From Apostichopus japonicus (taxonomy: Eukaryota; Echinodermata; Holothuroidea; Aspidochirotida; Stichopodidae), in the NCBI RefSeq assembly GCF_037975245.1, contig NC_092562.1, positions 25,293,054 to 25,357,053 of the forward strand: 64,000 bases of DNA, in the 5' to 3' direction. This document shows positions 1 to 64,000 of this stretch, piece after piece. The first letter of the stretch is position 1. The number at the start of each line of letters is the position of its first letter. The position numbers were made by a program, and so were the translations under genes. The notes beneath the pieces are model-generated. The model saw only the letters and a program-made list of their open reading frames with translations, did no database searches and had not been told where the DNA came from.

Positions 1-739
1 GTATTCAATAGACGATCAATCAATATTTTTTTCACATCTGTTAACTATAACATATGATCTTGGTTAGTATATTCCACACAGAAAATTAAATAGTGTACTT
101 GATCTGAATTGCAATTAACGCACATAACCGCGTAACTGTTGACAATTTGAAGAACGTGTTGACATCGCCTGCAACAATTAATGTCGTATGCCAGGGCCCC
201 GCCCCCTCCCCACAAGAAGGCTATGTCTGGCCAAGGTTTTCGAAGGATTTTTTTTAAGTAATGTGGTTTTCAGTTGATGCATTTTATTTGTCTTTCTTAA
301 TTCTGGAATGTATTCGCAGTGATTGCCGATCATTTCATGCTTGATAATGATTTATCCCCTCCCCATCCATTCCCATATCAGATCCAAAAGTGAAATAAGG
401 CTTTTAGTCAGCTGAAAGTCTGAAACGTACGTAATGTAGACAATTATGCAGCTACATACAGAAAGTTTAAATCTCGATTCATGCTTAGCGACAAATGCCG
501 GGGGCGCTATCAATCAAAATGTAAATCAAAATGTCAGAGATATGCGCGTTTAAAGAAGCCAACACACTAGCCTAAAGCGTGATATTTCTTCCGTTTAACT
601 AACCTAGGAACACGCGCTTCCGCGTTTGACTGTATCCAGCAAAGGCCTAGTGACTTCATCACATGTCATGCAAATACACATGTTGAGTCTAGTAATGTAC
701 ATGGCCACAGACTTAGCGCGTAGCCCTAGTAATACGGTG
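1..739. other. Intergenic DNA with no recognisable gene
   Basis: AT-rich sequence without a supported exon on either strand. It contains a short C-run near 195-212 and nothing else I can name. It lies upstream of the putative promoter at 740-913. Confidence 0.5.
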
Positions 740-913
740 TTGCTATAGATGACGTCACAGAAGGTATCGCCTTATTAACGACAGCTGATTGGTCTAAAGT
801 TGACGCACTGGTTGTATGCTAAAAAAACAATGTTATTCCTTCATATATTGCCAACGATATACATAGCAGAGGCACGTAAAATGAAGTTTCTTCATCGAAA
901 AACATAGATTTAC
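740..913 (+). promoter_or_regulatory. Probable promoter and non-coding first exon of the 2494-aa coiled-coil gene
   Basis: A full cAMP-response-element palindrome (TGACGTCA) lies at 750-757 and an inverted CCAAT box (ATTGG) at 788-792. A consensus splice donor, TAC|GTAAGT, falls at 914, so a 5'UTR exon probably starts somewhere between 800 and 880 and ends at 913. It would splice to the acceptor at 3020 just before the first coding ATG. If so, the leader holds an eight-codon upstream ORF at 881-907 (ATG to TAG). The motifs are seen; the transcription start and the exon are inferred. Confidence 0.4.
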
Positions 914-1287
914 GTAAGTTTTGTATTTAATTCTTTTAAATAAATTGGTACAAAGTTGACTATGTCTGGAATAAACCAAATTTGCACTGTCAAATTAGTA
1001 AAAGCTCAACGGTAGTGGTCGCATGCACGTTTTTGAAGATTTTGGGTATACATGTAGGCCATACCATATCATAGTTTACACGTTACAGAAGGCCGTTTCA
1101 GTGCACGGTGAACCAAATTGCTGATCAATGGCAATGGAATTCACTTAAAAAACGAACACAAGAGATGTCATTGTCATTTCTACTCATTTGTGTAATTCGC
1201 TAACTGTTAAAAGGGGATTCAAAGCTGATGCAGGAGGTGATAAATATAAGCCTTCATAGGCCTACATATTGACACACACACGTTTAT

Positions 1288-1850
1288 CAGGGGCGTAGCG
1301 AGCGGGGGGGTGTGGGGGGGTGTCACACCCCCCCAATAATTTGGTCGCTGTCGGCAAATTTTGGGTCTGTCGGCAAAAGGAGAAAAGGTGAAGAGAGCGG
1401 AAGGGGAAGAAAGAAGGAAAGCTGAATAGAGAAAAGGAGAACGGGAGCTTCTTCTGTGCCAAATTTGACTTAAAATATGCACCAGATTGCATCTAAGGAC
1501 GTTTTAAAACTAAAAATTTTCCAAAGGGGAGGGGGACACCCCCTCCACTTAGACCCCTTCCCCATTTCAGTCACCACTTCCAGATCAGTCGGCAAATCAA
1601 AATTTGACTTAAAATACACACCAGATTGCATCTAAGGACGTTTCAACACTAAAAATTTTCCAAAGGGGAGGGGGAGACCCCCTCCCCTTAGACCCCTCCC
1701 CCATTTCAGTCACCACTTCCGGATCCGTCGGCAAATCAAATTTGACTTAAAATATGCACCAGATTGCATCTAAGGACGTTTCAAAACTAAAAAATTGCCA
1801 AAGGGGAGGGGGACACCCCCTCCCCTTAGACCCCTCCCCCATTTCAGATT
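1288..1850. repeat. Transposon relic with three tandem ~138-bp units
   Basis: The segment opens with the terminal motif CAGGGGCGTAGC (1288-1299), which recurs at 27617, 41456 and 60799 and inverted at 41383. From about 1461 a unit of about 138 bp is repeated three times (starts near 1461, 1600 and 1738). Each unit runs from a TTTGACTTAAAATA-type start through a GGGGAGGGGGA/CCCCCTCC stretch to a CCATTTCAG end. It lies in the first intron of the plus-strand gene. The family is not identified. Confidence 0.6.
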
Positions 1851-3021
1851 ATTATCCTGGATAAAATGAAATACAAACGTTTTAATTTAAACTTTTTAGT
1901 TCAGTCTCTCATAGAATTATATTAAGCAGTGGTATCTTGAATGTTGACTATTTACACAATTGTATGGAGAATCACAAGAGTAAAGATGCAATGTTGCCCA
2001 CCCAGTAAATTAGAAAGTAGCCACTGGGAAAGGCAAATTAACGCTGTCCATCCTGTCATTTTTGTTGTTGAATTTTTCTAAAAGGGATTGTGGGAGGGTA
2101 GTGGTACCACATTTCTTTGGTTGAAAAGCAAGACACCATGTGCTGGGAGAGGGGTCTAAGCTGTCTTCCTACCCTTGCAGGAAACTTGGATTTTGGAAAA
2201 GGGCTATATACCAAATGGTGGCATATTTACAACATTATATACCTACAAACAATACCAAAGTAGTATAGCAAAATGGCTACATTAACCTTAGCTTACATAC
2301 ATACTGTCATCAAACATGTTTGCATGCAGAAAACAGGTTTATCTAGCTTCCCAAATGGTCACATAAAATGATGTACACAACAATAGCACTTTGTTTGACC
2401 ATTGAGAAAAACAGTGATATTTTAAAACTTGAAAAATAACTGTACTGAGAAAATCGGGATAACTTAGTTTGCTGGTGGGACAAATATTTTCCTGATGAAT
2501 GGTAGTGTATGCATGGTAACTTTGAGGTGTGTGTCTGGGGTGGGGGTGGGGTAGGAGAATAGAGTGCCTCCAATGTTCCAACTGTGGATTTTGTGTTGAA
2601 TAGCTGTTATGTATAACATTTCAGAAATTCAAAGACTAATTAGCTATAACTTACCTCACCTGGGATATGGTATTGTGGTAGTGTGTCATGTAGGATAATT
2701 TTTGCCCATGTCTCTATGCTCCATGACACACAAAAACCAATGGACTGTGTCATATAGTTGATGGTAATCTAACATAAATAAATGCAGTTGCCCACCTTCA
2801 TTTTTACTAGTTGAGTGTGGAATGGTCTACTAAAGCAAAATTGGCTTGAAGCACTATATTGATGGGGAGAAGTGCGTGTGTGGGTGTGTGAGGGGGGGGG
2901 GTGCTGCTCTTCTTTATAATATGCAGTGTGTTAATTCTTAAAATGAAACATCTGGTCACATTCCATCTCGACCTTGTTGAAGAAAGAAGACATTAACCTT
3001 TATCCAATCTTTATCTGCAGA

Positions 3022-6000
3022 ATGAGTTCCAGATTTGGTCAACTCCCCAGCCTAGGGGGAGGTTCATCATCAGTCATGCGCCAAGCACCTCTTGCACCAA
3101 TATCAGCCTCAAGAAATCTGTAAGTCTAAAATCTTTATGCTGCTAAGATAATCAGTAATAGTAATTCTGACTTAAAACTTCATTAACTGATCATTACTGG
3201 TAACAGGGATGGAGAGGGAAGGGGGCGTGATTCATGAAATGTGCATTATCCTTATTTATACAAAACAAATGTAGATTTTAATGAAGGTCATTATTACTAT
3301 TTTTTTAATTTAGTACAAGGATCTTAAACATTAACCTATGTGGGAGCTGTAAAGTTACACTTGGATCTGTGCATGGTACTGATTCAACTATTTTCACCCT
3401 TCACATTGTACTTCATACAACTGTATTGCTTGAAATGTAATCTCTCATGCCTGCAAATTAAATAACTGCAGAGTACATTACTATGTTATTATTGTGCCAT
3501 GATAGTGTTTCACTTTTCGAAAAAGATAAGTCTATGCAGTACAATGATCTTGTTACCGATGAATGAGAGAATGTACTCCCTCTGTAATAGTACACCGTTG
3601 CATGACCGTCTAGCTATTGGCCAGTGTGGTGCATTTCAGTGGTTGAGACGTTCCGTTGAGGTTATTAATTCTTAATAATTCTTAATAATTAGAAATTACC
3701 AAGATTTGGCGTTTTGTGTTTCTAACAGTATGAAGCAGTACTGTAGTCACATAAATAGCAGGGTTGAGCAAAATATCCAGACCAGGTTTCATAAAGTTAA
3801 CACCCTAATAACAAATTCAAAATGGAGTATTGCACCAGATATGCTGAAAAAAATAAAATAATGGTCACCTATTCTCAAATTTTAACAAGTACTTTTCGCC
3901 CACTCTTAAAGTAGTAAACCACACAACTAACATATTTAAAAGCCTATTTTAATACTTTCTATTGGCAAGGACTAATATTGAGGATCAGGTCACTTAGGAA
4001 AATACTGTGAAAACTTCTAGCCACTTTTATCATGATCAAATTTAGGGGCAACACTGTTGACCATCAAGATAGGTGTCACCTTGTTTGCCAAAGGAATATC
4101 CTGTTATTAACGGCCACAAATAGTGAATATGCAAAACTGCAGTGGTCAGCTTTAAAGGCATTGAAGACTCGCCCCAAACCGTGTGCGGCCATCTTTCCGT
4201 TGCTTGCAAATGATGTTTTGTTCGTGTTGCTACAAAATGCAGACAGTACAGTAATGAAACGTGACACCTTGTTATCTTTAGCTGGACCTGAGATGTCCAT
4301 CGCTGTATGGTTTGTACACTGTGCTGTGGGTATTGACCGCAGCTGTATGTACTGACTGTACACTAGTGCCTAATTACCGATGGTAGCAAGCTGTGTGTGT
4401 GTATTTTCTGGGATCGATGGTGGTGTTTAACACTTCTGTTACACCTCATTCGAAACTAGGTCAGATTACCGGCATTAGACGTTTCTTTTTGCACGAGTCT
4501 TCACACCCTTTAAGTAACAATTTGCTGCATCTGACTATTGCTCCATGATATGTGAATTGTGAAACTCAAACTTTAATGCCATTAAATATTCTCTTGCAGG
4601 GTTGGTAATCCTTTACAATCACATAACACCCAACCAGGGCTTCAAGCTCGCAAGGAACAAGGCAGCCGATTCAGTAAGTACCACATATAATTTGCAGTAC
4701 TTTGCTAAATTACTTCATGCAAAAGTTTATGACAATCAGGGACTCATATAGGTAATAAATATAGTAATATTGTGTTATCATTTGGATAAGCTATTGAAGA
4801 TAGTGTTAAAACTTTAGCCTTTCTGTTTGATTGTTATAAAGGTGAAGTTTATGGAAATAGAGAGCCCATTAAACCCATTGAAATCTTTATGAAGACTGTT
4901 TTACAAGTAATTTTAATTTAACTTAACTCTACATGACCAACGGTACAAAAGCTAACACCAGCTCACTTTCATCAACCAGCACACTGATTTATTACCTCCA
5001 CAAGGGTGAAAATAAGTGGGCACCAGGTGCCGAACAGCACCCATAACGTCCCAACTTGTGCCCAGATATGTCATAAACAAATAGATCTACCAAAATCACA
5101 AGTCAATTTTTCTAAAGTCAAGGCCAAAGTCACAAGTCATTTCCATTAATTGCAAGTCACGACACTGAATACAGTATGAAAATATACTGTACCTCTCACT
5201 GAATACAGTATGAAAATATACCTCTCACTGAAAACAGTATGAAAATATACACCTCACTGAGGGAGGGGAGGTGTGGGGGGAATGGGGGGTGGGAGGGGGA
5301 GGGGTAGGTTGTCATTCGACCTGAAATTATACACTGCTCTTTTTAACAATCAACTCATCATGATTTATGACACATATAAGCACACAACTTAAGCACTCTG
5401 CATACATCATGTCCCTAAAGAGAACAAATAATAGATTAAGCTATTGATTTTAAGATAATGAAAGTGAATAACCTAGCATATTAGACACAGTATATGAATA
5501 AATGTATAAATATATATAAATTTCATATGATGCAATATTGCGATTTTATTTGTAATGCCATATAACGCTCCAGTAGGCTCTCACTAATTTTTATAGTGAA
5601 TTTATGCCATGGTAGCCAATACCAGACTACAATATGCTAGAATATTCTAAAGTATACTGACAATACATTTTGAACTACTCTTACAGTAAAAAAAAAGGTC
5701 GGTCATTGTATATTAAATGTAAGTGATGCTGAGAACAAACCAAACAGAAAATCTCATTTGATTGACAGGTAACACTGATCGTTAAATAATTTTAGAGTCT
5801 GCAGTTATTCATATTCAAACCATACACGTTTTTCCATATTCCTTTGGACAATATACTGTTTCTGAAGGTGGTAATACAGAAACTTGGGAATCTGACAAAC
5901 ATCTTTTTATAGGAACTTGGAAGGCATCTCATTGTTATGCTGTGCTACATAGCACCACCAAATACTGGCCTCAAAGGATGGCCTCAAAATTTACACTTCT

Positions 6001-9000
6001 CCCTTTAAGTGTAAAGTGTAGGTGTGAGCCCCTGCTTTCTTGTCAGTATGGGGGGGGGGGGTGGTCAGCAATAACCATTCCCCAAATTTCTTGAGCAAAA
6101 AATATGGTCACCTTAATTTAGTGGTGTGTCAAAAGCAAAATTTGGTAAATATAGCAAAAACAGCACAAAGTGGTTTAACTTTCCCAAATATCTAGGGCAG
6201 TGTCAAAATTCAGTTGAAAACTTCCCTTAGTTTTGTGTACGAAGTATGTGGAAGCAGGATAGAGGAAACAGAATTTGTCTCTTACAGTATTGAAAAACAA
6301 TATGACTAAAAATTAAAATAAGAAGCATCAAAAAAACTTGAAACCTAGAAAATGAGAGTGTCAAAATACCCTGTGAAACACTAGCCAAGCACATCAAATA
6401 AAACAACTGCACTTTTCTTCCCTTACAGCCTCAATATCTGGACCTCCAGCTTTCAAGGATGGAAGACAGTCCATGCTTAGTAGATCCAAAGTTCCACCAC
6501 CCCTGGCTCCTGTTAAAGGCAGAGGGAGACCACAGCAAGGAGGTCACATGACACCAAACAGAAAACAACCTCCAAGTGGTATATCTTTCCAGTCATCAGT
6601 ACTTCATGTCCACCGAGACAGCAATGATGATGACAGTGAGGTAATAATGATTGGAGGTCCGACGCAACCAAGGCCAATGTTGCATCCCTTGTCAACCGAA
6701 GACTCCAGTCGAGCAACTCCATCCAGAGGTGTTCAAGGCTTAAGGGGACTGAGGGAGATGAGAAATTCATCCCCTAATCTACCTTCACCTCCTAACACTG
6801 GAAGGGGTGCCTCGTTGATGCCAGTAAAGAGTGAGGTGAAACCTGAGAAAGGAAAGAAGAAGAAGAATAAATCCAAAAAGAAGGCAAAAAAAGATGGCAC
6901 TCTTGTAATGGCAAATGCACAAAAGCCAGTTGGCCAATTACAGCCACTGAGACCAATCCAAAATGCAGGATCGCATGCAGCCTTGACACCTATCAAGTCA
7001 CCAGCCATGGCTGCAGACATCGAATTCTTCAAGAGCATTGGTAGTAGAAAGACGACAGATCAACCAGGTAGTCCACGGTCATCAACGTCTGTTTCCATTG
7101 ATGGTAGGCGGAGCCTTACTCCAGCAACACCATTTCAACAACCAAATCTTCAACCCATCGGGTCACCCTTGTCGACATCATCTTTGCAAGTTTCAAGTGT
7201 GGACCTTCAGATGCTTGCAAGCCCCAGAGAACCACTCTCTCCTAACAACAGAGCATCAACTTTACAAGCAACTGTGAACTCTACTGTTTCACCAAGAAAT
7301 TTCCAACAAAGGCCACCTGTACCGATTGAAGATATTGAAATCTTCACTGGTCCTCGAGAAAAACTTGCTCCAGTTAGAGCAGCAGCTTTTATGCAAACAC
7401 CTCTGAAGGCTATTGGTGCTTCACAAGGTCAGGAACATGAGATGGAAAATTTACCTTCTCCACGTCGAGGCACGCTTGCACCAATAGCCCAAAACAAGCC
7501 ACCTACTTCAGTGGGCATGAACAGCGCCCTTGGACCTATTTCTCACAGAGCTCAGACCAGTACACTTTCAGAAGACTCTCCAATTGGTCAAGTCAAAGTG
7601 AATCCAGTTGGTAACAGCAGGAACATCATCAATGCACAGAGTAAGTCTCTAGAAGAAAAGAGACCCTTTGGGACAGGCACACAGGGAGGTCTTGGTCAAG
7701 GTTCTCTAAAGAGAGGTCCAGCCACTAACCCAATTCAGTCTGCACAGGAAGTGACAAGTAAGTCATACCAGCCTCCATTCAAGATGGGAAGGAGACGGCA
7801 AACCAGCGACTTCTATGACAGCACTCCAGAGGACACTGATGAAGAAGATGCCATTCACGATGAAATGTATGCCTTCGCAGGATCATCTCCAAGACAAACA
7901 AGTCCTCATTGGGAGTCCCCAACCAGTTATGGAACAACCAGGGCAGATATTATTCAGGGAAATAAAAGCAGAACTGTACCAGTAAATACGCAACTTGCCA
8001 TTGTGAAGCGCTGCAGTACAACTGGCAGTGAGGGAGGTACGAAAGTTGAGTTTTTTAGAGTCCTAGATGAGGAAGTCCCAGGAGGCGACCTTTGTGATGA
8101 TAACACTGCTGCGCTCACCCCCAGTTCATCAAGAAACACAGCTAAGTCAAAGCAGAAGCAACACCATCCTGTTGACTCTAGCGATGAGAGTTCCAAAAGT
8201 TTTGTCTTTGAATCACCAAGTACTCATCATTCATACCACACAAGTGATGAAGACACTGATGTATATGATTCACCAACACAAGAAGAAAGTGAACCAGAAG
8301 AGATCAAAGGTGAAACTTACCTCGACAAGCTTAGAAAAAAGCTATTGAAAGACTCAGAAGATCAAGACGATAAACCTCAGAACACAGACCTGGGAAGAAA
8401 TGCACAATCCCTCAAGCAGGCACAACAGTTAGACACATCGCTGGAACAACCAACTAAAAGAGATATGTATAATGCAATGGTTGCTGCAATTGCTAGAGAG
8501 ATTGATGAAGCTGACAACAAAAACCTTAATGAGCAAACCAAGTTGGCAAAGGAAGTCGATCCAAATTATACTTCTGGTGGAAGCAAAGATTCCTTTTCCA
8601 AAGAACTCACTTTTGAAGAGTCAACAGATACAGAGAACATGAGATCTGATGCAGTTAATGGGGCTATTCCGCTACAACACAATGCTAAGACATCCTTCAC
8701 AGCAAACAACATGTCTTCTACATCTAATAACAAACCTGAAACACAAAACATTGGGAACCTAGAGAAGAAAGATATTGCAGCAAAAGTTATGCAGACTAAA
8801 CCAAGCATGGCAGAAGCAACAAATCTCAAAGCAAGCACAACCTCCAGTGGGACACAATGTTTTCCAACAATGCTTAGCAGACCGATGCCTCAACAGAAGT
8901 ACACTCCAGCTCAACAGAAGATAGCCACTGGCACAAAAGAGCCGGGGTTTTCACCAGTATCTCTTCAACAATCCTCCGCCAATGCCAAAGTGCCCACAGC

Positions 9001-12000
9001 CAATGAATCAAACACTGAAGAAACTTTAACCAAGGTTCAAGAGGCAGAAATAACAATTGGCACATCAAGTACTGGGTCAAAGTGTTTTCCAACAATGCTG
9101 AGCAGAGCAACACCTCTACAGAAGAACACTCCAGCTCCTCAGCAGCCTGAAATTGTCAGAAACGGGCAAACAGCTTCAATTTCCCAAGACTCATCTGCCA
9201 ATGTCAATGCACCATCATCCAAGAAAGTAGAAAATTCCACCAAAACAGATAATGCAGCAACATCAAAAGACCAGCTTGGCACCTCAAGTGGGTCAAATTG
9301 TTTTCCAACGATGATTAGCAGAGCAACACCTCTACAGAAGAACACTCCAGCTCGTCAGCAGATTGAAAATGGTGCAAAAGGGCTAACACCAATCTCTATT
9401 TCACAATCCTCTGGTACAGGACTACCAGCCAAACAACCAAACACTGATGGAACTGTCACAAAGGAAGGAACTGCCACAGGGTCTACTGTTGTTGCATCAA
9501 CTGCAAGGGAACCTGTTAACAAAGGACCCTTTGCAGATGGATGTTACCCCAATGGAGGTAATGCAAAACAACCAAGTACCACAAGATCTGAAAATAATAC
9601 CACTGTGTCTACTGCTAATAGGCCAACAACCAATGGAAATATTGGAAATGGGAATACTATAGACAGGCCAGCTATCAAGGGGTCAGCTGCCAAAAGCACC
9701 CTTACCACAGAAGTAAGTCTTACGCCTATCACAAACGGACCAAGTGTCACAGGACATGTGACAACAGTTAAGGGACCTATCACCAAAGGACCAACTGCAA
9801 AATTACCAATTAAGAAAGAGTCCATGGCTAATGGGTCAATGACAAATGAAGGCACTGCACAGGGATCAATTACTGTAGGCCCTGCTACCAAAGGCACTGT
9901 GGCAAAAGGACAAACCACCAAAGGCCCCACAGCCAAACCAGCAAATAGCCAAGGGATGACCTTAAAAGACACAGTGACATCAACTGCACAAGAAGCAAGA
10001 AATGCTCCCACGAAGAAGCAAACCATATCTGTCACAGGAGAACTTGATTCACCATCTAAAACAAGGGAAGACATCAAAAATAGAGGAAATAAGCAGGTTA
10101 ACAGTAATGAAAAGCCAGCAGAATCACATGAAGACACATCTCGTAGGTCACAAAGCCTCTCCAACAACACAGAAGCCCAAATAAGCCACACCAAAGAAGT
10201 TGAAGCAACAAAGGATCATGTTGAAAGTTTGAAACAAAGAACAACAGAGCAGGAGTGTAATCAAACTGATGGCACAGATTCCGAAATATCCATACAAGAA
10301 ACTGAAGATGCTGAAACATCTCTCATAACTTCCATGATTGTTGAGAAAACTCAATCTGGAGAATGCAACACTAGCATCCAAAGCGGTGATGGCAATGGAA
10401 ATGTCACACAACATATTAGAACCTCAACTTCAGAAAAGTCTCACATGAGCTATACCAGCTGCAACTCTCACACTTCCAGTCACCACAGAAGCAGTCACTC
10501 TGGTAGAACAGGACATAGCCATAGAAGGAGAAGTAAAGAATCTCTCACTACTAACTGTAGAAGCGTTTATTCTGAGGGCACTAGAAGTTCTCATTGTGAA
10601 GATACTTGCTGTAACAGATCTCAACACTATTGCTGCAGAAGCAGAAGCGGAAGCAGCCAGTTAAGTAGATCTGGAAAGAGTGTTTACCACAGTCAGCGCT
10701 CCAGAAGATCACAGAATGATTGTTGCAGGAAACATGATGACACAAACGACTGGCACAGAAACACCAGTGGAAGTGCACTTTCGGATGAAAGCCAAGAGAG
10801 TTCTCCAAGAGACAGCTGTACATGTATGCATTGCAACCAGAAACGACTAAGAAGCAGGGATTGCAGAAGCATTAGTGGATGCAATTATTCTGGTGCAAGT
10901 AACAAAGGCTGGGATGATTACGAAAGTAACCGATCAACAACATACATGAGCCGATCTCAGCAAGAAAAAAGGGGTGGTGAGTGTGAAATGCTCCCACCTG
11001 AAGTCAAACAAACGGTTGGAAAGCATAGTAGACACACAGCCAAACAGGCTCGCAACAGAAACTGTTCAGATTTGGATGTCAATGTTTCAAGTAGCCAACA
11101 AACCATTTCAAATGGAAGTGATATGACCAGTGCATTCTCCAGTGATGTCGCCAAGTCAACAGATGTTCAGAAAAGGGGTTCAATGACATCAAAAAGGATT
11201 GCAGCAAACAGTGGTAACAGTACTGATGTCTCTGCATCTTCTGTTAAAAGTGAGACTTGTCCAATAAGTCCCATCAGTTTCAAGTCAGACATGTCTGGTC
11301 ACAGGATTCGTAAAAACAAAAGAGATGTCAAGAACAGCCATCGGTCTTCTAACGAGAAGAGGAAACACACTCATCGAAACCTACCAGAAAGAAACTATAA
11401 CCAAGCAGTAAATGACCTCAGAGATAGAGTACCAATAAAAGTATCACACAATAGTACAGAAGCAGACACCAAGCAAGCTGTCAAATCAAGAAAAAGTAAG
11501 GCCATAGGACAACTCACACCAGACTATCTGTATACAGCAACGGAGGAAGTACCTAGAGATAGGCAGTATATCACAAAACAGAAATCAATAGAATCTTGGT
11601 TGAGAGAAAGTACCCAGTCGGTTTCATTTACAAAAGAATCTGCTTCTTCAATTGAACCATGTCCAGTGTCATCACAAGAGGGTGTCACCATTTCTAACGA
11701 CTCTCTAAGTCTGATGAATGTGAGTGATGAACAGCTGCATCAAACTGGAGAATTTGAGCATCAAACTGGAGAATGTGAAAGCAGCTGTAAGCAAGATGAG
11801 ACTGACATCAGAGATGGTGCCTACTCTTCAAATGATGCCAACATTTTGAAATCTTCCAAAGATATGAAGATGGCATTAAAGTTAGTCAAACTGGGTCTCA
11901 TCGAAACAACAAGTGACTTTGAAGAATACAAACACAAACTCCTCATGGATGAGGTTCAAAGGCGGGAATTTTCACTTAAGGATGCTCCCTCTGCAAAAAC

Positions 12001-13741
12001 AGAAATGATTTCCCCACAAGTGATCATATGTCCATGCTCAGCATCCCACTTTCAGCCACAAACAAGGCTCCCACCTCATCGCTGCAGCAGATGTTATCTT
12101 ATGTGCAGTGAACCAGTTACATACGGCGATAAAATTGAAATTCCTGCAGACAAAGCAAAATCTTCTTACACTACCAACTTTGATGTACCCTCAAGAAAGG
12201 TAACTGAACAAGTTGAAGAGCCTATCTTCAGAACAAAAATGTTTGGTTTGACTGGTATTCCAAGTGAGGACAAAAAAGTATGGCAGAAGTTTTGTAGACA
12301 TATTCTGTCTGGCTTTAGCGAAGACAATAAAATTGGTAAATTGCCTGGTCTTACCACACCTGCATTTCAATCAAATATGAGTTCAACATCTGCAGCCTTC
12401 ATGAAGCCTACTGTATCCACGATGGTTCAAAATGACACTAACCATAGTCTATTACACAAAGCCAAACCGACTGATACAGAAGAAACCTTGTCAACCATGA
12501 CAGATTCACTCTCTGCTATAAACTCTGAAGATGTATGTGCAGGACACATTCAGGAAATTCAAGCACAAAATAAGAAAATTCAGAAATTAGAGACTCAACT
12601 TGAAGAACTGCGGAGGGAGATGAAGCTCGAGCAAGTTCAAAAGGAAAGTGAACTAGTGAGAATTCGGAGCCAGCGCCAATATGACAGGGAAGTGTTTCAC
12701 AGAAAGTTGAGACAAGCAAAGAAAAATGCTGAAGTTACCCATAATAGTTATCAATTTGCTGTTGATGAAGAACAAGAAGATCTAGACATCATCTCTTTGA
12801 GTGTATCTGATAACGAAACCTTCAACATGGGCCTTGAGAGCAAAAGTTTGAGGGAAACTGTCACACAAGTGTCTGATCCAAACCAAATAGAGAGGGACAC
12901 TCTGTATTCCAGTACAAAAACGTTTAGGAGAGGATTCCAAGTAGCCCAAACAGATGGGAGGGCTAAAGACAGCAAAAACAACGAGTGGAATCTGAAGAAT
13001 GAAGAAATCTCTACATTCAAAAGCAATGGCGATAAGTTACAGGAAATGTTAGAACAACACAAACAGCGACTGCAAGATGCCAACACAAGTAAATTTAGCA
13101 GAGAGGATAAATTCAAAGGTGCCTTAATAGGACAGTCTGAGAGCTATGCTAAGATTTCTCACCTAGTGATTGATGATCAGAGCCTTCAGAACGACCATCT
13201 CAATGAGACATCGACTGTAGAAGCACTAACAGCATCCCTTGACATCCTGAAAAGAGATAATACAGAGCTAAAATCAGAAAGTGAGGTTAAGGACAAAGAA
13301 ATATGGGAATTGAAAAAGGAGAGACTAGACCTCAAGGATCGAGTGTTCCAGTTGGACAGAGAACTGTTTGATACTCAAGACAAACTAATCAAGAAATCAG
13401 CAGTAATCACTGATCTAGAGAAGACCAAACAATTCTTAGATAATAAAGTCATTCAGCTAGCAGAACAGCAAAGAGAACACAATATCATTATGAGCAGGAA
13501 GAACCAACTGTTGATAGAAGGGAAGAGATCAGGAAATGATTTGAGAGAAAAAATAGAGAGATTGGAAGATCACCTTCATTTTCGATGTAGGATCAACAAC
13601 AACCTACGAGATGATAAGGTCTTACTAGAGAAAAAGCTAGCACTACTTGAGTGTCAATATGATTGTGCCTGGAATGAGCGTGATGGAAGCTACAACATGA
13701 TGAAGCGAAAACTTGACACGTCATCAAGTGAAAGAATTTGA
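3022..13741 (+). CDS. Large low-complexity protein with C-terminal coiled coil (2494 aa, three coding exons)
   Basis: Model: 3022-3119, 4600-4673, 6429-13741. All junctions are GT-AG (donors GTAAGT at 3120 and 4674; acceptors CTCTTGCAG and CCTTACAG) and phases agree (98, 74, 7313 nt). The ATG sits directly after an acceptor. I do not recognise the protein. Visible features: residues 1-430 are rich in Ser/Pro/basic residues with a repeated LxP[IV] motif; a Lys-rich patch lies near 125-140; three tandem ~73-residue repeats with core CFPTM[LI]SR lie near 866-1035; a Thr/Lys/Gly/Pro repeat tract follows to about 1240; a His/Ser/Arg tract with Cys pairs lies near 1395-1540; a Cys/His cluster lies near 1915-1945; coiled coils lie at about 2095-2165 and 2318-2490. 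There is no signal peptide or membrane segment. A scaffold linked to cytoskeleton or centrosome is possible but is inference. Confidence 0.88.
4152..4513. mobile_element. TTAA-flanked miniature inverted-repeat element
   Basis: The left end TTAAAGGCATTGAAGACTCG (4152-4171) matches the reverse complement of the right end, TTAAAGGGTGTGAAGACTCG (4494-4513), at 17 of 20 positions. Both ends carry TTAA, the target site of piggyBac-type transposons. The 362-bp element has no transposase. It explains the 107-codon plus-strand ORF at 4032-4355, which starts outside it and runs in. It lies in intron 2 of the large plus-strand gene. Confidence 0.72.
5160..5262. repeat. Three imperfect ~34-bp tandem repeats next to a G-rich tract
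   Basis: The phrase CACTGAA-ACAGTATGAAAATATAC is repeated three times. It is followed at 5260-5310 by a run of G-blocks (GGGGAGG, GGGGGG, GGGAGGGGGAGGGG) able in principle to form a G-quadruplex. Both lie in the intron before the 7.3-kb exon. Confidence 0.6.
8840..9420 (+). repeat. Three ~73-residue tandem repeats inside the large coiled-coil gene
   Basis: The core CFPTM[LI]SR followed by TPLQKNTPA (MPQQKYTPA in the first copy) occurs three times, near 8853, 9075 and 9296. That is about 73-74 codons apart and in one reading frame. Between cores each unit carries a Gln-Gln segment, a Ser-rich SSAN-like segment and a GTSS lead-in. Copies two and three are closer to each other than to the first. 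It reads as coding-sequence duplication within one exon. Confidence 0.8.
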
Positions 13742-13769
13742 AAGATAGCAGAACAAAATTTATTCCAGC

Positions 13770-13950
13770 TTTGTCAACCTTGAACATGTTTCTAACTTTG
13801 AACATTTTTGCTAACCTTAAGCAATCTACCAACTTTGAACAATTTTGTCAACCTTGAACAGTTTTGCCAACTTTGAACAATTTGACGACTTTAAACACTT
13901 GCCAACCTTGAACAATTCACCAAATTTGAACACTTGCCATACTTGAACAC
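13770..13950 (+). repeat. Imperfect ~18-bp tandem repeat in the 3'UTR
   Basis: Starting about 30 bases after the stop codon, the phrase GCCAACTTTGAACAATTT and close variants recur about nine times. It is transcribed as the proximal 3'UTR of the large coiled-coil gene. No function is assigned. Confidence 0.65.
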
Positions 13951-14586
13951 TTTTTTATTCATTTAATTCAGCTATTGAAATTTAGAAGATGAAAAGAATG
14001 GCAAAATTTTCTTTTTTATTGTTAAAGAAAAATTTACAAAAATGAAATTGAAAGTGATGTGAACTATTCACACCAAAAAGTAATGAATTTAAAAATGTGA
14101 AAAATATCTGCGGAAAAGGAAACTGTGCAAAATGAAAGCAATTATGTAGCATGACACAAATGAAATGAAACTGAAATGTTAAAACTTCTGATATCTAATA
14201 AAAACTAAAACCCAAATCTCTGTACAGGAATCTGTTTCTATTTGTTTCTCCTCACTATTATTTTATTATGTTAATTCTCACCTTTTTCTTTAGTTGTTCC
14301 TGTTTCCCTGTTAGTGTCCTTTCCATATTTCAGAAATACCAGATCTGCAAAGCCTTCGATCACCATTTCCAAGAAACTCATCTATCCAGAAAACAAAAAT
14401 TCCAGAGTCAGGGGAAGAAATCAATGTTTACTTTTTGCATTCATATTTTCAAGTCTTTGAATTTTGTGTATCATAAAGCACTATGGTTCATTGTAGGGAA
14501 TTTGCTACATATCAACATACCGATGAACACAAATATCAATTTGGTCCCTCTGTATTGCATTTGTGTTATACAGATAAACTCTCTTG

Positions 14587-14592
14587 AATAAA
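14587..14592 (+). terminator. Probable poly(A) signal of the large plus-strand gene
   Basis: AATAAA is followed within 20 bases by a GT-rich stretch (TTCATTGTGATGTCC). An earlier AATAAA at 14197-14202 is an alternative proximal site. Use of either site is inferred from motif and position only. Confidence 0.45.
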
Positions 14593-14619
14593 AACAAGTT
14601 CATTGTGATGTCCTTTACT

Positions 14620-17442
14620 GCCAAAGAAAAGAAGAAGAAAAACACTTTTAGTGATTATTTACATACTATGCTTAACATTCTAAGGTGCACGACACACTAA
14701 ATTCATAGCAAGCATAAAGAATGCAGTTAACAAGTTCATACTTGCAGTATGTAAGTTTTGAACTGGTATGAGCACTCTGCTTTAGGCTTTCTGGCCTCAT
14801 TTTCATGTCATAAATACTTCTACATTACACTTTGGCTGCAAGTTGTAAACTCCTGTTAAGATAGAAAATGGTTAGATTACAGACATCAGATGACTAAACC
14901 TAACTAGCCATAGTCTAATTCTCACCTCATACTACTCTGTTAACAGATGACTGGTTTAAACCTTGAAAAGGCTTAGACATATGTTCTGCTGTGATGGGAG
15001 TTCAGACTGTATCACCATGTTGTAAATAACATCCATCTGTAAAACAGACTTTTAAAGCCTCTTTATGCCTTCAATTATCAACACAAACAAACAAATCCCT
15101 TAAACTCTACACTTCTTTTGGTACTTTGCATGGTTAGTAATTACACAATCATGGTATACATTTTTGCTAAAATTTAGGGCAATTCACACAGAAAAAGGGG
15201 ATTAAAACTTCACACAATAACAGCACTGGGATGCATGTGGGAGCAAATACATTGGCCATAGTAGTGAAGATAAAGCAATGAACACATATAGCTGGACTCA
15301 GTACGATGAACTATGACTTGATGGTACTTGTTAAAATGTGTCCTTTGAACAGCTCACACTGCTACATAACGTTCTTTGAGAGAGAAGATAATGCATGATG
15401 CCATGGGAAATGGTACTAGCCATACAGTAGTGTAGTCCACCGTACAGCCTAATCTACAGTTTGAAGGCAAAGGTCAATACACCTAACCTTACATCTGCCC
15501 AATTACTGGTTTGGATAAAACAAAGGCAATGTTACTGTCTGAATTTTGCATTCCCTCAAAATGCTGAAGATTGGCGGTAAGTACATGTCCATGGTTGTGT
15601 GACCATTTACTAAACAAAAGTACGAAAAAATTAATTAATTAGGCTGTCAAGATGGAATGCATAATGACACTTTAGGTCAACTCATGCATATTTTTTAAAC
15701 TAAACATAATTTATGGTAATTCTACAAGTAAATGAACAATGGAAAACTGACCAGGAAATAATAAACAATGGATTGTAACCCAGAGGTCACTGATTTGAAT
15801 GCTGTTCTAGCCATAAAATTCTGTGCTCTTTTCCATAATTTAAGACTAATAGTGTCTCAATATCATAAAATACCCTTGGCTACTAAGCACAATGATCATG
15901 TTTGACACATGGTATTAATTTTGTTAGTCAATTTTTCAAGCTCTGACAAATATGCCAAGTTGATAAAACTTTCCACATAAAACTGGTTGCAGTAAAAATC
16001 AAAGCATAATCTAGAACTGATCAAATTTATTTGTAATTATTTATAAGCAAGTGATTAGTTCTCTTGTTTTATACCATTTGCTATTTAATATTCTACTTGC
16101 ACATAAAAAGTACTCTTACAACATAAAAAAACATTTTCAAAAATTATTCAGTTTTTCATATTTTATTTATCTGTCACAATTTTATAATATTTTATTTTCC
16201 CTCTGAACCAAAAGCAACTTTTGGAAAGTTACACAGTTGTTTAGAAGTCTATAATAGAGTAATGAAAACTCATGTAACTTAAAAGGCAGGTCAGGTTTTC
16301 CTACAACACCTGAAAATAATTTTGCACTTGAATACTTCATAGACAAGTGTAGCTGTTAGAGAAATTATGGCTTCCATGGGGAACAACCATGTTACCTTAA
16401 GAATGATATCCCAGCATGTTCAGTGAGTATCTGACATTACAACTGGTCATAATAAATATGTACTATTTCCTATCTATTTTTGTACAAAGTAAGCTCAAAT
16501 GATGCAATAAAATGCAAAATAAAAGCTGATGCAAATTGCTAAGCAATAAGCACATCTCACTCAGAGCTGGCTTATACCAGTTACAGGAATGCTAGAGCTT
16601 TCAATAATGAGTATGAAGTATCGTTACATTTACGATTTTCAATGTAATATAAAGCCAAAAATTGCCCAAAAGAAGGTTACATATATTTCAGGCAAAGTCA
16701 CACTGAAAATTAAGCTGTGATTTATTAATGGCATATTCTACATACCCCTCCTCCTGACCCCCCCCTCCCAAACCTACCACTTCAATTTCAACTTTACCAC
16801 CATTTATGTAAAGAGTCTGTGATAAAAGATATTAAGTTGTTCAATGCTCAGTACTGACACTTTTATGCAAGTTTGCTGCTTGTGTCTTAAAAAAAATACA
16901 GACTTCTTTTAACATTGTCCAAACAGCAAACATTTTCCGGCAGATCCACTTTAACACGAAAAGTAAGAACTTGGCCCCTATTGGTTTGAAATTACACTGT
17001 TAACCCTCAGATGATCTTGAGGAAGACTTTGATAATCCTACAACATGTTTTCTTGATAAGCAGACAAAGGGTAAAATTTGGCTCAGCTTTTAATCACAAA
17101 TTTTGTACTTTCAGAGTATGCTGTAAGTTAGGATTGAGCTATTTACTCTGCATATTGCTCAGTGAGATTTTGGTTTCTGTGACCCATTACTTCAACCACT
17201 GTTTCCCTCTGTTCGTTATTGAGAATTAATTCAGAAACCTGTCCTACATTATCGTTAGTCACCTCAGGTCAACCTCTGACCCTTTAGAGTCATTGTGGCC
17301 CTAGTATTACCAGCATTTGTGAGGATTGAAAGTATTCTTCTTTCCAGGTCTATTTTGTTTCAAACAGCTGACAGGAGAAGGACAGCCGACCACTTGTCAG
17401 TGAAATAAAGACATTGTTGCACATGCTTTTCTTTCTTAGTGG
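14620..17442. other. Convergent intergenic region and probable minus-strand 3'UTR
   Basis: No exon could be supported here. The plus-strand gene ends on the left and the minus-strand zinc-finger gene ends at 17443, so both 3'UTRs point into this interval. A minus-strand AATAAA lies at 16725-16730 and further ones near 16150. A short C-run lies at 16757-16770. The plus-strand ORF at 17011-17229 shows no splice or family support. Confidence 0.5.
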
Positions 17443-20400
17443 CTACACATCCATGGTTGGAGTTACTACAGTCAGAGAAATAATGTGAGGCACTTCTTCT
17501 TCAGATTTCATTCCCTGTGTTTGTATAGAGTTTTGTGCTTCCACATTGCCTTCGACTTGAATTACGTTATGAACTTGTACATTGCCTTGAGCTTGTAATG
17601 CTGCTTGCATTGGCATGCCTCCTTGCAGTTGTAGTACTGCTGGAGTCTGTATGCTCCCTTGAAGTTGTATGCCCCTTTGTACTTCCATGCCCTGTTGAAG
17701 TTGTATGCCTTGCTGAAGCTGTATAACTGTTGAACTCTGCAAGTCCTCCTGAGACTGTATGCCTGCTTGTGTATGCAGGCTGCCATGCGCTTGTGTGGTG
17801 CTTTGATTCTGCAATAGCCCTTGGGTTTGTACCACAGTTTGGTTCTGTAGCTCTCCCACCACCCTGATAACTTCAGGCACAGCCTCGATTGCTCCTTCTG
17901 CCGTTCCTCCACGGACATCCATCTCTTTCTGATGTTGCCCTTGGTTATCACCTTCACGTTTGTTCGCATCACGAGCTGCTTGGATTTGGAGGGATTTTCT
18001 GATATACATCAGTGGCCTGTAGGTAAAGGATGAGAGAAGAACAGGTAAATGAAAAGAAAGAAGAAAAATAAGCTAGTTTGTACTTTATAAAGTCATCTGC
18101 ACACCACCTTTGTTTGACAAATAATGCTCATCATCAGTGTTTCATCAATGACTGGCTCTTCTGGTAGAAACACCACTAGGTCTTTCTCAGGATTCAGACC
18201 CTTCAGAAGAAACAAGAAACTTGGTCAAACAAAGACAACATATGTTTACAATGCATTAAACATTTGTCAAGGAAAAATGGTGGACGCCCTCCGTGGGTGA
18301 CCTGCTGTATGCTTGAAATGATAAAGAGTCAACATGACATAGCTGAGTTCATAAACAATTAACATTATGATACAGGCCTGGATTAAGGAGCCACCATCTT
18401 CAGTGACTTAGTATTCTCAAGTACATTCACAGAATCAATGTACATCCACTCTACATAGTCACATTAACAACATGAGAAGACAATAATGTGGATCCAATAC
18501 TTACTCTCCGGGATGATGTTTCTTCATGTGACCCCAGTAGGTTGTTCTATCCCGCCAACTTTTATTACACTTGTCACAACAGTATGGCTTCTCTCCAGTA
18601 TGGATACGCTGATGGGTATTTCGAGTGTGGCTGGTCTTGAAGGTCTCCGTACAAAACTTGCATTTATAAGGACGCTCCTGTGTGTGAACCCTCATGTGGG
18701 CTTCCAAGGAACCCTTTGAGACAAATTTCTTTGCACACACCTCGCATTCAAATCTCTTTGCACTGGTGTGCCTGAGCATGTGCTCACGTTTGCCAGACAG
18801 TCTTAAGACTTTCTGACAAACAGAACAAGTAAAATATTCATTTCTGTGAACGCTCATGTGCCCTCTTAACGACTGGGGCCTTAATCTCTTGTAACACACT
18901 TCACAGTACAAAAAGGCGCTGTTTCTCTCGTCAGAATTGGCACTTTCTACGTCCTCAATCCCTGCAAATGGGTTTCTTAAGGTCTTTTTATTTTCACCAA
19001 AATGTGACCTTTCGTGCTGTTTCCTCGAGTGATCCTGACTGTAACTTTTGGAACAGTAACGACATTTGTAACGGATGCCGCTGTGGGTGTCCATGTGCCT
19101 TTGCAAGTTAGAACTGCAGAGAAAGGCTCTTCCACATACAATACAGACAAAGTTTCGTTCCCTTTCCTCTGGTGCCTGATGTAAAGCTACCATGTGATGC
19201 TTCACGTTCTTATTGTTTAAAGGAGCCCCACAAATTTCACACAAGACAAAGTTAACCCCCTTCATGTTCTGATACTTGTGGTACTTCCTGTTGAATTCTG
19301 CTTCCTTGTGGTGTTTGAATTGTCGGTACTTGTCCATCCTCGCCTGGTCTTTCTTATTCAACGGACCTTGAGCGTCCCCCGAAATGATTTTCGCAGTGTA
19401 CCTATCTGTCTCGGTAGGTCCAGGGTTAGCGTCTGTTATAATCCGTAATGGCTCATGAAGGACTCCGTCACCACCAGACGTGGAGTTGATGAAACCTTCC
19501 AATGTTTTTAACAAGACCTGCTCTTGTTCTGTAGACAAAGTGTTCTGTGGGGCATCAGAGAGCATGGTTATGTAATTGGCTCCACTGGCTTCACTCACGA
19601 TGGTACCGTCATGAGTTCCCAACACACCCACCCCTTCTACATTCATATACGTATTCCCATCTACGTCAGTGAGTGTCACCGTGGAATTAGCCGGGAGACC
19701 TAGACTGCTCGATAGAAATGAGTTCTCTATCATAGCACCTGTATCCATGGTAACTATATTTTTACTACTCGCAAGTCTCTTGCTCAGAGTACTGGGACTG
19801 GACTCAGAGTTCCCATCTGCAGCAACCTCTACAGTATTTCCAACATTCTGTTCGTCAGCCACGGCTCCTGTAAGCTTGTCTGAAATTGGCTCCAACAGAT
19901 CTTCATCTTCTACTTCAGAGGCTTCCTCTTCATTTGCTTCTCCATCCTCCTCGTACTGTTTCTCAAAATCATCTTCCTCTGGCTTCTCTCCCCTACCATT
20001 CTCTGTTGGACATGCCTTCTCTGCATCTCCAGTCTCATCATGACTTTCTTCATCATTTTCTTCTTCATCATCCCTTGTTTCATTTCCTTTCACAGTCTCC
20101 TCTGATCTTTCTTCCGCCACTCCTTCTCTCACAACCTCTTCTGACTCCATATCTGTCACCTCCTCTTCCTCCTCTGCTTTGCTTTCAATGGCAGTCTGTT
20201 CTTCCAATTCTTCAATCACTTTCTGAATATCTTTTACTTTTTTAAACTTTGTTCTCTTATGCCTCTTCCTCTTTCTACAGACGGCATCTTCCTCCATTTC
20301 CAAATCCGCATCCAGATCATTTTTGACGAGCCCAGTCAGGTTTATATCCTGGTAGAAGCTTATCACATCTGCTCTTTCCATGGCTTTGCTGAATTTCATA

Positions 20401-22277
20401 GCATGCAGGCTCCCATCATTATCATCTTCATTCAGTTTATAGCCTTGGCATGGACAGGTCACCAAGCAGCCTTCTGTGACACTGTTTTCAGTGTTTAGCC
20501 AGGAGAACAGTATTGGCCTCTTGTTTCTGAGGGTTCGCACTTGGATGTGGATCTCTCCCTGGGGAGAAAAGAAGTTAAAAAACAGATTAAGTAAAGATGT
20601 TGACTATTAACATGAGCTGTAACAGTAGCAACTAGCAGTACAAGTTACTTGCTATTGTTCAGAACTACTGTATGATTTAACCATTTCAAGTTCAAAGTAG
20701 TTTTCAACTTCTTGATCATGTAATTTAACATTCTTCATATGATCTTACAATTCTCACCAAGGAAGGAGAGACATTCGGTAAATTGCTATGTATTCACGAC
20801 CAAATTATTTTAACCTTCCTAATCCCAATTTTGTCTCCTTATGACTCATTCAGTCCATTCTACCAATCCACACAGTTTACATCTCTTGCACACCTTTCAT
20901 TACCTGCCCCCCTTCCCCATCCCCGCCCCCTCCCCTCCTCCCCACATATTGATCTCCTGCCTCAAATCCTCTCACAGCCCTTTGTTCGCTCTAACACTTT
21001 TTTTGTGAGTATTGTGTAATGTGTCTGTTTGTTTGTGTACTTGTCTCATGTCTGTTTTCGTTCCAGTATGCCTCTAAGTCTAAAGGAGTCTGTGCTAAGA
21101 TAAGACCCTCTTACTTTCATATATTTACAAGGTACTGTACAGTACTTCATGAAAACATGTTTAACTCTCTTTGATTTACAATACAAAATGGTATGCATGT
21201 TAGTGTACTGTACACACTTTCATCTGCAAGCATCAAATTAGGGTGAGGGGAAAATCTAACATAGAAAAACCTGTTTGTAACTTTCTTCAACATCATTGAC
21301 AATTACATGCATAGATCTCTTAAAGGCCAACTCAGGCAAATGTTAGTGTTGGTAGGTCTTACAGTAGTCCAATGAAAAGAAAAGATGTCGACAGAACATA
21401 CTGTACTGTTTGTAAAGATATCACAGTTACTTTAACTTACTTGTGCTGAAACTCTGGAATGCTCCTTTAAGGCTTAGTTTATGATGAAGAATGCTCTTCA
21501 GAACAAATCTAATTGTTAATTAGGTTAATCTTTTGTTTTATAAATTCTGATATTTCAATTAAAATAGTGCATTTCCATATCAGAAAACAATAGTTGGCAT
21601 GTGACAATTTGCAAATTAATGTCTGTCCTTGTCCTTGACAAATTTGTAACACATGTATTGCAAACATGTTTCATTGAGACTACAAATAGTATAAAGTTTC
21701 CCCATATTTGCTTTTGAAGAAAATTTGATTGATGACGCTCTGAACATTAATGAACCTTTTCCCAAAAGCACAACACAATATGGTGTGGAAGGAAAATTAC
21801 GACTGACCGTAGGAAAGCATTCGACAGAAAATGGAATAGGTCATGGAACGGTAAACACTATCAATAATACATTATATCATGATATTAACATTTTACAACC
21901 CGACCAAATAACTGTAGCTCAGCAAGATCAAACAGTGCCAACGTGAGTGCATACTGTACACTCCCAGGGAATAGCTTACAGTATCCTGTATCACTGAGCA
22001 AAATGCTATGCAAAATAGTCAACTTGCAATATAAGTGCAAACATACAAAATAGCTTTTATTTACAGGAAGCATTGTAATAGTATAAAAGAGAGGAACTTC
22101 ATAACCTCCAAAACTACTGTCTTCACAAAGTTTCAACACTCAATACTTCCCTGCACTCTCCTGTTACCACCATAGGTACTACTTAACAACAAAAATCAAT
22201 TTGAGTAAAACAAGTGAGTAAAATATTGCCATTTGGCTTACCATTTTGATGCAGACGACTACTGTTGTGTATGTCAT
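17443..22277 (-). CDS. Eight-finger C2H2 zinc-finger protein with Gln hexapeptide tail
   Basis: Model on the minus strand: 22277-22242 (12 codons), 20558-18505, a tentative exon 18219-18103, and 18016-17443. The start exon has acceptor TTTTTTTTCAG before 22312, an in-frame stop upstream of ATG, and donor ATG|GTAAGC. The next acceptor TTTCTCCCCAG is in phase. The second exon encodes a basic stretch (about residues 108-121, possible nuclear signal), a strongly Glu/Asp-rich region (about 121-235) and eight C2H2 fingers (about 450-695), with TGEKP-type linkers near the end. Its donor GA|GTAAGT is in phase 2. The 18.1-kb exon keeps the frame, but its donor is weak and the last intron short (about 86 bp). 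The last exon has 191 codons including 19 Gln-rich hexads. A sequence-specific nuclear regulator is likely from the fingers; no orthologue is recognised. Confidence 0.8.
17506..17847 (-). repeat. Nineteen contiguous Gln-rich hexapeptide repeats (18-bp period)
   Basis: In the last exon of the zinc-finger gene, residues fall into 19 uninterrupted six-residue units of form Q-x-Q-x-x-aliphatic. Examples are QTQGLL, QLQQGI, QLQGSI, QAQGNV and QVEGNV. Position 1 is Gln in most units and position 6 is Ile, Leu, Met or Val in most. The coding DNA has a matching 18-bp period. The regular spacing argues for a repeated fold or interaction surface rather than a random poly-Gln tract. Confidence 0.9.
18103..18219 (-). 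other. Tentative internal coding exon of the zinc-finger gene
   Basis: After acceptor TTTGACCAAG the reading frame required by the preceding exon stays open and contains the plausible segment NPEKDLVVFLPEEPVIDET. To meet the phase of the last exon the donor must be the weak GT at 18102-18101. A better-looking GT at 18107 would be out of phase. A second acceptor 12 bases downstream (TTCTTCTGAAG) would instead give an early stop and a protein ending right after the last finger. Both isoforms are possible. Confidence 0.4.
21320..21470. mobile_element. Short TTAA-ended repeat, copy 1
   Basis: It begins TTAAAGGCCAACTC and ends GCTCCTTTAA. Internal blocks (AGTCCAAT, CTCTGGA-TGCTCC) match the sequence at 43587-43678. 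The termini share TTAAAGG with the element at 4152-4513. It is non-coding and lies in intron 1 of the zinc-finger gene. Confidence 0.5.
21720..21942 (+). other. Orphan exon-like ORF on the opposite strand of a zinc-finger gene intron
   Basis: A pyrimidine-rich acceptor (CCCCATATTTGCTTTTGAAG) precedes 21720 and a strong donor (CCAAC|GTGAGT) follows 21942. The frame between them is open for 73 codons and begins and ends in phase 2. The product contains segments such as LNINEPFPKS and HDINILQPDQITVAQQDQ and matches no family I know. No partner exon was found on the plus strand nearby. It may be an exon of a nested gene, a pseudogene relic or chance. Confidence 0.3.
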
Positions 22278-23582
22278 GCACAATCACAGTAAATGAAGAA
22301 AACTTCCAAGATCTGAAAAAAAATGACAAAAAGAAAAAAATATTGAAGGCAAATGTGACTAGTTAGGCAATCATTAAGACCATGTCCAGACAGTCTTTCA
22401 TTAAGCAGAAAGTTGTCATAGTCTGTGGGTAATTTATATGCTAATAAGCTAATTTGATGCAATTTACAAGCTAATTGCATCACTTTTCAGAGCAAGATAT
22501 TCAAAATACTTTTGAAAATAGCATTTGAAGGGAACAATACACAATCTTTACAAAATAGTTAATACCTGGGTCATGCAACAGTAGAGCTCATAGGGAGTGC
22601 ACTTTGGCTGGAAAATGTAAGTAATACAAGAATAATTTATCCAGTGTCACATTTCAAAATGGTATGCAAAATGGTCAAATTGCTATAAAAGTTCATAGAT
22701 CTATACGAATATGTATGGGTCATTCCATGTCATATCACCAAATTTTGGAGTATGTTGCAGTTCGACCAAATTTATTGTATACTTGGAACACCATGAAATA
22801 AGCATATTCTGAGAATTGGCCAATTTATCACACTTTGAAATTCTCAATTTTTTTACACCAACGTGACATTTTCTTGATTTTTGAGGTCTGATTTCTCAGC
22901 AATTAAAATATACCTTGTACTTTTTAATTACAAAAGCCTATAGACTTTATCCCATGGAATGAAAATAAAAATATTAGGCTGTAAAAGCATTGTCTTGTGA
23001 AGGTAAACTTAAAAATTGCCAAAATATTCAATTTTGGTATTTTTTGCTAACATAGACCTGTGCTATATTTAGTGATAAATTGCTACTAAACTATTGCTTC
23101 AGCATAGTTGATTCTTTCGGAGGTTATTATGTCCAGTCCAAACAATACAAAATAATGATGACAATGCTTTCCTGTAATAAATTTGCAAGTTGTGCAGCTC
23201 CTAAGTACAGTAGCTATTTCATGCTGCGATTCAGCACGAGTAAGGGGTTTAGATGCCAATTTGTTACTGTACCAACGTAACCATAGGCCTACATGTAAGA
23301 GCTGTGAGGGTATTTTTAATTAATTATAAACTGTACAAAGTTCTTACAACTTACAACCTTTCAGGGATCTAGCTTTTCTCAATATTAATATATGAGGTTG
23401 TAAAATTGCTCTGATGTACAAAAGAGGTTGTCTTTGACAGCCAACAACTTAAAATATGTCATGTTGAAAAATTCTGATTGTTTTTTCTAGAAGAAATATA
23501 GTACCACCCTGTTTGTACACAAAATTTCAGGAGGGTATTTCGCCTTATTTGTAAATGAAAAATCCTCAAAGTTTGAGATTTT

Positions 23583-23664
23583 TTACAAAAAATCTTTTTG
23601 CCTGTTTTGCTATTCCACGTTTTTGAAAAAATCTTTTTGCCTGTTTTGCTATTCCACGTTTTTG
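23583..23664. repeat. Direct duplication of about 39 bp
   Basis: The phrase AATCTTTTTGCCTGTTTTGC plus its following TATTCCACGTTTTTGA is present twice in direct succession. The surrounding 22.7-23.7 kb intronic DNA has no supported exon. Confidence 0.6.
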
Positions 23665-24243
23665 AGCGTGGGTATTGTACTTCAAGGTCATTCAATTCAA
23701 TACTGTGCAGATTAAAATGTCATATGATATAGTATTTGCTATCTACTATCTGCTTAACTGGTTTAATTAACTTTAATTGTAAGAGTCTTTCACAAGATTG
23801 TATTAATTATTAGCAAAATAGGTTATTGTGTAGTGTTTTTACTTTTGAAATTTGTCCAAGTATCTTCCACTAAACTCTTTAATTAATGGGCATTGTTAGT
23901 CAAACTACTGGCATCATGGAATAACGCTGACAAATGTTGGCCAACTTTGCATATCTTTAGAAATTGCGTACTAGATCCTGTGGTTGAATTTCCAGCAAAA
24001 GTCATATGTGAAATATTCCAAGTACTGGTTGTTTAAGCTGTCTCTGGTTTTGAATTGGTTCGCCTAAATTGCAATGTCTTTGCACACTCCACCACTTACC
24101 ATGGGATTGGATGAAACTATGCAATTGCTATAGCTTTCAGAAATGTTTTCCACAATAACTTAAATAGGCTAGACCTTGGTCTTGGTGTAATACTGCACAA
24201 ATCGCCCCTGATGTGGCTGTTGACGTGCAGTCCTCCAAGTTGG

Positions 24244-24851
24244 CTAATGGTGCTGCTGACTTGCCAGCATTAACTTGAAGGAGGCGGTGTTTGGTGCTGA
24301 TTTTAGATCAGGTGGGAGTGTGTTCCACTGAGGAATGGTGCGAGGATAAAGCGAATATTTATAACAGTTCTTTTGAGCTTGAGGAATTTTATAATTCAAA
24401 CTGTGAGATTGACGTGTAGTTGGATTTTCTTTGTCTTCAAGAAGGTTATTTATTTTATGTTGCTTGGGATCAGGCCATGAGTCTCTTTATATATGGTAAC
24501 AAGTCGTGCTTTGAATCTTCTGTTTTCGAGAGTATCCCAGTTGAGATCTTTCAACATGTCTGTGACACTACTAAAGCAACTATACTCATTTTTGACGAAC
24601 CTGGCAGCTCGTCGTTGAACTTTTTCCAAGGATTCTGTGTCGATTTTCTGATGAGGGTCCCAGATTACACTGGCATATTCCAGTTTGGGTCTAACAAGAG
24701 CTTTATAAGCTGTTTCTCTTGCCGATGATGCACAATTCCAAAAATTACGTTTGATAAGACCAAGGACCTTGACCCTAGTCTTAGGTTTCAGACAGCCAGG
24801 CATATCCAGAATTTTCTGAGAGTTAATGATTACAACCAATAACACCAGCAC
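24244..24851 (-). pseudogene. 3' fragment of a non-LTR retrotransposon reverse transcriptase ORF
   Basis: The minus-strand translation contains VLGLIKRNFWNC, ARETAYKALVRPKLEYAS and VIWDP, hallmarks of the C-terminal part of LINE (CR1/Jockey-type) reverse transcriptases. Near 24450 the frame breaks (an in-frame TAA). The continuation, with CYKYSLYPRTIPQWNTLP, is in another frame and runs to a stop at 24244-24246. The 5' part is eroded and the catalytic region is absent. It is a dead, truncated insertion in the 5' intron of the zinc-finger gene. Confidence 0.85.
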
Positions 24852-25805
24852 AATGTTGGGTCATTCTCAATTAAAGTCTTGAACTTAGATTTCCCCACTC
24901 CACATCCATTAAGAATATTATTAGCCCTGAACTTCTTTAGTTAGGCCAAGGTTATGTTTACTTGGAATATGATTGCAACAGGGTCTAGAAGCAAGTACAA
25001 TTAGGCCTAGGCTAGCTCTGGAATACAGAATGGGCATCCAAAGATCCAGATTCTAGGACAGGTCTCCAATCTAAAACCTTCTAGCTACTGACACTGACAG
25101 CATTGCAAAACTAACAATACGTGTCGCTCTGGGCTAGCCCAGCCATTAATTATTACCCAGTACCAGTTCCCTCTGCTTATACTACTAGCCTAATAGTACT
25201 ACAGTAATACGGACCCAGGGCCTAGGCTAAGTATGTTTTTAGACCTAGGGTCTAGGCTATTTTTTTTTTCAAAATTAGCCTAAGGTTATGCCTTTTTACC
25301 AGGCGAGTAGTCTGGAGGTTTGTTAAAAACAACGTAACAACATTAGCCTAACTGTTTGGCAATTACTAGTACTATGCTAGCCTAACGTTATACCTAACAA
25401 TAGACGGATCAAGACTTTAGTGTCACTGTCAAAGCTCTCTCACATTTCTACCACGTTCATTATTTCATTTTAAAAGTCAAATTCCTTAACGTCAGAATTA
25501 GCTCATAGTGCAAGCCGTGTGATGTTAGGTGAGCCGTACGGTTAGGCTGCGTCTAAGTTACACTAGGCCTAGTCGAACTTCGAAGTAAAGTCCGATCAGG
25601 TTAGACCGTCAGTAATCACCAGAACTTTCATGGGACAGACCACTTTGCACAGTTTTGTGACACGACAAATTTCATGATTCTTACCAAAGCAGTCGAATCA
25701 TGACAACTACCAGAACACAAGTGTGGTGCTAACGACAGATCAATCGTCGACCAATACTGTCGTTTTATCATTGTTTTACGTTAAAGCAGGACAAAAGCTG
25801 GGTGA

Positions 25806-26040
25806 ATGTTCAAACTCACCCGATTCGACGAAAAGTACAACTTCGTCTGCAAAAGTTGCAAAATCAAATTTCAGCGCATGTTTCTCACAGATCACAGACA
25901 CAAACGAGATCAGATAAGTGAACGATTACAGCACTTCACCACGTATGTAGATTGTGCAGTGCAGCTACAAGAAACAAAACTGAATTGCGTGTACAAAGAG
26001 ATCTGCCCACAACAACATCGTTATGGTGGCTGACAAGATG
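25806..26040. other. Candidate first exon region with a 75-codon plus-strand ORF
   Basis: Two readings compete. On the minus strand a donor CGG|GTGAGT at 25819 and a CAAGATGGC (YY1-like) motif at 26034 would fit a non-coding first exon of the zinc-finger gene, about 26040-25820. On the plus strand an ATG ORF 25806-26033 encodes VCKSCKIKFQ followed by DHRHKRD, a Cys-x2-Cys...His pattern resembling but not matching a C2H2 finger. Neither reading has further support in the window. Confidence 0.3.
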
Positions 26041-26080
26041 GCTGTTCTAGTTGTTGTACTACCCCCATATACTACTATAC

Positions 26081-26871
26081 CAACGAGGTAAATGAATCTG
26101 GAGGATTCATGTCAATTGGGTGCGCGCGTACCATGTATGGAGGGTCATGTGATGTGTTCCAGGGTGGTACTATACTGATATTTCTCTGTAACAGTTCGAG
26201 AACAGTGTTAGTGACTTCGTGAAACATTGGTCGGTTCGGACATGGGAACCAACGGCATAAGAAGGTACTGGTACTTAGTAGTAGTAGTAAGTTGAGTCTC
26301 GTCTATCCGACATGCTCAGTGATTAACCTCCGCCACGTATCACGATCTTGCGCAAGGTTTATTGCTTCTTCGAAATTGTTAATATTAATTACTGGTACTT
26401 CAGGCCTACGAAATAGTGCTAATATGCTAACTTTCAACCTTATTCTCTTGAATGAAGGCAGGCTTTCTACATAATCTTACTTATTAATACAGCTCTAGGG
26501 GCAAGCTTTGTCTCATATGGCCTATCGTTATTACTACACGCTATAAGTGAATGTAGAAATGGGAAATGTGGGGAAATGTTTAGTTCAGTGCAACCACGGA
26601 GTTCTCCATGGAACAGAGCCTAATGCTGCTCGACGGGAATATAGCTATCACGTTAGGCTACAGGCACGGTTATTGCTAGGTAACGGGTGTCGTCTGCTGC
26701 TCTAAGCACGCAAACTCATTTACGTACTAGTTGGGTGAAATCATCATGCGTAATAGGGAGAGTAGTATATTAGTACCACCCTGGAACACATCACATGACC
26801 CTCCATACATGGTACGCGCGTACGCCCGTATTTACTGTGTGATAGTTTCTCCAGATTCATTTACCTCGTTG
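26081..26871. mobile_element. Non-autonomous hAT-like DNA transposon with 8-bp target duplication
   Basis: The ends are CAACGAGGTAAATGAATCTG and its exact inverse, with a further inverted block (GCGCGTACCATGTATGGAGG and continuing to GGGTGGTACTA) giving about 100-bp arms that differ in the middle. The element is flanked on both sides by TACTATAC (26073-26080 and 26872-26879). The 791-bp length lacks a transposase ORF. An 8-bp duplication and CA...TG ends are hAT features; superfamily assignment is inferred. Confidence 0.85.
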
Positions 26872-27616
26872 TACTATACATGTATATCACCTTTCAAAGC
26901 TATATATTTGTAATTATTGTAATTCAGAAATCATTTCATTGTGATATAGATGTATCATTTGATCGCATCGAAATTGACATATTAAAAATATTTCAGAGAT
27001 GCAAAATGACAATTGCTTTAACCTCATTTTGGGGATTTGTTACTACTTTCAAGTTTTAGATTGTGGAATACGAGGGAGATGTCGCTCTTTCTGAAATGTC
27101 ATCGTTATGACGCTGAGATTCAATGACTGTACACACAGTCGAACGTAGTATAGTACAGCGGTTCTCAATAGGTCCGGGTAGAATTCTATCTGGCCCGCGA
27201 AACAAAAATCGGTCCAGAATCTTGCACTGATCGATATGTAAACCCTTAATCAAGGCATTAGGCTTCAGTATCCTCTCGGCCTACACTGAACATAACTAAA
27301 TCTACGTAAAGTGAAATTGTCTGGCACATTGCTCCAACCAACGCTTCTCAGGCACTCGTAGAAAACTTATAGCCTTTTATTAAGTAGCCTTTAATATGTG
27401 CCAGGCCTGTTAACATTTACATTCCATTGGGCTCTCCCCCGTTACAAATTCAAAATTATTACAAAATGTTCTCCCATAAACAAATACCCGAATGGCTAGT
27501 ACACCGGCCTTTACCAATTCACTTCCTTATGACACCCCCCACCCCCTGTCCATAACACACACACACATCTGGGACTCCCGACACCTGAAAGTTGACGATG
27601 GGAAGGGACCAATGTA

Positions 27617-27780
27617 CAGGGGCGTAGCTATAGACGTCTGTTTTAGGGGGCCAGTGCTTTCCTAGAAGAGCAAGCATTACATATTTTCTAAAAATAGAGT
27701 TATGGCAATTTCTGCGGGGGGGGGTGACAGATATTTGGGGGACCTAGACGACCCCAAGTAACAGTGCCTCTGGTACACTG
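27617..27780. repeat. Transposon-end motif with G-run
   Basis: It begins CAGGGGCGTAGC and contains a nine-G run at 27716-27724. It ends near a partial inverse, GTGCCTCTG. It is the same terminal motif as at 1288, 41456 and 60799. No target duplication could be confirmed. Confidence 0.4.
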
Positions 27781-29379
27781 ATATTTGAATTGCCTTCTGC
27801 GATATGCACCACGTACGCTCGCATTACAATCATTGCTGTGAAATTTGGTAGGACATAGGCGAATCGATAAGGATCAAACTTTGGTGATCAAGCACAACCG
27901 GCTTTTATAATGGATTACCAACTACATATGTAAATATGATAACACAATGTTGTGACAGAGAATACAACATGCAGAGGCTTTCAGTTAACGTGTCTGAATA
28001 TCACTTCTTATGAAAATGTACACACAAGTCTGCATTCGCAGACTAGCCTATTGGCCTAGCTACTCATGCCATATAGCATGCTATAGCCTTTACCTGTATA
28101 CTCTAGACTCGCCTCGTTGATTTGTAATTGGCGTGTTTATTCTCATATTAGGAGCATTTAGTATATATATATCATATATGGACACTAGTGTAAGGTTAGG
28201 TATACTATATATGGTACTCGCGCTTTGATTCCTTAATTGTACTCAACTACTCTGAACATGTCAAGGGGAAGCATGGGCGGGATAACGGGGGGGGGAGAGG
28301 GGGCATTTGCCCCCCCCCCAACTTTTTCCCAGACCTTAGTATTTTTTTTTTCGTTTTTGCAGACAAATGTGCACAACCCTAATCGAAATTATTCCCCCAC
28401 AACAGCTCTATCAAAATAGGCCTATTTGATTCGAATCTAAGTCGAATTTGTGATTAACATAGTAGCATGAAGCATGCAGAATAACTGGAGCTAGAGCTAG
28501 CACATGGTTCGCAGCACAGGTTACGAATCCTGGAGCTAACATACTAGCGATTCAATTCTGCATGTGATGAATCCGCGGAATGTGCTACAGTGCTAGCTTC
28601 AGGAATTGATTTGAGATTGAGATTTGAATTGAGAAACGATTTACGAAAGCCAAATTTGCATATTGGGTATATCAATAATTAAATTCAATATACTGACACA
28701 TGACACCCCCCCCCCCTCCCGTGTAATTCAACAATATGCAATGGCAATGACGATGTAATTTCTTTACTGCTCGAAATCCTGGAATGATGCATGCAAATCG
28801 AATAATGTAAATTACAAATTGGCACTAACACATTAAATACATTGTTACAGTATACAGCACTCGGCAGTTTCGGTAGGGCCGATAAAATAATGTGTGGCCT
28901 TGAGTTCCGTTTTCGGATCTATTCTCGATGATGAATGAAACACTTACGTTTGGTTTTGCATAAAAGTGGGGGGGGGGGGGTGAAGGTATGTTCAGCCCCC
29001 AATATTTGCCAAGTGCTCCAAGAAGTGGGGGCCGCGGGGAGAATTTCGAAGTGGGTGCTGAACATATTCTTGATCGGTAGAATGCACAATATACTAATAA
29101 TTTTAGGGGAAAAGAACTGTCTAGATGTGATTTATTGTTACCAGAGGTGTCATATTTGCTGATCTAGGATTTCCTTTTTGCTTAAATTTCGACGCTCCTT
29201 GCCAACTGATGATGGCGCTCCGCTTAGATAGTGACGTATAACAAAAGTTGTACATCACCATCTGACCATATGTTATACTATCAATCCTCTTCAAATATTT
29301 AAACGATAATTAACTATCTAGATACAATTGCAGAGATCCATATTTCAAGGATGGGTACATGCAGCTTAGAGACACTTGG

Positions 29380-29532
29380 GAAGTGCCGTTTCCGGCCATC
29401 TGGAGGGTTTGTAAAGCCAAAAAATTTCTTGTACCCTCCGCGCCAACCGATGGTGGCGCTCCGCTTAGATAGTCTTGATGGCAGGTTTGCCCCCCCCCCC
29501 CCACTTTCACAACTCAAATCCCGCCCCTGAGG
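29380..29532 (+). repeat. Dispersed repeat family, copy 1 (core CAACCGATGGTGGCGCTCCG)
   Basis: The core and its preceding GTGCCGTTTCCGGCCATCTG block recur at 61490-61592 (plus), 62630-62730 (minus) and, more diverged, 63845-63925 (minus). A partial copy of the 3' block alone lies at 29200-29235. The segment ends CCGCCCCTG after a run of Cs. Family unknown. Confidence 0.75.
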
Positions 29533-29544
29533 GGAAATCTATAA

Positions 29545-29795
29545 GTGTTAGGAGTGTTAGCTCATTGCCTTCCAATGCCGGTGCCTTCCAATCTTAAAGT
29601 CCCCGGTTCGAGTCACTCGAAGATTAATGTATGTCGTCCAGTTACAGAGTTGTTGACAATTCGTAATCATGGACGTTAAGTGTGAATGTAAGAGACTGAC
29701 TTCGGTCAGCTTGCGGCTTTGATAAGCCAATGAGGCTTCTTCGCGAGTTCCTGCTTGCAGGGGGATCTAAAATACATAAAATACATACATATAAG
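29545..29795 (+). mobile_element. tRNA-derived SINE
   Basis: A pol III B box (GGTTCGAGTCACT, 29605-29617) and an A-box-like TTAGCTCATTGCC upstream lie at tRNA-like spacing. A body of about 150 bp follows, and then a repetitive tail of AAATACAT units (29768-29790). This order is that of a tRNA-derived SINE. The parental tRNA is not clear. Confidence 0.6.
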
Positions 29796-31041
29796 TGTAT
29801 ACTCTTACTGTCATGCCCTTTAATATATTTAAAGTTTGCACCTGTTAGTAATTAAGTGTCCTTCGAAGGACACTCATTAGATGGAAAGCTGGTCTGGCTA
29901 TAAGTTCTCATGGCATTCATGTTCTAATTAATAACCTTATTTAGCCTTTGTAGTTTCTAGTTCATGGGTGTTATCGGATAGATCGTTATGTTAATCAGTA
30001 AGTTAATCTGTAAGTAGGCCTACATTTTTGTAGTATTGCTATTAGAGGTAACCTACTTTATTCTCGTCTCTTACATACTCAGTCATAGTTATGCTATATT
30101 AACTCATAACCGACATCGTTAGCACGTCACTGTTCTGAGTACAATCATTATCGTATATTTAGTTTAGTAATTAATCTCGTAAAGCTGTAGTATTATTTTG
30201 AATCATTTATCTTGTTTTACAGTTTTACCACATAAATACAAGTGGGGAAATACATAATGCTACACCTGTCTTGCCTGGCTGTCTAACGAGCATATCTAAC
30301 GTAAGTGAGGGCAGCACACTTACTCATGCCGTGATATTCATCATATACTACACACACACGGTCTGCACATGATACCATGTATTTTCTAGGAGACTATAGA
30401 AGCGTCAGTTGACGTTACAGGTATCAATATCAGTAAATGTATATGATGTTTTCGACGACAAATTTTCAGGCGTGAAATAATAGGAAATGATGATGGTATG
30501 TGCTAGCTCAACAACATACTTTTCAATCAAAATGCAACATTGATTTTTCTTGAAAGTATATGTGAATATAGCTCTGGCATGGAGACCGCCAAGAAGAAAT
30601 AAAAATGTAATACCATGAACAGGGCAGTCTGAGATGGAAACTGATCCACTTCATTGAAAGTGAGCGGTTGGTAGCTTTTACTCCATGCATGGCGGAGGGG
30701 GGGGGGGGCTTCGAAGGGAGGGTTTGTCCCTTCATGACGGTCTGAATATTTGGGCAGGAGCTTTTAAAAAAACTGAAGAGAACATGTTTTCCGATTTACC
30801 AAAATGTCAAATGAAATACACAAAAGTATCAGAGTCTCTGAATAATCAATTAATTCAAGCTCACCGCGATCAGAGTAGTGGCGTATACATGATTTTCAAA
30901 GTTTCGGGATCTGAGGGGCTCGGAGGGGGGGGGGTGGAGGTTAACTTCGATCCGACTGATTAAGATAGGGGATGATCCCTCAATCTATAGGTGGACCAGA
31001 CGCGGGTCCAGTATTTTATAAAGGAGAGTGTGTCCCTAAAG

Positions 31042-31139
31042 GTCGTTGTGGGTGTGTCACTGGGGTCGTTGTGGGTGTGTCACTGAGGTCGTTGTGGGTG
31101 TGTCACTGAGGTCGTTGTGGGTGTGTCACTGGGGTCGTC
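31042..31139. repeat. 23-bp tandem repeat, about four copies
   Basis: The unit GTCGTTGTGGGTGTGTCACT plus three bases starts at 31042, 31065, 31088 and 31111. A fifth partial unit is at 31134. Confidence 0.85.
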
Positions 31140-32540
31140 ACGATGCAGCTGATCACTATTTTGGAATTTATGTGTGAAGTTTAAAAGGCGGTATATATAG
31201 GCCTATACACTTCCAACACCGTTCTCTGGATTCGCGACCTGAGCCCAGATGAGTGGTTGAATTCTTTCCCGAATCAATGTAAAATACTGGCTGAACTTGT
31301 TTCTTTCATTGACTGACGATGAAGGGAGTGAGGGAAACAGGTTCCATAATATAATACCCTGGCTCACGCCACTGGTTTCTCCAATTGTCTCAGCGGGAAT
31401 TGCACGACGTGTTCTTGCAGTTTATACAATTAAAAATGAAAAGTCTGGAATATTCATTCTTATTTTCGTATCATGAGTAATCTTTTCCCGTCTCGGCAAA
31501 TCAAACTTGTTGTGTTCATGGGTCTCACTAGTCTACGTATCAGCATGCCTGCACCCCACCCCCTCCCCAAAGCGTTGCGGAGTCGGGACTCAAGGGAAGT
31601 TGCCCCTTCCTTTCGTAACAGACAAAGAGAAACGCTCAAAATATACCCCTTTTCATAAAAAAATTATTGCCCTGTAAATATGTATATGAAAGGCCTTCTT
31701 TATCATTTTAGACAAATATGTTATAATTTGTGCTACGGAATTCACACAAACGAACCATTTTGTCGGAAAGTTTTGAGGACACTCTGTGATTGAAATCCCT
31801 CAAACCAATTCACGTATCACACTCACCCTTAATGCGACCCCTGCCTCCCCTCCCTCCCCCACCCTCCTCCTCCCTCCCTCCTTCCCTCGTCTTGTAATTT
31901 GTTTTGCTGTTCCTTGATCTGTTAAAATATAGCTTTAACATGTAAAAACAACAACTTTGCAGAAATAGCCAGTTATGACTTCATGCTGAATTTCATTTCT
32001 GGAAAAGTGATATGTTTATATACATATATATGTATATAATATAAGGAAACCAATACGTATAAAAAACAAAAACTTACACACCCATTCAGCTAAAAAAAAG
32101 GCGATAAAACTTGAAACATAACTAAGGCCTCACACGAATAATTTGAAAGCTAACTGTCTCCCAAAGGATCTAGATACAACCTAGTAAACTGGTTTTCAAA
32201 GCAACCTACGAGGCATTTATTCAACTCCACCCTTTTACTTTACGTATGAACATTGTGTTTTATTAGGAATTATACTGGTATGGATTTTGCATTAGTAACG
32301 TTGCCCGTGTTACGTGTATGTATAGAGTTAACTATTTATTTTAATCCCTGAAATCTTACATAAGGGCGAAATACGTTCAAATTTTATGAGAGATGTATAG
32401 CCGTAATAGAGAAATTCAGCCTTTGGCATTGGTGACTTGCATTTTCGTGAGGGACGCTCAGGTTATTGAAGTATCTTTTTTTCTTGTTAAGGAAGTTCTA
32501 GTAAATGTCTTATAATTTGTGGTAACTTTCTGCAGTTGAA

Positions 32541-32550
32541 TATATATAGG
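32541..32550 (+). promoter_or_regulatory. TATA box of the Calx-beta/lectin gene
   Basis: TATATATAGG lies 63 bases upstream of the initiating ATG at 32604, which would place transcription start near 32570 and give a very short leader. The motif is seen; its use is inferred. Confidence 0.5.
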
Positions 32551-32603
32551 TCATTATCTGACCTCCTTTGACGGATCAAGGCAAGGCACCGGCGGAAGGT
32601 AAA

Positions 32604-39515
<6,912 letters not shown>

Positions 39516-41380
39516 TTAGTCGACCTGTTTGAGCAAACATATTAACTCTATAAATGTCTGATCACGGGGTAGGAAGAAAATCCATTTAAGTTTAAATTAG
39601 AGTAAAGTTAAAACAAGTTTCGTGGAATATTAAATCCCAAAACGTTGTGCGATTTTCATTTTTTCTAGTCAAGTTTCTTTAAGTCGAATGTTCTTAACTT
39701 TTCAAGTTTGACCTTTATACATCTGATAATTACTAATATGAAAAAGAAAAATGTCAGTCTGAACGACAAATGCTAGGAATTAATTTAATCCGAATTTTAT
39801 AGGGTCAGTTGTCGGTCAAACACGAAGAGGAAAACTGGGAGTAAATTATTCATATTTCAATGATGTAATATTAAAAAGAATTATATGACGTAAAAATGTA
39901 ATCATTTTCACCTGCTTTGGAATGTTTAGTAGAATAATTACGTATAATTTTCAACTATAGTATCGGATCATCGGAGACAATCGCAGGATTGAATTTGTGT
40001 GTGGCTAGAAAGGGATTCGAGCCACTGTGTGCTTTTGGATTAATTCTTAGGTCACGTTTTAGCAAAACGTTTCTGTGCTCTTTCATATCTTTATTATAAT
40101 TTTTCGTCAACCATTTTGCCGTTGTCCATTTACCTATATAATAATGATAATAATAATAATAATGAGATATGTAAATAGCCTGATTCATAAATATTGGAGT
40201 TGAGGGACTTCAAATGGGGTAAAATCATTCTAACTCAATAGGTGAAAATAATTTCCTTACGAGGCCATCCGCTCTTCGTAGGCCCTAAGATAACCACCAC
40301 CCCTTCCTTCATAGGATGGCAACTATACCAAATTCGACATACAATTCTTGTTATTCTGAAGCTGATCTCGTCATTGTATCATTTGCCTCACCCCCCCCCC
40401 CCCCCTGCGCACCGTATCCTCTTACAGTTTTACACATATCGGATTAGGAAGAGTCTCGCCAGAATGGCCAATGTGGTATAACAATACCACAGATTAACTC
40501 CATATGCATACATTGTTTCTCATTGATGCTCTGACCCCCACCTCCCACCTCTCAATCCATAATCAACTCATATGGTCAGACAGTGTAGAGTCCCAACTGC
40601 AGCAGGCGATCGGGTCCGCTTTAAGGTTAATAAAATATACTTTTGGGAGTTTGGGTGGGGGGGGGGTGGGTGCGATGGATGACACCCCTCTCAACACGCA
40701 TGAGGGCGAGCAGGTTGTATAGAATACAAAATTTCACTTTTAATAATAATATAACTTTAATAGTACTACTAAACTTGCTACAGGATTAAACCAGTTTTCA
40801 ATGCTTCTATATAAGGCTTTAAATTAATAAATAAATTTCTCAGCAAAATAGAATCATTGTGGTTTCTTCTTGTTTTCTCTCTTCCTTCAGCCAGGTTTGA
40901 GTTTGAATATTTTGTAAGCAGACTGGGTGAAGAGATAAATGTGAAAGTGGACAAACCTAGATTGCACAGACAAACAGGCATTTATTAAAGAAGACAATTG
41001 AACTCGGAAAAAACACTGACACCGAAAGCGCATCTGATATCACACTCCTTACCCCCCCCCCCCCACCCCCTCTCCATCCATTCCTCTCTGTAAAGTGAGT
41101 AAAAGGAGATACAAGTTTACTTTTGTCAAAAGAATGGTTTAAGTTGTATTCCGTCAACTGAAAATCGTCCATGACTATCTTCAGGAAAAGAGGTAATAAT
41201 GTAATACCCCCACCTCAACCCCACTTCCAGCCCACACCCATCACCCAAACTGACGAAGAACGGTAAAATGGAAATGTAGAAAATAAAACAGGTTAAACTG
41301 TTCGATAGTAGCTCCTAAAACTACAAATTATCTGTCATTACTTTTAAAATCGATGTCACCCATTATTACACCAATGTCAC

Positions 41381-41470
41381 TGGCTACGCCCCTGAAACGT
41401 ACAACATACACGGTACACACATTGCCAATGTGTGTACCGTGTATGTTGTATGTTTCAGGGGCGTAGCCGG
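41381..41470. repeat. Near-perfect 90-bp palindrome built on transposon ends
   Basis: The left arm runs from GGCTACGCCCCTG through a stretch containing CATACACGGTACACACATTG. The right arm is its inverse, ending in CAGGGGCGTAGCC. The centre is near 41425 with essentially no spacer, and I see one or two mismatches. Each outer end is the CAGGGGCGTAGC motif found at other repeat termini. Confidence 0.85.
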
Positions 41471-43196
41471 TTTTTTAGAGTTGGGCGGGGAGGGAGAGGG
41501 GAAGTCAAATGTCTGTCCTCATTTCAGGGACATAGCGGTGGATCGTCGTCCTGGGGGAGGGGTTTAATGGGAAAGGGATCGCCCGTTCCCTTTTTGAAAT
41601 TTTTGTTTTTCGAAAAGGACTCAGATAGAAAATGGTCCTATCATTTCTATTTCTTTTAAGGCTACATTGGTGTATTAAAAGTTTCTTTTTGGGAAAAAGA
41701 CTATAAAATAATGTTTGCGCCTGAGCGGTCGAAGCTATCCGTTTATATCACATATTAAAAAACAAATATATATATGTGAATACAAATATATGGCTACTCG
41801 CAGAGAGACACTGCAACCGCGCGCGTAGCGCACATATTTTTGGGGTGACCGTTTATTACTTTCTATTTGGTGGTTGCCCCCCCCCCCCCGCACGTATTCT
41901 TGAGGTGACTTTTCATTACATTCTCTTTAGTAGTTACCCCCCCCCCCCCATCCAATCATCGGCCCCATCCCCCAGGTTTCGAGTACATTTAGATTTTTCT
42001 TTTCTCCCATTGAATTTTCACCGTCGCCCATCGCGTCCCCAAACATTCCTGGGGGAGGGTGGCATTCTTTAACCCCTCCCTCCCCGCTAGCTACGCCACT
42101 GGCATTATGTCCTTTCTTACAAGACAGTAAAGGTACAGCATAACGGAACCATTTTAAAACAATTCACATGTGTTTGCCAAAACATGTCCTAACATTTGAA
42201 AGAACCTATAAAGTGGAGCAAACCAGAGCATCTCTTGCTGTGAACTAAATTTGAACGGAGACTGACTGCTTTCCTCTGCTCCGTTATTATGAGAAAACTT
42301 GAAGACAGAGACTAGCACACGTTGTGAACAACTTGATTAGATTAATTAGATATTAAACCTGCCAAGGGGAATACTGTGAAAAGTGCATTGTTCTGCAACT
42401 TTGTGGCCATTTTAGAAGATCTAACCAATTTTGTGCCACACTATACGACAAATTAAAGACAGAAATATGTACATTCCTAGAATTATGAATGAACTAAAAA
42501 CTACTGAATAGGTAATAAGTCAATCAATTATAGACTATTGGATCCTATGTAACAACTGTGCAACGCTTTCTCATGCTCTTAAAACTGAATACTACAAAGT
42601 TTGAATCCATACCATGGGTATGGCCCTGAGATGGGGTGAGGGCATTAGTACTAGAAGGAAGGGGTAGAGGTGAGGGCTACATACCCAGACCCTGAGTCAA
42701 ATGGGGGGGGGGGGGCACATGAGAAGTATATGATATAAAAGGATGTCTTTTCATGTTCATGTTACAATTAAAGGAAATTTAAGGAAAACATAACATAATT
42801 GTCCCTGGGGCACACCTCGGCTCTCAGTGCCCCCTAGTGGAGATGGGTGTTGGTGAGTAGCCATAACCCTATGCCCTCACCCCCACCCCAATGTCAAAGT
42901 TTATTGCCTGAAATCTGACTAGAGGCAATGGCAAAATTCATAAAACTAAAAAAAAAATCCATAGACAAAAGATTGGGCGACAAAAAAAGTCTTGATTCAG
43001 CTTCTATTGCTTATCGTTTTTTTAAACTTTTGATAAATAAACAGAAAAAAATGAAAGCATCAAACCATCAAAGATGATTTGAGTATATAACCAGCCAGAT
43101 ACCATGGGCTTTCTACAGGAGAAGCATGTTTCTTTGGTACTCCTGCATCACGTAGGTAGTAATATTTAACCCACTTGTTCTCTATCACACTCTCCA

Positions 43197-43231
43197 CCAC
43201 ACACACACACACTCTCTCTCTCTCTCACTCA
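43197..43231. repeat. CA/TC microsatellite
   Basis: A compound simple repeat of about nine CA units followed by about seven TC units. No gene context. Confidence 0.8.
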
Positions 43232-43586
43232 ATCGACTGATAATTACTAACGTGAATACAACTTTCCTAGAGCTGCAAAGACCAGCTCCTTCAGTACGAT
43301 ACATTACTAGCACACATTTTACGGACATTGCATTTAAAATTCATACAGAGTGCTGAATGAAGCTGATGAGAGTGAATAAAGTTATAGATAGGTGCTCTTA
43401 TTATTAGTTCAAATTAGAGTTCTCTCAAAATTGTTGAGACTGCCTTGACCAACCACCCATCCCCCCCCCGCACCCTCCCTATCCCTCCTACCCTGAATAT
43501 AAAATGACTGTGAAAACCAGACGATTTCGTAGCAAAGACAAGACCTCTCATCATCGTTAACATGCACAGAAATACAGTGAATGACT

Positions 43587-43678
43587 TTAAAGGAAGACTT
43601 TAGGCCGAATGTTAGTTCTGATATGTTATAGTCCAATAAAACAGGAAAAAAGGTTAAATCTCTGGATTGCTCCTTTAA
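43587..43678. mobile_element. Short TTAA-ended repeat, copy 2
   Basis: It begins TTAAAGGAAGACTTTAGGC and ends GATTGCTCCTTTAA. It shares the AGTCCAAT and CTCTGGA-TGCTCC blocks with 21320-21470 but is shorter (92 bp), with the middle deleted relative to copy 1. Confidence 0.5.
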
Positions 43679-46319
43679 GGCTAAATTGATGATGACGTCA
43701 TCAGCACAGTGCAGGACTAAACGTTAACGTCAATTCATCATTTTATTATAAGTTGCTTTCATAACTCAACCAAAGCATGTTCTTTAAACTTCATATAAAC
43801 AACAAGTGCATCCTCGGATGACATCCAACACTAAATATCGATGAAAAACACGTCATATGAGGCCGTGAAATGTCTGATGTCTCCCCATTGGGTTGTGTGT
43901 TGCATCTAAGGAACTGGCCGAATGGTCCGTGTCTTAGGCTAGGTTATCCAGCCACTTTCATCAATGATGCTGAGACGATAAAAAGGGTTACCGTTCAAAA
44001 CTTGAAAAGTGATATGCAAATACAACCTGGACTGATAGCATTGTTTTAATGAGCTATAAAATATCAAACTTAAATTTCTGCCTAAAATTCTTCCTTTCAA
44101 TCACATTCTAATACATTGGAAAAAACAAAATTCTTTTCTTACTGGAACTGAAGTGTAATTAATGTAGATTCTTCACCTCTACTACTCCCAACACACCACC
44201 CCATCCTCCCCCCCCCTTCTCTATCTCCTCCTTTCCCCTGCCTCCGCCCTCCTTCAGAGGAGTAAAACCAAAAATTGAGATAAAATAATATTTATTTATT
44301 AATTATTTACATCATCAAAATGCCCATTTTATATCAAATGCAATATTTAAAAGGTAATTAAATGAATAACAAAGTTGTCTCCAAAGCATTTGACACTGGT
44401 TGACCTTGAGAGCATAAAGAGAGAAAAAACCCAATACAAAAATAAATAGGAAAAGCGAGAGGGTTAGAGTGCCATTGAATGATAATAAACATTGCCATTC
44501 TGTGCTTCTCAAGCCTGGCAGTGTAACAATCCTTTGATTGAATGTAACTATCTATACACTCAGTCACTGTTACTAAGGGTGCCCCCGCCCCCCAAACCCC
44601 CCCCCACAATCATAAACCAGCACCACTTGAAGTGACTCGAATCATATTTCCAGCAACAAGAGCTGTAATTCGATATTGTGATTCAAGAATATCAACTGTG
44701 GGGTGAAGGTGGGTGGGGAGGGGTGGTGGAGAAGTTGGAGGGGTGGTGGGGGAGGGGGTGGTGGTAGGGGAGGAGGTTCTTTCCGGTTTTGTTTCAGTTT
44801 TCTAAATGTGACACTATCCTTTAATGCCAGATTACAGACACACAAATTAAACAAAAAAACACACAAAAAACCCAAGGACAACCAAGATAAAGCATCTAAA
44901 CTGCAGAACTGGATAGACTCAATAGACAAGATGAATGTATTAGTACAAATGACCAATTGACTTCTCAGAGAAATGCAGAACTACCGACGGGCTCTGTCAT
45001 CTATTGTGCAAATAGGTCACTGGTAATGCTGGTTTGATAGCTAGACAGCCATGAGTAGACTGGCTCCAAAAAAAATAAACCAATGGCTTGTAATTTCTTA
45101 AAATTTTGAGTTAAAAAACTTAAAACAGATCTTGAAAAAAATAATCATTGATGGTGTCTAACATTTACCCTGGCTTGACAATGTAACACTTGTCAGGGGT
45201 ACCCTCCATGCAATGACTATAAAAGCACAACATAGTAGAACTAAAGTAAGAATTAAAACTATTCAAATCAGGACACAGAGCAAGCAATATAAGGACTGTG
45301 ACGGTTAAAAAATTGGAAATGTTAAATCAATATCAATTTGGAGAAAAATGAGGACATGGGAAGAAAGATTCACAGAAGGGGGAAGGAAAACACTGCCGGG
45401 AGATTCTAAAGGAAATTATTTGTAGACAATCTTTTATCCAGAAACTTCAAATTGTTCCTCTCTTGCCCCCCCCCCCTCCCCATTGTTTTACACTTTTCAC
45501 TAGGTTATGTGTTGCGTATAACTGGTAAAATCTGCAACTGACACTTTCTGTTATCAGTTATTCAGCAACAAGAATCTCAGAGATACCAAAACTAGGATGT
45601 GCTTCTATTTGGTTTTTCTGTGTTGAAATGTGACACAGTGAACTGGGGTGCATTAACCATGAACAGATGTGTTCATGATTGTTAAATTTGCAGAACGTTA
45701 ATACGCAAAGTATTTATTTTCCAAGTCAAAGTTTTGTATTAATTATTTATTATTAGTATCATTAATATTATTTTTATTACATTTTGAATGAAAACACTAA
45801 GATTGAAATGAAAAGTGTTGTTTATGTTTGTTTTTTTGTTATTTCCAAACAGTGGTATAACATATCTTGGGAAAATAAAATTCCTGCAGGGAATCTTGTT
45901 TCAATCAACAGTTACATAGATTTGTAGATGGGCATATTACCATTGTTTGTTAATAGTCAATTTCAAAGGTTTCATTCTGGGGTTACATACTCCTAACAAC
46001 ACTGCCTGCTGTTTTCCCTGTCATCCTGATATTAACCTCGAGTTGACCTAAGAAAATGGAGATCAAAACTGACCCAATGACTTGTCACTTTAAACAAACA
46101 AATAGGAGGCTCTGGGGCAAATCACAGTTGTCCAGACACAGGAACAAAACAAATAATAATAAAAATAAAATAAATAAATAAAAGATGTTAAAAATATCTG
46201 ACATACACTGTGACATTGACCATGGCCAAAAAACCCCATAAGAGAGACTCTGTTTGGTACTCGCATAAAACCAGACTATAAGGGTCTCAAAGACAGACAC
46301 ACCTCACAACAGACACCGA

Positions 46320-47430
46320 GAAAAAAAAAAAAAACATTTTACTGTAGCACAGACTCCCTGTCAGACCAAGGTTAGTCTGATCCATATGACAGTCTGAAAT
46401 TGAACCCACTAAGTACAGACTTTAATACTGAACCCCATTCAGAATGCACTCTGAAACACACCCACGTTAATTTACACCATACAATGGAGGCTGAAACAGA
46501 ACCCACTCAGAACAGACTCTGAAACACACCCATGTAAGGTATCACCATATAACAGACTCTCAAACAGAACCCACTAAGTACAGACTTAAATACTGACCCT
46601 CATTCAGAATGCACTCTGAAACACACCCACTTTAATTTACACCATACAATGGAGGCTGAAACAGAACCCACTCAGAACAGACTCTGAAACACACCCACGT
46701 AAGGTATCACCATGTAACAGAGTCTGAAACAGAACCCACTAAGTACAGACTTTAATACTGACCCTCATTCAGAATGCACTCTGAAACACACCCACTTTAA
46801 TTTACAGCATACAATGGAGGCTGAAACAGAACCCACTCAGAACAGACTCTGAAACACACCCACTCAAGTATCACCATATAACAGAGTCTGAAACAGCACC
46901 CACTAAGTACAGACTTTAATACTGAACCCCATTCAGAATGCACTCTGAAACACACCCATGTTTATTGACACCATACAATGGAGGCTGAAACAGAACCCAC
47001 TCAAGTATCACCATATAACAGAGTCTGAAACAGAACCCACTCAGTACAGACTCTGAAACACACCCACGTTAAGTATCACCATATCCTGTAACAGAGTCTG
47101 AAACAGGACCCACTCAGTACAGACTCTGGAACACAACTGACTCAGAAGTTCAGAACAGACTCTGAAACACACCCACATAAAGTATCAACAAATAACAGAG
47201 TCTGAAACACACCCATGTAAAGTATCACCATATAACAGAGTCTGAAACAGAACCCACTCAGTGCAGACTCTGAAACACACCCACGTAAAGTATCATCATA
47301 TAACAGAGTCTGAAATAGAACCCACTCAGTACAGACTCTGGAGCACAACCGACTCCGAACAGACGCTGAAATACACCCACATAAAACTACACCCTACAAT
47401 GGAGGCTGAAACAGAACCCATTCAGAGCAC
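46320..47430. repeat. Minisatellite with 165-bp higher-order units and shorter subrepeats
   Basis: The block CATTCAGAATGCACTCTGAA starts at 46436, 46601, 46766 and about 46930, giving a period of about 165 bp. Within and after these units the phrases CAGACTCTGAAACACACCCA and CAGAGTCTGAAACAGAACCC alternate at roughly 50-70 bp. Minus-strand ORFs here (47142-47348, for example) are translations of the repeat. Confidence 0.9.
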
Positions 47431-47779
47431 GCTCTCGAACGGAAACAGAAAAAAAGTCGGAGCAGAATTCTACTCACACATTTTATCAAATAGATGACAA
47501 AACCGACCATAGTCAAACTTGACCCATTGCACTCGATGACCACAATGCGGACATTTTGAAGCTTTGTGGTGCTTATATTACCAAGTAAGGAAGTCATGAA
47601 CTCATTTGCTTGATTCCATGCCCTCTCATCAGTTTTTATATTGGTCGTTCTTCGGACAGTATTCTACCTTAGATTCGCATTTTCATCAATGATAGATGAG
47701 AAACCATCTTTGATAATCAGTCAATCTAGACCTATGGCGGTGCTGTTTTTTCTTCCCCTGGAGGTTCCATCTGAAAATA

Positions 47780-48085
47780 TTATGTGATCGATAATTTTCC
47801 TTCCTTTTCGCGATGGAGATAGTTGAGGCGTGACGATACTTTGCTGAACTCTTCCACGAAACCAAAGGTTACTTCACAAACGTTCAATCTGCTTTGCAAG
47901 ATGCAGTCAATTTGATTAACATATCGATGAAGACATTTGCGAGATTTTCCGGCCACGGCAAAGAATCGGGAAAGGAAGTTGTACGTTGAATCCTTCGATG
48001 TCTCAACACCACTTTTGTAAAACTCACGAATATTTCCCGGCTCCTCAATATCAGCCTCACGAATCACTTGGCAGTTCTTAAACAA
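47780..48085 (-). other. Open frame just downstream of the DCAF15 stop codon
   Basis: About 100 codons stay open immediately after the DCAF15 terminus, starting from a non-ATG codon and including ADIEEPGNIREFYKSGVE. Composition looks coding-like, but I see no ATG context, splice signal or family match. Most likely it is 3'UTR of DCAF15; a degenerate unrelated coding fragment is the alternative. Confidence 0.25.
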
Positions 48086-48116
48086 ACACCTTCCACTTCA
48101 TCTCTGTTGACGAATA

Positions 48117-51100
48117 TCACGTAAGTATGATGGCAACGTAATGGACAGGATCCAACAATCTGGTTAAGGATTTGTCTGAAAATGAAGTACATTTTATTAA
48201 CGTAAGAACAGGATAATGATAAGTAAAATCCTTGTTCGACTCTCTTTGTTTCCTGAATTGTTGTCACAGAGAAGTGTCAATGTTGTCCTCAGCTGATTCA
48301 AGATGAGAAAGGCAGCAGCAGCAAGAAAAATTATCAAAAACAGGTTAAAGAGAAAAGTCCAGCGTTAATTACTTTTTTAATGAATGAAAATGGAACATGA
48401 ACTTCCCATTCGACTTCCGAATTGCGGTTTTCCCAGAGAGCAAAAGTTGACATTGATACACTTTGTACTCAAGGTAGGAAGTCATACATTTATATTGCCA
48501 ATTGGGTTTCTTCCAAATTTTGCAAAAAATTTCTTCTTTCAATTTGAATGCATCATGCCATGAATACACAACATTCATTAGTTTTCTGTCTTTTTTTTTT
48601 TGCAACATTCTAAAATAAAGTTGATATTTGATACATGATTCTACCACCATGACAGTGCAACATTATATTTTCTAACCTAAAAATCTGAAATATTTTCGAC
48701 ACATACAAAACTCCTAGTCGCTCGAATTTATGTATAAATATGTTAATGGACTTTTGCCTTCTAACTTTGATGATTACTATCTTTTTAATTGTGACATTCA
48801 AAACTACAATACACCCTTTTGTCAAAACTTCCGTACAAATGTTATCACTTCCGGGAGGACTAATCAACTTCTTTATCAATTCTGGAATAGTTTGGACAAC
48901 AAAATAAAAACATCCACTAGTATTCATTGCTTCAAACAAAAAACATGAGATCCATTTGACTCAACGATTATTATCATTAAGCAGTGATTTTTTCTTTCTT
49001 GCTTTTGTCTTTTCTTCTTCCTCTTACTTATCCTTTGTATTCTTTTGTTTATTGTTTTTGTAACGGGGGACTGCTCGTTAAAATCTCTGCTTCTTCAGAC
49101 CTTCTCCACCTCCTTGTATATTAACTATTCACCATTGTATTTATATAATTTGGAAATAAATCAAACTCAAACATCTGAATGCCGTGTTACTTTTAAGAAC
49201 CATCTGAAGGAACTTACTTTTAAAGACTGCTTCGTTGGTGAGTATGTGGACGCTGTTTGAGTGGTTTTGAGGCAGCGCAGCTTTCCTCTGCAGCTGAAGT
49301 GTCCTCAGAAATCCAGGATTCCACATTTTGATCAGTTGTGATTGGTCGAAGGGTACCAGATCTTCAATGTGTAATGTCTCATACGTCCCTGATACAACAT
49401 TGACAGACATAAAGAGAGATAAAGAGTTTAAGAGAGCTACTTTTAGACTCAACAATCATAACAATCTGATGATGATGATGACGTTATCATGGTTTATTCC
49501 AGAGATATCTCAAGTTACTTTTCTACGAGAGCCATTGAAGCAAAGGGATGAACACCATCAAAATCTCACTAAACCTGTATTGCGCAATGGGCAAGGTGGG
49601 CCAGTAGGGTGCTTAAGTAAGAGTGCTTAAGGGTGTAGGGTGCTTAAGTTACAGTGTTTTAGCCAAAAGGGTGCTTAAGTTAGGGTGCTATTGTGTGTGG
49701 GGTGCTTGAAATATAGGGCTTAAGCCAATAGGGTGCCTAGGACAGTAGGGTGCCTAAGCCCGTAGGATGCTAAAGTTATGGTGCCTAGGACAGTAGGGTG
49801 CCTAAGCCCATAGGATGCTAAAGTTATGGTGCCTAGGACAGTAGGGTGCCTAAGCCTGTAGGATGCTAAAGTTATGGTGCCTAGGACAGTACGGTGCCTA
49901 AGCCAGTAGGGTGCTAAAGATAGGGTGTAGGGTGCTTAAGTTGAAGATCTTAACATATTGCATACACTATGAGTGCAAACTTGGGGGCCAATTTGTTTGG
50001 CAGGCCAAAGTTAAATCCTGCAGGGGCCAGGGTTTGGCCCAGAGACCACCTACTGAGAACCCCTGTCATAGTCTTTCCAATAAGGATACTAAACAGGAAG
50101 ACTACTTCACAGATAAATATGCAAATTTGATTTGATTGATGATTCCACTGCTTTAATATTTAGTACTCAGGGTTATAGCCACGCCGGCCGGCGGCGGCCG
50201 GTGGTAACCGCCACTCACGCCTGCCGGCCGGCATTGGAAGTGAATAAACAGTCCACTGGCTGGCACAAAAAAATAGTAAAATGCTTGTGAAATACAACAA
50301 AAGTAACAAATTTGCCGTAAAACATGATCATAACGTCACCTTTTTCTGTTATTTACCAATTGTAAATCTGAAAAGTAGCAAAAATCACCCTTAAGCGGGC
50401 CCCTGGACCCCCGGCCGTGAGATGGGAGAGCTTCGCTCGCTACGCTTCGCAAATTTATTTAACCAGCACTCACAATCTCCTAGCTATAACCCTGTTAGTA
50501 CTAAATACTTTCATTGTTGCTTAATAGGTATCAAAATACATGTGCACACTGTACAGATCAGGTTAACCCTAATCAACAGCTCTGGGAGAAATCATAGACG
50601 GTTACTTCATGAAGAAGAGGGAAGACATACCATAATGATGGTAAATTCTTCCAAAAGAAACTTAGCTTTCACAAGGTACTTTATGAATCAATAATCCTTT
50701 CTTGTTTTCATCAGACAGGGATAACTGAAAACAGAAGAACTACCGGTCTCTAAAAGAGTACGCATGTTTGACCACCAGGGTGAAACGCTAAAAGCCTTTT
50801 AATAAAATAACAATCAAATACCTGTTTTCAGATTCCAAGCAAAGCTGAAACCGGTTTCGAACACTTCTGGAGTGTCGCTGTATTGAGATAAAAACAAACT
50901 TCGAGTAAACTATCTTCCAATAGCGAGTACAATTAGTTCAAGGAAAACCTACTGGCTTTTCCTCCCAAACAGTAATCATAATCGATCAACCAGTTCTACG
51001 TCGTTTTCAACCGAGCAACTAGGGCATTGTTGACTGTTCATCTCTGAACAGGTCTATATTACAAATAAATTTATTTCAATTTATCATTCATATGCAGAAT

Positions 51101-54100
51101 CATGAAAATTTTTGGCAGACTTGACATAGAATTTTCAGTATTCAGTTAGTCCATGTGAATGATTAACCAAGACCTGTCCAATGTCTTGGCAATCATTCAC
51201 AGTGTATAACGGCCCGGTAATGAAAGACTCAGTCAGTTTAAAGGGGTAGGGTGGGAATGGAAGGGATGGTAGTTGCAGGGGTCTAAGTTATCGTCCCTTG
51301 ATATTGGCCGTACTGCCCCTGGAGAGTTGATAGTGGTAACACATTAGCATAAATTGTATTGATGTAGGGGGCAGAGGGGGGTGGGGGGAGGAGGGTCCAA
51401 TAATTCACCTCGTTGGATTGTCATCAAACTCAAAGATATCCACAGATGTCTTGCTCTCTGGCCAGGCCCTCACTAAAGCTTTCAGCAACACATAAACAGT
51501 GCTTGAATCGGGGCAAACCTGCAGTAAGAGATGGTGACAATTGATTGACAAAATTCAACATGAAACGAAAAAGACTTGACAGTTTAGCATATTCCAAAAG
51601 TGTAGGATTACAGACGCTGTGTGGAACGAAGGGATGACACCACCGAAGGTTAGGTGATCGCTCAAAGCTCAATAGCTACTGCTTGCTGAAAAAAAATGAA
51701 AATATTGTAGCAATATTTCATACCAAGAGCTCAGGTTTGATCAGTTTAAAGTTGGATATTCTCGAGTGGGGGCCCGGTTTCGACTAGCCTCCATAGAGCA
51801 TTTCAGCAGGCATATTCACCAACCACTGATTACATCAGAACACATCAAAACATATCAAATATTTAAATTATATTAATTATATATGAGAGACACCCATAAC
51901 CATTCATAACATTAGAAGTGACACAACTATGAAGAAAGAAAAAAAAAGGGTCGCAGAAAGACTGTGACGTGATTGGAAATAGTCTCATGGGCAAAGCATC
52001 CAACTTACATCTAGAATGTTCATGTCATAATCTGTGAATGAGATGTACCGTTTGCCCCAAGTAGCTCTCTTACAGATGGCATCGCAGATGTAGTGCTCTG
52101 CGTCGAGAGTGATCTGACGAACCTCGATACACGGATCCTGAAAAGAAATTTGTGAAAATGTTAGGTCTACTATTTGTAAGTACATGTTATCACATCACAC
52201 TTGAGACAAACGTATCTCTGTCACCAGAAAGTGGACCTCCGTGTCATTTATTAGTTTTTTAAGTTTTCTTTTCAGTGTGTTTCTCCTTTTTGAGATATTT
52301 TGAAAAGATCTTTCTTTCTATCACAGAATCAGACCCCCCCCACTCCCTCCCCCCCCCCCCCAAAAAAGGGAAAAAATGTTGTTCTCTTTCATTTTTGAGA
52401 AGAACCTATTCTCCCTTGAGCGTTACAAAATTTGCAATCTTTGTAGAACACTTACTGGGAGGTTACAAATTCAGAAAGAGAAAAAGCGATTGATTAAAAG
52501 TCTGTGCAAGCAAAGTATTTCACAAACTAGTGGGTTGGAAAAGGATGATGTACGGAGGGGTATAGTGGAGAGGGCATTGGGTGGTGGTTGGGAGTAGGGA
52601 ATCCATTGAAAAAATACTTTGTAATTGGAATGTAAAAAACAAAATGTGGCAATTTTGAGGAACACCCACCTCGGGAGACGCTTTAGACGATTTCTTCAAA
52701 GACGCCAGGTCGTACGGCCCTGTAACATGGATTGGAACCATGTTGTGGTAATCGGGTCCATAATCTTGATGAGAGAGATAGAAACGTTTACAAATGTAAG
52801 CTTACATTACAAACTGAAATTAATATGGCAATGGAGGGTGGGTAAGAAGAGTGGGTAAGAGGCGTGGGTAAGAGGGGTGGGTAAGAGGGGTGGGTAAGAG
52901 GTGTGGGTAAGAGGTGTGGGTAAGAGGTGTGGGCAATCGAAGTTCAAGTACGTTGTAATTCATAACTTATGACAGTATTTAGCTTTGATTACTTAATCCC
53001 ATCATCAATCCCACTCCCCCTCCAAGATACCTTACCTGGTACTTTCCCATACTATACAGGAGTAAACGATACGGGGAGGGGGTTCGATATCAGGGGGGGG
53101 GGAGTGGTTGTACCATTGGTGGTCAAATTCCTAGGATCCTATCACTTACTGTCATGATCAACATTTCCATTATTCTCAATGGACCCCTTCTCCACAAATC
53201 TTCTCAAGGCGTAAAATATCCGCTGCATGTTACAGGTGCAGTCCTTGATGGTTGCGTTGCTGCTCTGAGTGTCGTCAAAGTCCGGGCAGTGGTACGGGCA
53301 GGTTCCGTCCAGTTCGCTCCCGATACTGCTCTTCCCGTCCGACGTCTGCGAGGCAGCGTCGAAGGCGAACGTCAAACCGCCCGTCCGTTCGGCCCGGTGG
53401 AGGTTTTGGAATATACCGTTCGCGATGGGGGTACACGAGGTACCCGAAATATTGCATAGATCCGAATTGCATAGAGGTGACTGCCTTCCACTTTTGGCAG
53501 CTTCGGGAAAACCTTGGTAGCTCCTCGCTGACTCATTTCCGTTTCCAAATTCACATTTGCCACCACCGCTGCGCGGCGACTGTCTCGATTCCAGAACATG
53601 CTCCCGCTCCTCCGAGAGAGGTTCCGCCTCTCCCAGCGGATGACGGAAGTCATCCTCTCCACCAGAGGAGATATAGTCTGATAAATTGCACGGGCTGGTT
53701 AAGTGATCTAAGGCCAAGTCGTCTCCGTCTTGACGATGGGAGGCACTTTCAAACACACACGGCTCGGTGCTGGAGTCTATGGAGCATTCTTGGTTTGCCT
53801 CAGGTTTGGTGCCTGTAACGTGAGTTATCTCCTGACATAATCTGCAGGTTTGACAACCTGCTTCAAACACACTCTGGATGGAACAGGACTCCACAGTTTG
53901 TTTCCCTTTGTCACCTTCGTCCAGCATATCCAGCATGTCCCTCGACTCTCTAGGGGTCGGTTTGTGGCCCCCCTCCTCGGCTCTGTGGTGACATTTCCTT
54001 AACCTCAGCTGCACCTTTTGTATACTTTTGGTCTTCTTTGCAAATTCAAATTCGGAACTTCCCAACGAATCCCCACATCTGCCGTCCGACGGACTTTCGC

Positions 54101-57100
54101 AACTTTGAAGCTGTTCCATTGTGGAGTGAAAATCTCCATTGGAAAGTGTCCTCCTAGGAGGTTTATTTCTCGATTCGCTTTTCCGGGGAGTGTCTTTGAA
54201 GGAGAATCTTCCGGCGGACGGAGAGAACACAGCATCGGATACCTTACAGAGGTTGACCGATAAGGCAATAAGGGTATCACCAGAGTTCAGAACCACCACT
54301 CCATCCTTGCGCATGGAATGTATCGGAGAGAAACCAGGGAAAGGGGGCGACATTTCGAACCTGGTGTGAACTGCATAACTGTGTTTGAGACAACAGGGTG
54401 GAGGAGGTTCCACAAAGGAAACAGGACCGAACTCGTCTGCCAGTTCAGGGGGTATATCACCAAACGGCATATCTACAAAGAAAATTAGGTAAAAAAAAAA
54501 ATTAAGAAAAAGAAAAAAAAGCAAGTAACGTTGGAAACTTGAAAACGAAATGTTTGCTGCGAATAAGAAGGGATAAATCCCACAAATCTCCCACAAAGAA
54601 AGATTATTCAGCTATTCTTAGCATTATCATCTAATTATTGAAAGGCAAGGACCAAATGCAAAAATTCAGTACTGCCAGTGTAGTGACCAGCTTGGTCATC
54701 AGGTCTTCCATGTGATGATAAGAAACCAAAAACCAAGAACTGGTCATCCACAAATGAATGGAATTCAAAAACAGCATCTGTAATGATTAACATCAGATGA
54801 TGCAGACAGACACCTCTCTTTATCACGGAAAAATAACATGACCAAACAACTGAATATCACTCACCCTCCCCATCCTGTCCCTCTCCCCTCCCATCCTGTC
54901 CCTCCCCTCCTGTACCCTTCTAATGCCTTCCTATCCAAAAGTTGTTAATATTTAGCCTTTAGGAATTCTAGCAGATTTACCAAGCTTTCGTAAGCTTCCC
55001 TTTTGGCCAAAGCTTTATTAATACATTTCATGTTTAACATGATTTGTGAAAGCGGTGGTTAAACCTTGCTACCGTAATTCCATTCAGATGTTGTATTTTA
55101 TCTCCCCAAAGAAGAGCAACTTCTGTCTATGTTCTCTGACGACCTGCATAATTAACAGAACCTGCAACCCTTGATCAAAGATTGTGATCACTCATGCAAA
55201 ACAAAGTTTCAAACCTGAACTTGGGTACCCTAACAAAATATCTTGCTTTTCCCCAAGAATTTGACTGATTTGAAAACTGACAAGCTCAGAACAGAATAGC
55301 AAACTACTTCCTTTCGATCAAGATGCATTCATCATAAACGCTATTTAAAGTTTATATGACTATCAGCTGACAGATCTATAATATTAACCCGCATCCCTGC
55401 CTGGTCTATGGTAGTCTCCCGAATGCTTGATATTGGTGCAGGTGGGGCACGGAGAATACTGAGGGACGGCCGTGATGGTCACATAGCATGCATTCATCAT
55501 GTACACTATTTAAGGTTTATATGACTATCAGCTGACAGATCTATAATATTTACCCGCATCCCTGCCTGGTCTATGGTAGTCTCCCGAATGCTTGATATTG
55601 GTGCAGGTGGGGCACGGAGAATACTGAGGGACGGCCGTGATGGTCACATAGCATGCATTCATCATGAACACTATTTAAGGTTTATATGACTATCAGCTGA
55701 CAGATCTATAATATTTACCCGCATCCCTGCCTGGTCTATGGTAGTCTCCCGAATGCTTGATATTTGTGCAGGTGGGGCATGGAGAATACTGAGGGACGGC
55801 CGTGATGGTCACATAGCATGCTAACTTCTCGTCTGGGGTAGGCTTACACGAGGCACTGTGGGTCAGCCATAAAAAACAGGAGAAAAGGAGGCAATTGTAA
55901 CTGCCATTCGATATGACTGTTAAACTGTTTAAACTGATAACTGAGACAAAGAAGAATTAATAAAAAATAAAATATTTAAAAATGCAAACGTTTTATAATT
56001 ATTACAAATCTCTGTCCATTTAGTCTTCTTCGTCTTTCAGTCCATAATCTTTCGACTGATAACAAGACAATTTTTCGTACAGTACAGTTGACAGTAAGAA
56101 TCCACTGAAGTTGGCAACATTGTGACCAAGGCTAACGAGTTTTAACCACTGAAGTTGGCAGCATTGTGACCAAGGCTAACAAGTTTTAATCACCGGTATA
56201 ATGCAATCAGCATTTCATGATTCGATCCAATGTATGTGAAATCACAGTTGAGAATAAGAAGAAGCATAAACACATGTCTTAAATTAATTAAGGCGCAGGT
56301 CTACACAGTGCAGCACTGTAGGGAAATTTTATGTAGCCTGCAAAAGAGTTTTTGAAATCTTATTATTTGTAACCTGCAGAACTGCATTTCCCATTGAATG
56401 TAATCTGAACATTTTGGTCAAAGGAATGGATTGGGCAGAAAATGTCATGTGTGGTTCTCACAACCAATTTTGTACCTCTCCTCACCCCCTCCCCCCTCCT
56501 TACTTGCCCACTTAGGCTATGCAACTGTACCTCAAAATCCTCTCTTGAAGCTTGAGCATTGAGTTGACAATTTCAATCGTCTTGGCATCACTTAAGGTAA
56601 GGTTAGATTACAAGTCATCAAAGTGAGAAACATTCAAATGATTTTAATCACCGAGTTACCAACCAAAGATTAACTAGGCAGATATTCTTGCCTTGATTCC
56701 ATTCTCAATATCTTGTTGCTCAGGCGTTTTTATTAATTTCAATCTCACATACCACACATTTATATACAAACAGCAGAACGTTCATTAGCAAAGTCACTTG
56801 ACTGACTCGTTCTTTCTTCAATTCAAACAAGGCATTTCACTACTCAATCTACTTGAATGGAAATGTGTCCAGATCTCAGGCAAAATGTTGCTATATAGCT
56901 TATTGCAAATATTCAGCAAAATGTCCTCAGAATCAAATATATTTAGCAAGTTTTAGCTACCAGCCATAAACGAGTATCTTTGTGTCATCGGTCGGCCAGC
57001 TGCAGACAGCTAGATGGAGAGCAAGGCTTATCTTCTCCTCTGCGAATAGTTGAATTTCAGACACCTGTGGAATCGGAAAAGGAGAGTGAGATAAGGTACC

Positions 57101-60100
57101 TTGATTTATTCAAATCAGTACAAATATTCAGGAGAATTATGCATCATGTGATAATGGATTCATTGTTATTTAATCTATGTCATGCAAATGGGGGTGATGA
57201 CAGGTCCATTAGATAAAGGCAAAGATGTTGTTTAAACTGATGACAGTTAGCATGTGAGGGAAGAGGGTTCAGTACTTCGGCCAGTCATAGTTAAGCAGGG
57301 AAAAAAAATCCACTTTCTAATTCGAAATTAGTCATCTTAGTCGAGTTTAAATCGTTCAGCGGTTTCCCGTGACCTGACAATGGTTATGTCCAACCCATTT
57401 ATTCTCTGCTGGTTTATGGATTGTGCCTTAACTTCCTTCCATGTGGATATATTACTTATTGGCGAATATACATAATACAATAATGTGCACTGTGGTATAC
57501 AGTAGGATATCTATATGTAGACCACAGGCACAGAGAGTTAACCAATAAGACAGAATCTTCAGATGAAGTTGGTCCCCTTTCTCGACACTACCTTTCCAAA
57601 ATTTTATGGAACAAAGTAAAAGGAAAACTTGAAGCCAATAAACTTGATTTGTTGTGGAACTTGCCTTCACCATAGGTTGTCTGTCTCTAAATTTCCACCA
57701 GTGAAGCTTGTAAGAGTAACAGGGCATAGCGCTATCTTCACCAAAGTCCAAGACCAGCGTGTATGATATCACAAACTGTCCATCTTTGCTAAATCCCATA
57801 AAGACATGCCTGTGTGAAGGTTATTTTTAAGAAAACATTTAAATTTCCATTGGCATACCTTCCCTACCAGGGCTGAGGGAGTTCCTTCCTTTAATTAATA
57901 TGACTTTAACTATATTTATAAATATATATCTTTCATGGTCAACAGGCAGCAGGATTTGCCCTCAGAATAAAATCATTGTGAAAGGTTAAATGGTTTTGGG
58001 AAGTACTCCATATGTTTAAGTCTCTGGTTCTCAATAAGTTGAAAGTATATACAGTATCACAAACATTGCTCAACTTTTACATCAATTGGTATATGGGAGG
58101 CGGTCACTGTTCCTTTTCCAACAGACAAACACCACAGGTCAAAGTTTTCTATGGCATAAATGAGAAGGCGACCACTGGTTGTTAACTTGAATACCTGTGC
58201 AAAGCAACCATGATACAACACCACAAAATTTTGTATAGCCCGAGTGCGAACATGAAAGTATATTATGTCCACAACATGGGTCAAATAATTAAACTTCTGC
58301 ATTGCAAAAGTTACAATTGTTTTTTCTTTTACAAATAAATACAAGGCCATCAACTTGGATCACATTTATTTTCGATGGTCAAATTTGTATACATGTCCAA
58401 TATTACCAGTACCTCGAATGGCCTGGAAAAGAGCTCTGGCCGTCTGAAAACCACAATTTAGCAGTATCGAACAATCTGACGAAGACTAAAGATTACAATG
58501 ACCAAAAAAAAAAAAATGGTGGACATTATGCACTGCTAATTTTATTAGCTGTTTTGTAAAATGTCTTTCAGGACTTCAACTAAATATTTTAATATTTGTG
58601 GGTTTTTTTGGCATGTGGTCACAGTAATATCCTGACAGGACCAGACAATTTCTGTGACCCTGGATTTGATAGTTTGACAGGATTTTCCAGTCCCTAGTTC
58701 CTTTTGGCATCCCATATTGTACTTGGTTCCCCCCCCCTCCTCCCTCCCAAAAAATACAAAAAAATCTTATGGCTCCTCAACATGAAGCTACTAAAACATG
58801 ACACCTACCCATCTTCCAGCAGAGTGTTATGGTCAACAATATCCTTGAGTGGTACTGCCATCCTTCCTGGTATCCTTCCAAACAGAGACTTGCACACTGG
58901 AAAAGCATGGCGAGTGGGATGGACACTTCCTCTGAGCTGTTTCAGGGGAGAAAAAAAGGGGGGGGGGGGAAGGTGAAAAGGACAAAGTTCCATCAACAGT
59001 CATTTCTCTGGCTAAATTAAGGTAAAGTTTACTAACATGTATTGAAACTTTATTCTGAAGAATATCTGGCAATACAGTATATGCCTAGTTTAGATTTAAC
59101 ATTTCGAGTAACTTATATTATCAATTGATATTATAACTATAATATTTATATCAAAATAAAACAAAACTGGTAGCAAACTGCTTATCCATAAAAGAGCCTG
59201 TGTAAGACGATGTGTTAATTAAAGAGGGTCTGACATTTCCATCCTAACAGGATTTTCTTCAGAGGTTGAAATATTTAGATATATATTACTTAAAATCAAA
59301 GTTTATTTACAGTGTGCAATAGCATTTAAACAAGTTTGGTGGAGATGAAGAGCTGTGCAGCTCGATCATATATCATGCACTAGGGTGGAGGGAGAAGGTT
59401 AGGGTTAATTTTATGTGAAATTTATCCAATACCTTTTCAGGTAATTATCTTTAGTGGTTGAATACTCTACCTAAATCCAGCCTGATTAAATTTACAAAAT
59501 GCTTATCCAAGGTATTTGTGATGGACAACTAGGCCTAGCCTATTTAATGTGCAAACTTGGCCAACTTCTTCAGTTTTCCCTAGGCTATGCAAGTTCGGAG
59601 AAATAGCAGAATACCCCGCAATTCATATACACAGGGTAAGCAGGGTATGCTGCAATTAAGCAGCAAGTTCCTAAGTAATCATTGTGCCTAGGGCAAATAA
59701 AAACTTATTATTACAATTTTTAGTGAATGTTTCAAAAGTTTCCTAACATTTTGATTTGTGTATACCATTAATGCAAAACTTTAATACATGGACCAATTTT
59801 AAAAGAGTAAAAGTAGGCCTAGCAAACAAGTCACGTTTACAGTGAGTATTGGAAGTTAGTTCCACTGAGTGAGAGCTTTGTGTAGGCCTAAGGTACTTTT
59901 CAACATTTACTGTAGCCTAGGTGCTGAACTGATAACAGTTGCGACTTTTGGGGTAGGCCTAGTAAACGCAAAACTTACAAATCCGATTGAGTGAACGTTT
60001 GGCTAGGTAAACGTAATTCTTGGTTAGGACTCTGGGGTCGAATAGATTGGCCTACAGTAGCCTAGGCTTGGCTTGCTGAAGCCTAGTCAGAGTCTGACAC

Positions 60101-60326
60101 TTAGGCTAGGCTGGGATAATGTTAGGCTAGGCTGACAAGTTTCACTACGACGTTACATCCCGCATTGAATTTATATATGTTTCAGCCCATAAAAACAGCC
60201 AAATTGGGAAACAATAACCTCTGTCACTACCTGTCTCATTTGCAGACGATGAACAACGTTATAACTGCCAAAAAGACGGCCCCTTGAACAGGATATACAG
60301 GGAAAGTGGTTTGTTGATCCCGCCAT
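48117..60326 (-). CDS. DCAF15: DDB1- and CUL4-associated factor 15 (850 aa, twelve exons)
   Basis: Exons in transcript order: 60326-60231, 58936-58809, 57809-57665, 57064-56961, 55855-55719, 54472-53150, 52764-52670, 52137-52009, 51518-51409, 50877-50822, 49388-49218, 48175-48117. Every phase agrees. DCAF15 is a substrate receptor of the CUL4-DDB1 ubiquitin ligase; the human protein recruits RBM39 in the presence of aryl-sulfonamides. Matches to human (about 600 aa) include PLKDIVDHNTLLEDGHVFMG, SYKLHWWKF, LAVCSWPTDDTKILVYG, CYVTITAVP, HSYAVHTRF, ITLDAEHYI with ATWGKRYISFTDYDMNIL, WNLKTGTYETL and LTNEAVFK. The extra length is a disordered acidic/Ser-rich linker in the 441-residue sixth exon. 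Start: ATG in AAAATGGCGG. Oddities: intron 3 uses a GC donor (or an alternative GT six bases earlier, giving 848 aa), and part of exon 5 is triplicated in the next intron. Confidence 0.95.
48660..48948 (+). pseudogene. LINE ORF2 C-terminal fragment
   Basis: The plus-strand frame contains FMYKYVNGLLPSNF, QNYNTPFCQNF and LLYQFWNSLDNKIK with a final FKQK before the stop. This is the usual C-terminal tail of CR1/RTE-like LINE reverse-transcriptase proteins. An in-frame stop lies just upstream and the catalytic part is missing. It is inserted in the last intron of DCAF15 in antisense orientation. Confidence 0.65.
49570..49940. repeat. Minisatellite of GGTGCTTAAG-type units with a 48-bp higher-order repeat
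   Basis: Short GGGTGCTTAAG phrases at the left pass into a regular 48-bp unit (GGTGCCTAGGACAGTAGGGT plus 28 bases) starting near 49733, 49781, 49829 and 49876. It lies in the DCAF15 intron between exons 10 and 11. Confidence 0.85.
50168..50494. mobile_element. Non-autonomous hAT-like element with 8-bp target duplication
   Basis: The 12-bp terminal inverted repeats are CAGGGTTATAGC and its inverse. The flanks are identical 8-mers, TTAGTACT, at 50160-50167 and 50495-50502. The 327-bp interior has a GC-rich self-complementary part (CCGGCCGG near 50184 and 50223) and no transposase. CAGGG ends with 8-bp duplications are typical of hAT transposons. It sits in the DCAF15 intron between exons 10 and 11. 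Confidence 0.88.
52850..52935. repeat. 13-bp tandem repeat, about seven copies
   Basis: The unit GTGGGTAAGAGG plus one variable base is repeated without interruption. It is intronic in DCAF15, upstream of exon 7. On the plus strand each unit contains a donor-like GGTAAG, but the gene is on the other strand. Confidence 0.85.
55323..55817 (-). repeat. Triplicated 165-bp segment containing the 3' part of DCAF15 exon 5
   Basis: Three nearly identical units begin at 55323, 55488 and 55653 (ATGCATTCATCAT). Each holds about 100 coding bases of exon 5 (CYVTITAVP to GRDA), its donor and about 60 bp of intron. Only the last unit (55653-55817) joins the authentic exon 5 start and acceptor at 55855. In the other two the frame is open back to a weak AG (TTAAATAG), and each 117-nt pseudo-exon would be phase-compatible. 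The middle unit keeps donor GTAAAT; the leftmost has GTTAAT. Confidence 0.92.
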
Positions 60327-60343
60327 TTTGGAAAGATGGCGGT
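60321..60343. promoter_or_regulatory. Paired inverted YY1-like motifs at the DCAF15 start codon
   Basis: CCGCCATTTT on the plus strand (AAAATGGCGG on the gene strand, covering the start ATG) is followed four bases later by AAGATGGCGG. The two form an inverted pair. YY1 sites over start codons are common in housekeeping genes of animals. Binding is inferred. Confidence 0.5.
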
Positions 60344-61489
60344 ATTTCAAATTGCGCCTTGAAATAGACACTACGCTTTCTCGTTCATAGGGAACGCCAA
60401 AGCGACGTCGAACAGGTGACGTACCGCATTAAATTGTGTCACACTCTCTAAATTCGTCCAATTCGTCACTTTTAAGCAAACATAAAAGTGTTAACTGGAA
60501 TATCCTATCCACCACAGGATTGGTGAGGGCTTGGCCTGCCATAGCCACTGCAGATTTCCATATCATGACTGTTTAGATTTGGAGCTAGAAGAGGAGTCTT
60601 ACTGAACCCCAATCGTTCCGTCTACTCGCCAGGACAAGGGCGGCAGAACCAAGGGGGGGGGGTGGGGCACAGGGGGCACGTGCCCCACTTTTCCTCAGGT
60701 TAAAAATGTGCCCATTTTCTACAAAAAAATTGTACTATTGATAACCTTATTAGGTCAGCGATATTTCAGTAAGAGATCTAATCCCAATTTAGAACTATCA
60801 GGGGCGTAGCCAGTATGTAGCACTTTAGGCCCGACCTACACTTTTTTTGGCCAAGTTATCTTTTTTTCTTTAAAAACACATAATTGCTGGACGAGTTTAA
60901 GAGTCTAGACAGGAAAACTATTGAAATAAACATAGCAAGATTATGGCTAAATTAGGTGACCTATATTCTTCTGTCATCTAGACTGTCATTTCTATCGCGT
61001 GCCGTTTCATTCAACACTCTACCCGCCGAAAAAAAGACTAGGATCCGATCTTGTTAGTTGTTAAACATCTAGTTAAGAACCCGTTTACGCAGATAAAATT
61101 TCAGTTGAGAAACATTCCACAGTCAAATAAGCCTATCGTTGATTAACAGACTTTATATGTATATAGCTGCAGCATTTGGTTGCCTGTTGTTGTCACGATC
61201 GGCGCTCCAAGTTCCAAAACAGCCTTTTCGATAAACATTTACTAGCTACAGTTGTATCAAAGACAATTACTGGCTATAGTTGTATCAAAGACATTTCTGG
61301 CCTATCTTTGTATCTACAAGTATCAGAAGTTGAAAAGTAAGACTATTCTGTACATGTACCTTGCTAATTTTAAATACATTATGTAGTATTGAATTACGTA
61401 CTATTTTAACTCGTTTTTTTTTTTGGGGGGGGTTTAATAGTGACATTGAATGAGGTGTCTCAAGTTAGCAAGAGGCCAGGGAACCAGAA

Positions 61490-61592
61490 TGAACACTCGG
61501 GAAGGGCCGTTTCCGGCCATCTGAGGGGTTTCAAAAACCAAAATTTTCATGTACTCTCAGCGCCAACCGATGGTGGCGCTCCGCTCAGATTG
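61490..61592 (+). repeat. Dispersed repeat family, copy 2
   Basis: It contains CCGTTTCCGGCCATCTGAGG and CAACCGATGGTGGCGCTCCG, as in copy 1 at 29380. It lies inside the possible larger element 60637-61995, suggesting nesting. Confidence 0.75.
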
Positions 61593-62627
61593 TCGTGCCT
61601 ACAACTTTGCAAATCATGGCTACTCCCTGACAATTAATGAATTTCTGTGGGTTAAACTCAAAGCTATTTCGAATGGAAAAAAATTGTAAAGCTCTTAACA
61701 AGAAATAAACTCTAATTCGGCAGATTCCTACTTTAGCATCTAGCATGATTTCACCTCATTTTGTCTCGAAAGAAAACTTGTTCCTTGTTTCCCAATTTGC
61801 ACATTGGATATCTGTTTTTTTGAAGGTGGTGGGGGGGGGGGGGCGTTGATGGAGTGATGTGTATACGCAAATAAGATAATACAATAAGAGTTATAAGGGT
61901 ACTCAATATCAGTCCAATCGAATTTCTGCAAAGTGCCCTTTGACGTCGGTGCCCCCCCCCCCTCCCCAGATTAAAAGTGCTTCCGCCGCCCTTGCGCCAG
62001 GAGATGTATCTCCATTTAGTCTAAGAGATTTTAAAATGCTTTATATCACCTTCAGTTCTCCTGTTGTTAAATTTATGTAATTTCACAAAGAGACAGGAAG
62101 AAAGCAAACATTAATGATGTTGACTGAAAATATTCCGAATAAATACTTCATTAGGTCATCATATATCTTAGGTACATTTGAACTTCCAAGCGGCGGTATA
62201 ATTATAGTTCCATGATACGTACTTTTTACGTATTTTATACGTATTTTATACGTATTTTACTATACGGACCTACATCCTTAAAATAATACTACGATATTAT
62301 TAAGAAAAGAACGGGTCAGGCCAAGATATGATATAAAGAGTTCTTGACCAGTGAATAAGCAAGCGCGGGGATATGGGAGTAGGTTTGGGTGTTATAGGGT
62401 TGTAACCCCCCCCCTCATTTTCAACCCTTGAAAATTAAACTAGTTGTTAACACAACGATGCTTAAGATATTTTGTTCTGGAGAAGCAGCCCCAGACCCTC
62501 TAAACGGTTGTAGACGTCAACGACATCTGATCCACTCCCATTTCTTCCTACAATCATGAAACCGTCCCTGATAAGAGAACAGTATCATGCGCGTATCCAG
62601 GATTTTCTAACCCGGGGGCGCGAATTA

Positions 62628-62730
62628 CTATCTAAGCGGAGCGCCACCATCGGTTGGCGCGGAGCGTACAAGAAAATTTCTGGTTTTGATACCCCCCAGA
62701 TCACCGGAAATGGCACTTCTCGGGCTTGAA
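62628..62730 (-). repeat. Dispersed repeat family, copy 3
   Basis: Inverse orientation of the CAACCGATGGTGGCGCTCCG core (62638-62657 region), with the TTTCCGGTGATCTGG-type block following. It translates on the minus strand to FLYAPRQPMVALRLDS. Confidence 0.75.
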
Positions 62731-63263
62731 AATGACCAACCAGATGTACACTTTTGCCTGAGAACCAAGTATTTCCCAAAAGTTTTTTTCCATCCATAAC
62801 CTTTTTGAAGATTGTCACCAGTCACACATCATGTTCGACCTCATCGCATGTCCTATGGATCATTGCTTTTGTAGGTTATTCTACGTCACGGCCCACAATA
62901 TCTGAAAGCCCCACTTTTCAAGGTTTTAAGCCCATTACTTGTTGAGAATTTGAAAATTCACTTTTCTCGTGAATAAAATCACTTCAAAACATACCCATAA
63001 TGTTGCACAAAATTCAATCTATAGACAACCAATATAGAAAAACCTCCTTGAACCCCTAACAGACAGGTCAAAATTGAACTATTAGAGGAAAGTATGAGGA
63101 AGAATGTTGGTGAGGAAATTTTCGAAAATTCCGACACAGTTAATTTATTGGTGTAGAAATATTAAAACCTCTTATAATGGCTTTTACAAAACGTCGTTGA
63201 AGGAACAGAAAAATAGCAGATATTTCCGATATCAGGTATATCGAAACCGAACACTTCACTCAT

Positions 63264-63686
63264 AGGCGTAGGTCCCGTAGGAGGCGGGGCTGCAGCCCCC
63301 CCCCTAATGTTTTCCCATTTTTTTCTGGCACCTACTGAAAGAAAAATAAATAGCAATGAATAGCTTAAAATTATCTCCTTGGTAATTTAAATAAAGTTCT
63401 AAGCTTAGCCGACATTACTACTGTAAAAGAGAGTTTTGACATAAATGGATCTGTATGCTTTTTCTCCATCTACATAAGACATTTCGTTGTTTACATTAGA
63501 ATCCGGCGGTATACTGTGCAACTTTCACGGACCGTGCGGTACGCGATGCCATACAATGTAATGACCGATCTTGCCTATATGATATTGGCATCGACATGTT
63601 GAATGCGCGCTCAGCGCGCGAAAAATTTTGTCTTTTTTTTCGGGCAAGTCATTACAGCCCCCAAATCCAATCTGGCTCCTACGCCT
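63264..63686. mobile_element. Possible short inverted-repeat element
   Basis: The termini AGGCGTAGG (63264-63272) and CCTACGCCT (63678-63686) are exact inverses, and a C-run at 63296-63304 lies inside. No clear target duplication was found, so the assignment is weak. Confidence 0.35.
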
Positions 63687-63844
63687 TTGACTACACACAT
63701 TGACAGCTTTTGAGGCTGTTCATCGTGGAACATGCATTTCAATGCTCATTGATATGATGTTATATCTGCTCTTTGCTTTACAAATTCGAACAGGCTTGTA
63801 GCGAGTAATTGCCAAGGGAGGGCGAAGCCTGTAGGCAAACTATG

Positions 63845-63925
63845 AGTTGGCGCGAAGCGTACAAGAAAAATTTTGGCCGCAAATGCCTCCCAGATCGCTG
63901 GAAATGACACTTCCCAGGCCTTGTA
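63845..63925 (-). repeat. Dispersed repeat family, copy 4 (diverged)
   Basis: The minus strand reads TGGGAAGTGTCATTTCCAGC, then CTTGTACGCTTCGCGCCAAC, after which similarity to the core fades. Lower similarity than copies 1-3. Confidence 0.55.
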
Positions 63926-64000
63926 AGTTGCATCTAAGCATTGTCTATTTTGAAATTACTAGCGATGTCATAAAGAAAATTTGCTCGGGGGGAGGGGGCG

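Follow-up and report, generated by a model that had tools for sequence, protein, structure and literature searches.

A ruler of nineteen glutamine/aliphatic hexads in the predicted C-terminal tail of an eight-finger C2H2 protein from Apostichopus japonicus

The locus described here raises the question of what a long, evenly spaced array of glutamine-containing six-residue units may do at the end of a putative zinc-finger regulator, and whether it is an ordered stack that polymerizes the protein on DNA, a glutamine-rich activation domain of a more familiar kind or a tolerated product of repetitive DNA. The window, i.e., the whole stretch of 64,000 nucleotides that was analyzed, has a G+C content of 39.6% and a CpG observed/expected ratio of 0.53 and is animal-like DNA. 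The features that make up the locus are collected in Table 1.

Table 1. Elements of the proposed zinc-finger gene and of its hexad array, with positions in the window
Feature	Position	Strand	Basis or remark
Proposed first coding exon, ATG to GTAAGC donor, phase 0, MTYTTVVVCIKM	22242..22277	minus	By eye: splice sites, phase
Large exon: acidic region and eight C2H2 fingers; donor GA/GTAAGT (slash, exon border)	18505..20558	minus	Pfam, splice sites
Last exon: linker, hexad array, acidic end, stop; acceptor TACAG/G (slash, exon border)	17443..18016	minus	Coding scan, splice phase
Two extra hexads, AVPEVI RVVGEL	17848..17883	minus	Upstream of the array; aliphatic position kept, Gln not
Nineteen gapless Gln/aliphatic hexads, 114 residues	17506..17847	minus	Reading of the strand, shuffles, register windows

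The hexad array is real. Its 342 bases encode 114 residues that divide into 19 six-residue units without a single gap, exactly as had been stated in a preliminary description of this DNA. The same description spoke of a strict Q-x-Q-x-x-aliphatic period and in this point it was somewhat overstated, as only eight of the 19 units fit Q-x-Q-x-x-[ILVM] completely, the remaining eleven including QSSTVI, PMQAAL, EAQNSI, QNQSTT and QTQGMK. Counted by position, Gln is found in 15 of the 19 units at position 1 and in 14 at position 3, and one of the residues I, L, V or M occupies position 6 in 17. This last number was reached by none of 100,000 composition shuffles, the best of which attained 14, and the same number of shuffles failed to match the Gln parity of 27 (odd minus even positions). 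When windows of four units lying wholly inside the array were compared, the best joint register of Gln and aliphatic residues was identical in 15 out of 15 cases, each scoring 8 to 11 of 12. When the 3857 stop-free stretches of 114 residues in the six frames were examined, the top aliphatic score outside the tail exon was 13 of 19, in a stretch overlapping an AT microsatellite, and the top Gln score there was 8 of 38. With 31 Gln and 31 I/L/V/M per 114 residues the array has the composition of a Gln-rich activation domain; aliphatic residues are many and the longest run of Gln comprises just two residues.

The array is predicted to form part of a larger protein. Joining of the three exons listed in Table 1, of which the first is the least certain, yields a model of 887 amino acids in which the splice phases agree, the joins are free of stop codons and the array is in frame with the acidic region and the fingers. 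Between residues 126 and 250 of this model, Asp and Glu make up 36–52% of each 25-residue block. The eight fingers are of the C2H2 type and conform to C-X2-C-X11/12-H-X3-5-H, with the X12 spacing in five and the X11 spacing in three of them. Pfam assigned zf-C2H2 (3.7e-14, 52.7 bits at a cut-off of 25.2) and zf-C2H2_4 (4.3e-20) to the finger exon, at most five stretches lying above threshold individually, and the BTB family was absent from the results for this exon. A search of solved structures matched zinc-finger chains, e.g., from ZNF568 and CTCF. When codon usage was scanned along the window, the tail exon ranked third with a score of 19.9, a value that on its own cannot pick the frame of the array because another minus-strand frame running across it scores 18.4. 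Both alternative minus-strand frames are in fact open over most of the array (148 and 101 amino acids), and the frame presented here was chosen on the Gln/aliphatic pattern together with the splice phase.

Splicing of the hexad exon to the eight-finger exon is supported by this gene model, in line with the previously suggested connection of the array with the fingers and the acidic region. It is very improbable that the last exon lies outside the finger gene or is restricted to one isoform, with the segment at 18108–18203 (minus strand) serving as a cassette or as an alternative end. This segment is situated between the finger exon and the tail exon, encodes 32 stop-free residues (KGLNPEKDLVVFLPEEPVIDETLMMSIICQTK) and is flanked by possible AG and GT sites, and one weaker pair of sites around it would, as judged by eye, preserve the frame. 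If its better acceptor were spliced to the finger exon, however, translation would stop after two codons (likewise by eye), the segment scored too low to be listed by the coding scan, and direct joining of 18505 to 18016 combines agreeing phase with a good donor and a good acceptor.

Several further features were noted in the window. Ten of the 43 additional open frames listed were scanned against Pfam, and six of these were without a match at E 0.01. On the minus strand, two DCAF15_WD40 pieces at 53142–54611 and 57452–57820 (5.5e-10 and 1.2e-14) indicate a DCAF15-like gene. On the plus strand, a C-type lectin match in Pfam (37732–38136) is preceded by a weak Calx-beta match below the cut-off (37251–37610), and the order of Calx-beta and C-type lectin at 37251–38136 resembles that in FREM1-type proteins. 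The plus strand also carries an uninterrupted reading frame of 2454 codons (6377–13741), which is of low complexity and internally repetitive, has an end that looks coiled-coil-like by eye and matches no Pfam family at cut-off. Large minisatellites, each with a period of 165 bases, are located at 46391–47003 and 55323–55821.

Codon usage within the array is informative about its origin. Six of its seven Ile codons are ATA, whereas the two long reading frames of the window use this codon for 31 of 126 Ile (p = 0.0019), eight of its twelve Gly codons are GGC, compared with 28 of 173 in the background (p = 0.0003), and 14 of the 15 I/L/V codons in column 6 end in a purine, compared with 221 of 458 in the background (p = 3e-4); outside column 6 a purine occupies the third base in 6 of 12 I/L/V codons. 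As skews of this kind mark shared descent at the DNA level, they argue for tandem duplication, and this must be old rather than recent because the similarity between neighboring units hardly exceeds that between distant ones. Unit-to-unit DNA identity is about half throughout, amounting to 0.506 for neighboring and 0.487 for distant units, and on the level of residues the identity at a lag of six (0.250) falls even below the mean of the column shuffles (0.293). A recent minisatellite was considered and is ruled out by these same figures. The array would have arisen by old, in-frame tandem duplication of a unit of 18 or 36 bases.

Since that duplication, the columns of the hexad appear to have been treated differently. 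In the Gln columns 1 and 3, pairwise identity is 0.80–0.89 for the first two codon bases and 0.47–0.56 for the third. Gln was thus kept while third bases became mixed, for which reason the hexad pattern looks selected, in agreement with the earlier notion that the tail is not plain poly-Gln. Values for pN/pS between units are 0.13 for column 1 and 0.35 for column 3, as compared with 0.90–0.98 for columns 2, 4 and 5, and have to be taken as a guide and not as an orthologue test, given that the units compared belong to one array and offer few synonymous sites (pS for column 1 is 1.15 and thereby exceeds 1). Column 6 has a pN/pS of 0.95, and as the middle codon base T is nevertheless retained in 17 of the 19 units, this column seems to retain hydrophobicity rather than residue identity.

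These data also bear on the possibility that the array is an 18-base coding minisatellite, i.e., a Gln-rich filler that is merely tolerated and has no further function. The residual codon skew does reflect duplication of DNA, Tandem Repeats Finder reports an 18-base period within 17648–17724, and a census of protein repeats states that short tandem repeats favor protein ends and that tandem repeats are enriched together with disorder (PMC7230257). We nevertheless consider a mere filler unlikely, because the near-equal similarity of neighboring and distant units speaks against a recent array and because Gln has been retained during the mixing of third bases. Searches for orthologues in viral and prokaryotic collections, where misses say little, gave three pattern matches for a part of the finger exon and eight for the tail, all of them in viral contigs, as well as 76 for the whole finger exon in genome contigs, and none was confirmed.

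The reading that we favor, and that we consider probable though far from assured, is that the tail functions in activation and multimerization as a Gln-rich domain of the Sp1 kind which originated from the old duplication and in which the alternation of Gln and hydrophobic residues has been held. Mean hydropathy over positions 1 to 6 is −3.38, 1.25, −3.23, −1.14, 0.46 and 3.28, and the resulting contrast of 3.18 was equaled by none of 20,000 shuffles. Such an alternation fits an extended amphipathic strand. Motifs of the type [ILVM]-Q-[ILVMA]-Q occur five times in the array, all in the form [IL]-Q-[LA]-Q, while the mean of 5000 shuffles is 0.73 and their maximum six. In Sp1, according to a review, the sequence 464-WATLQLQNL-472 is the site of interaction with TAF4, which proceeds via disordered Gln-rich domains and is accompanied by no significant conformational change in NMR (PMC11946086). 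A further study reports that G-quadruplex-dependent condensation of Sp1 requires its transactivation domains, that these are predicted by AlphaFold to be disordered and that condensation is lowered by 1,6-hexanediol (PMC12397910). For the Drosophila GAGA factor, the Gln-rich C-terminus has been linked to multimerization and to the formation of amyloid fibers (PMC3701498). As such a route has been reported for these two Gln-rich regulators, it is by analogy plausible that the tail drives self-assembly of the protein encoded here.

For the sea cucumber protein, we infer disorder, partner binding, activation and self-association of the tail. Its eight fingers would position it on DNA, and the extended, mostly disordered tail would present many similar, weak contact sites composed of Gln and hydrophobic residues. 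By means of these it might contact other copies of the same protein as well as Gln-rich co-activators such as TAF4, and selection would act on the alternation of Gln and hydrophobic residues and keep a bulky aliphatic residue at every sixth position. Some points speak against a domain of the Sp1 kind. Five LQLQ-type motifs are few. Short insertions and deletions that preserve the frame should be tolerated by a disordered domain that works through its composition, yet the 19 diverged units show none, a hint that the spacing may be needed.

The preliminary description had likened the array to a solenoid or an amyloid-like stack. In such a structure the hexads would build an ordered beta-solenoid or a cross-beta stack, either bactofilin-like or with a 12-residue repeat, by which the regulator would polymerize on DNA. 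The strict register in 15 of 15 windows and the amphipathic, beta-type alternation of hydropathy are in line with it. Furthermore, the Bactofilin profile matches the array with 19.5 bits (E 0.0012) over 54 residues, the top Bactofilin score among the 20 sequences scanned, and the longer frame with 17.8 bits (E 0.0041). The score for the array is, however, lower than the curated cut-off of 27.9 bits and does not place it in the family. The profile also responded to decoys, of which 19 were scanned (11 column shuffles, four unit-order shuffles and four residue shuffles, the first two kinds, 15 in number, keeping the hexads): four of the 15 hexad-keeping decoys were matched with 12.7–16.6 bits, namely three of the 11 column shuffles (12.7, 13.8 and 14.0 bits) and one of the four unit-order shuffles (16.6 bits), and none of the four residue shuffles was. 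The unit-order decoy with 16.6 bits was in addition matched by the FapA solenoid profile (17.3 bits), and one residue-shuffled decoy matched the unrelated Pilin_N (E 0.013). As decoys match too, hexad pattern and composition alone are sufficient to attract profiles of the Bactofilin type, although the true order still scores highest.

A triangular beta-helix has three strands per turn and a turn of about 18 residues. Identity at a lag of 18 is not raised in the array, the observed value being reached by 8820 of 10,000 column shuffles (0.260 versus a shuffle mean of 0.292), which is weak evidence against such a helix as a turn need not repeat its residues; the period data give no support to a triangular helix with three hexads per turn. 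The hexapeptide signature of left-handed beta-helices, [LIV][GAED]xx[STAV]x, occurs once in the 114 residues, so that the array does not qualify as a member, and position 6 is followed by Gln at 14 of 18 places; what the array shares with these helices is the six-residue period and the aliphatic anchor. An excess at 12 residues does exist. Of 20,000 column shuffles, 121 attained the observed contrast of lags 12 and 24, and of 10,000 such shuffles, 346 attained the value at lag 12 taken by itself, but the excess was picked post hoc and lag 24 taken by itself lacks significance (2265 of 10,000). Gly is present at position 4 in units 11, 13, 15, 17 and 19 and absent there in units 10, 12, 14, 16 and 18, but units 2 and 4 also carry Gly at this position, out of step with the later alternation, and as the two-hexad rhythm was noticed after looking we treat it as a lead only.

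Structure prediction by AlphaFold gave no confident fold, with a mean pLDDT of 41.1 when the tail exon was modeled by itself and of 50.5 for a 54-residue part aligned with another, in a single-sequence mode that cannot tell disorder from an unrecognized fold. A first model shows strand starts spaced 10–14 residues apart between residues 98 and 160, whereas a second has two strands of 10–11 residues and two of 3–4 and lacks a hexad stack. A sequence search of the PDB with the array returned no match at E values up to 10, and the one match obtained with the tail exon (E 0.2) lies outside most of the array. With low pLDDT, no period of 18 residues, a signature found once and decoys that match Bactofilin, the solenoid or amyloid-like stack has found no support, and an ordered beta-solenoid or cross-beta stack in general appears rather improbable to us. 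The more specific proposal, in which the array is an ordered, self-polymerizing beta-stack with a 12-residue repeat and the regulator forms a defined filament on DNA instead of a loose condensate, would be a long shot.

Comparison with known systems shows where the tail is unusual. Sp1, which was compared by description, is likewise a C2H2-finger regulator with Gln and interspersed hydrophobic residues, carries an LQLQ-type motif and has been linked to self-association (PMC11946086, PMC12397910); eight fingers here stand against three in Sp1, and the six-residue spacing is fixed here. The Gln-rich part of the protein described here lies C-terminal to the fingers. In Sp1 it precedes them. The GAGA factor resembles our protein in being a zinc-finger regulator with its Gln-rich part at the C-terminus, but its polyglutamine comprises long Q stretches (PMC3701498), whereas the hexad array has runs of at most two Gln and aliphatic residues at fixed spacing, and the Pfam results for the finger exon include no BTB family. 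Bactofilin (PF04519), which the array resembles by its weak match over 54 residues, is a polymerizing domain of about 110 residues that is described as typically absent from eukaryotes (PMC12448750), and the array differs from it by a score below cut-off, by decoys that match as well and by the missing 18-residue period. Among the literature matches listed, the titles and the beginnings of abstracts name no zinc-finger protein with such Gln hexads, in a body of texts that mostly excludes subscription papers. The combination had first been presented as unfamiliar. This holds for the fixed spacing of the hexads, but not for zinc fingers together with a Gln-rich multimerizing region, which had already been described.

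The unusual part is therefore the even hexad ruler and not Gln-rich self-assembly of regulators as such. An ordered stack, if it were true, would provide a transcription factor of an animal with an unusual means of assembly. It is common to regard Gln-rich activation domains as dependent on composition, and a natural Gln-rich domain with an even six-residue ruler, preserved although its own units have diverged deeply, would allow a test of how important the spacing of the hydrophobic residues is.
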